Source of the DNA: an uncultured Spirochaetaceae bacterium
GTDB taxonomy: Bacteria; Spirochaetota; Spirochaetia; Sphaerochaetales; Sphaerochaetaceae
DNA length: 64,000 nt
Assembly: GCA_900315435.1 (NCBI GenBank)
Contig: OMYY01000011.1
Span: 1-64,000 of the forward strand
Direction: 5' to 3'
The notes under the pieces were generated by a model. That model made no database searches, was not told where the DNA came from, and worked only from the letters and a program-made list of their open reading frames with translations. Position 1 is the stretch's first letter; every line of letters starts with the position of its first letter. The position numbers and the translations under genes were made by a program. Positions 1 to 64,000 of this stretch are shown here, piece after piece.

Positions 1-103
1 CAAGTTCCGCCTGGAGAAGGGGAAGACGATCCACCTCTTGGGCATCGCCTTCAGTTCCACGGGGCACACCGTCCAGGAGTGGAAGGAAGAGGTGCTGGAC
101 TGA
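1..103 (+). CDS. 3' end of an AAA-ATPase-like / PD-(D/E)XK nuclease family protein (partial)
   Basis: Only the last 33 codons are in the window, in the frame starting at base 2, with a TGA stop at 101-103. The tail contains KTIHLLGIAFSSTGHTVQEW. The pattern 'G-I-x-F-S-x ... V-x-E-W' near the C-terminus is what I know from the PD-(D/E)XK nuclease domain (PDDEXK_9, formerly DUF1703) that follows an AAA-ATPase-like domain in many spirochaete, Bacteroidetes and clostridial proteins. These are usually multicopy orphan genes of unknown role. The family call rests on this short tail alone. Confidence 0.55.
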   Translation, partial: KFRLEKGKTIHLLGIAFSSTGHTVQEWKEEVLD

Positions 104-412
104 GGAAAACGTATCGGGTCGTACCCGACTATGAGCAATAGGGCGGTATTCCGTACACACGGAAAATAGGTACCGGATACTCCTCACGCGGTAAACGGTG
201 TGTTGTGTCCGAACCTCTTCCGCTGCAGTCGTCTTCCCGCCATCACTGATTGCGCCGGACGGCCACGATGAAGCTAGCCATGACACCGTCGCCCATGGGA
301 ATGTTGGCTCTTTGTTTGAGTTGCTGCTTGCGATCGTGAGCCTTCATCCTCTTGTTTTTTCCCTATGATTTCCTGCGTTTCCGCTTCCCCCTGCGAACAT
401 CTGTGTTGGGCC
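104..412. other. Intergenic stretch with no recognisable gene
   Basis: About 310 bases between the partial gene and the arsR-type terminator. No frame on either strand gives a protein I recognise. Short hairpin-like stretches occur near 115-130, but none has a clear T-run. I see nothing else in it. Confidence 0.5.
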
Positions 413-444
413 TGAAAAAAGGAGGCCAATGCCCCCCTTTCGTG
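413..444 (-). terminator. Rho-independent terminator of the ArsR-family gene
   Basis: Read on the minus strand, a G-rich arm pairs with GGCCTCC across an ATTG loop and runs into six T residues (the A-run at 415-420 on the plus strand). It lies about 25 bases past the stop of the 467-874 gene. Confidence 0.7.
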
Positions 445-466
445 CAAGTGGTATACAATCTCCCCG

Positions 467-874
467 TTACTTGGTTTCTGATGATTCCCCGGTCTTTTCC
501 GTGAATTTGGCCGCTTGGTCGATAATGATCTGCAGCGCCTTGACCAATCCTTGAAGCCGAATTGCCTTTTCTTTCAGGTCCAGCCGATAGAAGACCTGGG
601 TTCCCGCCTTTCTTGTGGAGACGATGCCGGCATCCTTCAAGACTTTCAGGTGGTGGCTGATGGCGGGACGGGAAAGGCCACTGTCCGATGCGAGGTCGGT
701 GACATTCATACCCACCTCGCCCGCGTTGGAGAGCTGGATGATGATTTCCTGTCTTGCCTGATCAATCAGTGCGAACAGAATCGGGCTTGCGAGCCGGAAT
801 TGGGAGAAGGCATAGGAGACCTCCTGCCCAATCGATGTCTTCTGTTCATCATTCTTTTTCCTCAATATTCCCAT
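467..874 (-). CDS. ArsR-family winged-helix transcriptional regulator
   Basis: A 135-residue DNA-binding protein. The winged-helix core spans roughly residues 45-100, with the recognition segment LSRPAISHHLKVLKDAGIVS followed by a wing that ends in VFYRLDL, typical of ArsR/SmtB-like repressors. It has no cysteine pairs of the metal-binding type, so metal sensing is unlikely and the ligand is unknown. The gene is divergent from the RND pump at 1030, and the AT-rich region between them carries repeated motifs, so it probably represses itself and the pump cassette. It has its own promoter (919-947) and terminator (413-444). Confidence 0.85.
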   Translation of the reverse strand: MGILRKKNDEQKTSIGQEVSYAFSQFRLASPILFALIDQARQEIIIQLSNAGEVGMNVTDLASDSGLSRPAISHHLKVLKDAGIVSTRKAGTQVFYRLDLKEKAIRLQGLVKALQIIIDQAAKFTEKTGESSETK

Positions 875-918
875 GACCGTGTTTCCTTTTTTTCGTTTGG
901 AGCTCTTGACGCTTCTTT

Positions 919-947
919 AGTATATTCATATAGTTTAAATCGTTCAA
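919..947 (-). promoter_or_regulatory. Sigma-70 promoter of the ArsR-family gene
   Basis: Minus strand: -35 TTGAAC (942-947), a 17-base spacer, and -10 TATACT (919-924). The box overlaps the AT-rich repeats that probably serve as operator. Confidence 0.6.
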
Positions 948-1000
948 GAGGTTAAACGAATGAATGATTAAACTTTCAATCGGATAAACTTTTGAATGAT
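942..1000. promoter_or_regulatory. Repeated TTAAAC/TTCAA motifs, candidate ArsR operator
   Basis: Closely related sites follow one another: TTCAAGAGGTTAAAC (944-958), GATTAAACTTTCAAT (966-980) and GATAAACTTTTGAAT (983-997). They lie between the divergent arsR-type gene and the RND pump and overlap the arsR promoter. That they bind the regulator is inference. Confidence 0.45.
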
Positions 1001-1029
1001 GGAATAATTTTGAGGAAAGGAACGAAGTA

Positions 1030-3819
1030 ATGAAGAAAATGCTCAAAGCCTCCAAGGTCGTGATTCTCGCGATTCTTGCGTTGACAGTCTTTTTCATTAT
1101 CCAGCTGAAGAACTTACGGATGGAGAATGATATCAGAGAGTACATGCCGCACGAGTCTGGCTCGTATCAGCGTTTGCTGGAGACCGAAGATGTGTTCGGA
1201 AGTACCGTGGTGACAGGCATATCGCTTGAGACCAGCGATCCGACCATTTTCACTGCGGACAATATCAAGAAGATTGACTCCATCACCAAACGCATGGAGA
1301 ATGTCGAGAATGTCAGTGATGTCCAATCTCTTACCAATATCGACTACCTGAAGGACGATAACGGCACTCTGGTCGCAGGACCGCTGTTGGATGAGGATTT
1401 CACCGGCACTGACGCCGAGGTCGAGAATGTCCGCGACAAGGTCGCAGACTGGTCCGAGTTGTATGACCGGGTGATCATCAGCGACAATGACCGCAGCACC
1501 CAGATCCAGGTGACCCTGAAGACTGGGGCCACCAAGGCGGAAAAGCGGAAGATGCTGAAAGACCTGCGCGCCATCCTCAACGAGGAGACCGATGGAACCC
1601 ATTTCGAGTACCGCATGTACGGGGACACGATCATCGACGAGCAGGCCGAGGTGATGATGATCATGGACCTGAAGAACCTCATTCCTCTGGTTGTCCTGGT
1701 CGTCCTGCTGTCGCTGCTTTTCTCGTTCCACACGTTTGACGGTACGATTCTTCCGTTGCTCACCGTGCTGATGAGCACCGTGTGGACCGTCGGCATCATG
1801 GCCATGCTGGACATGCCGTTCACGATTGTCAGCTCGATCATCCCCGTGGCGCTGATTGCTGTCGGTTCCGCGTATGGCATTCACGTGCTGACCCATTACT
1901 ACGTGGCTCTTGACGACCGCGACAAGAGCATCCCGCTTACCCGTGACAACTACCTTGACTTGATTGCCGGCAGCCTGAAGGAGGTGATGCCCGCCGTCAT
2001 GATGGCAGGCGTGACCACGATTGCCGGTTTCATCAGCATGATGACCAGCCCGATCGAGCCGTTGCACAGCTTCGCGCTGTTCACCGCCCTCGGGGTTGCC
2101 TTCGCGCTTTTGCTGTCGATCACCTTCATTCCTTGCTATCTGGCTGTCAAGCCGCTTTCCAAAGTGGGTGACCGCTCGAGAATCTTCAACCGGCTCACCA
2201 AGAAGCTGGAGAACAAGCAGGTGGCGAGCGGGCATAAGCTGAACAACGGTGGCTTCCTGTATGGCCAGTATCAGTTCTTTGCCGGCAATTCCACCAGGAT
2301 GACGGTTTTCGTCGGCCTGATGGTCATCATCAGCGTCATTGGCTTGAAGCTTCTGGTGGTCGACACCTCGTTCGTCAACTATTTTCCTGCCAAGGGAAAG
2401 GTCCGTCAGGATATCGCGTTTGCCGATGACAACTTTGCCGGCACCAACAGCGTCTACCTGACAGTCCGCGCCCCGGAAGGGCAGAAGGCCTACAACGTCG
2501 ATATGCTGCAGCCTCTTGACAACATGCAGACCTATCTCGAGGGCAAGTATCCGCAGATCGGCAAGACGGTCAGCTTCTCCACCTTCGTGAAGAAGATGAA
2601 CCAGGTCATGCACGCCCCTGTGGTCAATCCTGTCGCCGACGAGTCGGACGATTCCGCGGCCTATGATGATGGCGGCGCGCTCCCCAGTTTCGGAGACGAC
2701 AGCGCCGTTCCGAGCTTTGGCGATGATTCGTCGATTCCGAGTTTCGGAGATGACGCGTCGGTCCCGAGTTTCGGCGACGAGGGAGCTTCTGCCAGTACGG
2801 AGGAGAGCGCCTATGTCGACCCCAACATCGCCTACGCCAAGGAATTGGGCACCACCAGCACCACCGAGCAGATGCTGGACCTGCTGCACGAGGCCTACAT
2901 CAAGGCCGGCGGGCGCCATGCGACGGTCGAGGCAATGATTACCGAGCTGGAGAAATCGGTGAACTACAAGGGCATGAGCTACTACGAGGTCCCGAACGAC
3001 ATGACGAAATACCCGGCCACGACCAGGGAGGACCTTTCCTTCGTCGTCGCCCAGTACCTGACCATGATCGGCAGCGACCTGGACCAGTTCATCAACGATC
3101 CGAACGAGCCGACCTCGACCCGCATGCAGATCCAGTTGAAGACCCACAGCACCACGGTCACCAAGGCGATCATCAAGGATGCCGAACAGTTCGCCAAGTC
3201 GCACTTCCCGCAGGGGTACACGATTGACGCCGAGGGGCCTGGTGAGATCGAGAGCGCTATGACCGACATGGTCATCTCCAGCCAGGTGCAGAGCCTGATC
3301 TTCAGCCTCGTCTGTGTCGTCGTGATTCTGACCGTGGCTTTCAAGAGCCTGTGGGCTGGCCTGCTGGGCGCTGTCCCGCTCGCCTTCACGATCCTGCTCA
3401 ACTACATGCTGATGGGTTTCCTGGGCATCAACCTTGACCTGGTCACCAGCATCATCGCCAGCGTTGCGGTCGGTGTCGGAATCGACTACACGATCCACTT
3501 CATGCAGACCTTCAAGGAGGAGTCCCAGTACGAGGAGGAGAAGTCGCATGGCGAGGATGTCAACTACGAGGTCGCGACCCGCGAGACGTTCAAGAAGAGC
3601 GGAAGCGGCATCGTGACCAATGCCATGGCGGTCGGTCTCGGGTTCGTGGTGCTCTGCCTGTCCCAGTTCGTGGTGCTGCAGAACATCGGCATCCTGATCG
3701 CGATCGTCATGTTCACCTCGAGCTTCCTGGCGATGACCATCATCCCTGGTCTGCTCAACGCGCATCATCCGAAGTTCATCACCAGGATGGACAAGAAAAA
3801 AGTGTCGAAGAAAGACTGA
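1030..3819 (+). CDS. RND/MMPL-superfamily inner-membrane transporter, cassette 1
   Basis: A 929-residue proton-driven RND-type pump of the MMPL/COG1033 kind, probably moving a hydrophobic or lipid-like substrate out of the inner membrane. It has one N-terminal membrane helix (about 12-31), a periplasmic domain (32-205), a six-helix bundle (about 210-375), a second leading helix near 423-442, a second periplasmic domain (445-750) and a last bundle (752-915). The second periplasmic domain holds four tandem 9-residue repeats, xPSFGDDSx (residues 551-586), which look natively disordered and are not part of the standard fold. It is followed within 30 bases by a LolA-like gene and a barrel gene, forming a clear operon. 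ArsR control is likely. Confidence 0.9.
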   Translation: MKKMLKASKVVILAILALTVFFIIQLKNLRMENDIREYMPHESGSYQRLLETEDVFGSTVVTGISLETSDPTIFTADNIKKIDSITKRMENVENVSDVQSLTNIDYLKDDNGTLVAGPLLDEDFTGTDAEVENVRDKVADWSELYDRVIISDNDRSTQIQVTLKTGATKAEKRKMLKDLRAILNEETDGTHFEYRMYGDTIIDEQAEVMMIMDLKNLIPLVVLVVLLSLLFSFHTFDGTILPLLTVLMSTVWTVGIMAMLDMPFTIVSSIIPVALIAVGSAYGIHVLTHYYVALDDRDKSIPLTRDNYLDLIAGSLKEVMPAVMMAGVTTIAGFISMMTSPIEPLHSFALFTALGVAFALLLSITFIPCYLAVKPLSKVGDRSRIFNRLTKKLENKQVASGHKLNNGGFLYGQYQFFAGNSTRMTVFVGLMVIISVIGLKLLVVDTSFVNYFPAKGKVRQDIAFADDNFAGTNSVYLTVRAPEGQKAYNVDMLQPLDNMQTYLEGKYPQIGKTVSFSTFVKKMNQVMHAPVVNPVADESDDSAAYDDGGALPSFGDDSAVPSFGDDSSIPSFGDDASVPSFGDEGASASTEESAYVDPNIAYAKELGTTSTTEQMLDLLHEAYIKAGGRHATVEAMITELEKSVNYKGMSYYEVPNDMTKYPATTREDLSFVVAQYLTMIGSDLDQFINDPNEPTSTRMQIQLKTHSTTVTKAIIKDAEQFAKSHFPQGYTIDAEGPGEIESAMTDMVISSQVQSLIFSLVCVVVILTVAFKSLWAGLLGAVPLAFTILLNYMLMGFLGINLDLVTSIIASVAVGVGIDYTIHFMQTFKEESQYEEEKSHGEDVNYEVATRETFKKSGSGIVTNAMAVGLGFVVLCLSQFVVLQNIGILIAIVMFTSSFLAMTIIPGLLNAHHPKFITRMDKKKVSKKD
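2680..2787 (+). repeat. Four in-frame 9-residue repeats (P-S-F-G-D-D) in the RND pump
   Basis: Units start LPSFGDDSA, VPSFGDDSS, IPSFGDDAS and VPSFGDEGA. Synonymous codons differ between copies, so this is not a recent slip but a maintained protein repeat. Similar units recur at the mature N-terminus of the barrel encoded at 4642-6204. Confidence 0.9.
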
Positions 3820-3846
3820 TTCGAGCAAGGTAAGGAGAGAAATACT

Positions 3847-4623
3847 ATGAAAGCAATGAGAAATGCGTTTGCCGTTGGTTTGCTGGCCACCTTGGTGGCA
3901 AGTCCCCTAGCCGCAATCACCGGCCGTGAGGTCATGGAGAAGGCGGACGCCGTCCCCGAGCCGAAGACCAGCATGAGCCAGGTCCAGATGGACCTTGTCG
4001 ACAAGAATGGTACGGTGCAGAGCCGTATGATGCTGGAGTACGGCAGGGAACCGGAAGACCTGAAGGATATTGTCATCATCTTCCAGAGTCCCGCCAGCGT
4101 GAAGGACACCCGTTTCCTGCAGAAGGATAAAGCGGGAGGCGGTTCGGACAAATGGATCTACATGCCGAGCCTGCGCAGCACCCGCCGTATCGCGGCCAGC
4201 GAGGGCGACAAGTCCTTCATGGGCAGCGATGCCACCTACGACGACCTTTCCGGCCGCGAGCTGGACGATTATGAGTACGAGCTGCTTTCCGAGAGCGAGT
4301 CGAAGGGCAAGTGGACTACCTACAAGGTCGAATGCACTCCGAAGCCGACCACGGACAGCCAGTATTCCAAGCTGGTTACCTGGATCGACCATGACACCTT
4401 CGTTCCCGTCTATACGGAGATGTACGACAAGGACGGCAAGCTCTTGAAGGAGCTTGAGGTGATGGACCTGCAGGTGGTTGGCGGCTATCAGACTCCGATG
4501 CTGAACGAGCTGCGCAACGTGCAGACCGGCCACAGCACCAAGCTGACCATCAAGCAGATCAAGGTCGACCTTGCCCTGCCTGACCGCATCTTCACGACCA
4601 ACTTCCTGAATACCGGCAAATAA
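3847..4623 (+). CDS. LolA-like outer-membrane lipoprotein-sorting family protein, cassette 1
   Basis: A 258-residue secreted protein (signal peptide about 1-23, cut near PLAA) of the COG2834 'outer membrane lipoprotein-sorting protein' group, which shares the LolA/LolB half-barrel that carries acyl chains through the periplasm. Family marks visible are W-I-Y-M-P, the R-R-I block, and FMGSDATYDDL around residues 125-135. There is no lipobox, so it should be soluble. A Shine-Dalgarno site (AAGGAGAG) precedes the ATG. It sits between the RND pump and the barrel, which suggests it ferries the pump's substrate across the periplasm. The true cargo is unknown. Confidence 0.85.
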   Translation: MKAMRNAFAVGLLATLVASPLAAITGREVMEKADAVPEPKTSMSQVQMDLVDKNGTVQSRMMLEYGREPEDLKDIVIIFQSPASVKDTRFLQKDKAGGGSDKWIYMPSLRSTRRIAASEGDKSFMGSDATYDDLSGRELDDYEYELLSESESKGKWTTYKVECTPKPTTDSQYSKLVTWIDHDTFVPVYTEMYDKDGKLLKELEVMDLQVVGGYQTPMLNELRNVQTGHSTKLTIKQIKVDLALPDRIFTTNFLNTGK

Positions 4624-4641
4624 CAGTACAAGGAGGACGAG

Positions 4642-6204
4642 ATGAGCATTATGTGGAAAAAGGTACTGCTGGCCGCAGCCTTGGCGGCATTTGCCACCAC
4701 TGCCGTGATGGCTGACGACCTTCCGTCTTTCGATACCCCGAGCGACAACTCGATTCCCGGTTTTGGCGATGAGAGTAGCTCGCTTCCCGGTTTCGAGTCT
4801 GATTCGGGTTCCGCTTCCAGCTCGAGCTTCGGTGCCGCTTCCAGCGCCTTGGCCATCAGCGGAGAGGGTGGAGCCTCGTCCCGCTGGTTCCTTGCCGGAG
4901 CGAGCGACATCGAGGACCGCGCGGTCCAGATGGATCCCTATTTCCGGTTGAACTTCTCCTACAGCGGTTCCATCGGCGAGGTGGAGGCGAAGCTGAAGGT
5001 CAATGAGCGGATCCTGAAGGACAACCCTGAGGATGTCATCGACGAGTTGACGCTGCGCGCCTATCTGGGCGATTTCGTCCTCGAGGCTGGCAAGATGAAG
5101 CTGGTCTGGGGCAAGGGCGACAAGGTCCATGTCCTGGACAACTTCAACAGCGACGACTATTCCGACTTCATCTTCCCGGACTACATCGACCGCCGCATCG
5201 CCGTGCCGATGGTGCACGTCGCCTACAACATGGACAACGGCATGAGGCTTGAGGGTGCCTACACCCCGTACATGACCGGCACCCGCTACGCCTCCAGTGG
5301 TCCGTGGGTCCCGGAACGCACGCTGCTTGACGCCTACCAGGCGGCGGACAGGGCTGCAAAGGAGACTCCTTACTATGGATCTTTGTACACAGAGCCTACA
5401 CTGGATAAGTTCCTGGCTCGTTACGGTAGCTACAAGGCTACCGACCTGTACGGGTTCTCCAAGCACAACCTGCCCGATACCCGGACCTTGAAGTACGGCC
5501 AGTTCGGTCTGCGGGCCACCGGTACCGTCGGTTCGTTCGACTGGGGCGCTTCCTACTTCTACGGAAGGATGAAGGATTCCTCGATCCACTCCGCAGAGCT
5601 GGTGAGGATGTTGTTGAATGCGGGATGTAGTTCTGTTCCTTCCTCTTTACCGTTCCCCTTACCGGTTGGTCAGCTGTACGACTACGACCGCATGCAGGTC
5701 TTCGGGCTGGAGGGTGCGACCGTGGTGGGTGGATTCAACTTCCGTGCCGAGCTCGGCTACTTCCTGACCGATGATGTCGATGGCGACGATCCGTATGTGC
5801 ACAACAACAGCCTGCAGTGGGTCTTCGGCTTCGACCGCGACCTGCCGTGGAACAACCTGAACGTCAACATCCAGACCCAGGGAAAGTATATCCTGCATGG
5901 GGATGACGTGAAGGACAACGGGGTCGGCGATGTGGACTACAACGGGGAGAAGGCCTGGGTGCAGAACCGCCTCGTGCTGGATATCACCGACAGCTGGATG
6001 CATGAGAAGCTGAAGCCAGAGCTGAAGCTGGTCTGGAACATCGAGCTGGAAGACGTGGTCGTCATGCCGCAGGTTTCCTATCAGCTGATGGAGGGCCTGG
6101 ACGTCTCGTTGGCCGGTCTCTACATCTACTCGGGCGACAACGGACAGTTCTACGATTTCAAGGACAATTCCTTTGTCCAAGTCGGAGCTGTCTACAAGTT
6201 CTGA
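4642..6204 (+). CDS. DUF1302-like outer-membrane beta-barrel, cassette 1
   Basis: A 520-residue exported protein with a signal peptide (cut near residue 24, VMA-DD) and many alternating aromatic/polar strands up to a terminal phenylalanine (VQVGAVYKF), typical of an outer-membrane barrel. The segment ending K-L-V-W-G-K-G-D, with conserved Asp residues after it, resembles the 'G-R-Q-x-x-x-W-G-E' block of DUF1302 proteins, which proteobacteria often encode next to RND pumps. Residues 27-57 form an acidic linker with PSF and PGFGDES units matching the repeat in the neighbouring pump. A strong Shine-Dalgarno site (AAGGAGG) precedes it, and a terminator follows. Confidence 0.75.
   Translation: MSIMWKKVLLAAALAAFATTAVMADDLPSFDTPSDNSIPGFGDESSSLPGFESDSGSASSSSFGAASSALAISGEGGASSRWFLAGASDIEDRAVQMDPYFRLNFSYSGSIGEVEAKLKVNERILKDNPEDVIDELTLRAYLGDFVLEAGKMKLVWGKGDKVHVLDNFNSDDYSDFIFPDYIDRRIAVPMVHVAYNMDNGMRLEGAYTPYMTGTRYASSGPWVPERTLLDAYQAADRAAKETPYYGSLYTEPTLDKFLARYGSYKATDLYGFSKHNLPDTRTLKYGQFGLRATGTVGSFDWGASYFYGRMKDSSIHSAELVRMLLNAGCSSVPSSLPFPLPVGQLYDYDRMQVFGLEGATVVGGFNFRAELGYFLTDDVDGDDPYVHNNSLQWVFGFDRDLPWNNLNVNIQTQGKYILHGDDVKDNGVGDVDYNGEKAWVQNRLVLDITDSWMHEKLKPELKLVWNIELEDVVVMPQVSYQLMEGLDVSLAGLYIYSGDNGQFYDFKDNSFVQVGAVYKF
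4720..4812 (+). repeat. PSF/PGFGDES repeats at the mature N-terminus of the barrel
   Basis: Three related units, LPSFDTPSD, IPGFGDESS and LPGFESDSG, directly after the signal peptide. They match the xPSFGDDSx repeat of the RND pump two genes upstream. Confidence 0.8.
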
Positions 6205-6230
6205 TTCCGTATCTCCTGTTTTTGCGTGGA

Positions 6231-6260
6231 CGGCCGTCCTTCGGGGCGGCCGCTCTTGTC
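6231..6260 (+). terminator. Terminator of RND cassette 1
   Basis: A nine-pair stem (6231-6239 with 6244-6252) closes a TTCG tetraloop and runs into CTCTTGTC. The T-run is weak, but the stem and tetraloop are very stable. Confidence 0.7.
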
Positions 6261-6289
6261 TTGACATATCTTCTTTAGCCATCTATAGT
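6261..6289 (+). promoter_or_regulatory. Consensus sigma-70 promoter, 10 bases before the MATE start codon
   Basis: TTGACA (6261-6266), a 17-base spacer and TATAGT (6284-6289). The ATG at 6300 is only 10 bases past the -10 box, and no Shine-Dalgarno site fits between them. Confidence 0.75.
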
Positions 6290-6299
6290 TCCCAGCATT

Positions 6300-7628
6300 A
6301 TGCGTATCCAGCTTTCAGACCATTTTACCTATGGGCGCCTTTTCCGTTTCACCTTTCCCTCCATCATCATGATGGTGTTCACCTCGATCTATTCGGTCGT
6401 TGACGGCTTTTTCATTTCCAACTACGTCGGCAAGGTGCCGTTTGCCGCCTTGAACCTGGTCATGCCCCTCTTCATCATCCTTGGTTCCGTGGGGTTCATG
6501 CTGGGATCCGGGGGCAACGCGATTGTGGCGCGGACCTTGGGGGAGGGGGATAGGTCAAAGGCGAACCGCTACTTCTCGTTCCTGGTGCTGGCCTGTATGG
6601 GTTTGGGCTTGCTGGTCTTTCTTGTGGGATTCGCCTCGCTTTCCCCTATCGCCCGGTTCCTTGGCGCGAGTGGCGAGATCTTGGGCAATTCGGTGCTTTA
6701 TGGCCGGATCGTGTTGTGCGGCATGCCGTTCTTCATGTTGCAGAACCTGTTCCAGAGTTTCTGCATCACCGCTGAACGGCCGAAACTCGGACTGGCGTTC
6801 ACGGTTGCCAGCGGCCTCGCCAACATGATTCTTGACGCATTGTTCGTCGCTGTCTTCAAATGGGGGCTTGCAGGCGCAGCCTGGGCTACCGTAATCAGCG
6901 AGGTCGTCGGAGGTCTTGGTCCTGTCTTCTATTTCCTCAGACCGAACGCGAGCCTTTTGCGGCTTGGACGCACCCGCTGGTATGGGAGAGTGCTGTTGCA
7001 ATCCTGTTTCAACGGGTCTTCGGAGTTGATGAGCAACATAGCCGCCAGTATCGTCTCGGTGCTCTACAACTGGCAGTTGCTTTCCTACGCGGGGCCTGAC
7101 GGAGTGGCGGCATATGGAGTGCTGATGTACATCAGTTTCTTCTTCAGCGCCATGTTCATCGGTTACGCTGTCGGCGTCTCTCCGGTAGTCGGTTTCCACT
7201 ACGGGGCTGGCAACAAGAAGGAACTGAAGAACCTCCTGCATAGAAGCTTTTTGCTGATTGGCGTGTCGGGTATTTGCATGTGGGCGTTGGCATCGCTGAG
7301 CGCTCCTTCGCTCTGCCGGGTTTTCGTGGGATATGACGAGAACCTGTATCGGATGACGGTGGGGGCGCTGAGAATCCACGCTTTCTGCTTTTTGCTTGGT
7401 GGTTTCAACATCTTCACCTCCTCGTTCTTCACTGCGTTGAACAACGGAGGGGTGAGCGCGCTAGTCTCGTTTCTCCGGACATTGGTCTTTGAGACGGGAA
7501 GCGTGGAGCTGTTGCCGCTGGCGTTGGGGCTCAATGGCATATGGGCGGCAACCGTCATCGCGGAGAGCGCCGCGCTGACAGTGAGCTTGCTGTGTCTGTT
7601 TTGGCAACGGCCCCGTTATGGATATTGA
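6300..7628 (+). CDS. MATE-family efflux transporter
   Basis: A 442-residue inner-membrane protein with about twelve hydrophobic helices in two similar halves, as expected for a cation-coupled MATE exporter of drugs or small metabolites. The early glycine-rich loop (GFMLGSGGNAIVAR) is characteristic. The start is fixed by the promoter, whose -10 box ends 10 bases upstream, so the mRNA is probably leaderless or nearly so. The 3' end overlaps that of the convergent MATE gene by 74 coding bases. The substrate cannot be told from sequence. Confidence 0.88.
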   Translation: MRIQLSDHFTYGRLFRFTFPSIIMMVFTSIYSVVDGFFISNYVGKVPFAALNLVMPLFIILGSVGFMLGSGGNAIVARTLGEGDRSKANRYFSFLVLACMGLGLLVFLVGFASLSPIARFLGASGEILGNSVLYGRIVLCGMPFFMLQNLFQSFCITAERPKLGLAFTVASGLANMILDALFVAVFKWGLAGAAWATVISEVVGGLGPVFYFLRPNASLLRLGRTRWYGRVLLQSCFNGSSELMSNIAASIVSVLYNWQLLSYAGPDGVAAYGVLMYISFFFSAMFIGYAVGVSPVVGFHYGAGNKKELKNLLHRSFLLIGVSGICMWALASLSAPSLCRVFVGYDENLYRMTVGALRIHAFCFLLGGFNIFTSSFFTALNNGGVSALVSFLRTLVFETGSVELLPLALGLNGIWAATVIAESAALTVSLLCLFWQRPRYGY

Positions 7629-8952
7629 GTTCCTTGTGTAGACGGACCAGCAGGATGATGGCGGTCGCTTGCCCGACCAAGTCGCCGAAGAAGTAGCAGT
7701 ACCAGACCCCGGAAAGCCCGATGCAATGGGCGAGGAGGTAGGCGGCGGGAAGCACTCCAAGCACCTGCCTGCTCAGGGTGATCAGCGCGGCGCGCATCCC
7801 TTTGCCGAAGCCTTGCAGGTAGGCCGCACTCTGATAGAGCAGGGGAGCGCCGATAAAGCACAGGCTGACCCGGGGAAAGGCGATTTCCATCTGCCTTGCC
7901 AGCTCCGCGCTTGGGCGGAACATGCCATACAGCCATTCGGGGTGTATCTGGAAAAGCGGGAATCCGAATCCCAGCATGTACAGATAGGTAAAACAGAGAG
8001 ACCAGCGATAGGCGCTGCGAGTCCGGTCGATCCTGTTCGCTCCATAGTTGAAGCTGGTGATCGGGACCAGACTGTTCGACATGCCGTGCATCGGCAGGAA
8101 GATGAAGGATTCGACTTTGATATACAGCCCGTAGGCGGTCACCGCGAGCGGAGTGAACCCGATCAGGATCTTGTTGACCAATGTCAGGCTGATCGAGCCG
8201 CTTGCCTGCAGCAGCATGGTCGGTACCCCGATGGCGAGGATGGTTCCTGCGGCGCTTTTCCTCCATATCCGTTGTCCGCGTTGCAGGCAGGAGAGCTTGT
8301 CGCTGCGGACAAGCAGGACTGTGGCGATAGCGCAACTGGCGGCCTGCCCGATGATTGAGGCCCAGGCGGCACCGGCGACCCCCATGTCCAGGCCGAACAT
8401 CAGGATCGGATCCAGAATCAGATTGCAAACGACGCCCACCGCCAGGCAGAGCAGGGTATGGAGGCTTTCCCCGGTACCCTGCAGCATGAAGGTGATGACT
8501 CCTCCTGTGACCTGGAAGCCACAGAGGACGATGCTGATGCCGATATAGGTCAGGGAGAAATCCGCGAGTGCCGGATCGTCAGTGAAGAAGCGGACATAGG
8601 CCCCCACCAACGGTCCGCCAAAGACGAGAAAGAGCAGGGAGATTCCCAAGCTCATGCCCAAGGCGGTGTTGCCCGCCTCGTTCGCCTCACGTTGCTCGCC
8701 TCTGCCCAGACGGCGGCTGATTGCCCCGCTTGCGCCAAGCCCCAGGCCGCCAGTCAGGGCGACGACCAGCTGCTGGATCGGGTAGGCGAGGCTCAGGGCT
8801 GCGATGGGACCGTTCCCGAGCCGGGAGACATAGAGCGAGTCGATGATGTTGTACAACGCCTCAAGGGCCATGCTGAGCATGATGGGGAGTCCCAGTTTCA
8901 GGACCAGGATGGGAATCCTCTCCGTGCCCATGCGGTTGGAAGGAGCCTGCAT
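7555..8952 (-). CDS. MATE-family efflux transporter
   Basis: A 465-residue MATE protein with the family's GLGLGASGAISRRLGRGE loop in the first half and about twelve membrane helices. It is the second gene of a two-gene minus-strand operon, starting 24 bases after the stop of the 8977-10329 MATE gene with only a weak ribosome site (AAAGGT). Two different MATE proteins in one operon may have different substrates or may work as a pair. MATE proteins normally act alone. Its last 74 bases lie opposite the end of the plus-strand MATE gene. Confidence 0.88.
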   Translation of the reverse strand: MQAPSNRMGTERIPILVLKLGLPIMLSMALEALYNIIDSLYVSRLGNGPIAALSLAYPIQQLVVALTGGLGLGASGAISRRLGRGEQREANEAGNTALGMSLGISLLFLVFGGPLVGAYVRFFTDDPALADFSLTYIGISIVLCGFQVTGGVITFMLQGTGESLHTLLCLAVGVVCNLILDPILMFGLDMGVAGAAWASIIGQAASCAIATVLLVRSDKLSCLQRGQRIWRKSAAGTILAIGVPTMLLQASGSISLTLVNKILIGFTPLAVTAYGLYIKVESFIFLPMHGMSNSLVPITSFNYGANRIDRTRSAYRWSLCFTYLYMLGFGFPLFQIHPEWLYGMFRPSAELARQMEIAFPRVSLCFIGAPLLYQSAAYLQGFGKGMRAALITLSRQVLGVLPAAYLLAHCIGLSGVWYCYFFGDLVGQATAIILLVRLHKELNIHNGAVAKTDTASSLSARRSPR

Positions 8953-8976
8953 ACCTTTGGTAATAACGGATTTCCT

Positions 8977-10329
8977 TTATTTGAACAACGGTTTTACTTT
9001 ACGCCGGTATTCCCAGGCAAAAAGCGTGATGACGAGCGTGAGGCTGACAGTCTCGGCGATGATGAAGGCGAACCAGACGGCGTGCAGGCCCTGGATTCTG
9101 GCAAGGATCCAGGCGGCAGGAAGCAGGACGACCAGCTGGCGGGTCAGGCTGACAACCATCGAGAGGATACCGTCCCCAACCGCCTGGAAGAGCCCCATCA
9201 GGCAGATGGAGATACCTGCGGGGACAAAGCAGAGCGAGAGTATCGGCAGTGCATGTTCGCCGATGGTCCGCATCTGTTCCCCTGCATGGAACAAGGAGAG
9301 CAGGAAGTCTGGAAAAATCGTGAAGCCCAAGGTCCCAAGGCACATGATGGCGGTGGCGATGGAGACTGCGGTACGGATCGCCTGGTTCATGCGCCGGGGG
9401 TTCTTGGCACCGAAATTGTAGCCGACAATGGGAATCAGGCCGCTGTTCAGGCCGAAAACCGGCATGAAAACGAAGCTTTGCAATTTGAAATAGACGCCGA
9501 ATACAGAAACCGGGGCCATGCCGAAGGCGACCAGGATCTTGTTCAGACCGCTGGTCATCACCGTTCCGATCGACTGCATGACAATGGAAGGAAGCCCCAC
9601 CGCGTAGATTTCCCTGATGGTCTGGACGTGCAGCTTCCTGTTCTCCGGTTTCAGCGTGACATATGGGTTCCGCTTGACGAACAGGTAGCTGAGCAGGGCG
9701 GAGACGTGCTGCCCAAGTACCGTGGCGATTGCCGCGCCTGCTATGCCCATGCGGGGGAATCCTGCCAGCCCGAAGATCAAGACCGGGTCCATGACGATAT
9801 TGGTCGCCGCGCCGGCGAGCTGGACGATCATCGGATGCACCGTATCCCCGGTGGCCTGCATGATCCGTTCCAGCGTGATGTCGATGAAGATGGCTCCGCT
9901 TGCCACCAGGCACCAGCGGGTGTAGACAGTTCCCATCTCCACCAGTTCCGCGTCATCGGAGAAGAGCCTGAAGAAGGGACGGGAGAGGAACAGGCCGATC
10001 ATGATGAAGGCGGCCCATCCGAACAAAGCCAGGGTGATGCCTTGGCTTGCCGCTTGCTCCGCACCATCCCGGTTCTTGGCCCCGAGGTTGCGGGCGATCA
10101 GGCTGCCGACACCGATGGCGGTTCCCACGGCGACCGAACCCATCAGGTTCTGGAGCGGAAACGCAAGGCTGACCGCCGCGAGCGCCGCCTCGCTGTACAT
10201 GGAGACGAAAACCGAGTCGACGATGTTGTAGAGCGCGAGCACCAGCATGCTGACCATGATCGGCAATGACATGGATATGACAAGGCGGGGAACGGGAAGG
10301 ACTCCCATCCGATTTTCTGCATGTTCCAT
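8977..10329 (-). CDS. MATE-family efflux transporter
   Basis: A 450-residue MATE protein, first gene of a minus-strand pair. The first-half loop GVGSLIARNLGAKNRD and a second similar half with about twelve helices support the family. A promoter (TTTACC, 17 bases, TATGAT at 10338-10343) ends just 8 bases before the ATG, so translation is probably leaderless. The divergent neighbour is aspartokinase, and the 100-base gap holds both promoters. Confidence 0.9.
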   Translation of the reverse strand: MEHAENRMGVLPVPRLVISMSLPIMVSMLVLALYNIVDSVFVSMYSEAALAAVSLAFPLQNLMGSVAVGTAIGVGSLIARNLGAKNRDGAEQAASQGITLALFGWAAFIMIGLFLSRPFFRLFSDDAELVEMGTVYTRWCLVASGAIFIDITLERIMQATGDTVHPMIVQLAGAATNIVMDPVLIFGLAGFPRMGIAGAAIATVLGQHVSALLSYLFVKRNPYVTLKPENRKLHVQTIREIYAVGLPSIVMQSIGTVMTSGLNKILVAFGMAPVSVFGVYFKLQSFVFMPVFGLNSGLIPIVGYNFGAKNPRRMNQAIRTAVSIATAIMCLGTLGFTIFPDFLLSLFHAGEQMRTIGEHALPILSLCFVPAGISICLMGLFQAVGDGILSMVVSLTRQLVVLLPAAWILARIQGLHAVWFAFIIAETVSLTLVITLFAWEYRRKVKPLFK

Positions 10330-10337
10330 AAGTGGCT

Positions 10338-10366
10338 ATCATAGAGGAGACGTCGCGATTGGTAAA
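10338..10366 (-). promoter_or_regulatory. Promoter of the MATE pair, 8 bases before its start codon
   Basis: Minus strand: TTTACC (10361-10366), a 17-base spacer, TATGAT (10338-10343), then 8 bases to the ATG at 10329. No Shine-Dalgarno site is present. Confidence 0.65.
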
Positions 10367-10429
10367 CAGATGGACATGCAAAAGCCTGTCACATTACAAT
10401 GATGCCGTTTGAGTAGGAGAAATACGCCC

Positions 10430-11731
10430 ATGATCGTGTGTAAGTTCGGGGGGAGCTCGGTTGCGACCGCCAGCCAAATCAAGAAGGTCAAGGCCATCAT
10501 CGATGCCAACGCGGAGCGCAACGTGGTTGTGGTGTCCGCGCCTGGCAAGCGGTTCAAGGACGATACCAAGGTCACCGACCTGCTCTATCAGTGCAACGAC
10601 GCGGTGCGTGCCGGGGCGTCCTGCCGTCCGGTTTTCAGCAAGATCGAGGAGCGGTACCATGACATCATCTCCGGACTGAAGATCCAGAGCCGCTGGCTGC
10701 AGCCGATCCTGGATGACGTCCGGTTGCACATCGATGCCGGCAGCGGTCCGGACTATGCCGCCAGCCGGGGCGAGTACCTCAATGCCCGGATCATCGCCAA
10801 GTATTTCGGATTCGAGTTCCTCGATACCGAGAGCCTGGTCATCCTGAAAGCCGACGGGTCGATTGATTCCCGTACCTACGACAACATCAGGCGTGTCTAC
10901 AAGCCTGGCAAGAAATACGTGGTGCCTGGTTTCTACGGTTCCAACATCGAAGGGAAGATCCTGACCTTCGCCCGTGGCGGCAGCGATATCACCGGCTCGA
11001 TTTTTTCCCGGGCGCTGAACGCCACGGTCTACGAGAACTGGACGGACGTCAGTGGTGTCTACGGGGCGAATCCGACCATCGTGGAGGACGCGAAGCCTGT
11101 GGCCGAGATGACCTACGGCGAGGTGCGTGAGCTCTCTGGCGTCGGCGCAGGGGTCTTCCAGGAGGAGGCGATCGCCCCCATCTACGGCACCCAGATTCCC
11201 ATCAACATCAAGAATACCAACAGGCCCGAGGATGTCGGGACGATGATCGTCCCCACCAGGAAAGGCGACGACCTGGTCGGCCTGTCTGCCAAGAAGGGCT
11301 ACAACCGCATTACGGTCCGCAAGCTGATGTTGTTCAAGCAACGCGGTATCCGCCATGCGCTTTTGACCATGATGGTGGTCTTCGGCGTGCGTCCTGCTTT
11401 CAGTTGTTACGGCATCGACTCGATCGTCTGGTATTTCGATGCCTCGCTTGCCAGCGACAGCGTCCTGAGGATGATGTGCCAGCGCCTGAAAGACGAGTTC
11501 GACTTGCAGGAGGCCTTCGTGGAAAAGGGCTTCTCTATCGTCGGCGTGGTCGGCCAGGGGCTTCCCGAACATCCGGAAATCGTCTCCAAGTGCGCGATGT
11601 GCCTGCAGGAGAACCATATCCGGACGGTTTTCATCAACTACGGCGCTTCCGACCTCAGCATGCTGATTGGCGTTCCGGAGGGAACCGAGGTGGAGGCGCA
11701 GAAGGTGCTTGCCAAGGCGCTTGGATTCTGA
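10430..11731 (+). CDS. lysC: Aspartate kinase
   Basis: A 433-residue aspartokinase (ATP + L-aspartate to 4-phospho-aspartate), the entry to lysine, methionine and threonine synthesis. The N-terminal KFGGSS nucleotide/substrate motif is at residues 5-10. The kinase domain runs to about residue 280, and the C-terminal part (about 300-433) looks like the paired ACT domains that bind an inhibitory amino acid. I chose the ATG at 10430 over an upstream in-frame ATG because AGGAG lies 10 bases before it. There is no lysine riboswitch in the short leader, so control is probably allosteric. A terminator follows. Confidence 0.9.
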   Translation: MIVCKFGGSSVATASQIKKVKAIIDANAERNVVVVSAPGKRFKDDTKVTDLLYQCNDAVRAGASCRPVFSKIEERYHDIISGLKIQSRWLQPILDDVRLHIDAGSGPDYAASRGEYLNARIIAKYFGFEFLDTESLVILKADGSIDSRTYDNIRRVYKPGKKYVVPGFYGSNIEGKILTFARGGSDITGSIFSRALNATVYENWTDVSGVYGANPTIVEDAKPVAEMTYGEVRELSGVGAGVFQEEAIAPIYGTQIPINIKNTNRPEDVGTMIVPTRKGDDLVGLSAKKGYNRITVRKLMLFKQRGIRHALLTMMVVFGVRPAFSCYGIDSIVWYFDASLASDSVLRMMCQRLKDEFDLQEAFVEKGFSIVGVVGQGLPEHPEIVSKCAMCLQENHIRTVFINYGASDLSMLIGVPEGTEVEAQKVLAKALGF

Positions 11732-11749
11732 GTTCCTGTTTCGTCCGGT

Positions 11750-11780
11750 GGGCCTGGCGGGAAGATGCCAGGCCCATTCC
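11750..11780 (+). terminator. Terminator after aspartokinase
   Basis: A nine-pair stem GGGCCTGGC / GCCAGGCCC (11750-11758 and 11767-11775) followed by a mixed T/C tail. The stem is strong and the tail weak. Confidence 0.6.
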
Positions 11781-11946
11781 TTCCTCCATATTCTCCATCT
11801 TTGCCATATATCCGTGACAAGAATGCATTCCAATCACACAAACCGTGAGTATCTTGAAAACAGGGACGAGGCAGGGCTGATCATTCCATCTCCGACTTCG
11901 CTGAAGCCATCCGAGTGAACACCGCCCCATCTCTTGAAGGTGTCGT

Positions 11947-12198
11947 ATGGATACTGCGAAGATGAAGGAACTCCTGAATGATCAGAAGGTCGTGAAGATC
12001 TTGATGACTCGTCGTGGTCAGACGAAGGGAATCCAGAAACTGTTCCGCTCCCATGGCCTGGAAGTGACGATGATCGAGGCCGAGACAATCGACAAGACCA
12101 TCGAGAAGGACTTGCCGGAAGGGGCTGACGAGAGCGCGTTCGCGAAAGCTGCCCAGAAAGCGATTCCCGAGCTGGAGAAGCAGTTCAAGATTTCTTGA
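11947..12198 (+). CDS. Small conserved-looking protein of unknown function
   Basis: An 83-residue basic-acidic soluble protein with no signal peptide or membrane segment. It begins MDTAKMKELLNDQKVVKILM and has a central RRGQTKGIQKLFRSHG segment that could pack as helices, and a charged C-terminus. I do not recognise a family. It is probably real: an AAGG ribosome site precedes the ATG, the codon use matches the neighbours, and a perfect terminator starts 22 bases after the stop. The antisense frame is less natural. It stands alone between aspartokinase and the ABC ATPase. Confidence 0.65.
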   Translation: MDTAKMKELLNDQKVVKILMTRRGQTKGIQKLFRSHGLEVTMIEAETIDKTIEKDLPEGADESAFAKAAQKAIPELEKQFKIS

Positions 12199-12219
12199 GC
12201 AGGGCTTCCTTCCCTGTCT

Positions 12220-12246
12220 GGCCTTCCCGGAAGGGAAGGTCTTTTT
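12220..12246 (+). terminator. Rho-independent terminator of the 83-residue gene
   Basis: A nine-pair stem (12220-12228 with 12233-12241), a GGAA tetraloop and five T residues (12242-12246). Confidence 0.9.
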
Positions 12247-12376
12247 GTCTCTGGAGGATATCCAAGTTCCTGCCTTCGGCTCCATCGATGCCCCGGCCGT
12301 CTCTGAAGCTGTCGCTGTCTGATGGCCGAAGGAGAGGGAGCGATCCTGCATGCCGTATCGGTCCGTTCGCGTCGCG

Positions 12377-12416
12377 CAAAAAAACACCAGGCTGTCTCAC
12401 GCAACCAGCCTGGTGT
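12377..12416 (-). terminator. Rho-independent terminator of the ABC ATPase gene
   Basis: An eleven-pair stem ACACCAGGCTG / CAGCCTGGTGT (12384-12394 and 12406-12416), followed on the minus strand by seven T residues (12378-12384). Confidence 0.92.
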
Positions 12417-12454
12417 CGTAACTCAATAATCTATCCTGAGTCGAGATGGACGAA

Positions 12455-13639
12455 TCAGTCCTCTTTCTTCTGGCCGACAGCGGAAGGGGCCATCAAGGGC
12501 ACCTTGCTGCCGAGCACCAGCTCGGTATCGGGGTCGAAGAACTTGGCTTTGGCCATATCCGGAACCAGAGCGATGCGGACGCCGCTCGTGACGGTGTGCT
12601 TCGGATCGATCTTGCCGATGACCTGGCCGTTCTTGGTGGCCACGTAGACGTGGGTCTCAGAACCAAGGGGCTCGACAACGGTGGTATGACCATTGATGGT
12701 CACGCCTTCCTGGGCTTCCTTGCTGAATTCGACGTCTTCAGGGCGAATGCCGAAGATGACTTCCTTGCCAACGTAGGGCTTCAGGAACTTCGCCTGCTCG
12801 GGCAGCACCTTGAGGTCGAACGGCTTGAACTGTTTGGTCTCTTCCTTCTCGTTCTCGGGAGCGACCTCGACGACGTAGATGTCGTTGCCTCTCGCCTCGA
12901 CCTTGGTCTCCAGGAAGTTCATCGGAGGCGAACCGATGAAGCCGGCGACGAACTTGTTCTGCGGCTCGTTGTACAGCTCGAGCGGCTTTCCAATCTGCTG
13001 GATGACGCCAAACTTCATGACAACGATCTTGTCCGCCATCGTCAGAGCCTCGACCTGGTCGTGGGTGACGTAAATCATCGTCGCCTGCAGTCTGTGGTGC
13101 AGTGCGGAAATCTCGGCTCTCATCTGGACACGAAGCTTGGCATCCAAGTTGGAGAGCGGCTCGTCGAAGAGGAAGACCTTCGGCTGGCGCACGATGGCTC
13201 TTCCGACCGCGACACGCTGTCTCTGGCCACCGGAGAGGGCCTTCGGCTTTCTGTCGAGGAGCTCGGTGATCTCGAGGATGTCCGCTGCCGCGCGCACACG
13301 GCGGTCGATCTCTTCCTTCGCGAACTTGCGGATCTTGAGACCGAATGCCATGTTGTCATAGACAGTCATGTGGGGGTACAGAGCATAGTTCTGGAACACC
13401 ATCGCGATGTCTCTGTCCTTCGGGGGAACGTCATTGACGAGCTTGCCGTCAATGAGAAGCTCGCCGCTCGTGATGTCTTCAAGACCGGCGATCATACGAA
13501 GCGTGGTGGACTTACCGCAGCCGGAAGGGCCGACAAGGACGACAAACTCCTTGTCCTCAATGTCGATGTTGACATTGTCGACGGCTTTTACTCCACCATC
13601 GTACACCTTACAGATGTTCTTAAGTTGTACAGTGGCCAT
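12455..13639 (-). CDS. ugpC: Sugar-type ABC transporter ATP-binding protein (UgpC/MsmK/MalK family)
   Basis: A 394-residue ABC ATPase: Walker [11 protein letters not shown] near residue 38, Q-loop, signature LSGGQRQR near 135, Walker [13 protein letters not shown], and a C-terminal TOBE/MalK-type regulatory domain (about 240-380). This length and layout mark the CUT1 group, which drives import of oligosaccharides or glycerol-3-phosphate. No permease or binding protein lies nearby and the gene has its own promoter and terminator, so it is probably a shared ATPase serving several sugar importers elsewhere, as MsmK does in streptococci. Ribosome site GGAGG. Confidence 0.92.
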
Positions 13640-13667
13640 AATGCCTCCATAATTATGTTATGCATCC

Positions 13668-13697
13668 ATCCTAGCGCTCGCCAAAAGCGGTTGTCAA
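13668..13697 (-). promoter_or_regulatory. Promoter of the shared ABC ATPase gene
   Basis: Minus strand: TTGACA (13692-13697), an 18-base spacer and TAGGAT (13668-13673), about 28 bases before the ATG. Confidence 0.7.
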
Positions 13698-13744
13698 ACT
13701 TTTTTTGCGGCAATTTCCTTGGAAAGGGCGAAATCGTCCGCATG

Positions 13745-14212
13745 TCAAGCGATGAAGGGGTCGTAGCCCTTCTTTCCGATGCCTTCGACCCAGGCGCGGG
13801 CGGCCGCCTTGGCCTTCTCCAGGTCATGGAACTGCCAGTTTCCACAGGTCCTGCGGGTGGCTCCGGGAATCGGCTGGTCCCAGGAGGCGAGCCGCTTGAG
13901 GATGGCCTCCATCTTGGCGGCGACCCCCATCGTGGAGTGCTCTCCCAGCAGCGTCAGGTAGAAGCCGGTCTTGCAACCCATCGGGGAGAAGTCGACCACC
14001 TCGCCAGGCCAATAGTCCCGGGAGAGCTCGGCGACGATGTGCTCGATGGTGTGCATCGCGGCCGAGTCGAGATACGCGACGTTGGGCTGGGTGAAACGGA
14101 TATCGAATTTGGTGATCAGGTCCCCGTGCGGGGTCTCGATCCGGTCGCAGAGCCTGACGTACGGGGCCCTGACCTTGTCATGGTCAAGATTGAAGCTGGG
14201 TACTTTGTCCAT
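13745..14212 (-). CDS. luxS: S-ribosylhomocysteine lyase
   Basis: A 155-residue LuxS, which cleaves S-ribosylhomocysteine to homocysteine and DPD, the precursor of autoinducer-2. The zinc site is visible as HTIEH (His54, His58) and Cys123 (RRTCGNW). The catalytic Cys80 sits in MGCKTGFY. The start codon overlaps the pfs stop as TAATG, so translation is coupled to Pfs, the enzyme making its substrate. The family call is very secure. Whether AI-2 is used as a signal or is only a by-product of the methyl cycle cannot be seen. Confidence 0.96.
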   Translation of the reverse strand: MDKVPSFNLDHDKVRAPYVRLCDRIETPHGDLITKFDIRFTQPNVAYLDSAAMHTIEHIVAELSRDYWPGEVVDFSPMGCKTGFYLTLLGEHSTMGVAAKMEAILKRLASWDQPIPGATRRTCGNWQFHDLEKAKAAARAWVEGIGKKGYDPFIA

Positions 14213-14925
14213 TAGTTCCTCCCAAGGATGGCGATGGCGCCTTGGGTCAGGCTTGCCGACCGCCCCGCCATCACCGTCTCATTGAAATCATATTCCTGCC
14301 TGCTTCCCGTCTCGTCGGCAGTGTCGGAAAGGCAGCGCACGATGGCGAAGGGAATCCGGTTGACCACGCAGGCCTGCGCGACCGCGGCTCCCTCCATCTC
14401 CACGCAGAGCGGGTGAAAGGTGTCCCTGATCGCCTGTTTCCTCGCCTTCTCGCTGATGAACTGGTCCCCGCTGGCTATCCTGCCGGCCAACATCTGCCCG
14501 CCCCATGCGCCACCGTGTTCCCGGTAGCTTTGCTGGAGGGCTTCCACCAGCTTTCCATCGGCCAGGTAGCCGTCTTTCCCCATCCCCGGCACCTGTCCCG
14601 GCTGGTAGCCGAAATAGGTGGCGTCAACGTCATGCTGGACCGCATCGGTGGAAACGACAAAATCGCCCACATGCAGGCGCGTGTCGATTGCGCCGGCAAT
14701 ACCGGTATTGATGATTGCGTCAATCTGGAAACGGTCGGCCAACTGCTGGACGCAGAGGGCTGCGTTGACCTTGCCGACCCCGCTCTGGACGATGACGACA
14801 TCCACTCCCGCAAGGAGACCCGTGTGGAAGGTGAGTCCGTAGAGCAATTGGCTCGTTTCCTGCTGCAGCGCGGAGACCAAGTCCTTCACCTCGACGGACA
14901 TGGCTCCGATGATTCCGATTTTCAT
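14212..14925 (-). CDS. mtnN: 5'-methylthioadenosine/S-adenosylhomocysteine nucleosidase
   Basis: A 237-residue Pfs/MTAN enzyme that removes adenine from SAH and MTA, feeding LuxS directly downstream. It begins MKIGIIGAMSVEVKDL, matching the family's 'I-G-I-I-G-A-M-x-x-E' start. The catalytic region GAAVAQACVVN and the closing CLSDTADE block are present. I chose the internal ATG at 14925 over the one at 14952 because family members start here, although neither has a strong ribosome site. Its stop overlaps the luxS ATG by one base. Confidence 0.93.
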   Translation of the reverse strand: MKIGIIGAMSVEVKDLVSALQQETSQLLYGLTFHTGLLAGVDVVIVQSGVGKVNAALCVQQLADRFQIDAIINTGIAGAIDTRLHVGDFVVSTDAVQHDVDATYFGYQPGQVPGMGKDGYLADGKLVEALQQSYREHGGAWGGQMLAGRIASGDQFISEKARKQAIRDTFHPLCVEMEGAAVAQACVVNRIPFAIVRCLSDTADETGSRQEYDFNETVMAGRSASLTQGAIAILGRN

Positions 14926-14972
14926 GACAGCAAGGATACCATCCTTGCCCATCCTTGCCTAGGCGACGGGAA

Positions 14973-15548
14973 TCAGAACTTGCAGACGATGCCGATGATG
15001 GCGGCCGCGACAATGGAGAAGATGGGGTGCAGCTTCAGCTTCCGGTTCGCGAGGAAGATTCCCACACCGAGGACAATCTGTTTCCAAAGCAGCAAATCGC
15101 CGATTTGATGGGTTGCCTGGAAGGCGGGAATATTGAGGATCGCCGTCTTGGCGACGTTGATGCCGGCAACCGTGATCAGGGCGATGGAGGCGGGTCGCAG
15201 CCCGTAGAAGGCGTTCTTGACCAGCGTGCTGTCCCGGAATTTCTCCAGGAAATGGGCGATGATCACGATGATGATGACCGAGGGAAGGACCAGGGACAAG
15301 GTAGCCCAGACGCCTCCATGGATTCCTGCGGCGAGGTAACCGGCATAGGTCGACATGTTGATGCCGAGCGCTCCAGGGGTGGACTCGCTGATGGCGATCA
15401 TGTCCGCGATGTCGGCGTGGCTGAACCAGCTGGTCTTGTCCGAGATCTCATAGAGGAAAGGAAGGGTGGCAAGCCCGCCGCCGACGGAGAAGAGTCCTGT
15501 CTTGAAGAACTCCCAGGCCAATGCGGCAAGCAGAAGGACCTGGCTCAT
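14973..15548 (-). CDS. Chromate transporter family protein, C-terminal-half subunit (ChrA-like)
   Basis: A 191-residue membrane protein of the CHR superfamily. The conserved FFKTGLFSVGGGLATLPFL stretch lies near the N-terminus and an STPGALGINMSTYAGY motif follows, with about five or six helices. Short CHR proteins come in adjacent pairs that together equal one long ChrA, and this is the second member. The start MSQVL at 15548 overlaps the partner's stop as ATGA. Transport of chromate itself is unproven. Many anaerobes carry such pairs with no link to chromium. Confidence 0.9.
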   Translation of the reverse strand: MSQVLLLAALAWEFFKTGLFSVGGGLATLPFLYEISDKTSWFSHADIADMIAISESTPGALGINMSTYAGYLAAGIHGGVWATLSLVLPSVIIIVIIAHFLEKFRDSTLVKNAFYGLRPASIALITVAGINVAKTAILNIPAFQATHQIGDLLLWKQIVLGVGIFLANRKLKLHPIFSIVAAAIIGIVCKF

Positions 15549-16105
15549 TTTGCCACCTCCTTTCCCTCTTTCCCGAGGACAATCCCGAAGAAGCCGGCCA
15601 GCAGGACCAGCATGGCGGTCGGAATGGAGATGGGAAGCTGTTTGCTGAAAAGCGCCAGCAGGAAGATGGCCAGGTAGAGCAGAAAGCTCTTCAGGTCGAC
15701 CACCGATTTCTTCCACAACCGCATGACCGCCTGGACAATCAGGACGCAGACGCAGACCCGGATGCCGGCGAAGGCATGTTTGACTGCCTCTAGGTCGGCG
15801 AAGTTGCGGAGAAACATGGCGATTGCCAGAATCACGATGATGGGAAAGAAGACAAACCCAAGGGTGCCGGCGATCGCGCCGGGAATGCCCTTTTTCTTAT
15901 AGCCGACAAAGGTCGAGACGTTGATGGCGATGATGCCTGGGGTGCACTGGCCGATGGCGAAGTAATCCATCAGTTCCTCGGTGGTGACCCAGTGCCGGTT
16001 CTTCTCCAAGTCCTGCTGCAAAAGCGGCAGCATGGCGTAGCCGCCCCCGAAATTCACCGCTCCAATCCTGGCGAAGACGGCGAAAAGTTCGAAAAGTTCT
16101 CGCAT
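15545..16105 (-). CDS. Chromate transporter family protein, N-terminal-half subunit (ChrA-like)
   Basis: A 186-residue CHR-family membrane protein. It begins MRELFELFAVFARIGAVNFG, with the GGGYAMLPLL and TPGIIAINVSTFVGY signatures. AAGGA seven bases before the ATG at 16105 supports this start over an upstream in-frame ATG. It is the first gene of the CHR pair and divergent from the LysR regulator at 16213, which probably controls it. Confidence 0.9.
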   Translation of the reverse strand: MRELFELFAVFARIGAVNFGGGYAMLPLLQQDLEKNRHWVTTEELMDYFAIGQCTPGIIAINVSTFVGYKKKGIPGAIAGTLGFVFFPIIVILAIAMFLRNFADLEAVKHAFAGIRVCVCVLIVQAVMRLWKKSVVDLKSFLLYLAIFLLALFSKQLPISIPTAMLVLLAGFFGIVLGKEGKEVAK

Positions 16106-16176
16106 TGCGTGTTCCTTATCATTGATACCGGAGGGAGTATAGCACAAGAGCTTTGTATATGTATAATATTATAATA

Positions 16177-16187
16177 AGATAGTATCT
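16177..16187. promoter_or_regulatory. AGATA-G-TATCT inverted repeat, candidate LysR site
   Basis: A short perfect inverted repeat within very AT-rich DNA between the divergent LysR gene and the CHR pair, 26 bases before the LysR start. Binding by the adjacent LysR protein is inferred from position only. Confidence 0.4.
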
Positions 16188-16212
16188 ATACTTTAAAAAT
16201 ATGGAGGTGGCC

Positions 16213-17064
16213 ATGGAATTGCGGCAAGTCAGGTATTTTCTCACGGTGGTGGATGCCGGTTCGATCAGCGAAGGGGCAAGAAGGCTCCATATATCCCAGC
16301 CACCGCTCTCTCTGGCGATGCGGCAATTGGAGGAGGAGCTGGAGGCGCAGCTGTTCGTCCGGGGGCATAGCCATCTGACCCTGACCGAGGCGGGAAGGTC
16401 CTTCTACCAGAAAGGCCAGAACCTGGTGGAACTTGCCTCGCAGACCACCAGGGAGATCCGGGAGATGCGGAGGGAGCGGACCCTGCACCTGGGGGTGACA
16501 CCGACAACGGTCCCGCTGGTCATGCCGGCACTCCAGGCGGTCAGGAACCAGGATTCCTCCATCCGTATCGACCTGCACGACGGCTCCACGTACCAGTTGC
16601 TGGATTTGGTGGCGCGCCGCCTTGTCGACGCGGCGGTCATCCGCACCCCCTGCAGCGCCGGCAACCTGCACCAGGTAGCCATCGCCCGGGATTCCATGCT
16701 GTTCCTTTCCCCAGACGGACAGGAAAAAGGCCCTGTCCGTCTCGAGGAGCTTTCCAGGTTCCCTTTGATCCTCTACCGGCGCTACCGGGACTTCATCCTC
16801 GACGTCTTCAGCCATCATGCCGTGGAACCCAAGCTGGTGGGAGAGTGCGACGACGCGCGGACGGCAATCAGCATGGTCCGCGCGTCCTTGGGCTGCGCGA
16901 TCATTCCTTCCACCATGGGCGATGCCGCCGCGGGAACCATAGCGCGCCCGGTCGAGGCTCCGGAACTGGCCACCGAGATCCTGTTTGTCTGGGACCGTGA
17001 CCTGCCGCTGGTCCAGGAAATGAAAGAGCAATTGCTTTGCATGTCCGAAGCGAAAGAGCAATAA
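16213..17064 (+). CDS. LysR-family transcriptional regulator
   Basis: A 283-residue LysR regulator. The N-terminal winged helix (MELRQVRYFLTVVDAGSISE, then the ARRLHISQPPLSLAMRQLEE recognition helix) is followed by a periplasmic-binding-protein-like effector domain from about residue 90. The start at 16213 has GGAGG five bases upstream. Divergent orientation to the CHR pair suggests it controls that pair. The effector is unknown. Confidence 0.92.
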   Translation: MELRQVRYFLTVVDAGSISEGARRLHISQPPLSLAMRQLEEELEAQLFVRGHSHLTLTEAGRSFYQKGQNLVELASQTTREIREMRRERTLHLGVTPTTVPLVMPALQAVRNQDSSIRIDLHDGSTYQLLDLVARRLVDAAVIRTPCSAGNLHQVAIARDSMLFLSPDGQEKGPVRLEELSRFPLILYRRYRDFILDVFSHHAVEPKLVGECDDARTAISMVRASLGCAIIPSTMGDAAAGTIARPVEAPELATEILFVWDRDLPLVQEMKEQLLCMSEAKEQ

Positions 17065-17091
17065 GATAGGGACAAGGTCAAACATGATCAA

Positions 17092-17119
17092 TTGACCGGC
17101 GGCCCGGAGGCAATACAAT
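17092..17119 (+). promoter_or_regulatory. Promoter of the Nif11-like small gene
   Basis: TTGACC (17092-17097), a 16-base spacer and TACAAT (17114-17119), 17 bases before the ATG. Confidence 0.6.
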
Positions 17120-17135
17120 AGATTCCGAGGGTACG

Positions 17136-17357
17136 ATGAACAGAAACGTCGAGGCTTTTCTCGAGCAAATGGAGAGCAACGTTGCCGTCAGGGACCGGTT
17201 CTATTCCTGCAAGGACTGGAACGAGGCATATGCGTACGCGCTCACCTTGCAACAGGGGTTCTCCCTGATGGACCTGGTACGGGGTTTCTGCCAGTGCAAC
17301 CAGATGGCAGGAGAATTCCGCGCCGCTCCGTGCGGGAGAGAAGTCGCCAACCATTGA
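17136..17357 (+). CDS. Nif11-domain-like small protein
   Basis: A 73-residue protein. Residues 3-50 (NVEAFLEQMESNV ... FSLMDLVRGF) follow the spacing of the Nif11 domain: an initial 'FLE' helix, a short D/S turn, an 'A-x-x-x-G-F' step and a final 'dL'. Nif11 domains occur in nitrogen-fixation operons and as leader peptides of nitrile-hydratase-like or lanthipeptide precursors. The tail has three cysteines (FCQCNQ and APC), but there is no double-glycine cleavage site and no maturation enzyme nearby. It has its own promoter and a GAGGG ribosome site. The family call is by pattern, so moderate. Confidence 0.55.
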   Translation: MNRNVEAFLEQMESNVAVRDRFYSCKDWNEAYAYALTLQQGFSLMDLVRGFCQCNQMAGEFRAAPCGREVANH

Positions 17358-17361
17358 CGAC

Positions 17362-17389
17362 AAAACTCCCCTTGCCGCCGGGCAAGGGG
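17362..17389 (-). terminator. Terminator between the convergent Nif11-like and FadL-like genes
   Basis: A nine-pair stem CCCCTTGCC / GGCAAGGGG (17368-17376 with 17381-17389). The T-run (GAGTTTTG) is on the minus strand, so it mainly ends the barrel gene, but the stem could serve both. Confidence 0.75.
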
Positions 17390-17417
17390 ATATATCTTGC
17401 AATGAAAGGGAATCGGT

Positions 17418-18638
17418 TCAGAACGCGTAGGTCGCGCTGAGCGCCATCTGGAAGACGGTCTTGTCGAGCTCGAAAGTCATGCCGCTCGCAGTGTAGTCCG
17501 TCTCCTTGTACAGGGTGTACATGGCGCCATAGGTGACGGCCAGCTGGTCCATGACCTGGTATTCGACACCGGCCGCGAACGAAAAACTGTCCAGAACCGG
17601 ACTGAGGACGTTGTTCACATCATCCTTGCTGCCCTGCTTGGAGTACAGCGTTCCCGCGCTCAGCAGGACCTTCGGCGACAATTGCCAGTCGGCACCGCAG
17701 GAGATTTCCCAGCTGTCATTCCAGTCGATGTCCTTGTCGGGGCTGAAGGCGGAGCTGACGTCGGCATGGCTGTTGAAATAGTAGTTGAAGCTGGTGGAGA
17801 GGTACAGGTTGTCCAGCAGCTGATAGCCGATGCCCGTGTTGATTTCGGACGGCAGGTCGTTGTCGAACTTGTCACCTTCCTGGATTCCGAGCATGGAGGA
17901 GAGGGCGGCCCCTTCCACGTCCGTGAACTTCATCCGCATCTTCGTGATGGTCTTGTACTGCAGGGAGAGGTCGAGCTTGCCAATCGGCTTGTAGTGCACG
18001 CCAAAGATACCGCCGACACCCCAGCCGAACGCATCATAACTCGCACCATTCAGGCCGTTGATGGTGAGTGTCATACTCTGGGTAGCCTCGAGGAAACGGA
18101 TACCGGCAGCGACGGAAAGCGTGTCGTTCCAGTTGTAGGCAAGGCCGACGGTCTCGCCGTAAGTCACGCTGGTGACTTCCAGTTCGTGGGCTGCACCCCC
18201 CAACAAGGCTTTGATCATTCCTGAGCCTTTCTTGTAATCCAGGGAACCGCCACCGGCGGCAATATGGAACGAGGCGGAAGCCGCGAAGTCGCCGAAGCGA
18301 TAGACCATGTCGACGTTCGGATAGAGGATTACCGGCTTCTCGTCCTTGTACGTGGAGGTGCCGATGAAGCTCTGGGTCGCCGCATCCGACGCCTTGTGGG
18401 AATATTCCTTGAACACGAACTGGTTCCCTACCTCGGCGGAGAATTTCTGCTTCAGGAAGCCGGTCCCGGCCAGGTTGTAGAGCGCGGCCTCCGGACGGGA
18501 ATCCTCGGTGTTCCGGCTCGGATTGCGCAGGTAACCGGTGCTCAGGTTGGACTTGGCGTCGATGCTGCCTGCGGAAAGGGTAGCGGCGCCAAGCATCAGG
18601 ATGGCACTTGCCGCGACGAACTGCGTGCGTTTAGTCAT
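17418..18638 (-). CDS. FadL/OmpP1-type outer-membrane barrel
   Basis: A 406-residue exported protein (signal peptide about 1-23, cut near LSA-G) ending in a phenylalanine (LSATYAF), typical of barrels. The early segment NPSRNTEDSRPEAALYNLAG matches the N-terminal 'hatch' of FadL/TodX proteins, and repeated strand motifs such as NWNDTLSVAAGIRF and LDLSLQYK fill the rest. FadL proteins let hydrophobic compounds such as long-chain fatty acids cross the outer membrane. No fatty-acid genes lie beside it. A GGAG ribosome site precedes it and a terminator follows. Confidence 0.85.
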   Translation of the reverse strand: MTKRTQFVAASAILMLGAATLSAGSIDAKSNLSTGYLRNPSRNTEDSRPEAALYNLAGTGFLKQKFSAEVGNQFVFKEYSHKASDAATQSFIGTSTYKDEKPVILYPNVDMVYRFGDFAASASFHIAAGGGSLDYKKGSGMIKALLGGAAHELEVTSVTYGETVGLAYNWNDTLSVAAGIRFLEATQSMTLTINGLNGASYDAFGWGVGGIFGVHYKPIGKLDLSLQYKTITKMRMKFTDVEGAALSSMLGIQEGDKFDNDLPSEINTGIGYQLLDNLYLSTSFNYYFNSHADVSSAFSPDKDIDWNDSWEISCGADWQLSPKVLLSAGTLYSKQGSKDDVNNVLSPVLDSFSFAAGVEYQVMDQLAVTYGAMYTLYKETDYTASGMTFELDKTVFQMALSATYAF

Positions 18639-18811
18639 AACAAATCTCCATAATTTGTAAATGTGTCAGAATCCAACCATATCATATCGCGCTGAAACAT
18701 GTTTGCCAACTGGACATAATTACATTTTTTGTCAGATTGTGTGCATACTGACTATGTGATATCCTGTATATGATACCTAAAAAGGATGCATGTATTGCTA
18801 TACATATAAAA

Positions 18812-18988
18812 TTATGGGTGTGACTCCGGGTTTGGGGAAGGGAAGTTGGCTTGGGCCTCCACCTCGCGCTCCTTGGCCCGGAGAAGTTCCTCGTAGCCTC
18901 TGAGCGGGGAGAAGGGGATGAATTGTTTGGCTCGCTCCTTCCGGTCCATGCGGGGAAGCTGCTCCCAGAACCGTTCATTCGTCGCCAC
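18812..18988 (-). CDS. Small YolD-like protein downstream of dinB
   Basis: A 58-residue gene starting at GTG 18988, inside the end of dinB (14-base overlap), with a GGAGGG ribosome site. The core MDRKERAKQFIPFSPLRGYE, followed by LLRAKEREVEA, matches the small 'R-A-K-Q-F-x-P-F-x-x-L-x-G-Y' proteins that follow Y-family polymerase genes in many Firmicutes and spirochaetes (YolD-like group). Its role is unproven, possibly an accessory to the polymerase. The tight overlap with dinB implies translational coupling. Confidence 0.75.
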   Translation of the reverse strand: MATNERFWEQLPRMDRKERAKQFIPFSPLRGYEELLRAKEREVEAQANFPSPNPESHP

Positions 18989-20237
18989 TGCGGTGCCCTC
19001 CTATCTGGAGATTCCGCTCCCGCGTGGTCGCCCCTTGTTCCAGGTCCATGCACTTGAGGATCGCGTTTTTTCCAAAGCGCTGCTTGATGGCGAGCGATGC
19101 GAGCTGGAGCCTGCGGTCCTTTTCTTCCTGCCGCGGGTCGGAAAACAAATCGGCCTGGCTGTCCGCCTCGTCTGCCACGTCACAGAAGGCGAGGCCGATG
19201 CGGCGGATGGACATGCCGTCCGAGGTGATGCGCTTGTAGAGCCTACCCGCCGCCTCGGTAAGCAACCGGTTCGAATTGGTACGGGAGGGAAGATGCTCGC
19301 TTCCGTTGATGGTCGCGAAGGAGTGGTTCCCGAGGGAAAGGTAAAGGGCTACCGTCTCGGTCACCGAATGCTTTTCCACCAAGGAGAGGGAAAGGGTGTC
19401 GGCCATTTCCTTGACCAACAGCAGCGCCTCGGCCCGGGAGTAGTCTCGGGAAAGGACTTGCGCGGTGGAGAAGGAGTGGGTCTTGGACCGGTAGGAATGG
19501 ATATCCCCGATGGTGCAGCTTTCCCGTCCCCACGCATGGTCAAAGAGCAGTTCGGCATCCACGCCGAAGGCTTCCTTCAGCCGTTTCTGGTCGCAGAGCG
19601 CGACCTGCCGCATGGTCCTGATCCCCATATGCTCGAGGCGGGTCGCGATTCCCGGCCCGATTTTCCAGAAATCGGAGAGCGGCTTGTGGTCCCAAAGGGT
19701 CTTGATATACCTCTCCTGATCGAGGATGCCGATGTGGTCGGAGACGTGTTTGGCGGTGATGTCCAAGGCGATTTTGGCGAGATAGAGGTTGGTGCCGATG
19801 CCGCAGGTAGCGGTGATGCCGGTCTGTCGCAGGATGGACCGCATGATCTCGATGGCCAGCTCTTTCGCCGTCTTTCCATACAAGGACAGGTAGTGCGTCA
19901 CATCCAGAAAGGCCTCGTCGATCGAGTACACCTGGATGTCTTCCTTGGCCACATAGGAAAGATAGATGCCGTAGATCCGTGCCGAATACTCCATGTAGAG
20001 CTTCATCCTCGGCTTGGCCATCACATAGCGCAGACGCTTGGGAATCTCGAATACCCTGCACCGGTTCCGTACTCCTTTCGCGCGCAGCGAGGGGCTGACG
20101 GCAAGGCAGATGGTCTTGTCGGTGCGGGCAGGGTCGGCGACGACCAGGTCGGCCGTCATCGGATCCAGTCCCCGCTCAACGCACTCGACCGAGGCATAGA
20201 AGGATTTCAGGTCGATGCAGAGATAGGCATGTTCCAT
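18975..20237 (-). CDS. dinB: Y-family DNA polymerase (DinB/UmuC-like)
   Basis: A 420-residue translesion polymerase. Palm residues are visible: CIDLKSFYASVE with the first catalytic Asp, and YSIDEAFLDVT with the paired Asp-Glu. The helix-hairpin-helix thumb follows near residue 185 (KIGPGIATRLEHMGI), then the little finger. Its short partner overlaps the 3' end. I see no clear LexA-type operator in front. A TATGAT box lies 11 bases before the ATG, with no good -35. Confidence 0.92.
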   Translation of the reverse strand: MEHAYLCIDLKSFYASVECVERGLDPMTADLVVADPARTDKTICLAVSPSLRAKGVRNRCRVFEIPKRLRYVMAKPRMKLYMEYSARIYGIYLSYVAKEDIQVYSIDEAFLDVTHYLSLYGKTAKELAIEIMRSILRQTGITATCGIGTNLYLAKIALDITAKHVSDHIGILDQERYIKTLWDHKPLSDFWKIGPGIATRLEHMGIRTMRQVALCDQKRLKEAFGVDAELLFDHAWGRESCTIGDIHSYRSKTHSFSTAQVLSRDYSRAEALLLVKEMADTLSLSLVEKHSVTETVALYLSLGNHSFATINGSEHLPSRTNSNRLLTEAAGRLYKRITSDGMSIRRIGLAFCDVADEADSQADLFSDPRQEEKDRRLQLASLAIKQRFGKNAILKCMDLEQGATTRERNLQIGGHRSGDE

Positions 20238-20324
20238 ATGGCTACCTTATCATATGTGTAGCTAAACGACAAGTGATTGCTCCCCGCTTGAGCAAGAGGG
20301 GACGCGGGGCATAGGATTGCAGGC

Positions 20325-20474
20325 ATGGAACAGACGAAATGCGCCACCTGCCCCTACTGGGTGGCCTGTGACTGGAATGACCGGAGCGTCCCCATCGAGT
20401 ACATGTGCGAGATGGAGGAGAATGGGAAACCGTGCGCGAAAGAAGGACTCGAATCCTCTGAACCCAAGCGGTGA
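20325..20474 (+). CDS. Small cysteine-rich, possibly zinc-binding protein
   Basis: A 49-residue reading frame, MEQTKCATCPYWVACDWNDR and onward, with cysteines at 6, 9, 15, 28 and 37. The C-x2-C start followed by two more Cys suggests a small zinc finger or an iron-sulfur ligand set. It has no signal peptide. The ribosome site is weak (AGGAT), and the gene lies upstream of and divergent to dinB. I do not recognise a family. The ordered Cys spacing is the only reason to call it a gene. Confidence 0.45.
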   Translation: MEQTKCATCPYWVACDWNDRSVPIEYMCEMEENGKPCAKEGLESSEPKR

Positions 20475-21057
20475 ACCGATAGGAAAAGGCTCGCGACACA
20501 TGTTTGTGGAACGAGGCGGATGCACAAGGAATCATACGTGTTACGGTGGGGTCTAACATAAGAGTATGGGAAAGGGGACGCTGCTCGTACATTTGTACAT
20601 AGTAACGACAATGATACCAAGCGGAGATACCATCCCCATAAGCGACAGTATCACGGCAAGCTTCACCGTGACCGTCCGGCTACATCGGTACGCAATCAGA
20701 GAAGGAAGGAAATCGAGACGGTGACAACCAAATGACAACATCCTCTGCCGCGAAAGCTGTATGCAAAAGTACATTACCTTCCTTCCATACCCTGTCTCTT
20801 TTCAATCCAACACGAACAAAAACTCCTTTCTTTTGCAGCGAAGACATGGCTCTCTCAATGGTGCGCTTTGAAACCCCCACTTGCATCGCAAGTGTAACGA
20901 TGTCATCTCTGGATTGCTGATCACCAAAGCAGCTACCGTTTGCTCTGTTTTATGAAAATGAACGGTATCCTGATGCCATATGCGACATCGTTATTTTCCA
21001 ACCATCATTTTGTGTCGGTTTGAAAGCTGCATACCTTGTGTACTATTGCAATACTCT
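20475..21057. other. Degenerate region to the 3' side of tRNA-Lys
   Basis: About 580 bases without an intact gene. It contains the wHTH fragment described separately (20680-20949). Codon use is unlike the neighbours and AT content is higher. It lies downstream of the 3' end of tRNA-Lys, a frequent insertion point for mobile DNA, so it is probably decayed island DNA. Confidence 0.45.
20680..20949 (-). pseudogene. C-terminal winged-helix fragment of an AlbA_2-type ATP-binding protein
   Basis: An open frame follows a TAA at about 20950 and encodes SRDDIVTLAMQVGVSKRTIE, then RAMSSLQKKGVFVRVGLKR. This looks like the terminal winged helix of AlbA_2/divergent-AAA ATP-binding proteins, which end in a similar 'G-x-S-x-R-T-V-x-R ... 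L-x-x-x-G-x-I-x-R-x-G' block. The large N-terminal part is missing and the tail past the wing is unlike the family. I treat it as a remnant. A short free-standing HTH protein from the ATG at 20886 is the alternative. Confidence 0.4.
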
Positions 21058-21092
21058 AAAAAAACACAACCTCACGCAGGTAACGTGAGGTT
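21058..21092 (-). terminator. Terminator of tRNA-Lys
   Basis: A nine-pair stem AACCTCACG / CGTGAGGTT (21084-21092 with 21068-21076), then on the minus strand GTG and a run of seven T residues. Confidence 0.92.
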
Positions 21093-21102
21093 GATGTACG
21101 GA

Positions 21103-21175
21103 TGAGCCGCAAAGGGATCGAACCTTTGACCCACAGATTAAGAGTCTGTTGCTCTACCAGCTGAGCTAGCGGCCC
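21103..21175 (-). tRNA. tRNA-Lys (anticodon CTT)
   Basis: The minus strand folds as a 73-base cloverleaf: acceptor GGGCCGC with GCGGCTC (one G-T pair), D arm GCTCAGCTGGTAGAGC, anticodon loop CTCTTAA with anticodon CTT, and T loop GGTTCGATCC. The discriminator is A and CCA is not encoded. A terminator follows ten bases downstream. Confidence 0.96.
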
Positions 21176-21345
21176 GTAACGACTGATTATCCTAGCGAGA
21201 GCGCGGTTCTCATGCAAGCCCCCAGGCCGAAAAATGTCATTGGTACGGAGACAGTCCCCGCTTGAAAGGCGTTTCTGGCGCGGGATGGCTTTCCTGTCCT
21301 TCCAAGTGTATAATGGAAATGGTGGCGGCACCAAGGAGCATCCCC

Positions 21346-22125
21346 ATGGCTTGTATTACCGGTTTCGAAGGAGAAGACATTGTCTTTCGCATGGACGATG
21401 GGTCGAGCAAATCCATACCGAAGACTCTTTGCGACTTCGTTCCCCAGGTGGGGATGGAGGTGGAAATCCGGGAAGAAGGGGGCCGCTTTACCCTGGTTCC
21501 CCGCTCTCCGCAGCGGAAAATGGAGGAACCCGGGCATGCGGTGCCTTTGCAAAGAGGAGGGCTGAAGCGTACTGCCAAGGAACGCATTCATGGCAACATC
21601 CTGAAGTTGCTCCCCCTCTTCCTGTGCTCGATCCTTCCCATGCTTTGCTCCGCTTGGTCTCCGTTCCTCGGGTGGCTGGCCGCCCTGTTCCTGATTCCTT
21701 GCATCGAGTTGGGGTGCGTCCATATCTATCTGGCGCTTTTCGACCAGAAACGCTGGTCGCTGGATTTGCTTTCGGAAGGGTTCAAGCCGTATTGGCGGTG
21801 TGTGGGCCTTGCCTTCCTGAGGATCCTGTACATCTGCCTCTGGGGATGTCTTTTCATCATCCCCGGCATTGTCAAGTCCATTTCCTACAGCCAGGCCTTG
21901 TACATCTTCGCCGAACATCCGGACATGGAGCCTGGCGAAGCCATCAGCGCGAGCAGGAAGATGATGCAGGGACACAAATGGGAATTCTTCCTGTTCGCCC
22001 TTTCGTTCCTCGGGTGGTTCCTCCTGTCTCTTCTGACCTGCGGGATCCTTCTCGTCTATGTCGCTCCCTACTGGCAGGAAGCCCAAGTCGCGTTCTATCG
22101 CTCGTTGGGGCGACGGCAGAAGTGA
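21346..22125 (+). CDS. DUF975-like multi-pass membrane protein
   Basis: A 259-residue protein with a soluble N-terminal domain (about 1-80, including GFEGEDIVFRMDDG) and about five to six hydrophobic helices after it. The membrane part, with LFIIPGIVKSISYSQALYI and ASRKMMQGHKWEFFLF, closely follows the DUF975 family, whose function is unknown. I chose the start at 21346 because AAGGAG precedes it. A TATAAT box is at 21309-21314 but its -35 is poor. Confidence 0.75.
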   Translation: MACITGFEGEDIVFRMDDGSSKSIPKTLCDFVPQVGMEVEIREEGGRFTLVPRSPQRKMEEPGHAVPLQRGGLKRTAKERIHGNILKLLPLFLCSILPMLCSAWSPFLGWLAALFLIPCIELGCVHIYLALFDQKRWSLDLLSEGFKPYWRCVGLAFLRILYICLWGCLFIIPGIVKSISYSQALYIFAEHPDMEPGEAISASRKMMQGHKWEFFLFALSFLGWFLLSLLTCGILLVYVAPYWQEAQVAFYRSLGRRQK

Positions 22126-22270
22126 GTTGTTTCCGATGAGGAAAACTTCACGAATCCTCACAAAAACCTGATTCTCTTTTGCCCGGGAAATGGATGAAGA
22201 TAAAGCCAACCGGCGGATGGTGGTTCGCCATAGAAAAGACCCCAAGAAACATCTATTGAGGAGAATCACC

Positions 22271-23251
22271 ATGAAACGAACAACCATCATGTCGCTCATG
22301 ACCGTAGTGGCGCTCGCGTTGGCTGGCTGCGCGACGACCAGGAATGGGGACCAGGACGAGCAAGCGCCTGTGAGCGACATCGCCTTTTTCGCCCGAACGA
22401 CTGGCGAGCATCCGGACAAGAGCGCCGATAGCGAGCTACAGGAGCTGATTGCCAGCGTGAAGCCTGGATACACCCAAGGTTCCTATACGGATGAAGAAAC
22501 GGGATTGACCGTTCCTTACAACCTCTATCTGCCCCCCGATTACGATGCCTCCAAGAGCTATCCGATGGTGGTCTTCATCGGTGACGCCACCACGGCGGGT
22601 ACCGATATGGACTATCCGCTCACCCAAGGCTGGGGCGGCCTCATCTGGGCAAGCGGCGATGCCGAGTGCATCGTCCTGAATCCGGTCTATCCCGACGTTG
22701 TCATCGATGACCACGATGCCTATACGGTCACCGATTACGTGAAGCTGACTCCGAGACTGATTGGTGAGGTGGCGGGTGCCTACTCGGTCGAGACCGACCG
22801 GATCTACGGGACCGGTCAGTCGATGGGCGCCATGACCACCTTGTATCTCGCCTCAAACTATCCCGACCTGTACGCTGCTGTCCTGATTGTCGACGGCCAG
22901 TGGCCGGCCGGCCAGCTTCCGGAAGTCGCCAGCCAGCATATCATCTATATCGCCGCTGGTGGTGACGACAAGGCTGCCGCCGGACAGGAGGAGCTGAAAC
23001 AGTACTTGACGGAGAAAGGCGTCGGCTATGGAGAGATTTCCCAGCTGGACGCGCAGGCCGACCGCGACTCGTTAAATGGCCAGGTGCAGACGATGCTGGA
23101 CGAAGGCAACGCGATCAACTTCATCACCTGGGCTTCTGGTACCGTCATGCAGGGTGTCTCCAGCAACATCACCAGCGAGCATATGGCCTCGTTCGATTAC
23201 GGCTACAAGCTTTCCGCGGTGAGGAACTGGATTCTCTCCCAGACGAAATGA
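22271..23251 (+). CDS. Alpha/beta-hydrolase lipoprotein (esterase/peptidase-like)
   Basis: A 326-residue lipoprotein. Signal peptide MKRTTIMSLMTVVALALAGC carries a lipobox LAGC (Cys20). The body has an alpha/beta-hydrolase fold of the poly-hydroxybutyrate-depolymerase / prolyl-oligopeptidase-like group, with nucleophile elbow GTGQSMGAM (Ser184), YPMVVFIGD early in the fold, and a final His-containing region (SEHMASFDYGYK). It probably hydrolyses an ester or peptide outside the inner membrane. The start has GAGGAG eight bases upstream. The neighbour 7 bases downstream is convergent. Confidence 0.8.
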   Translation: MKRTTIMSLMTVVALALAGCATTRNGDQDEQAPVSDIAFFARTTGEHPDKSADSELQELIASVKPGYTQGSYTDEETGLTVPYNLYLPPDYDASKSYPMVVFIGDATTAGTDMDYPLTQGWGGLIWASGDAECIVLNPVYPDVVIDDHDAYTVTDYVKLTPRLIGEVAGAYSVETDRIYGTGQSMGAMTTLYLASNYPDLYAAVLIVDGQWPAGQLPEVASQHIIYIAAGGDDKAAAGQEELKQYLTEKGVGYGEISQLDAQADRDSLNGQVQTMLDEGNAINFITWASGTVMQGVSSNITSEHMASFDYGYKLSAVRNWILSQTK

Positions 23252-23257
23252 GGGAAC

Positions 23258-23884
23258 TCACAGCAGGACTGCCGTGTCCGTCATGAAAAGGTGCTGATAG
23301 TCGTCGACCGTGCGGCGGAGGTGGTGGAGGACTTGCTTGCCGGCAAGTTCTCCATCCTTTTGCTGGATGGCGTCCAGAATAGCCTGGTGCTCAATGCGGG
23401 CAAGCGCCTCGCGCGCGGAATCTTCCTTGCTCGAGAGGACCCGGATCCTCTGGCATTGCGTCATCAATTTCCGCTCCATTTCCACCAGATAGCTGTTTCC
23501 GGCCAGCTGGGCGAGGATGCAGTGGAATGCGCAGTCGGCATCACCGCCTTGCCGTTCCATCGCTTGTTCCACCTCGTCCTTGGTTACAGGGCGGGGCGCC
23601 TGCGCCAGCAGCCGGACAATCGCCGGTTCGATGATGCCGCGCGCCTGATAGACCATCGTGATGTCTCCCACGGAAATGGGGGCGACCACCATGCCCCGGC
23701 TGGGCATGATCCTGACCAGGCCTTCTTCGGCGAGCTGGGTTACCGCCTCGTGCACCGGGGTGCGGCTGTATCCGAGCATCTCGATGAATGTCCGTTCGCT
23801 GATGATGTCCCCAGGTTTCAGCGTGCCATCGAGAATCTGGCCTTTGACCAGCGTGTATGCCTCTTCTTTCCGTGTGACTGCCAT
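23258..23884 (-). CDS. GntR-family regulator (FadR/FCD type)
   Basis: A 208-residue regulator. The N-terminal winged helix (KPGDIISERTFIEMLGYSRT, then PVHEAVTQLAEEGLV) is followed by an all-helical FCD effector domain (about 80-205), whose FHCILAQLAGN and final HHLRRTVDDY resemble the metal/carboxylate-binding FCD helices. FCD members usually sense small organic acids. It is divergent from the oxidoreductase operon at 23978, and a perfect 16-base palindrome sits between them. Confidence 0.9.
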   Translation of the reverse strand: MAVTRKEEAYTLVKGQILDGTLKPGDIISERTFIEMLGYSRTPVHEAVTQLAEEGLVRIMPSRGMVVAPISVGDITMVYQARGIIEPAIVRLLAQAPRPVTKDEVEQAMERQGGDADCAFHCILAQLAGNSYLVEMERKLMTQCQRIRVLSSKEDSAREALARIEHQAILDAIQQKDGELAGKQVLHHLRRTVDDYQHLFMTDTAVLL

Positions 23885-23904
23885 TGAAGACCCCCGGGAA
23901 ATTG

Positions 23905-23933
23905 TTGACAACTTCCAAAGAGAATGATATAGC
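23905..23933 (+). promoter_or_regulatory. Promoter of the FAD-oxidoreductase operon
   Basis: TTGACA (23905-23910), a 17-base spacer and TATAGC (23928-23933). The start site would fall near 23940, just upstream of the palindrome. Confidence 0.7.
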
Positions 23934-23950
23934 GGAAACCAGCAATATGC

Positions 23951-23966
23951 AACCGATATATCGGTT
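23951..23966. promoter_or_regulatory. Perfect palindrome AACCGATATATCGGTT, candidate GntR operator
   Basis: Sixteen bases of perfect dyad symmetry between the promoter and the ribosome site of the operon, 12 bases before the ATG at 23978. This position would let a bound repressor block transcription. Assignment to the divergent GntR protein is inference. Confidence 0.65.
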
Positions 23967-23977
23967 TGAGGATGGAA

Positions 23978-25441
23978 ATGTGTCCGAATTTTGATGTCGT
24001 GATTGTCGGAGGGGGCGTGGTCGGTTCCGCCATCGCTAGGGAATTGGCCCGCTACAAGCTGACCATCGCCGTCCTGGAGAAGAACCTGGACGTCTGCATG
24101 GAGACCAGCGGCCGCAATACCGGGGTGGTCCACGGAGGCTTCGCCTACGATGCCGGCTCCTTGAAGGCCAAGCTTTGCGTGCAGGGCAACCGCATGATGG
24201 GGGAACTTTCCGAGGAACTGGGTTTTGCCTTCCGCAGGTGCGGCAAGGTGCTGGTGGGCAACACGGAGGCGGAATATCAGTCTCTGCTGAAGACTCTGCG
24301 CCAAGGCGAGCAGAATGGAGCGCGAGGGCTCCGGATGGTGGATGGAAAGGAGCTCCATGCCCTCGTGCCCTCGGTCGAGGGGCGTTTCGCGCTCTATTCC
24401 CCGGACAGCGGTATCGTCGATTCCTTCGGACTGACCATCGCATTGGCCGAGAACGCGGCAGCCAACGGGGTCCGGTATTTCCTAGGGCGGGAAGTGCGGA
24501 ACATCAGGCGGGCCGATGGTAGTTGGTATGTCGAGGCTGGGGGCGGGGTATGCTGTCAGGCCCGCTGGGTCATCAACGCCGCAGGCCTGGGAGCAAAGCG
24601 GATCAGCGACCTGCTTGGCATCACCGGCTACCATGTGGTCGCCAGCAAGGACGACTACATCATCCTCGACAACCGGCTGGGCGATTTGGTGCCCATGCCC
24701 ATCTATACCGTGCCGAGCAACACCTATATGGGCATCCACGTTTCCTGTACTACCGACGGGAATGTCCTGCTTGGCCCCACCGCCGAGACATCGGACAACT
24801 TCTCCTACTACGGGACGGAGCAGAAGAATCTCGACATGCTCTATGAGAGCGCCATGGCGCTCTGGCCCCATTTCACACGGGGCGATTATATCCGCACCTA
24901 CTCGGGCATCCTCCCCAAACTGGTTGACGAGGAAGGAAAGATCCAGGATTTCAAGATCGAGATCAGGGACCAGCAGGCTCCGCATGCCGTCAACCTGGTC
25001 GGCATCGAGTCCCCTGGCCTTACCGCTTCCATCCCGATCGCGAAGATGGTGGTGGAGATGGTCAAGGAACGGGAGCGATTGGAGCGAAACCCCGCCTTCA
25101 TCCCGGAACGGAAGGAGCCCAAGCCTTTCCGGCTGATGACGAAGGAGGAACAGGCCGAGGCAGTCAGGAAGAATCCGGATTACGGGGAACTGGTCTGCCG
25201 TTGCCAGCAGGTCTCCAAGGCGGAAATCCTGCGGGCGATCCACAACCCGATCGGAGCGCGGACCATGGTGTCGGTCAAGTATCGGAGCCGGGCGATGATG
25301 GGGCGTTGCCAGGGTGGCTACTGCCAGATGCGGATTGCCCGGCTGCTGGAGGAAGAGGCGCATCTCAAGGATACCGAACTGACCTACGAAAGGCCGGGTT
25401 CATGGCTGTTTACGGGAAAAGTGAGGGGTGAGGAGCAATGA
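23978..25441 (+). CDS. FAD-dependent dehydrogenase with C-terminal [2Fe-2S] domain (GlpA/LhgO-like)
   Basis: A 487-residue oxidoreductase. The N-terminal DAO fold has the FAD motif DVVIVGGGVVGSAIARE and SGRNTGVVHGGF. The last 80 residues form a BFD-like iron-sulfur domain with C407-x-C409 and C444-x4-C449. This layout is that of anaerobic glycerol-3-phosphate dehydrogenase subunit A and of L-2-hydroxyglutarate oxidase relatives, so the substrate may be glycerol-3-phosphate or a 2-hydroxy acid. The FCD-type GntR regulator argues slightly for an organic acid. I chose ATG 23978 (GAGG six bases upstream) over upstream ATG/TTG codons. Its stop overlaps the next gene as ATGA. Confidence 0.85.
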   Translation: MCPNFDVVIVGGGVVGSAIARELARYKLTIAVLEKNLDVCMETSGRNTGVVHGGFAYDAGSLKAKLCVQGNRMMGELSEELGFAFRRCGKVLVGNTEAEYQSLLKTLRQGEQNGARGLRMVDGKELHALVPSVEGRFALYSPDSGIVDSFGLTIALAENAAANGVRYFLGREVRNIRRADGSWYVEAGGGVCCQARWVINAAGLGAKRISDLLGITGYHVVASKDDYIILDNRLGDLVPMPIYTVPSNTYMGIHVSCTTDGNVLLGPTAETSDNFSYYGTEQKNLDMLYESAMALWPHFTRGDYIRTYSGILPKLVDEEGKIQDFKIEIRDQQAPHAVNLVGIESPGLTASIPIAKMVVEMVKERERLERNPAFIPERKEPKPFRLMTKEEQAEAVRKNPDYGELVCRCQQVSKAEILRAIHNPIGARTMVSVKYRSRAMMGRCQGGYCQMRIARLLEEEAHLKDTELTYERPGSWLFTGKVRGEEQ

Positions 25442-26673
25442 GAGACATCGACGTGCTGATCATCGGTGGCGGACCAGCGGGCCTTGCCGCGGCAATCGCC
25501 CTGGAGAAGGCGGGGATCCGGAACATCCTGGTTGTCGAGCGGGAGAGACAGCTCGGTGGAATCCTGCGGCAGTGCATCCATGACGGTTTCGGACTGACCC
25601 GGTTTGGGGAGATGCTGAGCGGGCCCGAGTATGCCCAGCGCTTCATCGACGAGGTGGTGGAGCGTAAGGTTCCCTATCTGCTTGGTGCTGCCGTCACCGA
25701 GGTGACACCCCAGCGGCAGGTCACCTATGTCTCCCCTGCGGGAGTGGAGACCGTCCAGGCCAAGGCGGTGGTCTTCGCCATGGGATGCCGCGAGCGCCCT
25801 CGTGGAGCTCTCGCCATCCCCGGAGAGCGTCCCAGCGGAGTCTTCACCGCAGGAACCGCCCAGAACGCGATCAACCTGCAGAACAAGATGGTCGGCAAAG
25901 AGGTGGTGATCCTCGGCAGCGGGGACATCGGCATGATCATGGCCCGTCGCCTGACGCTGGAGGGAGCCCACGTGAAAGGCGTCTATGAGATCCAGCCGAT
26001 TCCCAGCGGGTTGCCCCGGAATATCCAGCAATGCCTGGATGATTACGGGATTCCACTCCACCTCAGCCATACCGTGACGGATATCCACGGAGCATCGAGG
26101 CTGACGGGAGTGACGGTCAGCCAGGTAGATCGGAACCTCAGGCCAATCAAGGGTACCGAGGAGGAGATTCCCTGCGATACGTTGATCCTTTCCGTCGGGC
26201 TGATTCCCGAGAACGAGCTGGCACGGAAGGCCGGCATCACTTTGGACCGGCATACCCATGGCGCGGTTGTGGACCAATGGATGCAGTGCGACAAGCCCGG
26301 TTTTTTCGCCTGCGGAAACGTGCTGCACGTCCATGACCTGGTCGATTTCGTCTCTCTCGAAGCGGAAAAGACCGCCAGCGCCGTAGCCCGCTTCCTCCGC
26401 GAGGGAAGCCTTCCGGCCTGTCCGGTCCAGGTCACCGCGGGAGCAGGGCTGAACCATGTGCTGCCCGCGTCGATTTCCGGTGACGAGGATGTCACCTTCT
26501 CGATGCGCCCATCGGGTAAACTCATTGACGGAACCCTGAAGGTGACGCAAAACGGAAGGGTGCTGTACCAGAAGCGCCTGAGGAAAGCCCTTCCCGCCGT
26601 CATGATCGAGGTGACGGTGAAGCGCCAAGCCTTCCAGAAGGAAGGGAATGTGGAGGTGAGCCTGACATGCTGA
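25438..26673 (+). CDS. FAD/NAD(P)-dependent oxidoreductase, second subunit
   Basis: A 411-residue flavoprotein with two nucleotide-binding folds: VLIIGGGPAGLAAAIAL for FAD near the start, and VVILGSGDIGMIMARRL near residue 155 for NAD(P). A closing FAD motif, GFFACGNVLHVHDL, is near 285. It is the middle gene of the three-gene set GlpA-like / FAD oxidoreductase / DUF1667 seen in many anaerobes and probably passes electrons between the dehydrogenase and a carrier. It overlaps both neighbours (4 and 7 bases). Confidence 0.85.
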   Translation: MRDIDVLIIGGGPAGLAAAIALEKAGIRNILVVERERQLGGILRQCIHDGFGLTRFGEMLSGPEYAQRFIDEVVERKVPYLLGAAVTEVTPQRQVTYVSPAGVETVQAKAVVFAMGCRERPRGALAIPGERPSGVFTAGTAQNAINLQNKMVGKEVVILGSGDIGMIMARRLTLEGAHVKGVYEIQPIPSGLPRNIQQCLDDYGIPLHLSHTVTDIHGASRLTGVTVSQVDRNLRPIKGTEEEIPCDTLILSVGLIPENELARKAGITLDRHTHGAVVDQWMQCDKPGFFACGNVLHVHDLVDFVSLEAEKTASAVARFLREGSLPACPVQVTAGAGLNHVLPASISGDEDVTFSMRPSGKLIDGTLKVTQNGRVLYQKRLRKALPAVMIEVTVKRQAFQKEGNVEVSLTC

Positions 26674-27053
26674 AGACCTTTACCTGTATCCGTTGTCCGA
26701 ACGGGTGCGAAGTGGCTGTAGACACCCAATCGTTCGAGACCCTGGGAAACCTTTGCCCCAAGGGGGCGGAGTACGCCAGGGAGGAATTGACTGGGCCGAT
26801 GCGTACCATCGCCTCCTCGATGCTTGTGGAGGGTGGCGACCATCCGCTGGTCAGCGTCAGGCTGAGCAAGCCTGTTCCCAAGGCCCGGATCTTTCCGGTG
26901 ATGGAACAGATCCGGAAGGCGAAGGCCCAGGCCCCGGTCAAGGCGGGAACGGTGTTGATTCCCGACGTGCTGGGTCTCGGTAGCGACGTGATCGCCACCA
27001 CGAGCGTCGCCAAGGCCTGTCCCGCTGTTGACACGACGTCACGGGAAGGGTGA
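26667..27053 (+). CDS. DUF1667 protein, small metal-binding subunit of the oxidoreductase set
   Basis: A 128-residue protein with four early cysteines (7, 10, 14 and 30; FTCIRCPNGC and GNLCPKG), which looks like an iron-sulfur or zinc site. This arrangement and its place as third gene are those of DUF1667, found with GlpA-like dehydrogenases. It may be an electron-transfer subunit. It overlaps the previous stop by 7 bases. A weak imperfect hairpin (27064-27083), followed by CTTTT, could end the operon. Confidence 0.85.
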   Translation: MLKTFTCIRCPNGCEVAVDTQSFETLGNLCPKGAEYAREELTGPMRTIASSMLVEGGDHPLVSVRLSKPVPKARIFPVMEQIRKAKAQAPVKAGTVLIPDVLGLGSDVIATTSVAKACPAVDTTSREG

Positions 27054-27107
27054 ATGTAACGATAGGGCCATGATATCGTGTCCCGATCTTTTCTGTGGGA
27101 GGAATCT

Positions 27108-27623
27108 ATGCATTTCATGGAAGTGGTTGCCAACCGGTTTTCTTGCAAGAAGTATGACGGGTCCAGGCCTGTGGAGCCGGAGAAGCTGCGGGCGGTACTG
27201 GAGGCCGGACGTCTTGCCCCTACGGCGAAGAACCTGCAGGAGCAGCACGTCTATGTCGTGCAGTCCCCCGAGGAACTCGCGAAGATCGACAGCGTCACGC
27301 CGTGCCGGTACGGTGCGCCGACCTGCCTGGTCGTCACCTATGACAAAAACCATGTCTTCACCTATCCTGGCGGCCAGCGCGACTCGGGAGTGGAGGACGC
27401 GGCGATTGTCGCCACCCATATGCTTCTTGCTTCTGCGAATGCGGGATTGGATAGTTGCTGGGTGAACTTCTTCGACCCGGAGAAGGTAAAGGAAGCGCTT
27501 GCCCTTTCCGAAAGCGAGGAGGTGGTGATGATTCTGGACCTCGGCTACGGAGCCGCAGGAACCAAACCGCTGGCGAACCACGCCAGCCGGAAACCGCTCT
27601 CCGAAACGGTTTCGTACCGGTAG
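27108..27623 (+). CDS. Nitroreductase-family flavoprotein
   Basis: A 171-residue FMN-dependent nitroreductase-fold protein. It begins with the phosphate-binding VVANRFSCKKYDGSRPV and contains the 'L-x-P-T-A-K-N-x-Q' segment at about residue 40, with ATHMLLASANAGLDSCWVNF in the second half. Such short members reduce nitro compounds, quinones or flavins. The true substrate is unknown. I chose the ATG at 27108 for its GGGAGGA ribosome site. A terminator follows nine bases after the stop. Confidence 0.88.
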   Translation: MHFMEVVANRFSCKKYDGSRPVEPEKLRAVLEAGRLAPTAKNLQEQHVYVVQSPEELAKIDSVTPCRYGAPTCLVVTYDKNHVFTYPGGQRDSGVEDAAIVATHMLLASANAGLDSCWVNFFDPEKVKEALALSESEEVVMILDLGYGAAGTKPLANHASRKPLSETVSYR

Positions 27624-27631
27624 GCTTCTCG

Positions 27632-27662
27632 GCGGCGTTCCGACAGGAATGCCGCTTGTCCT
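27632..27662 (+). terminator. Terminator of the nitroreductase gene
   Basis: A ten-pair stem GCGGCGTTCC / GGAATGCCGC (27632-27641 with 27646-27655) around a GACA loop, then TTGTCCT. The tail is weak. Confidence 0.65.
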
Positions 27663-27725
27663 ATTTCGGGGCGTCGGTGGATTTCTCTGCTTTTGGGCTC
27701 GCGTCATCTGGAAGAAATTCTCATC

Positions 27726-27755
27726 TTGATGTGGTTAGCACTTCCTAACTATACT
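27726..27755 (+). promoter_or_regulatory. Promoter of RND cassette 2
   Basis: TTGATG (27726-27731), an 18-base spacer and TATACT (27750-27755). The spacer holds an inverted repeat GTTAG-N6-CTAAC (27734-27749), which could bind a regulator. Confidence 0.6.
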
Positions 27756-27804
27756 GAAGGGGCAGTCGGTTTGCATTCCCGCAACCTGATAGTCTTGGAG
27801 GTCT

Positions 27805-30162
27805 ATGCGGATTACAAGCATCAATGGCGTCTTCCGGAGCATAGGGACGTGGCAAGTCGCCCATCGCTGGCCTTTGCTGGTTGTTACCGTTCTTATCTCG
27901 CTTTTCTGTCTTGCGGGTATCCCCCGTGCCAAATTTTCCAACCAGTCCGACGATTGGTTTGACGACACAGAGAAGGTGAAGGTCGATTCCGACCATTTCA
28001 AGGATATTTTTGGAAATGACGACTCGGTGATGGTGCTGGTGCAGGCCTCTGATGTGTTCGCCCCCGAGGTGCTCCAGGCGATCGACCAGTTGGGGGACGA
28101 GTTGCTTGCCTCCGTTCCTTACGCTGACAAGGTGACCAGCCTTACCACCGTGTCGGTGCCTACCGGAACCGAAGAAGGGTTTGAGGTTTCCAGTCCGTTC
28201 GCCGACGGAATACCTGACGACCCCAAGTTGCTGGCGGAGAAGAAGGCGTTCCTGCTGGGCAAGTCCTCGCTGAAAGACCATCTGGTCAGCAGTGACGCTA
28301 CACAGACATGGGTTGTGCTTTCGCTGTTCCCTTACGACACCGACTCCGAGGAGGCGATGATCAGAGTGGGCGACGCGGCACGCGGTGTGCTTGCGTCGGG
28401 CCGGTATACGAGCAGTCTGTATACGATGAAGGCGACCGGGATGTCCTATACCGAGGCGGAAGAGCATATCGTGGTCGACCACGAGACACGGGTCAGGGTG
28501 ATGGGGGGCTTTGGCGTCATGCTGCTCTGCCTCGTCATTCTTGTCCACTCTCTCCGGGGAGTGGTGATTCCCATCCTTGCCACGTTCCTCGGTATCGGGT
28601 CTGTCTTCGGTCTTTCCGGCTGGCTCGGGGTGGAAGGAAACTCCACTTTGGTCACCTTGCCGATTTTGCTCGGGATGGCCCTTTCGGTAGGCTACGCGAT
28701 CCACCTGATCGATGCCTTCCGCACCCATTTCCGACAAAGCTGCAGGCGGCGCCAGTCGGCGATAGACGCCGTCAGCGAGTGTGGGTGGCCGATTCTCTTT
28801 ACCGTGCTGACAACGATGGTCTCGTTGCTTTCTTTTCTGCTGGCCGACATGAAGCCGATGCGGTGGCTCGGCAGTATATCGGCGGCTGTGGTTCTTGCCG
28901 TCTATCTGTTCGTGATGGTGTTGGTTCCGGTCTTCATGAGTTTCGGCCGGGACAGGGTGCCAAGCCCGGAAGAGGTAGCCACCCAAGGAGCTACCCGGGC
29001 CGATCTGCTCTTCGGCCGTTTCGGACGGGTGGTCATTGCCAGAAGTCCACTTGTCATCGCCATCTCCATAGCGGTCATTGCCTGGTCGATTCCGGGACTG
29101 GCGCGCACGCATGTCAACATGGACTATACGCAGATGATGGGGAAACGGATTCCGTATGTCGCGAGAATGCTTGATATCCTCAATTCCAAACTGGGGAGCC
29201 AGTACAGCTACGATGTGCTGGTCGAATGCCCTCAGGAAGGAGCTTTCAAACAGGCTGGGACGATGGAGGCATTGGACCGGTTTGAGCGCTATCTGGGCGC
29301 TTTGAGCCAGACAAAGGTCACTGACGGCCAGCCCCGTACCACAAGTGTGGTACGCCTGGTCAAAGAGATGCACAGGACTTTGAACGGGGATGATGAGGCC
29401 TGTTACGCGATTCCTGAGGATGACGACCTGCTGTCGCAGGAACTTTTCTTGTACGAGATATCAGATCCCGAAACCTTGTTCGATGAGCTGGACGAGGACT
29501 ATCGGTACGCGCATATCCATGTGGAGCTCAATGGGTACGATGCCAACCAGATTCTCAAGGACATATCCAGTGCCAAGGACTATGGACAAAGCCTTTTCCC
29601 GGGAGCCAAGGTTTCGGTTATCGGGCAGGTGGTCGAGTACGCGGCGATGAACGGCAAGGTGGTCATCGGCGAGCTCAAGTCCTTTGGCGGGTCCTTGGTG
29701 GTTGTCGCCATCCTGCTGATGGTGGTCTTCCAGTCGGTCCTGACCGGTCTGGTCGCCATGATTCCCAACATCGTTCCGGTCCTGCTGGTAGGAGGGGCGA
29801 TGGGGTGGACGAACACGCCGCTGGACATGATGACCATGACCATCATGCCGATGATCCTCGGTATCGCCGTCGATGACACAATCCACCTGACGACCCGTAT
29901 CCGCTTCGAGATGGAGGATGGAACGACGACAGGCGCCATGGCGGTGGAGCGGTCGTTCCGGGAAATCGGCAAGACGATGGGCATGACCACGCTGATTCTC
30001 TGCTCGATGTTCCTCGTCTATTGCTTCAGTCCGATGATGGCTCTTCTTCGTATCGGCGTCCTTTCCATCATCGGTCTTGGCTCCGCTCTCGCGGCCGACT
30101 ACACGCTGACGCCGGTATTGATCAATCTGCTTTCCAAACGCAAAGGAAAGAGGGAGGAGTGA
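27805..30162 (+). CDS. RND/MMPL-superfamily inner-membrane transporter, cassette 2
   Basis: A 785-residue pump paralogous to the one at 1030: an N-terminal helix (about 25-42, LLVVTVLISLFCLAGI), a periplasmic domain, six helices (about 235-380), a second leading helix near 415, a second periplasmic domain, and a final bundle from about residue 630 to 780 with the GIAVDDTIHLTTR stretch typical of COG1033 pumps. It lacks the PSFGDD repeats of the first paralogue and is about 145 residues shorter, mostly in the second loop. GGAGG ribosome site. A LolA-like gene and a barrel gene follow immediately. Confidence 0.9.
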   Translation: MRITSINGVFRSIGTWQVAHRWPLLVVTVLISLFCLAGIPRAKFSNQSDDWFDDTEKVKVDSDHFKDIFGNDDSVMVLVQASDVFAPEVLQAIDQLGDELLASVPYADKVTSLTTVSVPTGTEEGFEVSSPFADGIPDDPKLLAEKKAFLLGKSSLKDHLVSSDATQTWVVLSLFPYDTDSEEAMIRVGDAARGVLASGRYTSSLYTMKATGMSYTEAEEHIVVDHETRVRVMGGFGVMLLCLVILVHSLRGVVIPILATFLGIGSVFGLSGWLGVEGNSTLVTLPILLGMALSVGYAIHLIDAFRTHFRQSCRRRQSAIDAVSECGWPILFTVLTTMVSLLSFLLADMKPMRWLGSISAAVVLAVYLFVMVLVPVFMSFGRDRVPSPEEVATQGATRADLLFGRFGRVVIARSPLVIAISIAVIAWSIPGLARTHVNMDYTQMMGKRIPYVARMLDILNSKLGSQYSYDVLVECPQEGAFKQAGTMEALDRFERYLGALSQTKVTDGQPRTTSVVRLVKEMHRTLNGDDEACYAIPEDDDLLSQELFLYEISDPETLFDELDEDYRYAHIHVELNGYDANQILKDISSAKDYGQSLFPGAKVSVIGQVVEYAAMNGKVVIGELKSFGGSLVVVAILLMVVFQSVLTGLVAMIPNIVPVLLVGGAMGWTNTPLDMMTMTIMPMILGIAVDDTIHLTTRIRFEMEDGTTTGAMAVERSFREIGKTMGMTTLILCSMFLVYCFSPMMALLRIGVLSIIGLGSALAADYTLTPVLINLLSKRKGKREE

Positions 30163-30166
30163 AGAA

Positions 30167-30946
30167 ATGCGCAACATCTTGCTGATGGTTGTCCTGCTTG
30201 CCGTCAGGGGCGTTTTCGCCCATGCGGAGCCTTTGACAGGATACGAAATCGCCAAGCGTTCCGACGAGATTCCTGAAGGGACGACCTGTCAGGAGACAGC
30301 GACGATGACACTGGTCAACAAAAAGGGGAAGAGCCGGGTACGGGTCATCTCGATGTCCTCCAAGGACTATGGAGACGTGAAGAAGTCCGTCTTGGTCTTC
30401 TCCCAACCAAAGGACGTGGCAGGAGTGGCTTACCTGATGTTCGAGTGGGACGACGAGGACAGGGACAACGACTGCTGGCTCTACCTTCCTGCCATGAAAA
30501 AGGTCAGGCGAATCAGTGGCTCTGGCAGGGAGGAGGACTTCATGGGAACCGATTTCACCTACGACGACATGGGCGACCGGGGTGTGGAGAAAGATATCTT
30601 TACCTTGCTTGGCGAGGAGGATGTCGATGGACAGCCCTGCTACAAGGTCCAGGCGGTGGCGAAGGACAGTGCCGAACGGAATCCCCGAAGGATCGAATGG
30701 TACCGTACCAGCGATTGCCTGTTGCTCAAGGTGGAGCTCTACGACCGACAGGACATGCTGGAACGGGTGATGGTCTCGGAGGATATCCAGACAATCGACG
30801 GGTACCTGACCATAGGGAAAATGACGATCCAGAACGCGCAGACCGGCCACAAGACCATTCTGGAAATGTCTGACGTAGCCTATGACCAGAGCCTGGACGA
30901 TTCCTTGTTCACGGTGGCGACAATCGAGCGGGGAAACCTCTTGTGA
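30167..30946 (+). CDS. LolA-like outer-membrane lipoprotein-sorting family protein, cassette 2
   Basis: A 259-residue exported COG2834-type protein (signal peptide about 1-22, cut near AHA). It shares the marks of the cassette 1 protein: the W-L-Y-L-P / R-R-I block and FMGTDFTYDDM, then an 'A-Q-T-G-H-K-T' strand near the end. This family has the LolA/LolB fold that shields acyl chains. The start lies four bases after the pump's stop, and its stop overlaps the barrel's GTG start. It probably carries the pump's substrate through the periplasm. Confidence 0.85.
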   Translation: MRNILLMVVLLAVRGVFAHAEPLTGYEIAKRSDEIPEGTTCQETATMTLVNKKGKSRVRVISMSSKDYGDVKKSVLVFSQPKDVAGVAYLMFEWDDEDRDNDCWLYLPAMKKVRRISGSGREEDFMGTDFTYDDMGDRGVEKDIFTLLGEEDVDGQPCYKVQAVAKDSAERNPRRIEWYRTSDCLLLKVELYDRQDMLERVMVSEDIQTIDGYLTIGKMTIQNAQTGHKTILEMSDVAYDQSLDDSLFTVATIERGNLL

Positions 30947-32115
30947 GACGCGCCCTGCTGCTTCTTTGGGGGAACCTTTTCCTTGCTTTCCCGCTCTTTC
31001 CCCTCCAGATGGTTCCCAAAGGGAAGGTAGCGGTGGTGCAGGCGGCGGGAAAGGGGGGAAAGATCCGGTCCTCCCTCCTTTCGATGGAAGGCGAGCTTCG
31101 CGTCTCTTCAGGGGAGACCTTGTTCTATGGGGATGGGTCGCTGGAGGTGGACGCGCTGGCCAACCAGACGGACGGTCAGGTCAGGGAAGCCTGGTTCGAC
31201 TACAGCGAGGGCTGGTTCTCCTTCCGTGTCGGACGGCAGATTGCCGCCTGGGGCGAGGCCGACGGGGTAAGGATCACCGATGTGCTTTCCTCCCGTGATC
31301 TCCATACCCTCTATCAGGACGACAAGCTCGCCATCGACGCGCTCAGGCTGACCGGCTCTTGGGCCAGCCATAGCTTCGATTTCTACTGGATTCCCATGTT
31401 CCGCGTCGCCCGGCTTCCCGGGGATGGCAACCCCTTGGCGGAACTTGATGCCTACCGTATCCTTTCCCTCCTTGACCGGCAGGAACCTGAACGGGAACTT
31501 GCCCATGGTTCCTACGCGGTGCGGTTTGCCAGTAGGACACCGATGATTGACTACGCTTTCTACGGATACTGGGGGTACAATGACCTGCCCATCGTGGATA
31601 TCGGAAAAGGAATGGCCGTGTACGAGCGTATGGGCATGGTCGGCTTTGATGCCGATATGCCGGTCGGTTCCTTTGTGTTCCGTATGGAAGGTGCCTGGTA
31701 TCCTTGGCAGGCGCTCCAGCGAAAGGACCTTGGAGGTAGCGAGCGGAGGAACCAGATCCAGGCTCTGGCAGGTATGGACTGGATGCAAGGTGGCTGGTCG
31801 TTGACCCTGCAGTATGCTTGTGATCTGGTTCTAGGGAGGACATCAGGGCTGAATCACGAGCGCTACGAGCACAAGGCGACCATCTCGCTTTCCCGGTCGC
31901 TTTGCGACGACCTGCTCGATCTCTCGCTAGAGGCGGCGGCCGGCCTGAACGACCTTGACAGCGTCTGGCATGCGAGCATGGCATATGACGTCACTGACGA
32001 CCTTGCCATCGAAGGCGGTTGGTACCTGTTCCTGGAAGGACCAGAAAGGACGGGGACATACGGCACGTATCGAGACTATTCCATGGCGTACGCGAAGGCG
32101 ACATACCAGTTCTGA
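30943..32115 (+). CDS. DUF1302-like outer-membrane beta-barrel, cassette 2
   Basis: A 390-residue exported barrel starting at GTG, overlapping the previous gene as GTGA. It has a hydrophobic signal (LLLLWGNLFLAFPLFP) and ends in phenylalanine (YAKATYQF). The block FSFRVGRQIAAWGEADGVRI matches the DUF1302-type 'G-R-Q-x-x-x-W-G-E' signature better than the first paralogue does. It has no PSF repeats. It probably receives or releases the hydrophobic cargo at the outer membrane. Confidence 0.75.
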   Translation: MRRALLLLWGNLFLAFPLFPLQMVPKGKVAVVQAAGKGGKIRSSLLSMEGELRVSSGETLFYGDGSLEVDALANQTDGQVREAWFDYSEGWFSFRVGRQIAAWGEADGVRITDVLSSRDLHTLYQDDKLAIDALRLTGSWASHSFDFYWIPMFRVARLPGDGNPLAELDAYRILSLLDRQEPERELAHGSYAVRFASRTPMIDYAFYGYWGYNDLPIVDIGKGMAVYERMGMVGFDADMPVGSFVFRMEGAWYPWQALQRKDLGGSERRNQIQALAGMDWMQGGWSLTLQYACDLVLGRTSGLNHERYEHKATISLSRSLCDDLLDLSLEAAAGLNDLDSVWHASMAYDVTDDLAIEGGWYLFLEGPERTGTYGTYRDYSMAYAKATYQF

Positions 32116-32203
32116 AGGTAAAGAATCCTGTAGTTTGGATCCTTGGGCATAGGGACATGCGTGGGAAGCAAAGAACGCCTTACCGTTCCAAGGGGAGTGT
32201 TTC

Positions 32204-32772
32204 ATGCGCCGCACACGGATTCTTCGCATTAGTCTTGCCTTCAGGATCCTCATGCTGGCGAGTTGCGTTTCTACCGAAAGACCGGCCACGGATGGAGGAC
32301 AGGCTTTGTCTACCCAGCCGAGGAGAAGGCCGAGCGATGTTCTTTCCTGACCGCCGCATCCCGCGAGGGTGACATCTCCGCCATGGAGGAACCCGGTCAT
32401 GCCTATCAGACGGTGAAAATTGGCGTACAGGATGACAATCTGGCCTTTTCCCTGCTGAAGCAGTCCGCGGAAAGAGGGTAATGCGATGGATGAGCTCGCG
32501 CTCTTGTATATCCTTGGCGTTGGGACGCCAAAGGCTTATAAAGCCGGTTTCCAATGGTTTCAAACGTGGCGGATTCCGGCGACATGAAGGCACACCGTTA
32601 CCTTGGCTTGCACTACGAACTGGAAATCGGAACTGCAATCAACTACCAGAAGACGGCCGAGTAGTACCAACTGGCGGCTGACCGCGGGGACATCACCGCG
32701 AACTGCCTGCTCGGATCGCTCTATGAACGGGGACTCGGCGTGCCGCAGGACTACGCAAAAGCCATTGTGTGA
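32204..32772 (+). pseudogene. Broken Sel1-repeat lipoprotein gene
   Basis: The start is MRRTRILRISLAFRI, with a lipobox-like LASC. After that the Sel1/TPR-like repeat protein continues in other frames: LTAASREGDISAMEE and LAFSLLKQSAERG, then AMDELALLYILGVG, then KAHRYLGLHYELEIG, an internal TAG, and YQLAADRGDI ... YERGLGVPQDYAKA. At least two frameshifts and several stops interrupt it. The intact gene would have been a secreted Sel1 lipoprotein of about 190 residues or more. The decay is clear in the sequence. Confidence 0.8.
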
Positions 32773-32949
32773 AGCAAGACTCGTTGAAAGCCGGGCAGCT
32801 GAGGCTGGAAGCGACCGCCCGAGGCTACGGTTTTCCCCAATAACCGCAAGGGTATCGGATTACCGGGGAACTGCCAACGTTGTACTCCCGCCTACAAGAT
32901 GAGAAGAATGGGTACGATGTGAAGAGAAGCCCTGCATTTTATTGGCTCT

Positions 32950-33156
32950 TCACGTTTCCTTGGGGGATAGGGAGCCGAGATCGGGGATGGGAATGGAACG
33001 GATTGTGGTGAAGAAGTAATCGTCGTCGCGGTATCCGTAGCCGATCCGCTTCGCCACCTGTATCCGGTTGTTGAACCCCTCGAGCTTGCCGGTGCTGATG
33101 CTGTGCCGAGGACCTCTTTGCCGTACTGGGTGCATGTGGTAGCGGTGGCAATGCAC
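32950..33156 (-). mobile_element. Remnant of an ISL3-like transposase
   Basis: The minus-strand frame carries GKLEGFNNRIQVAKRIGYG, then YRDDDYFFTTIRS, the characteristic C-terminal end of ISL3-family transposases ('K-x-E-G-x-N-N-x-I-K-x-x-K-R-x-x-Y-G-Y-R'). The residues before GKLEG do not fit the family and the rest of the gene is missing, so only the last 50 or so codons survive. No terminal inverted repeats were seen. Confidence 0.7.
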
Positions 33157-33468
33157 CTCAAGGGCCTGGGTCGTGCCATACCGTCACGCCGTGGTCATGG
33201 ACATGCATCCTGCGGGCATTCGACCGTGCCTGTCTGCCTTGTGCCGGAGAATGGCAGAATCAGGCGCCTTTTCTGTTGGTCTAACCGCAAAGAGCCGCAC
33301 TGGAAGTGCTGACACGAACGGTGGATCCGGGTATCTTGTGAGTTTGGCATGTCTGTATGGTTTTCCTTTTTTGAGTGGTAACCAAAATGGAACCAGACAA
33401 CGTGCTCTTTTTGCAACTATTGCGGTACCCTATGTTCCTCATCCCCCAACTTTCCGTGAACTCAATAT
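33157..33468. other. Intergenic region between the IS remnant and the integrative element
   Basis: About 310 bases with no recognisable gene on either strand. It probably holds decayed transposon DNA and perhaps the left end of the tRNA-Gly element, but I could not find a copy of the tRNA 3' end here. Confidence 0.4.
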
Positions 33469-33663
33469 ATGAGTATGAAGACATCTAAAGGTGACTATTT
33501 GCAAGTCAAGGTAGGCATAGATACTGCCGAACGCGAAAAAGCAAGAGTTCTCGCCCGTTCCAAGGGCATGACATTTCAGGGCTTTGTAGGCCAGCTGATC
33601 AAGCGTGAGCTTGCGAAGAGCCAGCACGAGCAATTGTCAGCCGAGGGGGAGAGCCATGAGTGA
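33469..33663 (+). CDS. Small ribbon-helix-helix-like protein
   Basis: A 64-residue protein whose core YLQVKVGIDTAEREKARVLA, followed by RSKGMTFQGFVGQLIKREL, looks like a strand plus two helices of an Arc/MetJ-type DNA-binding domain. A second gene at 34091 has the same plan (ITLYVRMTHEDRERLKELVR ... GMTLSGYLGLLLKREL), so they are paralogues. No Shine-Dalgarno site is seen. It probably regulates the element. It overlaps nothing but ends four bases before the convergent XRE gene. Confidence 0.6.
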   Translation: MSMKTSKGDYLQVKVGIDTAEREKARVLARSKGMTFQGFVGQLIKRELAKSQHEQLSAEGESHE

Positions 33664-33667
33664 GCGG

Positions 33668-34000
33668 TCAACGCCCCGATGCAAGTCCGTTGACCATCTT
33701 CCTCACAGTGTCGAGCTGTTGGGTGTCGAGGGAGACAAGCATATCGGCGATTTCCCGGATGGCTTGTGGGTAAGGCACGTCAGGCGTACCGGTAAGAAGA
33801 TGCTCCACAGACGTTCCAAGCACACGTGCTATGGCGACGGCATCAATGGTGGTAGGGAGCTGCATGTCGGAACGCATCTCGTTGAGGCGCTGCTGCTTGA
33901 TGCCGGCCTTCAGGGCAAGCTCCTTGTAGGTGGGAACGCCTGCGTTCCTCATCGCCTTGTCTACGCACTTCCAGAATGTGGCGGCATATTCGGGATTCAT
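33668..34000 (-). CDS. XRE-type helix-turn-helix regulator, phage-repressor-like
   Basis: A 110-residue protein with an N-terminal HTH (TYKELALKAGIKQQRLNEMR, then TTIDAVAIARVLGTSVEHLL), like small cI/Cro-type repressors, and a C-terminal helical tail (about 80-110) perhaps for dimers. It is divergent from the RHH gene at 34091, with a 90-base control region between them, as in phage or satellite lysogeny switches. Confidence 0.8.
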   Translation of the reverse strand: MNPEYAATFWKCVDKAMRNAGVPTYKELALKAGIKQQRLNEMRSDMQLPTTIDAVAIARVLGTSVEHLLTGTPDVPYPQAIREIADMLVSLDTQQLDTVRKMVNGLASGR

Positions 34001-34055
34001 GGGAACAGCTTCGCACGTTTATGGGAAAAACCCAACAAAAAGAGGATAAAAACGC

Positions 34056-34083
34056 TTGACTTGTTGGATAAATCCTATACAAA
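34056..34083 (+). promoter_or_regulatory. Promoter of the second RHH gene, 7 bases before its start codon
   Basis: TTGACT (34056-34061), a 16-base spacer and TACAAA (34078-34083), then 7 bases to ATG 34091. An overlapping TATACA is an alternative -10. No clear ribosome site. Confidence 0.5.
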
Positions 34084-34090
34084 TAGGGGT

Positions 34091-34252
34091 ATGACATTGG
34101 AAAAATCCCACATAACGCTGTATGTGCGGATGACGCACGAGGACAGGGAGCGGCTGAAGGAACTGGTAAGGGAGAAGGGGATGACCTTGTCCGGATATCT
34201 CGGCCTTCTGCTGAAGCGTGAGCTTGCCGCATCCAGGGAGGAGAAAACATGA
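34091..34252 (+). CDS. Small ribbon-helix-helix-like protein, paralogue of the 33469 gene
   Basis: A 53-residue protein: strand ITLYVRMTHEDRERL, helix, turn at EKGMTLSGY, helix LGLLLKRELAASRE. The near-identical layout to 33469-33663 shows duplication. It is divergent from the XRE repressor and is followed by a tiny gene through an ATGA overlap. It probably acts as the counter-regulator of the element's switch. Confidence 0.6.
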   Translation: MTLEKSHITLYVRMTHEDRERLKELVREKGMTLSGYLGLLLKRELAASREEKT

Positions 34253-34374
34253 GTGAGCAGGTACTGGAGCGCACGATGCTCGAGCAGCATCTGAAGCGCA
34301 TCGAGGAGTTGCGAAACGTTCCAGAACAGGCAGGATTCCCGGATGTGGTAGAGTGGCCTGAAATGCCTGAATAA
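34249..34374 (+). CDS. 41-residue protein of unknown function
   Basis: It starts inside the stop of the RHH gene (ATGA) and reads MSEQVLERTMLEQHLKRIEE, then LRNVPEQAGFPDVV. It looks like one amphipathic helix with an acidic tail. The same ATGAGTGAGC start follows the other RHH gene at 33655, suggesting the pair was duplicated together. No family recognised. Confidence 0.45.
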   Translation: MSEQVLERTMLEQHLKRIEELRNVPEQAGFPDVVEWPEMPE

Positions 34375-34388
34375 AAAACAATCTGAAT

Positions 34389-34748
34389 TCAGACCAACTC
34401 TTTGTAGTCCATTTCCAATGCCGATGCCAGCTTCTTGGCCGCGGCAAGCCCGATCGGGCGCTTGCCCCTCTCCATCAGGCTGATGTTCTCCCTGCGGATT
34501 CCGCATTTTTGTGCGAGCTGTGCCTGGGTCATGCCGGTGCGGAGCCTGTTGAGATGCAGCTTCTCGTCCGGGGTGTTCGTCATCTCCGCTTTGATCTGCC
34601 TGTAGACGTCGGATTCGGTGGCCTCGATGAGCTCGTCATCATCAACGACCTTCAGGTCTGGCCACTGTTTGCGGAGATATGGAAGGAGCACTTCCGCCCC
34701 CGAGGTTACCGTGATGTCAATATGGTGATTTCTCTCTACTACCTGCAT
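34389..34748 (-). CDS. XRE-type antitoxin (HigA-like)
   Basis: A 119-residue protein. The C-terminal half holds an XRE HTH (GMTQAQLAQKCGIRRENISL, then MERGKRPIGLAAAKKLASAL). The N-terminal half (about 1-60) is the part expected to bind the toxin. It overlaps the toxin gene by 32 bases, and a GGAGG ribosome site lies inside the toxin gene. Toxin-before-antitoxin order is that of higBA. Confidence 0.85.
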   Translation of the reverse strand: MQVVERNHHIDITVTSGAEVLLPYLRKQWPDLKVVDDDELIEATESDVYRQIKAEMTNTPDEKLHLNRLRTGMTQAQLAQKCGIRRENISLMERGKRPIGLAAAKKLASALEMDYKELV

Positions 34749-34986
34749 ATGTTACCTCCACTTCGAAAGAGATTCCGTTCCATCGCCATACCGCTATCCA
34801 GTGGTAGGAAAGATGGCAATGATAGGTGTCCTTGGTGTTCTTGAGCTTGCTGTAGTTCCTCCAGTTCGTCCGTATCGGGCCGGATTCCCGGATTTCATCC
34901 ACAAGCATAATGAAAAGCTTTTGTTCCGCTTTTGGCATCTTGAGGATTTCTTTGTCCACCTTTCTTTTCCAGAACACCTTGTACAT
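34717..34986 (-). CDS. RelE/HigB-type toxin
   Basis: An 89-residue protein, MYKVFWKRKVDKEILKMPKA and onward, with two helices then strands (TYHCHLSYHWIAVWRW, FEVEVTYAGSREKSPY), matching the compact RelE/HigB ribosome-dependent mRNase fold, in which basic and aromatic residues at the end cut mRNA. The upstream promoter is nearly consensus and its -10 box ends 6 bases before this ATG, so the toxin is probably made from a leaderless message. Confidence 0.8.
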   Translation of the reverse strand: MYKVFWKRKVDKEILKMPKAEQKLFIMLVDEIRESGPIRTNWRNYSKLKNTKDTYHCHLSYHWIAVWRWNGISFEVEVTYAGSREKSPY

Positions 34987-34992
34987 GCTCTA

Positions 34993-35021
34993 AATGTATC
35001 ATAAATGAAACACTCTGTCAA
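34993..35021 (-). promoter_or_regulatory. Promoter of the toxin-antitoxin pair, 6 bases before the toxin ATG
   Basis: Minus strand: TTGACA (35016-35021), a 17-base spacer, TACATT (34993-34998), then TAGAGC and ATG at 34986. Confidence 0.75.
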
Positions 35022-35088
35022 CCAAAGCGTGCAAGCTATGTGGGTAGCGCTCCATGCACCGATTCCGATTCTGTGATTCCATGATGGT

Positions 35089-35469
35089 ATGGAAGACGAT
35101 ATCAGCCAGAGATTTGAGTCATGTGATGCTCGCCTGCTCGAGCACGACAAGCAACTCCACGAATTAAGCCAGAAGGTTGGAGTACTTGAGAATGCATCCA
35201 AGGACTCCTACAAGAGGATAAGCAGCATAGAAGGACAGCTTGTAGCAATCACATCGAAAGTGGATCAACTCTCGGCTGATGTCGGGAAGATGAGCAAGAG
35301 GATCAGGAGCAATGGAGAGAGAGACAGGCGCACGCAGCTCATCGTCATCGCATGTCTCGGCCTCACAGTCGCCCTGTTCGTCTACGTGGTCGTTGCTGAC
35401 AAGGCGTCCGCGAAAGAGATCCTCAAGACGGCCGCGGATGTATCCGCTCTTGCCAGTCATCTGCTTTGA
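35089..35469 (+). CDS. Coiled-coil protein with C-terminal membrane anchor (XhlA-like)
   Basis: A 126-residue protein: a long heptad-rich coiled coil (about 10-75, with DARLLEHDKQLHELSQKVG) followed by one membrane helix (about 83-101) and a short tail. This plan is like XhlA-type membrane proteins of phage lysis cassettes. Three more lysis-like genes follow in the same direction. The functional call rests on architecture and context, since there is no conserved catalytic site. Confidence 0.55.
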   Translation: MEDDISQRFESCDARLLEHDKQLHELSQKVGVLENASKDSYKRISSIEGQLVAITSKVDQLSADVGKMSKRIRSNGERDRRTQLIVIACLGLTVALFVYVVVADKASAKEILKTAADVSALASHLL

Positions 35470-35491
35470 CCAAATTTGGGAGGAAGATCAT

Positions 35492-35935
35492 ATGAATCTT
35501 GCGTTGGAACATTTTTCTGAAGCGTATGGGAACAGTTTCATCCTGTTCGTAATCTTCTCCATCTGCGTTGGGGCACTGATGGAGATTGTGAAGAAGAACG
35601 TCTTCAAGCCTCTTGACGCCTATTTTGAGAATGTCGAGATAAGCGGGAAAGGGAAAGCGGTCTACAGAGCCGCCAAGTATGGCAGCTATGGAGTGCTGGC
35701 GTTGGCTATCAGTCTGTGGTTCGTGCGGTCTCTCATCGCAACCATGCCGTTTCCTGGTATCGAGGACGGAAGGATGGTCTTGTATCCTCTCTATGTGACC
35801 TTGTTCTATCTCCTGCAGTTGCTTGTCTCGATGACCGGTATCAAGGCAATCGTCAATAGGGTCACCGCACCGGCGAGACCAAAGAAGAGATACAAGAAAG
35901 TGTTGATTGAAGAGGATGACGACGAGGAGAACTGA
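35492..35935 (+). CDS. Holin-like three-helix membrane protein
   Basis: A 147-residue protein with about three membrane helices (roughly 15-33, 66-85 and 98-118) and a strongly charged tail (RPKKRYKKVLIEEDDDEEN), as many holins have. GGGAGGA eight bases upstream fixes the start at 35492. It lies between the XhlA-like and the spanin-like genes. Holins make the inner-membrane hole that frees endolysin, but no endolysin is seen in this element. Confidence 0.6.
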   Translation: MNLALEHFSEAYGNSFILFVIFSICVGALMEIVKKNVFKPLDAYFENVEISGKGKAVYRAAKYGSYGVLALAISLWFVRSLIATMPFPGIEDGRMVLYPLYVTLFYLLQLLVSMTGIKAIVNRVTAPARPKKRYKKVLIEEDDDEEN

Positions 35936-35938
35936 GCG

Positions 35939-36310
35939 ATGTGGAAGCTGCTTGCCGCCGTTCTGGTCCCGATTGCCAGCCTTCTTTGGGGCTGGCTGAA
36001 GGGTCGTTCTTCCGGTAAAGAGAAAGCCGAGGCTAAAGCTAGAGTGGCAGTTGCCGACGCCACATCGGAAGCAAACAAGGCAAAGGCATCGGCGGCTGAG
36101 GTAGCGAAGAATACTGCCGTGCATGCCGCAATTACTCTTGCAACGCAAGTGGCGGCATCTAAGGCGGAGAGCCAGGAGTATGCCGAAAGCGTGGAGCAGG
36201 AGATCCAGACAGCCTCTGATACCGGCGACATCGATGCGTTGATTGCCATCGCCAGGCAGCAGAAAGAACGTGCCGACCAGTTTGCCCGGAACCTGGAGGC
36301 AAGACAATGA
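35939..36310 (+). CDS. Anchored coiled-coil protein, inner-membrane spanin-like (Rz-like)
   Basis: A 123-residue protein with one N-terminal membrane helix (about 3-18, LLAAVLVPIASLLWGW) and a long, Ala/Lys/Glu-rich coiled coil to the end. It overlaps a small lipoprotein gene by four bases. A type II anchored coil followed by an overlapping lipoprotein is the layout of Rz/Rz1 spanins, which fuse inner and outer membranes in phage lysis. The sequence itself is not conserved in spanins, so this is inference from layout. Confidence 0.5.
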   Translation: MWKLLAAVLVPIASLLWGWLKGRSSGKEKAEAKARVAVADATSEANKAKASAAEVAKNTAVHAAITLATQVAASKAESQEYAESVEQEIQTASDTGDIDALIAIARQQKERADQFARNLEARQ

Positions 36311-36582
36311 ATCGGTTGATGGTCATCATGCTGGCACTGCCGCTCATCGGCTGCATGACCACCAATGCGGAGCCAGCAGTGGTACATGAGTACCACGAAA
36401 TCAGGCCGGATTACAGCGATGCAAAAGTTGCCCTCTTTGCGGCACGGCCTGATGTGGTACCCGATTTAAGGGACGTTCACACGATGGAGGATGCCGCATA
36501 CAATTCAGTCCAGTTCCAGACAGGCATGGAGCAGTGGATTTTCTATGCTGTCAGTCTTGAGGACTGGATCAAGAAGCTTTGA
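36307..36582 (+). CDS. Small lipoprotein, outer-membrane spanin-like (Rz1-like)
   Basis: A 91-residue lipoprotein with signal MNRLMVIMLALPLIGC (lipobox LIGC, Cys16) and a polar remainder. The start overlaps the previous stop (ATGA). Position after an anchored coiled-coil gene suggests the outer-membrane half of a spanin pair. At 75 mature residues it is longer than classic Rz1, and it lacks a clear proline-rich stretch. A terminator follows. Confidence 0.5.
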   Translation: MNRLMVIMLALPLIGCMTTNAEPAVVHEYHEIRPDYSDAKVALFAARPDVVPDLRDVHTMEDAAYNSVQFQTGMEQWIFYAVSLEDWIKKL

Positions 36583-36599
36583 TTCAAGACCCTGTCCTT

Positions 36600-36633
36600 C
36601 CCGGTTCCCGCATATCGCGGGGCCGGGTTTTTC
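36600..36633 (+). terminator. Terminator of the lysis-like cassette
   Basis: A stem CCCGG..CCCGC / GCGGG..CCGGG (36600-36611 with 36617-36627) and five T residues (36628-36632). It overlaps the stop of the convergent integrase. Confidence 0.85.
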
Positions 36634-37789
36634 ATCTTACGGCGAACTGAAGGATTTTCTCCGACACTCCATACATCTCGTCGATCGCGTCTGCAACGGG
36701 TCTTAGGTTCTCGGCGTACAGGTGTGTGTATCCGGCCTGTACAGAGTTTTCCGGCTGATGCTGCCAAGACAGGTATTCCGCCACCACGAGGTCAGGCAAC
36801 CTGCTTTCGAGCCGGAGGTTCGTGTTCAGGCTGTGCCTGAGGATATGGGGTGTCATGGATTTGATTGCGTCGGGCGTCTCCCATCCCTGCTGAAGCATGG
36901 CATTGGCTGAAAGCCTCCTGATCACATTCTCGAACCAGTTCTGGCTGTAGTGGTACAACCTTCCGTCAGGATGAGCACTGGTACACAGGCGCATCATGGA
37001 ATCCTGTGCGGTAACCGGCAATGGGATGGTCCTGCAGTATCCCCATTTTGGCTTGCCAATTTCTTTGTAGTTGTAGTCCTTCATCGCCTGGTCGATGACG
37101 AGGATGTGGCTTTTCTGGTCGTATTGTCTGGCGGACAGTGCCGCAAGCTCTCCGATGCGCATGCCAGTACATGCAAGCACGATGAAAGTGTCCTGCTCCT
37201 TCTGCGAAGAGAGGAATGATTCGTGGATGAGCCTCTTGATGTCTGAGGACGAGATGGGGAGCTTTTCTGTTGTCTTGGCCGGATGTATGTCCGGCAGGCC
37301 GCTTGCCGGGTTGGCCGGTACGAGGCCTTCGTCCGCAGCCTGTCCAAAGCAGAGCTTGACCATCTTGAAGAACTTCATCGCACGATAACTGAGTCCTTCC
37401 TTCTCAACCAGGAAGTACATGATTGTCTTGCATTCCTTCCTCGAGACTTCCTCTATCGGCTTGTAATAGAGGCTAGGGATTCCTTTCGACAGGAGACTGT
37501 CGAGCTCGGCGGACTTGACGGCAATCATATCGGCATACCGTGCGGTATATTGCTTCCCGGTAATCCTGGCGTCCTTGTATCTTGGGTTCGTCTCCGGATC
37601 CATGAATGAGGCGAGCACTGATGCGAGGGTAGGTGAATCCAGCTTATTTGTCCGATAGAGCCTGTCGACATGACGTTGCGCCTGGGCCAGAGTTGAGCCC
37701 TCGGCCTTCCTTGTCACTCTGTGGCCGTTGATGTTGACCTTGTAGTAGAACGTGTTTCTTTGCTGGTAAACCTGTGGAATCTTGTCCAT
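36632..37789 (-). CDS. int: Tyrosine-recombinase integrase
   Basis: A 385-residue integrase: an N-terminal arm-binding region (VYQQRNTFYYKVNINGHRVT), a SAM-like core-binding domain (about 60-180), and a catalytic domain with ACTGMRIGELAAL (first Arg), HILRHSLNTNL (H-x-x-R) and a final tyrosine in VQAGYTHLYAENL. It is adjacent to tRNA-Gly and transcribed away from it. GGAGG ribosome site. It cuts and joins the element at the tRNA 3' end. An excisionase gene is not obvious unless one of the RHH proteins serves. Confidence 0.93.
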   Translation of the reverse strand: MDKIPQVYQQRNTFYYKVNINGHRVTRKAEGSTLAQAQRHVDRLYRTNKLDSPTLASVLASFMDPETNPRYKDARITGKQYTARYADMIAVKSAELDSLLSKGIPSLYYKPIEEVSRKECKTIMYFLVEKEGLSYRAMKFFKMVKLCFGQAADEGLVPANPASGLPDIHPAKTTEKLPISSSDIKRLIHESFLSSQKEQDTFIVLACTGMRIGELAALSARQYDQKSHILVIDQAMKDYNYKEIGKPKWGYCRTIPLPVTAQDSMMRLCTSAHPDGRLYHYSQNWFENVIRRLSANAMLQQGWETPDAIKSMTPHILRHSLNTNLRLESRLPDLVVAEYLSWQHQPENSVQAGYTHLYAENLRPVADAIDEMYGVSEKILQFAVR

Positions 37790-37824
37790 AAAACCTCCCT
37801 GTCCAGATGGAAAAATCCCTTGCG

Positions 37825-37852
37825 TTGTCCAACATTTGTCCAACGTTGGACA
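37825..37852. promoter_or_regulatory. TTGTCCAAC repeats with a perfect 16-base palindrome upstream of int
   Basis: TTGTCCAAC occurs at 37825-37833 and 37836-37844 (11-base period). The second copy forms the palindrome TGTCCAACGTTGGACA (37837-37852). It is a likely regulator or integrase-arm site, lying 36 bases before the integrase start. Confidence 0.5.
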
Positions 37853-37884
37853 CTTTTCGCAAAGTTGAAGAGGTTTTATGCATC

Positions 37885-37911
37885 GCAACTTGTTGTGTGC
37901 CAACAAGTTGC
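37885..37911. repeat. Perfect 11-base inverted repeat next to the tRNA-Gly 3' end
   Basis: GCAACTTGTTG (37885-37895), a 5-base loop and CAACAAGTTGC (37901-37911). It ends four bases from the tRNA. There is no T-run, so it is not a standard terminator. It may be a recombination or processing site. Confidence 0.6.
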
Positions 37912-37915
37912 TTAG

Positions 37916-37987
37916 AGCGCCAGACGGGAATCGAACCCGCATCTCAAGCTTGGGAAGCTCGTATCTTAACCATTGGACTACAAGCGC
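37916..37987 (-). tRNA. tRNA-Gly (anticodon CCC), integration target
   Basis: A minus-strand cloverleaf of 72 bases: acceptor GCGCTTG, anticodon stem CGAGC/GCTTG with loop TTCCCAA (anticodon CCC), T arm GCGGG-TTCGATT-CCCGT, discriminator T as usual for Gly, CCA not encoded. The acceptor has one T-T mismatch (positions 6 and 67) and one G-T pair. The 3' half faces the integrase, so it may have been supplied by the element. Confidence 0.9.
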
Positions 37988-38048
37988 AATGTTTCTAGAG
38001 GCTAACATACCACAATCAGACGGAAATGACAAGCGAGGTTTCGCATTG

Positions 38049-38077
38049 TTGCAAACAACTGCCGGTTTTGGCATGAT
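38049..38077 (+). promoter_or_regulatory. Promoter of the GNAT gene, 7 bases before its start codon
   Basis: TTGCAA (38049-38054), a 17-base spacer, CATGAT (38072-38077), then GGAGCAC and ATG at 38085. Confidence 0.45.
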
Positions 38078-38084
38078 GGAGCAC

Positions 38085-38633
38085 ATGTCAGGTACACTCA
38101 GTAGCCGCTGGGCAGGATTCGAGCCTAGAGCAAAAGCATTATATGTATCGTCTTTTCCCAAAGTGGAACGGTTTCCCTATGGGTTGATTTGCGCAGTGGC
38201 CTACCTTCCGGGGTTCCATTTCCGGACTTGGTACATCGACGGGAAGTTCATCGGTTTGACCTATACGCTGACTCGGCACAGCATGTCGGTGATCTACTAC
38301 TTGGCGGTAGTGGAAGAGGAGCGGGGCAAAGGCTACGGGGCTTTGATTCTGAAAGAACTATGCAAACTCCGTCCGCGTACCGCCCTGATTACGGAGAGCG
38401 ACGACATCCAGGCAGCCAACCGGGTGCAGCGCCAGCGCAGGATAGCCTTCTATTTGCGCAATGGATTCGTACAGACCGGCTGGCAGTTGGCCGACTATAG
38501 CGGACTGTACGATATCATGGCCACCGTTTCCGGCTTGGACGTGAGGAAAGCCCGCCGCCTTATCGGCAGATTTACCCCTTGGGTCCAGAGCAGGCTTGTC
38601 AGATCGCCAGGGGTTCCTTCTCCAGGTGCTTGA
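38085..38633 (+). CDS. GNAT-family N-acetyltransferase
   Basis: A 182-residue acetyltransferase. The acetyl-CoA site is visible as VIYYLAVVEEERGKGYGALI (the R/Q-x-x-G-x-G/A loop being ERGKGYG). Strand and helix order fits GNAT, and RRIAFYLRNGF is the usual late 'Y-x-x-x-G-F'. The acceptor is unknown. Two further in-frame ATGs at 38073 and 38076 are possible starts, but the promoter's -10 box covers them. The 3' end overlaps the convergent MATE gene by 35 bases. Confidence 0.85.
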   Translation: MSGTLSSRWAGFEPRAKALYVSSFPKVERFPYGLICAVAYLPGFHFRTWYIDGKFIGLTYTLTRHSMSVIYYLAVVEEERGKGYGALILKELCKLRPRTALITESDDIQAANRVQRQRRIAFYLRNGFVQTGWQLADYSGLYDIMATVSGLDVRKARRLIGRFTPWVQSRLVRSPGVPSPGA

Positions 38634-39948
38634 TCAGGACCAGCAGCGCAACCGTCGTGTAGATGCCCGCGGCCAACCACGCGGCCGGATCTCCCGCGAC
38701 GGAAAGCAGGTAGCTGTGGGTGTGGGTCGCGATGGTCGCCATGACCCATCGCGCGGCCAGCTCGACGATGCCGCTGATGACGGTGAGCGTCGCATACCCG
38801 CAACCCTCGAGACTGTTCCGGCAGATGAAAATCATCGAAAGCGGAATAAAGAACAGCATGGAAAGGAAGATATAGGTTTCCGCCCATGGCATCAGGCTCT
38901 GGATATCTGTTCCTCGTGAGAAGAACAAGCCCATCATCGCTGGAAGCATGCACTTCAACAACAGGGCCGCCAGCACGGAATAGACGACCATCATCCCCGT
39001 CGCGGTCCTGACGCCTTTCTTGATCCGGGAAAGCGTGTGCTTCCCCCAGTTCTGCCCGCAGAAGTTCGCCATGGTGGTGCCGATAGCCGGCATCGGCTGG
39101 GTGACGATGCTCTGGATCTTGCTGGCCGCGGTGAAAGCGGCGACGGCCGTGGAGCCGAACAGGTTGATCGCGCCCTGCATGATCATGGTGCCGATGGCGG
39201 TGATGCCGTATTGCATTGCCATCAGCAAGCCCATGGTCATCTGGAATCGGACATGCTCCCGCTTCGGCCGCCATTCCCCCCTGAGGGGGATGAGCATGCG
39301 GACCTTTTTCAACAGGAACGCCAGGCAAAGGAAGGCCGAGACGCCTTGGCTGATCACGGTCGCCCAGGCGGCTCCTGCCACCCCCATATGGAGCCCGATG
39401 ATCATCCACAAATCCAGGATCGTGTTCAGCGTGGCGCTGATGATCAGGAAGACGAGCGGGGCGCGACTGTTGCCGACCGCCCGCAGAAATCCGGAGAACA
39501 GGTTGTAGAGGATGGTCGTGACGATGCCAAGGGCGATGATCAGGATGTAGATATAGGCCATGTCGTAGATGTCGTCCGGGGTGTGCATCATCGTGAGCAT
39601 CTTCCGCATGAAGACGGAGAATCCGACGGTAAGGCCTACCGTGCAGAGCAAGGAGAGCGCCAGCCCGCTTGCGACACTCCGCCTGACTCCCTCGTTGTCT
39701 CCAGCCCCGAAACGTTGGCTGGTCAGGACTGCGAAGCCGTTGGTCATCCCTTGGGCGAAGCCGGTGACCAGGAACATGATGGTGCCGGTGGAACCCACGG
39801 CGGCCAGGGCCTGCGGGCCAAGCGCATGGCCCACGATGGCTGTATCGGTCATGTTGTAGACCTGCTGGAGCACGTTGCCGATTGCGATGGGGATGGTGAA
39901 GTCCAGGATGTGCCTGGCCACCGACCCCGTGGTCATGTCTTGCTGCAT
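38599..39948 (-). CDS. MATE-family efflux transporter
   Basis: A 449-residue MATE exporter, the fourth in the window and less like the other three. It begins MTTGSVARHILDFTIPIAIG (after a short MQQD), has the 'Y-N-M-T-D-T-A-I-V-G' first-helix motif, and about twelve helices. Its promoter (TGGACA, 17 bases, TAATAC) ends nine bases before the ATG. Substrate unknown. Confidence 0.9.
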   Translation of the reverse strand: MQQDMTTGSVARHILDFTIPIAIGNVLQQVYNMTDTAIVGHALGPQALAAVGSTGTIMFLVTGFAQGMTNGFAVLTSQRFGAGDNEGVRRSVASGLALSLLCTVGLTVGFSVFMRKMLTMMHTPDDIYDMAYIYILIIALGIVTTILYNLFSGFLRAVGNSRAPLVFLIISATLNTILDLWMIIGLHMGVAGAAWATVISQGVSAFLCLAFLLKKVRMLIPLRGEWRPKREHVRFQMTMGLLMAMQYGITAIGTMIMQGAINLFGSTAVAAFTAASKIQSIVTQPMPAIGTTMANFCGQNWGKHTLSRIKKGVRTATGMMVVYSVLAALLLKCMLPAMMGLFFSRGTDIQSLMPWAETYIFLSMLFFIPLSMIFICRNSLEGCGYATLTVISGIVELAARWVMATIATHTHSYLLSVAGDPAAWLAAGIYTTVALLVLIKHLEKEPLAI

Positions 39949-39957
39949 ATGTCTCTG

Positions 39958-39986
39958 GTATTACCCGGTTATTCGCTTTCTGTCCA
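39958..39986 (-). promoter_or_regulatory. Promoter of the fourth MATE gene, 9 bases before its start codon
   Basis: Minus strand: TGGACA (39981-39986), a 17-base spacer, TAATAC (39958-39963), then 9 bases to ATG 39948. Confidence 0.6.
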
Positions 39987-40047
39987 GAGAATCCATTCCC
40001 CATGAAAAACACATGAGAACGCATTCCCATCTTTGAGAAGGAATTGT

Positions 40048-40608
40048 ATGCTTCACAGCATGAAGCGTCTTTCCGTCCTGATTGTGGCAACTGCCTGTTG
40101 TTCCGCACCTTTGGCTGCCGGGACCTCTATCAGTTTCGGAAGTGGGGCTTCGGCCGCCTGGTACCAGGCCCATGTCGAGGATGATGGGGACCTTCCCTTC
40201 CGTTCGGCTGCGGAGGTTACCTTATCTCCGGCCCTTGGTCTCAAGTTTGGGAATAATGGCTTGTACGCATATGTGCCTGTCTCGTATATCAGTCCATCCA
40301 TGGAGTTCAATGACAAACAATTGAAGCCCTGTCTGGAACTGGGATTCGGCATGAGGGGGGAGTGGTTCTTCACCGATGTGTTTGGGGCGATGCTCTCCGC
40401 GTCGATCAACCAAGGTTGGTACATGAGTGCCGATGAGGGCAAATTCGCTTCGTTCACCCTAGGAACAGGTCCCCTTTTCCTCCGTCAGCTCGGTCCGTCC
40501 GACCGCTTGGTGTTCTCGGTGCCAGTGGGCCTTGACATCAGGGACGACGTATTCGCCCCAACCCTGGGCGTCGGGGTGGCCTACTATCATGACGTGAGGC
40601 TGAGATGA
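40048..40608 (+). CDS. Small outer-membrane beta-barrel-like protein
   Basis: A 186-residue exported protein. The signal peptide ends near LAAG, followed by eight or so predicted amphipathic strands (for example LGLKFGNNGLYAYVPV and RLVFSVPVGLDI) ending in VGVAYYHDVRLR. It looks like a small OmpA/OmpW-sized barrel. AAGGA five bases upstream gives the start. Its stop overlaps the start of a caspase-fold lipoprotein gene (ATGA), so the two are co-translated and may work together. No family recognised. Confidence 0.6.
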   Translation: MLHSMKRLSVLIVATACCSAPLAAGTSISFGSGASAAWYQAHVEDDGDLPFRSAAEVTLSPALGLKFGNNGLYAYVPVSYISPSMEFNDKQLKPCLELGFGMRGEWFFTDVFGAMLSASINQGWYMSADEGKFASFTLGTGPLFLRQLGPSDRLVFSVPVGLDIRDDVFAPTLGVGVAYYHDVRLR

Positions 40609-41486
40609 TGGGAAAGAGACTGATGCTGGCGTTGCTCTGCGTGGTATCCCTGCTGTGTGCCGGATGCGAGCTCGTCACGGAGGAACCGAAGCGCGACGTC
40701 CATTTCATAGGTGTCGGCTTGTCCTATAAGCTGTCATCGGGTACTGCTGGATCCGGAGTCCTGATTCCCGTCGGCACGGAATCGGCCACAGGGAAGGTGC
40801 TTCCAAGTTGTCTGCATGATGTTTCGAGTGTCTATACCCGGTTCTCGACGAGGGGATATGATTCCTTTACCAGTTATAGTGGAGGCAGCTCGCTGGCCTA
40901 TATCACCGATGCGAACGGAACCACCGATTCGTATTCCCTCTGTGTTTCCGCCCTGGATTCGGTAGCTTCCGTTGCAAAAGATTCCGACCTGACGATCTTC
41001 TACTATAGCGGTCATGGATACGGCGATGGATTGCTGGTGCTGACCGATGGGATTACCCAGACGGTGTCGGGCAATACCTACGTGACTGGCAAGCTGTTGG
41101 GTGTCGACACCCTGCTTGCGAAGCTGTCCGCTATCGCTGGGGACAAGTTGGTGATCATGGACTCCTGCTATTCCGGCAATCTGGTGGATGCATGGGCGGG
41201 CCATAGTTCCGAGGGGTTCGAGCGTTTCTTCGCCGGCCATGGCGACTCCAACATCTATGTCCTGACCGCCTCGGCCGCGAGCGAGCTGTCTTTCTGCGGC
41301 TCGGAGTACGGGTATTTCACCAAGGTCGTGACTACGTTGCTCGCGGATAATTCACGGATTGCCTTCAGCGACTTGTATGACGCCGTTTCGGAGTATTTCG
41401 CGAGTCGGACCTTTGCGTATAGCGGAAACCTCTACGAGATGCATCCGGCCAGCAACACCTCGGTTCCGCTCGACCTGCTGGTCTGA
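40605..41486 (+). CDS. Caspase-fold (C14-type) lipoprotein
   Basis: A 293-residue lipoprotein: signal with lipobox LCAGC, then a caspase/metacaspase-like p20 domain. The catalytic pair is clear: His137 in FYYSGHGYGDG and Cys188 in VIMDSCYSGNLVD, each at the end of a hydrophobic strand as in caspase-fold peptidases. The remainder (about 200-290, with VLTASAASELSF) matches the strand after the active Cys. It is probably a lipid-anchored periplasmic or outer-membrane peptidase. Targets and trigger are unknown. Coupled to the small barrel gene upstream. Confidence 0.88.
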   Translation: MMGKRLMLALLCVVSLLCAGCELVTEEPKRDVHFIGVGLSYKLSSGTAGSGVLIPVGTESATGKVLPSCLHDVSSVYTRFSTRGYDSFTSYSGGSSLAYITDANGTTDSYSLCVSALDSVASVAKDSDLTIFYYSGHGYGDGLLVLTDGITQTVSGNTYVTGKLLGVDTLLAKLSAIAGDKLVIMDSCYSGNLVDAWAGHSSEGFERFFAGHGDSNIYVLTASAASELSFCGSEYGYFTKVVTTLLADNSRIAFSDLYDAVSEYFASRTFAYSGNLYEMHPASNTSVPLDLLV

Positions 41487-41503
41487 ATCCGGTTTCTGCC
41501 ACG

Positions 41504-41532
41504 TTGACAGGAAGGGGCGGAAACTTTAGCTT
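41504..41532 (+). promoter_or_regulatory. Promoter of the NYN gene, 7 bases before its start codon
   Basis: TTGACA (41504-41509), a 17-base spacer, TAGCTT (41527-41532), then 7 bases to ATG 41540. GAGG lies only one base before the ATG, too close for a normal ribosome site. Confidence 0.55.
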
Positions 41533-41539
41533 CTGAGGT

Positions 41540-42175
41540 ATGGATTCCTATGTATTGATTGACGGAGGATTCCTCCGCAAGCGCTGCAGCGAGCTGCGCA
41601 CCAAGCTCCGGGCCGAAGATATCCCCTATGTCGCCCAACAACTGATGAAGCGGGAAGGTGCCAAACAGGAACTGTTCCGGATCTATTACTACGACTGTCC
41701 TCCCTTTGCCCAGGAGGTGCAGCTGCCTGTCTCCGGCGAGATCCACCGGTTCAGCCAAGACTCGCTGTACGCCCAGCAGATGCTTTTTCTCAACCAGCTC
41801 AAAGATCTGGACCATGTCTGGGTGAGGGAAGGAGTGCTTTCCTTCCAGGGCTGGCAGCTCAGGCGCGACGTGTATGACCGGGATTTCTCCAATCCGGTTC
41901 CTCGTCTGGACGATTCCTGTTTTCTTCCCCAGTTCGAGCAGAAGGAGATCGACACCCTGATTACCATGGATATCCTGCAGGCGGCCCAGGAGCGGACTGT
42001 CCGGAAGTTGTTCCTGATTGCCGGGGATACCGATTTCGCTCCAGCCCTGCGCTTTGCGCGCGAGCATGGCATCCAGGTCTATCTGTTCACTTTGGGCAAC
42101 AAGGTGAAGCAGGCGCTCCGCGAGAACGCCGACGTCGTGGTCACCGAACCGCTCAGGACTGAAGCGGCAAGGTGA
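41540..42175 (+). CDS. NYN-domain protein (LabA/DUF88-like putative RNase)
   Basis: A 211-residue PIN-like NYN-domain protein. Acidic metal-site residues are visible in order: Asp8 in YVLIDGGFL, the KEIDTLITMDIL block, and LIAGDTDFAPALRFAREHG, the hallmark 'G-D-x-D-F' of NYN nucleases. These are thought to cut RNA. There is no C-terminal OST-HTH domain. It ends 23 bases inside the convergent histidine kinase gene. Confidence 0.85.
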   Translation: MDSYVLIDGGFLRKRCSELRTKLRAEDIPYVAQQLMKREGAKQELFRIYYYDCPPFAQEVQLPVSGEIHRFSQDSLYAQQMLFLNQLKDLDHVWVREGVLSFQGWQLRRDVYDRDFSNPVPRLDDSCFLPQFEQKEIDTLITMDILQAAQERTVRKLFLIAGDTDFAPALRFAREHGIQVYLFTLGNKVKQALRENADVVVTEPLRTEAAR

Positions 42176-43373
42176 CCGTGAAGGTCAGAAGCCCGTCGTC
42201 CCAAGCGGCCGCGATGGCGCCACCATGGGTTTCGGCGATGCTTTTGGCGATTGCCAGCCCCAGGCCGAAGTTCGAGCTGGAACTGCTTTCGGGGTTGGCC
42301 TGATAGAAGCGGTCGAACAGGTGGGCAAGATGCTCCTTGGGAATCTCTTCGCTGGGGTTGGCCACCGAAAAGACCGCATGTCCATGGCGTGAGCCCACCA
42401 TGATGGTGACGGTGCTTTGTTCGGGAGCGTGGCTTGCCGCGTTTTCCAACAGCGAGGAAATCAGCTTCTGCAGGTTGCGTTTGGAACCCTTCACCATCAC
42501 GTGCGGCTCGATGTTCCTTTCGAGCTTCTGGGTTTTCTCATCGAGCAGAGCCTCCATCAGCATTGCGATGTTGGATGCCATCTCCGAAAGGTCCAGGCTG
42601 ACGAACGAAGCCCTCTGGTCCACCTCGTCGAGTTTCGCCAGGGTGAGCAGTTCCCCGATCAGGTTTCCCATCGTCTCCGCCTCGGTCTGGATTGCGTCCA
42701 GTTCCCTGCTTGGTCCCTGTTTTGCCTCGATGAGGTCGGCATTGGCCCGGATGGCGGCAAGAGGGGTTTTCAGCTCGTGGCTGCAGTCTGCGGTGAACTG
42801 TTGCTGGCGCTTGAAAGCTTCCTCTGCGGGCTTGAGCAGGATGGTAGCGAGACGTCGGGCCAGCACAAAGAACAGGAGCGCCGAGACAAGGAGGATCAGC
42901 GAGGTGCGGAGCGCCAGCCGGGCCATGCCACGCTTGACAACCGTCAGGTCCATGACCATGTAGAAGCCGCCCCACTGGCCCACATCGCCATGGTACAGGA
43001 AGTTCTGGTAGATGCCATCGTGTTCCTTGGCATCGATGATCGCCTGTGCCTGCATGGTGGTGAGGAAGTTGTTCTCGCCGGAGTACTCGATCGAGGTCAC
43101 TTTCCTCCTTTGAGAGACTCCGATGGTGGCGAAATCCCCCTGTTCCAGATAGGAGAGTCCAGGGGGTTGTCCGTCGTCATCCTCGTCCTCAAGCGCGCTG
43201 TTGCTCAACCGGGAGTAGGTCATCAAGCTCATTTTGGCCCGTTCCTGGAAGCTGAAATAGGAGAGGAAAAGGTAGGAAACGGCCAGTACCAACGCTACCG
43301 CGAAGAGCGAAAGGAACAAGGTGAGGACCACCTTGTTCCGAAGCATGTCGAGAGATCGGGTTGCTTTGGCCAT
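42153..43373 (-). CDS. Orphan sensor histidine kinase
   Basis: A 406-residue two-helix membrane kinase: membrane segments at about 13-38 and 155-173 around an extracytoplasmic sensor of about 115 residues, then the HisKA motif CSHELKTPLAAIRANADLIE (phospho-acceptor His199) and an HATPase domain with N box LLENAASHAP and G box NFGLGLAIAKSI. No response regulator lies beside it. The -10 box TACTAT ends 7 bases before ATG 43373, favouring this start over 43382. Confidence 0.9.
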   Translation of the reverse strand: MAKATRSLDMLRNKVVLTLFLSLFAVALVLAVSYLFLSYFSFQERAKMSLMTYSRLSNSALEDEDDDGQPPGLSYLEQGDFATIGVSQRRKVTSIEYSGENNFLTTMQAQAIIDAKEHDGIYQNFLYHGDVGQWGGFYMVMDLTVVKRGMARLALRTSLILLVSALLFFVLARRLATILLKPAEEAFKRQQQFTADCSHELKTPLAAIRANADLIEAKQGPSRELDAIQTEAETMGNLIGELLTLAKLDEVDQRASFVSLDLSEMASNIAMLMEALLDEKTQKLERNIEPHVMVKGSKRNLQKLISSLLENAASHAPEQSTVTIMVGSRHGHAVFSVANPSEEIPKEHLAHLFDRFYQANPESSSSSNFGLGLAIAKSIAETHGGAIAAAWDDGLLTFTVTLPLQS

Positions 43374-43380
43374 GGTTCCC

Positions 43381-43410
43381 ATAGTAACGAGAATTCCATG
43401 GGAGAAACAA
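43381..43410 (-). promoter_or_regulatory. Promoter of the histidine kinase gene, 7 bases before its start codon
   Basis: Minus strand: TTGTTT (43405-43410), an 18-base spacer, TACTAT (43381-43386), then GGGAACC and ATG 43373. Confidence 0.5.
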
Positions 43411-43522
43411 GGAATGCCGGAGTGAAGTTTTGTGATATGTGTTTGGACCGCCTGAAGGTAGGAAAAAACTGTGGCTAAATCAAACATACTATGCTAATTT
43501 TACGCTAGTAGGAGGATCGTTC

Positions 43523-44383
43523 ATGAAACGGAAACCGTTCTTTTGCATCACGGCGACTGCCATCCTCTATGCCTTGCTACTCATTGGTTGTGATGCTTTG
43601 GATTCTGCCATGGATACCATGAGCAAGAACCTGTATGAAGAGTCTGGACTTGTCAGCGCCGACACCTCGAGCGCTGACGATGTGGCGGGACAAGTCGCAG
43701 GCCTTACCGCTTTCACGGTATACGATACATCGAAAACGGCCGATATCGAGAAGATCGCTGCCCAGTATGGGTACTCGGTGGAAAGCGGGGATGGTAAGGC
43801 AATTTTCGACTCGCTGAAAAACGTGCTCGATGAGGCCGGACTTGGAGCGCTGAAGGTCATGACTCCGCTTGACCATGAAGCCGCGGACGCGCTGACCCAA
43901 AGTGTCTCCAAGGCGCTCGCCTCCGAGGCGGCGAAAAAGGAACTGGTGGACCAGCTGGGAAAGAAAGCGACCGGAGACTCGCTGATAGCCGCCAAGCAGA
44001 GCCTGCAGTTGCTCAACAAGGTGGTCGAGGCTGTCAAGGCGCCCGACGTATGGAAGGCGATGGGCATCGCGGATGACGATTCCATCAAGGAAGTGGTCAC
44101 CGAAGTGCTGGATTCCCTTGCCACCATCGACATCGAGGACGCCACCATCACCCAGGGTGACGTGCTGGTCCTGCAGATGACCACCAATGTCATCTCCAGC
44201 ACCATCTCCACCTATGTGAAAAAGGCGGCATCAGGAAGTACCGACGTCTCGCTGGTGAAGATTGCCGAGGACCTGCTTTCCGGGGTCCAGAACATCCAGA
44301 ATGTCGCAGGGGAGCTGGACGGGAGCACCAAAGGCTTCTTCGATTTCAAGATTGGCGATTTGCTTGACAAGCTTGACGGCTGA
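43523..44383 (+). CDS. Lipoprotein of unknown function, paired with a barrel
   Basis: A 286-residue lipoprotein: signal with lipobox LIGC (Cys near residue 22) and a mature part made of long predicted helices rich in Ala, Asp, Lys and Ser (for example AKQSLQLLNKVVEAVKAPDV). I do not recognise a family. GGAGG gives the start. A barrel gene follows 12 bases later with GAGGA before it, so the two are co-transcribed and probably meet at the outer membrane. Confidence 0.75.
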   Translation: MKRKPFFCITATAILYALLLIGCDALDSAMDTMSKNLYEESGLVSADTSSADDVAGQVAGLTAFTVYDTSKTADIEKIAAQYGYSVESGDGKAIFDSLKNVLDEAGLGALKVMTPLDHEAADALTQSVSKALASEAAKKELVDQLGKKATGDSLIAAKQSLQLLNKVVEAVKAPDVWKAMGIADDDSIKEVVTEVLDSLATIDIEDATITQGDVLVLQMTTNVISSTISTYVKKAASGSTDVSLVKIAEDLLSGVQNIQNVAGELDGSTKGFFDFKIGDLLDKLDG

Positions 44384-44395
44384 GGAGGATAGCAG

Positions 44396-45571
44396 ATGAG
44401 AAAACATATTCTGATAGGATTGTCCTTGATAGCAGCCGTGTCGTCCGTTTTCGGAGCCGATGTCTCGCCAGGTTCCGTTCCCTATACGCTCTGTGGCGAG
44501 GTTTTCGGTCCGACGAGCGCCCGCGTCACCGGCATGGGCGGCGCGGGATTGGGCATGACCGGTTACTCGGATGCCTTCCTGTACAACCCGGCAGCCTTGG
44601 GCGAGTCCCATTTCCGCCTGTCGGTACCGACCTTCAGCGTGACGGTGTTCAACCCAAGGAAAATCAACGATACCGATTTCTTCGATGACGTGAAGGACGC
44701 CGACTGGGTGAACGCCGCCGACGATCTGATGAGCACGCTGACCTACGGCATGAACGAGCTGGAACGCGTCGACCTGGGCATCAACGGCCAGTTCGGCCAC
44801 GTGGGGGTCGCCCTGAACACCAGGGAGCGGATGCTCGCCAACCTGAATACCTCCAGCTACGTGGACGGCGAATACATCCTTGAGGACACGACGGCTTTGA
44901 CTGTCGGTTTTGGCTATCGTTTCCCGCTGTTCAGCGACCAGTTTTCCCTGGATATCGGAGCCAACGCGCAGTTCCTCTATCAGCTCTACACCCAGGCGAT
45001 CGACAAGACGACGATTGACGCCTTTATCGACGACCAGAGCGACCCCACCTTCCCGCTTGTGGCAGGCTGGGCCTTGCCGTTTGCCGCCGGGGTCAACCTG
45101 AACCTGCCGCTCGGCTTCCGCGCCAGTGGCGTGGTGAGGAACCTGAACGGAAAGTTCCGCTACCAGCTGTTCTCCGAGGCTAAAGACTTCGACTTCGGCG
45201 AGAGCCTGAAGGGAGAGGACCTCTCTTACGACGCGGGCGTCCGTTTTGACGCCGGTGTGATGTGGTCTTCGCCGTTTCCCATGCTGAACAAGCTCTTCCA
45301 TCCGACCCTCTCGGTCGACGTGCTGGACGTTGCCCGTATCAGCGACAAGGAGGATTTGCTCGGCAACCTGTATGCCGGCGCCCAGGTCACCCTGTTCAAT
45401 TTCCTTGATGTGCGGTGCGGTCTTGCCCAAGGCTACCAGAGCGTGGGTATCGGACTTGACGTCCTGGTCTTCCACATCGACGCCTCCTACTGGAGACGCG
45501 AGTATGGGGAGAACTATCTGGACAAGAGCATCGACGCGCTGACGCTCCGCTTCCAGTTGCTTACCCGCTGA
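44396..45571 (+). CDS. UPF0164/FadL-like outer-membrane barrel
   Basis: A 391-residue exported protein: signal peptide cut near VFGA, early segment GGAGLGMTGYSDAFLYNPAA (the 'N-P-A' of FadL-like proteins), many alternating strands (LTVGFGYRFPLF, LSLDIGANAQF-like) and a final LTLRFQLLTR. It most resembles the spirochaete UPF0164 group, FadL-like barrels of Treponema. It probably takes up or releases hydrophobic molecules. Co-transcribed with the upstream lipoprotein. A strong terminator follows. Confidence 0.7.
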   Translation: MRKHILIGLSLIAAVSSVFGADVSPGSVPYTLCGEVFGPTSARVTGMGGAGLGMTGYSDAFLYNPAALGESHFRLSVPTFSVTVFNPRKINDTDFFDDVKDADWVNAADDLMSTLTYGMNELERVDLGINGQFGHVGVALNTRERMLANLNTSSYVDGEYILEDTTALTVGFGYRFPLFSDQFSLDIGANAQFLYQLYTQAIDKTTIDAFIDDQSDPTFPLVAGWALPFAAGVNLNLPLGFRASGVVRNLNGKFRYQLFSEAKDFDFGESLKGEDLSYDAGVRFDAGVMWSSPFPMLNKLFHPTLSVDVLDVARISDKEDLLGNLYAGAQVTLFNFLDVRCGLAQGYQSVGIGLDVLVFHIDASYWRREYGENYLDKSIDALTLRFQLLTR

Positions 45572-45591
45572 TCGCTCCGGAGGAGTTTCGG

Positions 45592-45625
45592 ACGGGCTGG
45601 CCGGCGCGCCAGCCCGTTTGTTTGT
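45592..45625 (+). terminator. Terminator of the lipoprotein-barrel operon
   Basis: A ten-pair stem ACGGGCTGGC / GCCAGCCCGT (45592-45601 with 45608-45617) followed by TTGTTTGT. Confidence 0.8.
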
Positions 45626-45870
45626 GCCTGGAGTGGTTGAAAATCGCGGAATACCCGAAAACTGCAGGTACTGGAAGATGGAACTCCTGCTGGTGGAACC
45701 TGGCAGGGTATTGCGTGCCTGGGAACAAGGCCATTCCCCTGCGTATCGGGTTGTGCTTGCAGGCCTTGCGCGGCTTTTTTTCGGAATATTCCGGTACTTG
45801 TTGTGCGAAATCGCTACACTTTGTATGGAAAACGTGCCATACTGGTGCCACTTTCTCTCAAGAGGTATGT
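45626..45870 (+). promoter_or_regulatory. Leader and promoter region of the NhaC antiporter gene
   Basis: About 245 bases. It holds a seven-T run (45775-45781) after a short GC hairpin, directly joined to a perfect 12-base palindrome CGGAATATTCCG (45782-45793), and a -10-like TACACT at 45815-45820. An in-frame extension of the NhaC frame back to 45622 exists, but its residues look non-coding. No known riboswitch is recognisable. Confidence 0.4.
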
Positions 45871-47487
45871 ATGGAGAGTTTTGGTGCCTGGGGGCTGATT
45901 CCCCCGATTCTGACCATCACGCTTGCCTTTGTGACGAAGGACGTGGTGATTTCCTTGTTTCTGGGTATTTTCACGGGTTCGCTGATTGTCTCAGGAGGCA
46001 ATCCTTTTGCCGCCATGACGCATCTGGTCGACCTGATCGCCGGAAGCTTGAATGACGGATGGAACATCCGCATCTTCCTTTTCTGCGCCATGCTCGGCGG
46101 ACTGGTCGGCATGCTGAGCCGTACCGGCAGCGCCAAAGCGTTCGGCCGATGGGCGGCGAAAAAGCTGCATGGCGGCAGGTCCTCGTTGCTGATGGCGTGG
46201 TTCTGCGGCCTGCTTGTTTTCGTCGACGACTATTTCAACAGCCTTGCGGTCGGGACGGTCATGCGGCCGATTACCGACAAGCACAAGATTCCCCGCGCCC
46301 AGCTTGCCTATATTCTCGACAGTACCGCGGCACCGGTCTGCATCCTGATGCCGATTTCCTCGTGGGTCGTCACGGTCATGTCGATCGTGAAGGGGAGCGA
46401 GGGTTTCGAGCGGTTCGGCATCAGCGAGCTGTCGTTCTTCCTTCGCACCATTCCCTATAACATCTATGCGATCCTGACCTTGGTCATGGTGCTGGCCACC
46501 ACCCAGGCCAACCTCAACTTCGGACCGATGGCGGCAAGCATCCGGTACGCCAGGAGCACAGGCAAGCTGTACAACGAGGCCTATGGCCAGGCTCCCGGCG
46601 AGGTTTCGGTGGAAGACGGCTCCGCTCGTGCCCGCGCCATCGACATGTTGCTGCCCATCATCGTCCTGATCGTGATTGCCGTCCTGATGTTCCCGATGAC
46701 CACCTGGATGCAGGCGCGGGACGGCGCGACGGTCGTCACGATCGCCGACGCCATGCGCTCGATGACCCTGGCAGATGCGTTCAACAATACTGACGCGTCC
46801 CGCGCGCTCTTCTACGCGGTCATTTTCACCACAGTGATTACGTACATCTATTATCTTTGCCGCGGATTGTTCACCCCGAAAACGGCCAGCGACGCGTTGG
46901 TTGACGGCATCAAGAGCATGGTTCCCGCCCTGATCATCCTGACCATGGCGTGGACGATCGGCACAATCATCAAGAGCAGCCCGGAGGATGGCGGCCTCGG
47001 TCTTGCCACGTTCCTTTCCAAGACCGTTGTCGGCGGCGGGTTTCCCCTCCAGCTGGTCCCCATCATCGCCGTCGCCCTCTCGGCTCTGATTTCCTTTTCC
47101 ACCGGTACTTCGTGGGGAACCTTCGCCATCATGATTCCCATTGTCATGCCGATTGCCGTAGGTCTTGCCGAGGCAAAGGGGCTGGACGGCGCGGCCACGC
47201 TGAACGCTACCCTGATTGCCGTGGGCGCAGTGCTTTCCGGGGCGGTCTTCGGCGACCATGCCTCGCCCATCAGCGACACGACGATCCTTTCCTCGGTCGG
47301 TTCCGGTTGCCCGCATCTGGAGCACGTGAAGACCCAGATGCCTTACGCGGTGACGGTGATGCTCTGCGCGTCGTTCGGCTACCTGCTCGGGGGTGTTTTC
47401 TTGAACGAGATTGTCGCCTGGGCCGGTACCCTGGCCGTCTTTGCCCTGGCCCTGGCCATCCTTCCCCGGAAGTGGGCTCAGGACTGA
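45871..47487 (+). CDS. nhaC: NhaC-family Na+/H+ antiporter
   Basis: A 538-residue inner-membrane antiporter of the NhaC/ArsB-like superfamily with about twelve helices. Visible marks are CGLLVFVDDYFNSLAVGTVM (the conserved 'D-D-Y-F-N' loop), DSTAAPVCILMPISSW, STGTSWGTFAIMIPI and FGDHASPISDTT, which lines the ion path. It may exchange Na+ for H+ or for organic acids such as malate/lactate. The start at 45871 has AGAGG five bases upstream. It abuts the convergent ABC ATPase with no gap. Confidence 0.9.
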   Translation: MESFGAWGLIPPILTITLAFVTKDVVISLFLGIFTGSLIVSGGNPFAAMTHLVDLIAGSLNDGWNIRIFLFCAMLGGLVGMLSRTGSAKAFGRWAAKKLHGGRSSLLMAWFCGLLVFVDDYFNSLAVGTVMRPITDKHKIPRAQLAYILDSTAAPVCILMPISSWVVTVMSIVKGSEGFERFGISELSFFLRTIPYNIYAILTLVMVLATTQANLNFGPMAASIRYARSTGKLYNEAYGQAPGEVSVEDGSARARAIDMLLPIIVLIVIAVLMFPMTTWMQARDGATVVTIADAMRSMTLADAFNNTDASRALFYAVIFTTVITYIYYLCRGLFTPKTASDALVDGIKSMVPALIILTMAWTIGTIIKSSPEDGGLGLATFLSKTVVGGGFPLQLVPIIAVALSALISFSTGTSWGTFAIMIPIVMPIAVGLAEAKGLDGAATLNATLIAVGAVLSGAVFGDHASPISDTTILSSVGSGCPHLEHVKTQMPYAVTVMLCASFGYLLGGVFLNEIVAWAGTLAVFALALAILPRKWAQD

Positions 47488-48045
47488 CTACAACCTGATC
47501 ATCCTCACGTCACCCATCAGCGCTACCTCGCGTGTGTCATGGGTGACGAGGATGGTGGTTTTCCTTTCCGCAAGTTTCAGGAACAGCCTGATCACCTCTT
47601 CCTTCGTCTCGTCGTCCAGTCCCGTGAACGGCTCATCCAGCAGGAGGATGTCGCTTTGTGCGGCAAGAGCCCGGGCAAGCGCCACCCGTCTTTGCATCCC
47701 CCCCGAAAGATATTTGACTGGTTGGCGCAGGCTGTCCCCGAGCCCCAGCTCCACCAGGAGCCGGTTCGCCGTGCCGGAATCGGAGACCAGCCGGACATTG
47801 GCGCTCGCGGAAAGGTTCCGGCAGAGCCGGTTTTCCTGAAAGACCATGGAAAAGCGTTTTCCCCTGAGGGCCGAGAGATCCCCCGCATCCGGTTGCTCGA
47901 GACCGCAGATGATCCGAAGCAGGGTGGTTTTCCCGCTCCCGGAAGGGCCGGCAAGGACGTTGATCTTTCCCTCGTCGATGGTGAAGGTCCGGTCTTGAAA
48001 GACCGGGTGGACGCCATAGCTTTTCGACAGGTGGGAAATGGTCAT
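47488..48045 (-). CDS. ABC transporter ATP-binding protein (SsuB/TauB-like)
   Basis: A 185-residue ABC ATPase: Walker A AGPSGSGKTT, signature YLSGGMQRRVALARAL, Walker B DILLLDEPFTGLD and the switch His in LVTHDTREV. It is shorter than the usual 240-270 residues of the nitrate/sulfonate group, lacking the C-terminal tail. It is the fourth gene of the Crp-led operon. Its start overlaps the permease stop as ATGA. Confidence 0.88.
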   Translation of the reverse strand: MTISHLSKSYGVHPVFQDRTFTIDEGKINVLAGPSGSGKTTLLRIICGLEQPDAGDLSALRGKRFSMVFQENRLCRNLSASANVRLVSDSGTANRLLVELGLGDSLRQPVKYLSGGMQRRVALARALAAQSDILLLDEPFTGLDDETKEEVIRLFLKLAERKTTILVTHDTREVALMGDVRMIRL

Positions 48046-48803
48046 GCGGCCACCTCCAGTTTGCGGGCCAGTTGCCGGAACAGCCCGAGGACCAGATGCT
48101 CGCAGAGCACGCTGAGCAAGGCGATGGTCAGCGTCCAGGCAAACAGGCTGGCGGTATCCAGATAGGTCTTCGCCTGGTACAAGTGGTCGCCGATGGTATG
48201 GTCGGGAAGCCCGATCACCTCCGCGGCGATGCCGCTTTTCCATGCAAGACCGAGTCCGAGCGAGCAAGCGCTGTGGAAAAAGGGCATCACTTGGGAAAGA
48301 TAGATGCTGGTAATCCGTTTCCGCTGGGGAATCCGGAAAAGATCCGCCATCTCCAGCAACTGCCGGTCAGTGCTTTCCAATCCTTCCAGCACATTGGCAT
48401 AGACCAGCGGGAAACACATCAGGAAACTGGTCGCGATCGCAAGGTTCCTCGAGGGAATCCAGATCAGAAGCAGGATGATGAACGAGGCGACTGGAATCGT
48501 CTTGATGGTCTTCACCAGAGGAGAGAGCAAAGTCTTGACAACCCGGCTCCGATAGGCAAGGACCGCCAGGATGATGCCGGCAAGGACCGACAGGAGAAAG
48601 CCTAAGGCGATGCGCTTCAGCGTGTTGAGGATCGAGTACCAGAACTCGCCCTGCCTGACGAGACCTGCCAGCCGCGTCAGGACGGTGGCCGGACCGACAA
48701 GCAGGACGCGTTCATTGACGAGGGCGCTGGCGACTTGCCAGACGACCAGCCAGAAGGCCACGGCGACAATTGCCGTGGCTCTGGTTTTCCCCTTAGAGCG
48801 CAT
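48042..48803 (-). CDS. ABC transporter permease (SsuC/TauC-like)
   Basis: A 253-residue permease with six or so helices. The EAA loop is visible around LEMADLFRIPQRKRITSIYL, and the later GLGLAWKSGIAAEVIG stretch is typical of nitrate/sulfonate/thiamine-precursor importers. It overlaps the binding-protein gene by 11 bases and the ATPase by 4. Confidence 0.88.
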   Translation of the reverse strand: MRSKGKTRATAIVAVAFWLVVWQVASALVNERVLLVGPATVLTRLAGLVRQGEFWYSILNTLKRIALGFLLSVLAGIILAVLAYRSRVVKTLLSPLVKTIKTIPVASFIILLLIWIPSRNLAIATSFLMCFPLVYANVLEGLESTDRQLLEMADLFRIPQRKRITSIYLSQVMPFFHSACSLGLGLAWKSGIAAEVIGLPDHTIGDHLYQAKTYLDTASLFAWTLTIALLSVLCEHLVLGLFRQLARKLEVAA

Positions 48804-49788
48804 AGAAGGACGAGTCGGGGACTTTCCCTCCGACAGCCTTCGGGTTCTGCCTATACAGCTCGCCCAGATAGCTGGACAGCTTGGCCTGCATCTCTTTCCC
48901 GGTGATGTCGACGATGTTGCAGTGGGGAATCGCTTGCTCCGCGACCTTGGCCGGGATGATGTCGAAGCTGCCGGTGAGGGCAGCCGCCTGCTTGATGTTC
49001 GCGGGGTCGGTCATGTAGGCGACGCTTTGCGCGTAGCTTTCCATGAATCGGGAGACCGCGTTGGGATGCGTTTCCAGGAACTGTTTCTGCACCACGACGA
49101 CGGAGGTGATCATCGAGCTGCCTTCGCTTTTGGCCTCCCATTCCTTGGTCAGGTCAAGCACGACGTTCAGCCCGGGGTTCTGCATCCGCGCCACGGTGAC
49201 GAACGGCTGGGGCAGCAACGCGATCCCGTCGTCCACCTGCTTCAAGGCAGCGACACACTCCGCATGCTCGCTCTTCCACTCGATGGTCAGGTCCTTGTCC
49301 GGGTCCAGGCCGTTCTGCTCCAGGACGGTACGGAACCCGTATTCCGGTGTGGCGCCTTTCCCGCTCGCGTAGATGGTGCGCCCTTTCAGGTCCTGGACCG
49401 ACTTGACGGTGTCGCCGTTCTCGACGACGTAGATGACGCCCAGGGTGTTGACGGCGATCGCCTTGATCTTGCCGTCGGTATTGTTGTACAGCACGCTGGC
49501 CAGGTTGGCCGGGATGGAAGCGATGTCGACCGCGCCCTTGGCGATCAGCGGGACCGCTTCGGTCGGGGCGCCCAGCAACTGGAAGCTGTAGGTGTTGTGG
49601 TCCACCGGGCCGTTCTTGGCCTCGTCCATCAGCTTGGCCATGCCGATCGCGGTGGGTCCCTTGAAAGCGAGGACCCGGACCGGTACCTCTTCAGTGGCGT
49701 ATGCGACGCCTTCCTCCCGTGTGCCGTTCGCAAAGGCCGGTACGACGAGGGAAAGCAGCAGTGAGATCACGATCAAATGTCTCTTCAT
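48793..49788 (-). CDS. ABC substrate-binding protein (COG0715/NMT1-like)
   Basis: A 331-residue exported binding protein. The signal peptide ends near AFANG with no lipobox, so it is soluble. Marks of the SsuA/NMT1 group are LLGAPTEAVPLIAKGAVDIA and LKGRTIYASGKGATPEYGF (the ligand-loop region), then two lobes with a hinge. The ligand may be a sulfonate, a vitamin precursor or a riboflavin-like compound. The sequence does not decide. Its ATG overlaps the Crp stop as ATGA. Confidence 0.85.
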   Translation of the reverse strand: MKRHLIVISLLLSLVVPAFANGTREEGVAYATEEVPVRVLAFKGPTAIGMAKLMDEAKNGPVDHNTYSFQLLGAPTEAVPLIAKGAVDIASIPANLASVLYNNTDGKIKAIAVNTLGVIYVVENGDTVKSVQDLKGRTIYASGKGATPEYGFRTVLEQNGLDPDKDLTIEWKSEHAECVAALKQVDDGIALLPQPFVTVARMQNPGLNVVLDLTKEWEAKSEGSSMITSVVVVQKQFLETHPNAVSRFMESYAQSVAYMTDPANIKQAAALTGSFDIIPAKVAEQAIPHCNIVDITGKEMQAKLSSYLGELYRQNPKAVGGKVPDSSFYAL

Positions 49789-50423
49789 GTGGTTGATTCC
49801 TCCAAATAGGTTTGTAATGCGGCTGTGTCTGCCGCATAGGTTTTCAGGGATTCCTGTTTCAGGATGCCTTCCTTCTCCAGGCTGGAAAGCTCCCGGAAGA
49901 GCGTCGCGCGGCTCATGCCGAGGACGCTGCTGAGCGCCTGCTTGTTCCGGAGGACCACCTTGCCTTGGCTCTGGTGGTCCTGGATGTACAGGCAGAGCCT
50001 GCGGTGGGCGCTGGGATCGCTGAGGGAGTTCAGCCTTCCCAAGAGGAACTGCAGCTTCTCGTTGCAAAACCGCGCGTAGGCCTCCATGGCTTTCGGTTCT
50101 TCGAGAAGGCGCATTTTGACCAGCTTCTTGTCCACCAACGCCAACGTGGTCTTCGACCTCGCCTGGATGGTGGTGGGGAGACTGGCCTCAAGAAACAGGT
50201 TGGAGACGCCGAACAGGCCGCCTTTGCCCACTTGGTTGATCAACAGCGCCCCTCCAGTCGCGACTCCGGAGGAGACCCTGATCGAGCCATCACATACCAG
50301 CGCCACCTGCGGCTTGCCATCCAGCTGGTCGCTGGTGCGCTCGCCACGGGCAAGTGTGGAGAGGTGGATTTCCGCTTGGGAGATGTGGCAAAGGCTAAAA
50401 AGCCAGTTCTGCGTGGGGTCCAT
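49785..50423 (-). CDS. Crp/Fnr-family regulator heading an ABC operon
   Basis: A 212-residue Crp/Fnr protein: an N-terminal cyclic-nucleotide-binding-like domain (about 20-115) and a C-terminal HTH with LSSVLGMSRATLFRELSSLE. It lacks the N-terminal cysteine cluster of FNR, and the cAMP pocket is not obviously conserved, so the signal is unknown. The first gene of a four-gene operon with the binding protein, permease and ATPase, it probably controls that operon. A near-consensus promoter ends 6 bases before its ATG. Confidence 0.88.
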   Translation of the reverse strand: MDPTQNWLFSLCHISQAEIHLSTLARGERTSDQLDGKPQVALVCDGSIRVSSGVATGGALLINQVGKGGLFGVSNLFLEASLPTTIQARSKTTLALVDKKLVKMRLLEEPKAMEAYARFCNEKLQFLLGRLNSLSDPSAHRRLCLYIQDHQSQGKVVLRNKQALSSVLGMSRATLFRELSSLEKEGILKQESLKTYAADTAALQTYLEESTT

Positions 50424-50429
50424 GCCCAG

Positions 50430-50458
50430 ACTATAGAGTTATATCTATTCTTTTTCAA
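50430..50458 (-). promoter_or_regulatory. Promoter of the Crp-ABC operon, 6 bases before the start codon
   Basis: Minus strand: TTGAAA (50453-50458), a 17-base spacer, TATAGT (50430-50435), then CTGGGC and ATG 50423. Confidence 0.75.
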
Positions 50459-50511
50459 TACAAATCGTCTCAAATAAGACTGTTTCTTTGGGGGCTGATG
50501 CTGTAAAAGTG

Positions 50512-50540
50512 TTTTGATAAAGATGCATCTGTGGTACAAT
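50512..50540 (+). promoter_or_regulatory. Promoter of the nucleoside-uptake operon
   Basis: TTTTGA (50512-50517), a 17-base spacer and TACAAT (50535-50540), 40 bases before the ATG. No purine riboswitch fold is recognisable in the leader. Confidence 0.5.
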
Positions 50541-50579
50541 TGGTGCAATCAAGGTTAATCTTCTTATGGAGGGAAACGA

Positions 50580-51704
50580 ATGAAGAGACTGACTTCTGTG
50601 TTGTTGACCATGGGCCTTGCCGCCAGCCTGTTCGCTGGTGGCGCCTCGGAAACGGCAACACCCGCCGCTCAAGCAGAGGCGAAGAAAGACGACCAGGTGA
50701 CGATCCGCTTGATGACCGATGCCACGGGTATCGATGACAAGAGCTTCAACGCCGCCGCGTGGAGGGGCATCGTCCATTTCTACGGGGACACCGTCGAGAA
50801 CACCAAGAACAGAGGCAAGCTGTATGATGTCGTGACCGCGCAGACCCAGGACATGTACATCCCGAACCTGCAGCAGGCGACCGACGAGGGCTACAGCCTG
50901 ATCTGCGCTACCGGTTTCACGTTTGCCGACGCTTTGCAGCAGGTCGCGAACCAGAACCCGAGCCAGAAATACATGATTGTCGATGTCGACTGGCTCCAGG
51001 GCGACAATATCCTGCAGTTCATCTTCCGCGAGGAAGAGGGCTCCTACCTGGTCGGCATGGTCGCCGCCTTGCAGGCAAAGGCCGATGGCATCACCGCTCC
51101 GAAGTTCGGATTTGTCGGTGGCGTTCCTGGCGCGACCATCACGAAATTCGAGATGGGCTACATCCAGGGCATCCGCTCCGTCTATCCTGACGCCGAGATC
51201 GTCGATTACTACACCAACGATTGGGGTGCTCCGGACAAGGCGAAGGCCCAGGCCAAGAACTGGTACGATAACGGCGTCTACTGCATCTTCTCCGCCGCAG
51301 GCGGAAGCGGCAACGGCACCATCGCGCAGGCAAAGGAATACCGCTTGCAGGGCAAGAACGTCTGGGCGATCGGCGTCGATTCCGACCAGTACGAGGATGG
51401 CCTGTATGCCGACGGCAAGTCTGCCGTCCTGACCAGTATGGTCAAGAAGGTCGAGACCGCCACCGAGCTTGCCCTCAACATGGTCAAGGATGGCCAGTTC
51501 AAGGGCCAGGTCATGCATATGGGTATGGCTGAGAGTGGTGTGGATTACTCTTCCGCCAACGCGGCCCTGTCCAGCAGTGTCACCAAAGCGGTGGACGCCG
51601 CCAAGGCCGACATCATCAGTGGCAAGATCAAGATCTACGGCAAGTATTCGGAAGCTCTGGCTGCCGGTGCCGTTCCTCAGGGTCTCGCCGCGAAGGACGA
51701 CTGA
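50580..51704 (+). CDS. BMP-family nucleoside-binding protein of an ABC importer
   Basis: A 374-residue exported PBP of the BMP/PnrA family, which binds purine nucleosides in Treponema and Borrelia. Family marks are DDKSFNAAAWRGI near residue 50, EEEGSYLVGMVAALQAKADG, FGFVGGVPGATITKFEMGY, and ...AAGGSGNGTIAQAKE. The signal peptide ends LFAGGASE without a cysteine, so unlike Treponema PnrA it is probably a free periplasmic protein. GGAGG ribosome site. A hairpin lies between it and the ATPase gene, which would keep binding-protein levels above transporter levels. Confidence 0.92.
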   Translation: MKRLTSVLLTMGLAASLFAGGASETATPAAQAEAKKDDQVTIRLMTDATGIDDKSFNAAAWRGIVHFYGDTVENTKNRGKLYDVVTAQTQDMYIPNLQQATDEGYSLICATGFTFADALQQVANQNPSQKYMIVDVDWLQGDNILQFIFREEEGSYLVGMVAALQAKADGITAPKFGFVGGVPGATITKFEMGYIQGIRSVYPDAEIVDYYTNDWGAPDKAKAQAKNWYDNGVYCIFSAAGGSGNGTIAQAKEYRLQGKNVWAIGVDSDQYEDGLYADGKSAVLTSMVKKVETATELALNMVKDGQFKGQVMHMGMAESGVDYSSANAALSSSVTKAVDAAKADIISGKIKIYGKYSEALAAGAVPQGLAAKDD

Positions 51705-51723
51705 TTCCTTGTGTTCGCGAGAA

Positions 51724-51753
51724 GGCGGCGTGCGGTTGCATGCCGCCCTTTTA
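51724..51753 (+). terminator. Partial terminator/attenuator between the BMP gene and its ABC genes
   Basis: A ten-pair stem GGCGGCGTGC / GCATGCCGCC (51724-51733 with 51738-51747) with loop GGTT and tail CTTTTAT. Confidence 0.75.
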
Positions 51754-51795
51754 TCTAAGGTATTCGTCGAGTGCCTTACGTAGAAGGAGCTCAGT

Positions 51796-53328
51796 TTGGC
51801 AGAAACATACGCGATTGAAATGAACGGGATCACCAAGACCTTCCCGGGCATCGTCGCCAATGACCACGTGACGCTTGACGTGCGGCAGGGTGAGGTGTTG
51901 GCATTGCTCGGAGAGAACGGCGCGGGAAAATCCACGTTGATGTCGATTCTCTTCGGCGCTTACAGCGCTGATGCGGGAACCATCAGGATCTACGGGGAGG
52001 AAGTCCAGATCAAGAACCCGAACGTAGCCACCGAACTGGGTATCGGTATGGTGCATCAGCATTTCAAGCTGGTGCACAACTATACGGTCACCCAGAACAT
52101 CGTCCTCGGCATGGAGCCGAGGAACAAGTTCGGCCTGCTTGACCTGGAAAGCGCGGAAAAGCGCGTGCGGGACCTGACCGGCAGGTATGGCCTGAATGTC
52201 GACTGCGACGCCGTCATCGATGACATCACGGTCGGCCAGCAGCAGCGCGTCGAGATCCTGAAGGTGTTGTACCGTAACGCCAACATCATTATTTTCGATG
52301 AGCCGACCGCGGTGCTGACCCCCCAGGAAATCGACGAACTGATGGACATCATCCGCCTGTTGAAGAACGAGGGCAAGACGATTGTCCTGATTACCCATAA
52401 GTTGAAGGAAATCAAGGCGGTAGCGGACCGTTGCACGGTCCTGCGCCGCGGAAAGGTGATTGGTACCGTCGATGTCGGCAAGGTGACCGAGGAGGACCTT
52501 GCCGAGATGATGGTTGGTCGCGCGGTCAAGTTCGAGTTGGAAAAGACGCCTTGCAAGCCCGGGAAGGTGATGCTTTCGGTCAAGGATTTGGAAATCCATG
52601 ACAGCCTGGGGAACAAGAAGGTCCACGACCTTTCCTTCGACGTGCGGGAAGGAGAGATCCTCGGTATCGCCGGTGTCGACGGCAACGGCCAGAGCGAGCT
52701 GCTGTACGGTCTGACCGGCCTGCTGCCGGTGCAAGGCGGCACCATCACCCTTGACGGCAGGGATATCACCCGCATGACGATCAGGGAGCGCATCGAGTGC
52801 GGTCTGGGCCATATTCCCGAGGACCGCCAGAAGCACGGCATCGTCCAGCAGTTCACCATCAGCGAGAACGGCGCCCTGAAGGACTACTACAAGCGTTACG
52901 CAGGCAAGATGGGGGTTCTGGATTACCACGCGATGACGGAGAACGCCGCAAGCCTGATCAAGCAGTTCGACATCCGTGCCGGCGAGGGAGCCCAGACTCC
53001 CGCCGGATCCCTGTCCGGTGGCAACCAGCAGAAGGTGATTGTCGCTCGCGAGATCAGCCTGTCTCCGAAGGTGCTGCTCGTCGCCCAACCTACCCGTGGT
53101 CTGGATGTGGGGGCGATCGAGTATATCCGGCGCCGCCTGCTTGACGAGCGCGACAAGGGTCGTGCCATCCTGCTCGTCTCCTTCGAGCTGGACGAGATCA
53201 TGAACCTGTGCGACCGCATCGCCACCATCAGCAAGGGCACCTTGGTCGGCACCTATCGGGCTGGCGAGGTTTCCGAGCGCGATATCGGCATGATGATGGC
53301 TGGTTCCCGCAAGAAGGAGGACGCGTGA
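51796..53328 (+). CDS. Nucleoside ABC transporter ATP-binding protein (two ATPase domains)
   Basis: A 510-residue tandem ABC ATPase of the sugar/nucleoside type. The first domain has Walker A GENGAGKSTL, and the second a degenerate site (GVDGNGQSEL) as usual in this group. The second signature SGGNQQKVIVAREI is classic, the first (TVGQQQRVEILKVL) divergent. It drives the BMP-type importer with the two following permeases. Its stop overlaps the next ATG (TGATG). Confidence 0.93.
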   Translation: MAETYAIEMNGITKTFPGIVANDHVTLDVRQGEVLALLGENGAGKSTLMSILFGAYSADAGTIRIYGEEVQIKNPNVATELGIGMVHQHFKLVHNYTVTQNIVLGMEPRNKFGLLDLESAEKRVRDLTGRYGLNVDCDAVIDDITVGQQQRVEILKVLYRNANIIIFDEPTAVLTPQEIDELMDIIRLLKNEGKTIVLITHKLKEIKAVADRCTVLRRGKVIGTVDVGKVTEEDLAEMMVGRAVKFELEKTPCKPGKVMLSVKDLEIHDSLGNKKVHDLSFDVREGEILGIAGVDGNGQSELLYGLTGLLPVQGGTITLDGRDITRMTIRERIECGLGHIPEDRQKHGIVQQFTISENGALKDYYKRYAGKMGVLDYHAMTENAASLIKQFDIRAGEGAQTPAGSLSGGNQQKVIVAREISLSPKVLLVAQPTRGLDVGAIEYIRRRLLDERDKGRAILLVSFELDEIMNLCDRIATISKGTLVGTYRAGEVSERDIGMMMAGSRKKEDA

Positions 53329-54449
53329 TGCAGAAAAGTGATCGAAATCAGAAGGACCTGGCACTCCGCCTCCTTGAATCCAACGGGTTCATCTCGGTCC
53401 TTGTCGTCATCCTGGGCTTTTTGGCCGGTACCATCCTGGTGCTCTTGGTCGGAAGGAACCCGGGGAACATGTACAAGGCCATCTTGCAGGCGCTCAGCGG
53501 CTACAACATGGACAACGGGAAGATGAATGTCCGCTATGTCTTCGAGACCTTCAACTATGCTGTCCCCTACATCCTTTGCGGACTCTCGATGGGCTTTGCC
53601 GAGCGTGTCGGCCTTTTCAACATCGGTGGCGAGGGCCAGTACATCATGGGCATGACCGTCGCCGAGGTCTTCGCCTTGCTCGGGCCGCAGGTTCCAGGGT
53701 TGCACTGGTTTGCCTGCCTGGTCCTGGCAACCCTTGCCGGCGCGCTGTGGGGTGGGGTGGTCGGCGTCCTGAAGGCGAAGTACGAGGTCAGCGAGGTTGT
53801 CGGCACGATCATGCTGAACTATACCGCCCTGTACCTTTCCCGCATCATCTGCCTGCGCCTGCCTGGCGCCAACACCTACAAGACCGCCAACTACCCGGAG
53901 ACGGCAACGCTGTTCAACTCCCTGTTCGACAAGTGGACCAACCACTCGATGCTGAACAATGGCCTTTTCTTCATGTTCTTCTGCGTGCTGCTGTATTGGT
54001 TCGTCATGGAGAAGACCTCGCTTGGCTATGGTATGAGAGCCACCGGCTTCAACCGGGAGGCGGCAAGGGCGAGCGGTATCCCCGTCACCCGGAGCATCGC
54101 CCTCTCGATGGCGATTGCCGGAGCTTTCGCCGGGCTTGCCGGAGGCATCGTCGCCCTCGGCTCGTTCCGCTATGGCCGTGTCATCAGCGGCATGGACAAC
54201 TACGGCTTCGACGGCATCGCCGTCGCCCTTGTCGGAAACTGCCATGCGCTGGGGACGATGGTGGCAGGCTACCTCTTCGGCTTGCTGAAGAACGCCCAGC
54301 CGCTGATGCAGTCCCGCAATATCCCGAAGGAAATCACCTTCATCATCCAGGGCCTGATCGTCGTCTTTATCGCCCTGCGCAGCGGCGTCGTCCTGATCCG
54401 CCAGAATCTGGAGAAACGCAGACTGGCAAAGGAGATTGCATCCGAATGA
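53328..54449 (+). CDS. Nucleoside ABC transporter permease 1
   Basis: A 373-residue permease of the BMP/NupP type with about eight to ten helices. The GLFNIGGEGQYIMGM motif and later GMRATGFNREAARASGIPV (coupling loop) are typical. AAGGAGG seven bases before ATG 53328 fixes the start, which overlaps the ATPase stop by one base. It pairs with the next permease through an ATGA overlap. Confidence 0.92.
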   Translation: MQKSDRNQKDLALRLLESNGFISVLVVILGFLAGTILVLLVGRNPGNMYKAILQALSGYNMDNGKMNVRYVFETFNYAVPYILCGLSMGFAERVGLFNIGGEGQYIMGMTVAEVFALLGPQVPGLHWFACLVLATLAGALWGGVVGVLKAKYEVSEVVGTIMLNYTALYLSRIICLRLPGANTYKTANYPETATLFNSLFDKWTNHSMLNNGLFFMFFCVLLYWFVMEKTSLGYGMRATGFNREAARASGIPVTRSIALSMAIAGAFAGLAGGIVALGSFRYGRVISGMDNYGFDGIAVALVGNCHALGTMVAGYLFGLLKNAQPLMQSRNIPKEITFIIQGLIVVFIALRSGVVLIRQNLEKRRLAKEIASE

Positions 54450-55357
54450 GCCTTATCCTTGGTATGATTCCCATGATTCTGATGATGGTGGCGCCGATTC
54501 TGATCTGCGCCATCGGCGGCATGATCAGCGAGCGCAGTGGTGTCACCAACATCGCCCTCGAGGGTCTGCTCTGTTTCGGTGGTTGCTCGGCCGCGATCGC
54601 CCACAAGCTGTTCGAGCTTGCCGGTGTCAGCCACAGTCTTTCCATCGTGGTCTCCCTTTGTATCGGTTCGGTCATTGCCGGCCTGATCAGCCTGATCCAT
54701 GCCTATACCGCCATCGACCTGGGCGCCGACCAGACGATCAGCGGTACCGGCATCAACCTTCTTGCCAACGGCGCGACGATTTTCGCCAGCCAGATCTTCT
54801 TCAAGGCCGACCGCACCAAGGAGTTCCAGATGGGTATGCAGACAGACCGTCTGGGCATCTATCCGACTGCCTATATCGCCATCGCCGTGGTGTTGCTCGC
54901 CTGGTTCGTCCTCTACAAGCTGCCCTATGGCATGCACTTGCGCGCCTGTGGCGAGCATCCTGCCGCCGCTGAGTCGGTAGGCATCAACGTGCGCCGCATC
55001 CGCTACCAGGCGGTCCTGGTCAGTGGAATCCTTGGCGGACTTGCCGGTGGCTGCTGCGTGCTGACCCAGACCATCCAGTACACCTCGAACACGATCAACG
55101 GCAAGGGCTTCATCGCGCTGGCCGCTGTCAGCTTCGGCCGCTGGACTCCGCTTGGCGTCACGTTGGCTTCCCTGCTCTTCGGGGCGGCCCAGGCGTTCAG
55201 CGTCATCGCCACCAACTTCGGGGCGCTGCGCGTGCTGCCAAGCGATTTCTTCAACATCCTTCCCTATGTCATCACGCTCGTCGCGCTGATTTTCACCAGC
55301 GGCAAGAACTATGCGCCGCTTGATGTCGGCAAACCCTATACCAAAGGAGCATCCTGA
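54446..55357 (+). CDS. Nucleoside ABC transporter permease 2
   Basis: A 303-residue permease of the NupQ type, eight or so helices. ISERSGVTNIALEGLLCFGG matches the conserved 'G-V-x-N-I-A-x-E-G' and LRACGEHPAAAESVGINV is the coupling loop. It forms a hetero-pair with permease 1. Its stop overlaps the start of the phosphorylase gene (TGATG). Confidence 0.92.
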   Translation: MSLILGMIPMILMMVAPILICAIGGMISERSGVTNIALEGLLCFGGCSAAIAHKLFELAGVSHSLSIVVSLCIGSVIAGLISLIHAYTAIDLGADQTISGTGINLLANGATIFASQIFFKADRTKEFQMGMQTDRLGIYPTAYIAIAVVLLAWFVLYKLPYGMHLRACGEHPAAAESVGINVRRIRYQAVLVSGILGGLAGGCCVLTQTIQYTSNTINGKGFIALAAVSFGRWTPLGVTLASLLFGAAQAFSVIATNFGALRVLPSDFFNILPYVITLVALIFTSGKNYAPLDVGKPYTKGAS

Positions 55358-56076
55358 TGACACCGCACAACCGTGCAGAGGCAGGGGCGTTCGCCCCTGT
55401 CGTTTTGGCCCCGGGGGACCCCCAGCGGGCCAAATTTGTATCCGAGCAATACCTGGCTGACGCCAGGCTTGTCACCGACGTGCGTGGGATGCCGGGCTAC
55501 ACTGGTTCCTACAAGGGGCGTCCGGTGTCGGTCATGGCCACCGGCATGGGAGAGGGCTCGATCGGCATCTACTCCTACGAGCTCTACGCTTTTTACGGCG
55601 TCCAGGCGATTATCCGCATCGGCACCTCCGGAGGCCTGCGGAAGGAACTGCATGTCGGAGACCTGGTTGGGGCGATGAGCGCCTCGACCGATGGCGGGTA
55701 CGCCAGACAGTATGGCCTGGATGGAAGCTTCAGTCCCTGCGCCGATTACCAGATGCTGTCGATGGCAATGGACGCGGCCCGCAAGCTTGGTTATCCGATG
55801 GTGGCCGGCCAGGTCTTCTCCAGCGAGTATTTTTCCCAATACAATGCCCGGGGACCGGAGAGCTGGAAGGATTGGGCGAGGGTGGGGGCGCTGGTCCAGG
55901 ACATGGAAACCTATGCCCTGTATTGCAACGCCGCCTTCCTCGGGCGTCGCGCCCTCTCGATCCTGACCATGACCGACAACGTGGCCACCGGGGAGAGCTT
56001 CAAGGACGAGGAGCGGATGGAAGGGAACCGGCGCATGATTGAGGTAGCCCTGGAGGTCGCACATGACCTTTTCTGA
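55357..56076 (+). CDS. deoD: Purine nucleoside phosphorylase (DeoD type)
   Basis: A 239-residue hexameric-type phosphorylase: APVVLAPGDPQRAKFVSEQY at the start (phosphate/ribose site), GIYSYELYAFYGVQAIIRIG then TSGGL, and the base-binding METYALY segment with nearby Asp of MTDNVATGE. It cleaves imported nucleosides with phosphate to free base and (deoxy)ribose-1-phosphate. Its place directly after the importer supports purine or broad nucleoside salvage. Overlaps the next gene by 14 bases. Confidence 0.92.
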   Translation: MTPHNRAEAGAFAPVVLAPGDPQRAKFVSEQYLADARLVTDVRGMPGYTGSYKGRPVSVMATGMGEGSIGIYSYELYAFYGVQAIIRIGTSGGLRKELHVGDLVGAMSASTDGGYARQYGLDGSFSPCADYQMLSMAMDAARKLGYPMVAGQVFSSEYFSQYNARGPESWKDWARVGALVQDMETYALYCNAAFLGRRALSILTMTDNVATGESFKDEERMEGNRRMIEVALEVAHDLF

Positions 56077-56665
56077 GGCGATGGAGCACCGGTTCGCGTG
56101 CCGCTCCTACCAGGACAAGCAGATTCCCAAGGAAGACTTGGAGCAGATCCTGGAGTGGGGGAGGTTGACCCCGACTTCCTTTGGGTGGGAAGCGTGGAGT
56201 TTCCATGTGGTGGAAGGAAAGAGGCGCGTGGCGCTTTGCCAGGCGTCCTTTGGACAGGAGAGTGTCCTGCAGGCTCCTGTTTCCATCGTCCTGCTTGCCC
56301 GTACCGCCTCTTTTTACGATCCTGACGGTCCCTTTATCCACCAGCGGGCCAGCCGTATGTGGGACGAGCAGGCGGCCATCGAGGATTTCCGCGGGTTCTA
56401 CCAGATGCTCCGCGACAAGGGGGAGTTGGACGCCTGGTCGCGCAGCCAGTGCTATATCGCCGCTGGCAACATGACGACGGGAGCGAAGACGATCGGTATC
56501 GATAGCGTGATTCTCGAGGGCTTTGACGCGGAAGCCGTGCTCAAGGTGCTGGGGCTGGATGGGAACGAGTGGATTCCCGCTCTGGTCATTCCTTTCGGGT
56601 ATGCCGCCTGTCCCGAGGCTCCCAAGATCCGGGAGCCCAGGAGCCGGCTGGTGGTCTTCGATTAG
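56063..56665 (+). CDS. Nitroreductase-family flavoprotein
   Basis: A 200-residue FMN-type nitroreductase-fold protein (EAMEHRFACRSYQDKQIP start, LTPTSFGWEAWSFHVV flavin loop, and IGIDSVILEGF later). It is the last gene of the nucleoside operon and overlaps deoD by 14 bases. A redox role in nucleoside use is not obvious, so its place there is notable. Its TAG stop overlaps the convergent nucleoside hydrolase stop by reading TTAG from both sides. Confidence 0.88.
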   Translation: MTFSEAMEHRFACRSYQDKQIPKEDLEQILEWGRLTPTSFGWEAWSFHVVEGKRRVALCQASFGQESVLQAPVSIVLLARTASFYDPDGPFIHQRASRMWDEQAAIEDFRGFYQMLRDKGELDAWSRSQCYIAAGNMTTGAKTIGIDSVILEGFDAEAVLKVLGLDGNEWIPALVIPFGYAACPEAPKIREPRSRLVVFD

Positions 56666-57573
56666 GCGAGATTCCTGACGGCTTGCTCCACCAGAGGCCA
56701 GAAACGGGACTGGTCGGCATGCAGCATCACCAGCGTGTTGCCTTCTTTGCCCGTGTCCACCGTCTCGCCGTAGCGCTCGCTTTTTCGATCAGTCACACAA
56801 CAGAGGCTCTTCCAGCTTCCGCTGAACATGAGCGGGTCGAGCAGGTAGGCGATGCAGCACGGGTCGTGCATCGCGGGGCACTCGCGGACCACGCTGGTGC
56901 AGCTTTGGTAATAGGTCTCCATGCAGTGGCCGAAGAGCTTCGCGGCCTTGCCGCCAAAGGTTTTCAGCTTGTCCAGTTCCTGCCGGCCCAGGGTGACCTG
57001 GGTCGTCACATCCAGCGGCATCAGGATTGTCCTGACCCCGCTGCGGAACACATAGTCCGCGGCTTCCGGGTCGTCGAAGCTGTTGAACTCGGCGTATGGG
57101 GTGACGTTCCCCCCGGCCAGGCTGCCTCCCATGACGACCAGCTCGCCTACGGAATCTTTCCAGGCGGGTTCTTCCTGCATCACTCGGGCGATGTCGGTCA
57201 ACGGGCCGGTGGCGACCACGGTAATCTGGCCAGGATGTTCCAAAACATGCTGTTTCAGAAAGGCGATGCCGTCTCCCTTGCTGGTGTTGTCCTGGTAGTG
57301 CGGGAAGGGAAAGCAGGCCATTCCGTCGGCTCCGTGGATGTTCCCTCCGACGACCGGTTCCCGCTTGAGGGGCCGGTGGCTGCCTTCGTACACCGGGACA
57401 TCCCTTCCCAGGTACCGGACTACGTTGAGCGTGTTGGGAAGCGTATGCTCGATCAGCTTGTTCCCATAGGTGGCGACAATCCCGTCCACCTGGACTTCCT
57501 TGCTTCCGAACGCGATAAGTTCGGCGACCATGTCGTCAAGCCCCGTATCCACGTCCATCACCAAGCGTTTCAT
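56662..57573 (-). CDS. Inosine/uridine-preferring nucleoside hydrolase
   Basis: A 303-residue hydrolase of the IunH type. The N-terminal calcium site DVDTGLDDMVAE, the GGNIHGADGM stretch, and the NSFDDPEAADYVF (second Ca-site region) are all present. It splits nucleosides to base and ribose with water. GGAGGAC seven bases before ATG 57573 gives the start. Convergent with the importer operon, it adds a second route for breaking down nucleosides. Confidence 0.92.
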   Translation of the reverse strand: MKRLVMDVDTGLDDMVAELIAFGSKEVQVDGIVATYGNKLIEHTLPNTLNVVRYLGRDVPVYEGSHRPLKREPVVGGNIHGADGMACFPFPHYQDNTSKGDGIAFLKQHVLEHPGQITVVATGPLTDIARVMQEEPAWKDSVGELVVMGGSLAGGNVTPYAEFNSFDDPEAADYVFRSGVRTILMPLDVTTQVTLGRQELDKLKTFGGKAAKLFGHCMETYYQSCTSVVRECPAMHDPCCIAYLLDPLMFSGSWKSLCCVTDRKSERYGETVDTGKEGNTLVMLHADQSRFWPLVEQAVRNLA

Positions 57574-57617
57574 ATCGGTTGTCCTCCAATAGGTACCATA
57601 CACGAAAAGGAAGGGCT

Positions 57618-57646
57618 CTGACAAAGGGGAGCGCTTACGCTATACT
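57618..57646 (+). promoter_or_regulatory. Promoter of manA
   Basis: CTGACA (57618-57623), a 17-base spacer and TATACT (57641-57646), 24 bases before the ATG. Confidence 0.7.
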
Positions 57647-57669
57647 AGCTTCCGAATGGAGGATTCGTC

Positions 57670-58857
57670 ATGGCTCTTGTGCGTGTGCATGGTGTGGTGA
57701 AGGATTACGAGTGGGGGACTGGCGACACGATCCCCGAGTTGCTTGGATACCCTGCGGACGGGAAGCCCCAGGCTGAATATTGGATGGGGACCCACCCGTC
57801 AGGAGAAGCAAGGCTGGACGACGGGACCAGGCTTTCCGAATTTCTGGAGAAGCGCGCGCCGGTCTGGCTGGGGGAAGGACATATCAGGCGCTTCGGGGCG
57901 AAGCTCCCCTTCCTGTTCAAGATCCTTGCCATCGCCAAGCCTCTCTCCATCCAATGCCATCCGACCACGGAGCAAGCCCGGGCGGGGTGGAAGAAAGAGG
58001 CGCGGCTGCGCCTTGATGATCCCGACCCAAGCCATTGGGACTACCAGGATGACAACCGGAAAGCCGAAGTGCTCTACGCCCTTTCCCCGGTGACCGCCAT
58101 GTGCTCGTTCCGTCCATTCGAGGAAATCCGCAGGGATTTTGAGCGATTGATGCCGGATGGCTATCGGAAGTACCTGCACCCCGAGCATCAGGGAGATGCA
58201 GGGCTCTCGGAGCTTTTCTCCCGTCTCTACACGTTGGACAAGGAATCGCTGAAGCTTTGCATCGGCGAGTATCTGGCCAACTTGGCAGAGAGCGACCTGC
58301 CCTTGCAGAACGGCCCCTTCCTGGAGCCGAAGGGCATCGTCCTGGAGGCCGCGAAGACATATCCTGTCGACCCAGGCCTCTTCTGCCCCTTCCTGTTGCA
58401 TGTCCTGCACCTCGCTCCCGGCGAGGCGGTCTTTCTGAGGCCGGACACGCTGCATGCCTATACCCGTGGCGTGGGCCTGGAGCTGATGAGCGCCAGCGAC
58501 AACGTCCTGCGTGGTGGCTTGACCCACAAGAAGGTCGACGTGCCGGAACTGCTCAGCCTGCTGGAGATTGCCGGCGGAGAACAGAAGCTCTGCGAGGAAC
58601 AGGTGGTGGCGGACGGCCGGGTTCGGGTCGTGACTCCGACCGAGGAATTCGCCCTGTATGTCCTCCCGGCAGGACTGTATCACGTGGACCAACCGAGCGT
58701 GGAGATTTTCTTCTGCACGGAAGGAAAGGCGAAAATCTCCAGCGGGGCCGAGTGGCAGACCATCCGCAAGGGGGAGTGCTGGGTCAAGAGCGCCTCGACC
58801 GGCCGCTATCAGGTCAAGGTCGAGGGGACGCTTTTCAGCGCCACCACGGGCGCGTGA
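57670..58857 (+). CDS. manA: Mannose-6-phosphate isomerase, class I
   Basis: A 395-residue type I PMI, which interconverts mannose-6-P and fructose-6-P. Zinc ligands are visible: Gln and His in SIQCHPTTEQAR, Glu in VLEAAK-region, and His in FLRPDTLHAYTRG. The C-terminal cupin part has NVLRGGLTHKKVDV. GGAGG ribosome site. Its stop overlaps the DnaQ-like gene by one base (TGATG). Confidence 0.93.
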   Translation: MALVRVHGVVKDYEWGTGDTIPELLGYPADGKPQAEYWMGTHPSGEARLDDGTRLSEFLEKRAPVWLGEGHIRRFGAKLPFLFKILAIAKPLSIQCHPTTEQARAGWKKEARLRLDDPDPSHWDYQDDNRKAEVLYALSPVTAMCSFRPFEEIRRDFERLMPDGYRKYLHPEHQGDAGLSELFSRLYTLDKESLKLCIGEYLANLAESDLPLQNGPFLEPKGIVLEAAKTYPVDPGLFCPFLLHVLHLAPGEAVFLRPDTLHAYTRGVGLELMSASDNVLRGGLTHKKVDVPELLSLLEIAGGEQKLCEEQVVADGRVRVVTPTEEFALYVLPAGLYHVDQPSVEIFFCTEGKAKISSGAEWQTIRKGECWVKSASTGRYQVKVEGTLFSATTGA

Positions 58858-59429
58858 TGGAATACGTCGCGTTGGATTTCGAGACGGCGAACCGGCAAAG
58901 CGGTGGCGCTTGCGCCATCGGCATGGTCCGCTTCGACATGGACGGCAACCCGCTGGACAGCTTCTATTCGCTCTTGCACCCGCGGGTCGCCTATTTCGAC
59001 CCTTGGATGAGCAGGGTCCACAAGCTCCGCAGCGAGGAATGCCTTGCCGCCCCCACCTTTCCCGAACTCTGGGACTCCATCCGTGGTTTCATCCGCGGCG
59101 ATTTGGTCTGCGCCCACAATGCCGCCTTCGATATGGGCGTGCTGGCCCGGACGCTCGAGGTCTATGGCCTCTCCTCCGACCCGATCACCTATGTCTGCAC
59201 CTGCAATCTCGCCCGCCGTCTCTGGCGTGGCCTGTCCAGCTATTCGCTTTCCTCTCTGGTCTCTTATCTGGAGCTGCAGGATTTACGCCACCACCATGCG
59301 CTGGACGACGCGTCGATGTGCGGGAAGCTGCTGTACCGGGAGTGCGGAGGCCATTTGTCCGATGCCCGGGACTTCGGAAGGTTCCTTGTCTCGAAAGGGT
59401 ATCTTCCCAAACAAATGGTTGTTGGCTAG
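58857..59429 (+). CDS. DnaQ-like 3'-5' exonuclease
   Basis: A 190-residue DEDDh exonuclease: ExoI VALDFETAN (Asp7, Glu9), ExoII CAHNAAFDMGVL, ExoIII HHHALDDA with the general-base His. It has no polymerase or helicase part, and resembles free-standing epsilon-like proteins. Its role may be in proofreading, RNA trimming or repair. It overlaps manA by one base, so the two are co-translated. Confidence 0.9.
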   Translation: MEYVALDFETANRQSGGACAIGMVRFDMDGNPLDSFYSLLHPRVAYFDPWMSRVHKLRSEECLAAPTFPELWDSIRGFIRGDLVCAHNAAFDMGVLARTLEVYGLSSDPITYVCTCNLARRLWRGLSSYSLSSLVSYLELQDLRHHHALDDASMCGKLLYRECGGHLSDARDFGRFLVSKGYLPKQMVVG

Positions 59430-59434
59430 CTTGC

Positions 59435-60316
59435 TTAGAAAAGCCGGAGCTTCCTCCCGCACAGCGGCCATAGGAAGGTCGCCCAGAGCCCGAGCAGCAG
59501 GTAACGGACGATCTTGCCCAGCGCGTAGAATTCCACGGGCAGGAGTTTCTTCAAGGCCATGATCGACAGGATTCCGGCAATTCCTCCCAGATATCGGAGA
59601 AGCTTGGTCGTGGTCCCGCAGTCGCAGGTGTAGTCCACATGCCGGCTCTCCAGATAGAATCCCAGATAGAAACCGGAGAACAGGTTGAAGGTGGAGACCA
59701 GGTCTCCGAAGGCGACCGGGTCGACTACGTTCGCCTGCAACAGGGTTCCTGAGACAAGGCCGATGGCAAGGGTCCCGAGACCGATGGCCAGGGTGAAATG
59801 TTCCAGCGGCTTTCCTTCCAGGACCGAGAATATCCGGTAGCAGAACAGGACTGTTCCTAGGCCGATGATCAGGCCGCCTATGACGTCGATGGGCCAGTGG
59901 ACTCCCAGATAGACGCGGCTGAGGGGAACAAGGATGACGAGCAGGAGGCTGAGGATGATGGAAGCCGGACGCGGAAAAGCGCAAGCGGTCGCGCCATAGA
60001 AGGCGCTTGCCGCGGTGCTGTGGCCGCTGGGAAAGGAATAGCCGGTAGCGGTCCCGACACGCTTGCCTTGGATGGAGGAGAGCACTTGGAATGGGCGCGG
60101 GTGGCGTACAATCGCCTTGACGACCATGCTGCAGGAAAGGGAGAAGAGCAGGCAACTGGCGATGGAGAAGCCACGCCGCTTGTCGACGCACCAGTAGATG
60201 GCAAGGGCTATCAGGAGGATGACTCCCTCCTCGCCGAACATGGTGACCAATTCAAAGACCCGGTCCAGGAACGGGTTCGCGTGTTCCTGGAAGAACAGAA
60301 GGATGGACGCTTGCAT
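59435..60316 (-). CDS. PAP2-family membrane phosphatase
   Basis: A 293-residue protein with about eight helices and the three-part PAP2 site: KAIVRHPRPF (K-x6-R-P type), SFPSGHST (catalytic His), and SRVYLGVHWPIDV (second His). It probably removes phosphate from lipid phosphates such as undecaprenyl-PP or phosphatidate. A -10 box (GATACT) ends 6 bases before ATG 60316, favouring this start over 60352. Convergent with the exonuclease (5-base gap). Confidence 0.9.
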   Translation of the reverse strand: MQASILLFFQEHANPFLDRVFELVTMFGEEGVILLIALAIYWCVDKRRGFSIASCLLFSLSCSMVVKAIVRHPRPFQVLSSIQGKRVGTATGYSFPSGHSTAASAFYGATACAFPRPASIILSLLLVILVPLSRVYLGVHWPIDVIGGLIIGLGTVLFCYRIFSVLEGKPLEHFTLAIGLGTLAIGLVSGTLLQANVVDPVAFGDLVSTFNLFSGFYLGFYLESRHVDYTCDCGTTTKLLRYLGGIAGILSIMALKKLLPVEFYALGKIVRYLLLGLWATFLWPLCGRKLRLF

Positions 60317-60322
60317 GGTGAC

Positions 60323-60352
60323 AGTATCGACCGTGATGGCAAGAACGGTCAA
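60323..60352 (-). promoter_or_regulatory. Promoter of the PAP2 gene, 6 bases before its start codon
   Basis: Minus strand: TTGACC (60347-60352), an 18-base spacer, GATACT (60323-60328), then GTCACC and ATG 60316. Confidence 0.6.
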
Positions 60353-60372
60353 GTTGGAGTACGATACTCCCT

Positions 60373-60744
60373 ATGAGCGATGAAAATCTGATCGAGGCTT
60401 TGGTGGATGGCGATTGGGATGATGACGACGAGCTGGAGGGCGAGCTTGCCTCCAGCCGTGTCTGGAAGGTCGAGCAACTGCTTTCCTGGTTCAGCGACGC
60501 GACGGGAACCGTACGCCAGGAATGGTCTTCCTTTCCGCCCTTGCAACAGGCATTCCTTGCCGACCAGTGCGAGAGCGTGGGCAGGGTCTGCAGCCATGCC
60601 GCCCTTGCCGGTTACCTTTCCCATATCGGCGAGGGCGAGCCCTCGTTGTTCCCCTATCTTGCCTATCTGAACGATCCCTGCCGGTATCAGGAGACGGAAA
60701 TCGGGGAATCCTTGGAGGGAGAGGAGAACGTTTCCCTCAATTGA
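60373..60744 (+). CDS. Acidic protein of unknown function
   Basis: A 123-residue soluble protein with a very acidic start (DGDWDDDDELEGE) then helices (KVEQLLSWFSD, RVCSHAALAGYLS). I do not recognise a family. It is divergent from the PAP2 gene, and a TACGAT box 7 bases before the ATG would again make it leaderless, though the -35 is poor. The 3' end overlaps the convergent LysR gene by 58 bases. Confidence 0.6.
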   Translation: MSDENLIEALVDGDWDDDDELEGELASSRVWKVEQLLSWFSDATGTVRQEWSSFPPLQQAFLADQCESVGRVCSHAALAGYLSHIGEGEPSLFPYLAYLNDPCRYQETEIGESLEGEENVSLN

Positions 60745-61595
60745 GCAAGGAACCGCTCGGCAATCGGCGTGAAGGATTGATACCGCTTCCATGCGATAGA
60801 GAGCCTGCTTTCCAGCCGTGGAGCGAGCGGCCGGAAGGCAAGTCCGCTTCCTTTCGCGGTGTCGACGAGCCTGTCGAAGGTAAGCAGGTAGCCAAGCCCC
60901 TCCTTGACGAAGACCGAGCCGTTGTACGAAAGACGGAAGGTGCCCTCGAGCTGGAGGGAAGGGAAGCCGCTTCCCGCCCATCGTCTCACATCGCCGGTCC
61001 ATGCCTGTTCGGAGCAGAAAAGGGGAAGTCCGGCCAAGTCGTCTACGGTGATGGCATCCTTGCGCGCGAGCGGGTCGTTTTCGGGCATCACCAGGCCCCA
61101 GGTGTCTGCCTGCGGGAAATCGAGGTACTCGTACGAATGGCTGTCCGGGCATTCTGCCAGGACAAGGAAATCCAACAGGCCTTTCTGCAACTTTTCCTCG
61201 ATCTGCTCGGTATCGCCGCTGGTGATATGATAATGCAGGCTAGGATATTTGGCCTTACAGGCCTTGATGGCCCGCGCAAGATGCTTGATCTGGGCTGATT
61301 CCGCAAGCCCGAGGTACAGGTCTCCCCCGGTGATGTCGTCAAGCAGGGAGAATTCCTTTTCAATCTTGTCAGCCATGCCGACCAGATCCTGCGCGCGGTT
61401 GCGCAGGAGGATGCCTTCCTCCGTCAGGCTGATGCTGCGGCTGTGCCGGACGAACAGCAGTTTTCCCAACTCGTCCTCCAGGATCTTGATTTGTTTGGAG
61501 AGCGTCGGTTGCGAGACATGCAGGAAAGCCGCCGCCCGGCTCATGTTCTCTTCCCTCGCCACCGCAAGAAAGTACCGAAGCGTCTTGATTTCCAT
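60687..61595 (-). CDS. LysR-family transcriptional regulator
   Basis: A 302-residue LysR protein: winged helix MEIKTLRYFLAVAREENMSR, then AAAFLHVSQPTLSKQIKILE, and an effector domain from about residue 90 (GDLYLGLAESAQIKHLARAI). GGAGG ribosome site. Divergent from an alpha/beta hydrolase gene, an arrangement common for this hydrolase group, so it is the likely regulator of that gene. Confidence 0.92.
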   Translation of the reverse strand: MEIKTLRYFLAVAREENMSRAAAFLHVSQPTLSKQIKILEDELGKLLFVRHSRSISLTEEGILLRNRAQDLVGMADKIEKEFSLLDDITGGDLYLGLAESAQIKHLARAIKACKAKYPSLHYHITSGDTEQIEEKLQKGLLDFLVLAECPDSHSYEYLDFPQADTWGLVMPENDPLARKDAITVDDLAGLPLFCSEQAWTGDVRRWAGSGFPSLQLEGTFRLSYNGSVFVKEGLGYLLTFDRLVDTAKGSGLAFRPLAPRLESRLSIAWKRYQSFTPIAERFLAQLRETFSSPSKDSPISVS

Positions 61596-61617
61596 ACCCA
61601 GCCTCCTTGATTGAAAC

Positions 61618-61634
61618 TATTCTAGAAAAGAATA
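61618..61634. promoter_or_regulatory. TATTCT-N5-AGAATA inverted repeat, candidate LysR site
   Basis: A perfect six-base inverted repeat in the divergent control region. A second dyad, ATATC-AC-GATAT (61632-61643), overlaps its end. Typical of paired LysR sites, by position only. Confidence 0.5.
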
Positions 61635-61732
61635 TCACGATATGCATTATTGCTGGTAGTAACATCTTGGACAAGCGTCTATCGTAAGGGGTGGCAGGTT
61701 GGGACGATGGCTGCCCAGGAGGAAGAAACCGT

Positions 61733-62734
61733 ATGATGAAAACGGAAGCATTGCAGTTGGTCAAAGGGTGGGACAAGACATTCCCCAAGAGTGAAAAGGT
61801 CGATCACCGGAAGGTGACCTTCGTGAACCGCTACGGCATCACGCTTGCCGCCGACATGTACACGCCCAAGGGGGCGTCCGGCAGGATGCCGGCCATTGCC
61901 GTCTGCGGTCCCTTCGGAGCGGTCAAGGAACAATGCTCGGGCCTGTATGCGCAGGCGATGGCGGAACGGGGATGGGTCACGGTTGCCTTCGACCCTTCCT
62001 ATACCGGGGAGAGCGGCGGGAACCCGCGCAATATGGCCTCTCCTGACATCAACACGGAGGACTTCATGGCGGCAGTGGATTTCCTTTCGGTGCAGGAAAC
62101 CGTCGACCCCCGGAGCATCGGCATCATCGGTATCTGCGGCTGGGGAGGCATGGCCTTGAACGCCGCCGCGTTGGACACCCGCATCAAGGCCACGGTCGCC
62201 TCCACCATGTACGACATGTCGCGGGTCAACGCCAACGGCTATTTCGATTCCGAGGACAACGAGGAGGCCCGGTACCGGAAACGGGCTGCCATGTGCGCCC
62301 AGCGTACCGCCGACTATCAGGCCGGTTCCTACAAGCTCGCCGGCGGCGTGGTCGATCCGCTTCCTGCCGATGCCCCGTTCTTCGTGAAGGACTACTATGA
62401 CTACTACAAGACTCCCCGCGGCTACCATCCCCGTTCGTTGAACTCGAATGGCGGCTGGAACGTGACGGGTTGCGAGTCCTTCCTGAACCAGCCCATCCTC
62501 GCGTACAGTGACGAGATCCGCAGCGCCGTGCTGCTGGTCCATGGCGACAAGGCCCACTCCTGCTACTTCTCGAAGGACGCCTATGCGGCGATGGTCAAGG
62601 ATGGCAAGTATGCGAAAAACAAGGAGTTGCTGCTCATCCCTGGCGCAGTCCATACAGACCTGTATGATGGTGGCGGCAAAAACGCGATTCCTTTCGACAA
62701 GTTCGAAGCGTTTTTCCACCAATACCTGAGATAA
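61733..62734 (+). CDS. Alpha/beta hydrolase (YcjY-like) with an unusual nucleophile elbow
   Basis: A 333-residue protein of the alpha/beta-hydrolase fold, similar to the YcjY/dienelactone-hydrolase-like group. The oxyanion region is AVCGPFGAVKEQ, the elbow GIIGICGWGGMALNAAAL, and the late acid/base part LVHGDKAHSCYFS and PGAVHTDLYD (His). In relatives the elbow reads like C-A-S-G-G, but here Ser is replaced by Trp137, leaving Cys135 as a possible nucleophile. AGGAGG ten bases before ATG 61733. Confidence 0.85.
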   Translation: MMKTEALQLVKGWDKTFPKSEKVDHRKVTFVNRYGITLAADMYTPKGASGRMPAIAVCGPFGAVKEQCSGLYAQAMAERGWVTVAFDPSYTGESGGNPRNMASPDINTEDFMAAVDFLSVQETVDPRSIGIIGICGWGGMALNAAALDTRIKATVASTMYDMSRVNANGYFDSEDNEEARYRKRAAMCAQRTADYQAGSYKLAGGVVDPLPADAPFFVKDYYDYYKTPRGYHPRSLNSNGGWNVTGCESFLNQPILAYSDEIRSAVLLVHGDKAHSCYFSKDAYAAMVKDGKYAKNKELLLIPGAVHTDLYDGGGKNAIPFDKFEAFFHQYLR

Positions 62735-62738
62735 GCGT

Positions 62739-62953
62739 ATGAAAAAACGTGCTGCCGTTCTTGTTTCCTTTTTGTTGGCGGGTTTTCTGGGTGCGTCGGG
62801 AGGAGCGCCGGGCATCCTGCCGTGAAGTCTAAGGGCGGAGACTGGCTGGAAGGAATGCGCTTTGGCGGGGGAGTGCCGGAAGAGGATCTGCGCAGATGGA
62901 GGGAAGGACTGCGCTGGGAATCCTACCGGAACCGGAGTATTCCGGTCCTTTGA
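62739..62953 (+). pseudogene. Frameshifted small exported protein
   Basis: ATG 62739 opens a clear signal-peptide-like segment (MKKRAAVLVSFLLAGFLGAS), but the frame stops after 28 codons. An overlapping frame from GTG 62822 continues with KSKGGDWLEGMRFGGGVPEE and ends at 62953. A single frameshift would join them into a secreted protein of about 71 residues. Function unknown. A sequencing error is possible. Confidence 0.35.
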
Positions 62954-62968
62954 GCCAACAGAAGTCCA

Positions 62969-64000
62969 TCAGTACACGGAAAGCGCGACCACGACGGTCG
63001 ACGTGTACTCTCCGTTGGGCGCGGTCGCGAAAGAATCGTCAGGAAGCCTGAAGTCGAGGCGCTTCACATCCACATCTCCGGCTGAAGAGTTCTTCAACGT
63101 GTATGTGAGAAGCCCCGAACTATCTTCCTCATACGTACTGTCCGTCACGACGCTGCCCGTGCTGGTGTCAGGAACCAGGGAAAGCAGATAGCTGTACAGG
63201 TGTTCGTTCTGGGCGTCATGAAGTTTGTCATGCAGGATTTCCACAAGAAGGTTCTTGGTCATCCCGGTGTTTCCGTTCGACGCGTCGAACGACACCCGCA
63301 GGTACAGCAGGCTTACTCCGCTTTGCAGTTCGGATAGGGACGCCGGCAACTGGATTGCCGGATCGTTTCCCAGCACTGTCCTCCCAGGGTGGCTGAGCAA
63401 AGCAAGCGACGCGTTCAATGCCGGAGGCTGCGTGGGACCCTCGGTGTTGGTGAAAGGATCCATGAACCCCGAGGTGAATGGATTGTTGGAAATGTTGATG
63501 AGCTCTCCCGTGATGGAGTTGCCTCCGGCAGTCTCCTCATGCAGCTCGAACCGGTAATCGGCAAGGTTGGAAACAAGGTACGGGGTGCCTGGCACCATTC
63601 GCACGGGATTGGCGATAACCAGCCAGATGGTCATGGTGAGGGAGGTTTTCTTGTATTCGGGGTAGAGATGGATTTCCGAGTTCCCGGCATGTGTCAGGTC
63701 AATCAGCGTCCTTTGGCCGTTATATGGGAAATACTCGGCTAGGAGCCTGATGTCGGTCGGTTGCCGGCCAGGGAACAATCCCGTGATCGAGATGGGGGAG
63801 CCGCTTGTCACCAGCATGATGGTGGTTCCGTTGTCCTGGTTCGTCGTCATTCCGTCAATCTGTAGCGTCCCGACCTTGAGCATCTTCACCAGGTCTTGGG
63901 AAACATCCGGGCTTCCCGGGTCGAAGTAGTTCCCTTGGTCTTTCCCGTTCACCCATGTCATCGGGTTTTCCGGGGTATATCCGTAGGTAATCTCCCCTGC
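62969..64000 (-). CDS. Large protein of unknown function, 5' end outside the window
   Basis: The minus-strand frame is open from beyond 64000 to a stop at 62969 (about 343 codons seen). It reads AGEITYGYTPENPMTWVNG, then ... PGTPYLVSNLADYRFELHEE, and ends TSTVVVALSVY. It is rich in Ser, Thr, Asn and Gly with beta-strand-like stretches, as in surface or secreted proteins, but no family was recognised. An ATG at 63961 is internal, not the start. Confidence 0.65.
   Translation of the reverse strand, partial: AGEITYGYTPENPMTWVNGKDQGNYFDPGSPDVSQDLVKMLKVGTLQIDGMTTNQDNGTTIMLVTSGSPISITGLFPGRQPTDIRLLAEYFPYNGQRTLIDLTHAGNSEIHLYPEYKKTSLTMTIWLVIANPVRMVPGTPYLVSNLADYRFELHEETAGGNSITGELINISNNPFTSGFMDPFTNTEGPTQPPALNASLALLSHPGRTVLGNDPAIQLPASLSELQSGVSLLYLRVSFDASNGNTGMTKNLLVEILHDKLHDAQNEHLYSYLLSLVPDTSTGSVVTDSTYEEDSSGLLTYTLKNSSAGDVDVKRLDFRLPDDSFATAPNGEYTSTVVVALSVY

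Follow-up and report, generated by a model that had tools for sequence, protein, structure and literature searches.

A candidate docking motif shared by the pump and the barrel of a LolA-like export operon

Exporters made of a pump, a periplasmic carrier and a barrel are a known kind, as the accessible text on AmeABCD of Castellaniella defragrans indicates: an HAE3-type pump, a periplasmic protein of the LolA superfamily and a DUF1302 barrel are encoded there in one cluster (PMC6394551). In the same text AmeB is a 451-aa DUF1329 protein, an extra periplasmic protein, AmeC, is present, the bridging role is given to AmeB and AmeC, and no repeat tracts are described (PMC6394551). For the P. putida proteins PP_0765/PP_0766/PP_2018/PP_2019, the DUF1302 barrel is likewise predicted to bind the LolA-superfamily protein, and AlphaFold models place this LolA-type protein against the barrel and against the pump assembly; this is, however, a DUF1329 system, its contacts are predicted, and the accessible portion of the paper mentions no linear motif (PMC10866462). 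LolA3 of Porphyromonas gingivalis (9tp6) shares the LolA-like fold with the carrier studied here at 33-34% identity, but it has a glycine at the position of residue R89 discussed below, and its description, in the part available, sets out no motif system (PMC13103446). The lipid and siderophore RND transporters MmpL4/5, MmpL3 and HpnN share the pump fold, at 11-14% identity. To our knowledge, none of them works with a LolA-like protein and a DUF1302 barrel that have a motif in common. A search of the open-licence literature returned no description of a co-evolving linear motif common to both membrane-embedded ends.

The operon and its repeat units

We analysed a window of 64,000 nucleotides, the whole stretch of DNA under study, from an uncultured Spirochaetaceae bacterium (contig OMYY01000011.1). 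As in AmeABCD, a pump, a LolA-superfamily protein and a DUF1302 barrel are encoded in one operon (Table 1, cassette 1); a counterpart of AmeC was not found in it, and a MATE-like gene follows the barrel. Profile searches assign the three proteins to MMPL, PF17131 and DUF1302, respectively. The best-scoring model for the pump was NCBIfam HAE3 (TIGR00921), at 239.8 bits and thus below its cut-off of 351.9, so that we regard the pump as HAE3-like and not as a strict member. Its AlphaFold2 (AF2) model has the RND fold, with Foldseek matches to MmpL4/5, HpnN and NPC1 (E down to 9e-23). The closest solved relative of the LolA-like protein by fold is P. gingivalis LolA3 (9tp6, TM 0.91 by target length).

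Table 1. Positions in the window of the operon genes and motif features, with the pumps that carry a relocated tract
Feature	Position	Strand	Basis
Inner-membrane pump, HAE3/MMPL type, 929 aa	1030..3819	+	MMPL PF03176, 128.6 bits (Pfam cut-off 20.5)
Disordered insert, second periplasmic domain of the pump, residues 535-592	2632..2805	+	pLDDT < 50
Pump unit 1, PSFGDDS, residues 552-558	2683..2703	+	sequence
Pump unit 2, PSFGDDS, residues 561-567	2710..2730	+	sequence
Pump unit 3, PSFGDDA, residues 570-576	2737..2757	+	sequence
Pump unit 4, PSFGDEG, residues 579-585	2764..2784	+	sequence
LolA-like periplasmic carrier, 258 aa, candidate motif receptor	3847..4623	+	PF17131, 211.2 bits (cut-off 30)
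LolA-like R89, clade-specific, strand TRFL	4111..4113	+	97% of motif-bearing vs 0/12 motif-less triples
LolA-like F253, clade-specific, C-terminal helix	4603..4605	+	94% of motif-bearing vs 0/12 motif-less triples
Outer-membrane barrel, DUF1302 family, 520 aa	4642..6204	+	PF06980, 32.1 bits (cut-off 23.2)
Disordered N-terminal tail, mature barrel	4714..4851 (end approximate)	+	pLDDT < 50, AF2 fusion of LolA-like protein and tail
Barrel unit 1, PSF, residues 28-30	4723..4731	+	sequence
Barrel unit 2, PGFGDES, residues 39-45	4756..4776	+	sequence
Barrel unit 3, PGFESD, residues 49-54	4786..4803	+	sequence
Relocated-tract pumps: L094, L098, L103, L104, L106, L109, L111, L114, L116, L120, L125			

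The preliminary description had reported four nine-residue PSFGDD-type units in a periplasmic loop of the pump, three like units at the start of the mature barrel, and none in a second cassette of the window, and all three observations held. The pump units (residues 552-585) are spaced by exactly nine residues, as their codon starts show. They lie in an insert between helices 516-527 and 598-606 whose pLDDT is below 50 throughout in the AF2 model. The barrel units PSF, PGFGDES and PGFESD come directly after the predicted signal peptide. The second pump/LolA-like/DUF1302 cassette (27805-32115), a separate paralogous type that provides an internal control, has no loop insert and no barrel tail; those cassette-2-type pumps that were parsed have 6-7 residues where the window's pump has its insert.

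Genome-wide specificity was judged by codon-pattern searches. The pattern P[S/G/A etc.]F[G/D/E][D/E] gave 46 matches in the genome versus 23 for a reversed control pattern, and its sole cluster comprises the four pump units and a barrel unit, five matches within 2.1 kb. Since this cluster is the only one and the matches are about twice those of the control, the likeness is unlikely to stem from chance or from a general house style.

Around the operon, a divergent ArsR-type regulator, possibly that of the operon, adjoins on the minus strand (467-874), and three MATE-type efflux genes, recognised by a look at the sequence, lie directly 3' (6300-10329). The pump is 100% identical to that of a record named Treponema ruminis RU1 (L053); on the pump tree it stands beside that of a Sphaerochaeta metagenome-assembled genome (MAG; L054) and apart from other Treponema, for which transfer or naming is a possible cause.

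Spread and wording of the motif among relatives

Orthologous triples of pump, LolA-like protein and DUF1302 barrel (n=104) were gathered within the organism's own family and from 84,980 species genomes, with unlinked barrels recovered by profile; they come from Treponema, Sphaerochaeta-type spirochaetes, Fusobacteriota and Halanaerobiales. An aromatic-acidic tract was present on both pump and barrel in 104/104 of these triples and on neither protein in 18/18 paralogous triples of the cassette 2 type (spirochaetes and Halanaerobiales), counts that carry the uncertainty of signal-peptide ends set by a simple hydrophobicity rule and of many metagenome-assembled loci, neither of which touches the repeats seen in the window itself. 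In some motif-less pumps (e.g. L199, L200, L241) the loops were read by eye and not by the automatic parser. Joint presence in the orthologues was thus paired with joint absence in the paralogues (104 versus 18 triples). Orthologues with the repeat on one protein only, named beforehand as the observation that would count against a common docking surface, did not occur among the 104 triples compared. Under a fixed rule 103/104 distinct triples were positive on both proteins, and the lone exception (L130; pump SFYQ, barrel SFYSS) fails on its acidic-residue count alone.

The tract always lies in the second periplasmic domain of the orthologous pumps, where it can be much reduced (GLGFGFED in L019 and L021), and directly after the signal peptide in every orthologous barrel with a readable N-terminus. 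No LolA-like protein of the orthologous triples carries it, and no such repeat tract was found in the other ORFs of the same loci. In genomes of the tryptophan type, DDWG words cluster in pump and barrel only; the SFYQ pattern is uninformative in AT-rich Halanaerobium genomes, which yield hundreds of chance matches. On these sequence comparisons, the motif arms are confined to one clade of the pump/LolA-like/DUF1302 operon. Since the motif-bearing and motif-less types are old paralogues, a handful of events could account for the joint pattern of presence and absence, a caveat of which the tests of wording given below are independent.

In Treponema parvum (L093), the LolA-like and barrel genes lie downstream of the pump on the opposite strand to it. 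In a Fusobacteriales MAG (L124), the barrel frame shows an apparent frameshift immediately behind the motif tail (L124:9608-9740); the pump there reads DDGFADSSF and the barrel frame starts with FDDGFDTTDSG.

What the orthologues share is an aromatic residue in an acidic and small context and not the letters PSFGDD. Across lineages the wording takes such forms as PSFGDD, DDWGDS, FGDFGD, DSFFSSD and SSFYQ. Pump and barrel read PSFGDDS and PGFGDES in the window, DDWGDSGDDWGDS and DDWGSD in one group of loci (L073), FDDFGDFGD and DDFDSFGDFGD in L057, SFSSFGDE and FGSFGDSF in the Sphaerochaeta MAG (L054), APDSFFSSD and DSFGSFFGG in L018, and SSFYQ and SFYEK in a Halanaerobium (L129). Sphaerochaeta-type proteins have one short site each: FDFF in the pump loop (e.g. 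VFDFFTDL, SFDFFGDSFGFDD) and, at the N-terminus of the barrel, FDxF or a word like it, the mature proteins starting with FDLFLEE, FDFFATLDDE, FDIFAEEEE, FDGFTDIF, FSGFDAIF or EGFSDIF. This short form is probably the older one, with repeats arising later.

In 11 Treponema pumps (Table 1) the tract is missing from its usual loop, which is empty, and about 40 residues upstream, in the same domain, an equivalent one lies between a strand and a helix. What looked like a loss of the tract in these pumps was therefore rejected as an alignment effect. The relocation amounts to three changes on the pump tree, which comes from a quick search and has several weak forks. That the tract is kept while its site changes is more in keeping with display than with a structural role at one place.

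Co-variation of the wording was analysed in 42 clusters with pump identity below 75% (35 clusters in a first version). The mean Smith-Waterman local score of a pump insert with its own barrel tail was 52.1, compared with 39.8 for mismatched pairs (0/20,000 permutations), and in 30/42 clusters the own tail scored higher than that of the nearest relative (p = 0.008). Similarity among inserts followed similarity among tails after pump relatedness had been regressed out (partial Mantel r = 0.37, 0/10,000). In Halanaerobiales, whose pumps have 3-4 FY units and whose barrels have one, an SFF unit is found in just two pumps (L237, L240), and these are paired with the only two SFF barrels. Tryptophan presence was concordant in 65/75 triples; this test alone is not significant, since only about three independent pairs on the tree are informative, all of them in one direction. 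Single-trait phylogenetic independent-pair tests pointed the same way and were underpowered. Mismatched wording also occurs, most clearly in L120 and L131, where the pump has DPF repeats and the barrel DDWGSSDY.

Gene conversion was rejected as a source of the likeness: codon identity in the shared words was 0.494, compared with 0.479 expected from codon usage, so that the likeness is kept at the protein level and not through exchange of DNA. The sequences show that the arms are coupled, and their wording co-varies beyond relatedness under selection that acts on the protein and not on the DNA.

A possible common partner

The change of wording in step at both ends, over several phyla, suggests that the two ends hold the same partner. 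We see an even chance that pump loop and barrel tail carry a shared docking motif for one partner, which would most likely be the LolA-like shuttle. The LolA-like protein is the best candidate since it is the only other product of the operon, its residues R89 and F253 track the motif (Table 1), and its P. putida relatives have been modelled at both ends. At the R89 position, four solved relatives have G, A, K and A. By comparison with P. gingivalis LolA3, F253 would fall in the C-terminal helix. The helix of that protein is packed against the sheet's convex side, away from its lipid groove (PMC13103446). The Halanaerobiales proteins show a like contrast at their C-terminus between motif-bearing and motif-less forms. 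However, R89 and F253 could be mere marks of the clade, because the motif-bearing and motif-less LolA-like proteins form separate branches. The net charge of the protein does not separate the groups (medians -1, -4 and -5.5). Moreover, the LolA-like protein stays about 40-56% identical while the wording of the motif varies widely, which would not be expected from a single strict pocket.

The genes of the pump, the LolA-like protein and the barrel share one reading frame (3817-4642), with gaps of 27 and 18 bases, so that natural readthrough fusions could be modelled. Neither the AF2 fusion of pump and LolA-like protein nor that of LolA-like protein and barrel tail showed docking, and the tracts had pLDDT below 50 in both. 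We regard these models as weak negative evidence, since the parts are separated by a signal peptide and the models come with no inter-domain error map. The proposal of the preliminary description that both tails dock on one surface, perhaps that of the LolA-like protein, has therefore fared unevenly: its linear-motif part is strongly supported by the 104 triples, the co-variation and the protein-level selection, but for the surface the fusions gave no confident docking. Taken together, we consider the chances of the LolA-like protein being the common receptor of both arms to be about balanced.

The main rival to such a receptor is direct tethering, in which pump loop and barrel tail would bind each other and either bridge the membranes or cluster the parts. 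Contact of like with like, through aromatic stickers and acidic spacers, would predict the like wording at both sides, and the tracts are disordered and mostly multivalent. The pump loop faces the periplasm, as the barrel N-terminus presumably does from what is generally known of such barrels, and the tracts, at 60-110 residues, could reach across much of that space. Yet tracts that are acidic on both sides should repel each other, and the single short site of each Sphaerochaeta-type protein, like the one FY unit of the Halanaerobiales barrels, leaves little for cohesive binding. The number of aromatic residues in pump and barrel, furthermore, correlates weakly (Spearman 0.30, p = 0.07). We therefore consider direct tethering unlikely, although it deserves to be kept in mind.

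Alternatively, both arms might bind a third partner in the periplasm that is not linked to the operon, such as an assembly factor or OMP chaperone recognising peptides rich in aromatics. Several units do have two close aromatics (FDF, FGF, SFF) and so resemble what some OMP chaperones bind. A partner of this kind is nevertheless improbable: the tracts are on two proteins of one operon and on none of the other ORFs of the same loci, the genomes tested have no further clusters of the words, and the paralogous DUF1302 barrels have no tracts, which argues against a general signal for barrel assembly. Finally, neutral flexible linkers, whose letters would reflect a habit of the whole genome or the exchange of repeats from one gene to its neighbour, would suit repeats that are low in complexity, variable in number and disordered, but they are very improbable given clusters confined to the pump and barrel genes, codons without a trace of exchange, wording that co-varies once relatedness is removed, and a pump tract that survives relocation.

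If a shared docking motif is assumed, the pump loop and the barrel tail would each be a disordered arm, and the two would present one and the same docking peptide, with an aromatic residue (F, W, FY or FF) amid acidic and small ones. Both arms would bind one site on the partner, most likely on the LolA-like shuttle and away from its lipid cavity. The shuttle would be held at the pump for loading of its cargo and again, via that one site, at the barrel for unloading; binding at the two ends would be mutually exclusive because one site serves both. Multiple weak copies may raise the local concentration of the shuttle. Here we infer the binding by the arms, the LolA-like protein as their partner, the order of events and a lipid-like cargo. 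A similar principle is found in the DPF/FxDxF arrays of clathrin adaptors and in nucleoporin FG repeats, where many weak aromatic peptides in disordered tails hold one folded partner. These are eukaryotic and unrelated proteins, and the likeness is an analogy only.

Implications for carrier traffic between two membranes

In the widest form of our proposal, pump and barrel would pass a soluble lipid carrier between them via a common, co-evolving docking peptide on disordered arms, from spirochaetes to Halanaerobiales, with each lineage rewriting the word at both ends; for this whole we put the chances slightly short of even. The proposal bears on two open questions: by what means a carrier locates the outer membrane when there is no LolB-type receptor, and by what means an HAE3-type pump connects to it when there is no membrane fusion protein. 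If both end stations share a motif, this would offer a direct and testable answer, in which a peptide of fewer than 10 residues should bind the carrier. If the proposal is true, a single F-to-A change at either end should uncouple transport, and the operon would be a clear example from bacteria of linear motifs that co-evolve and link two membranes.
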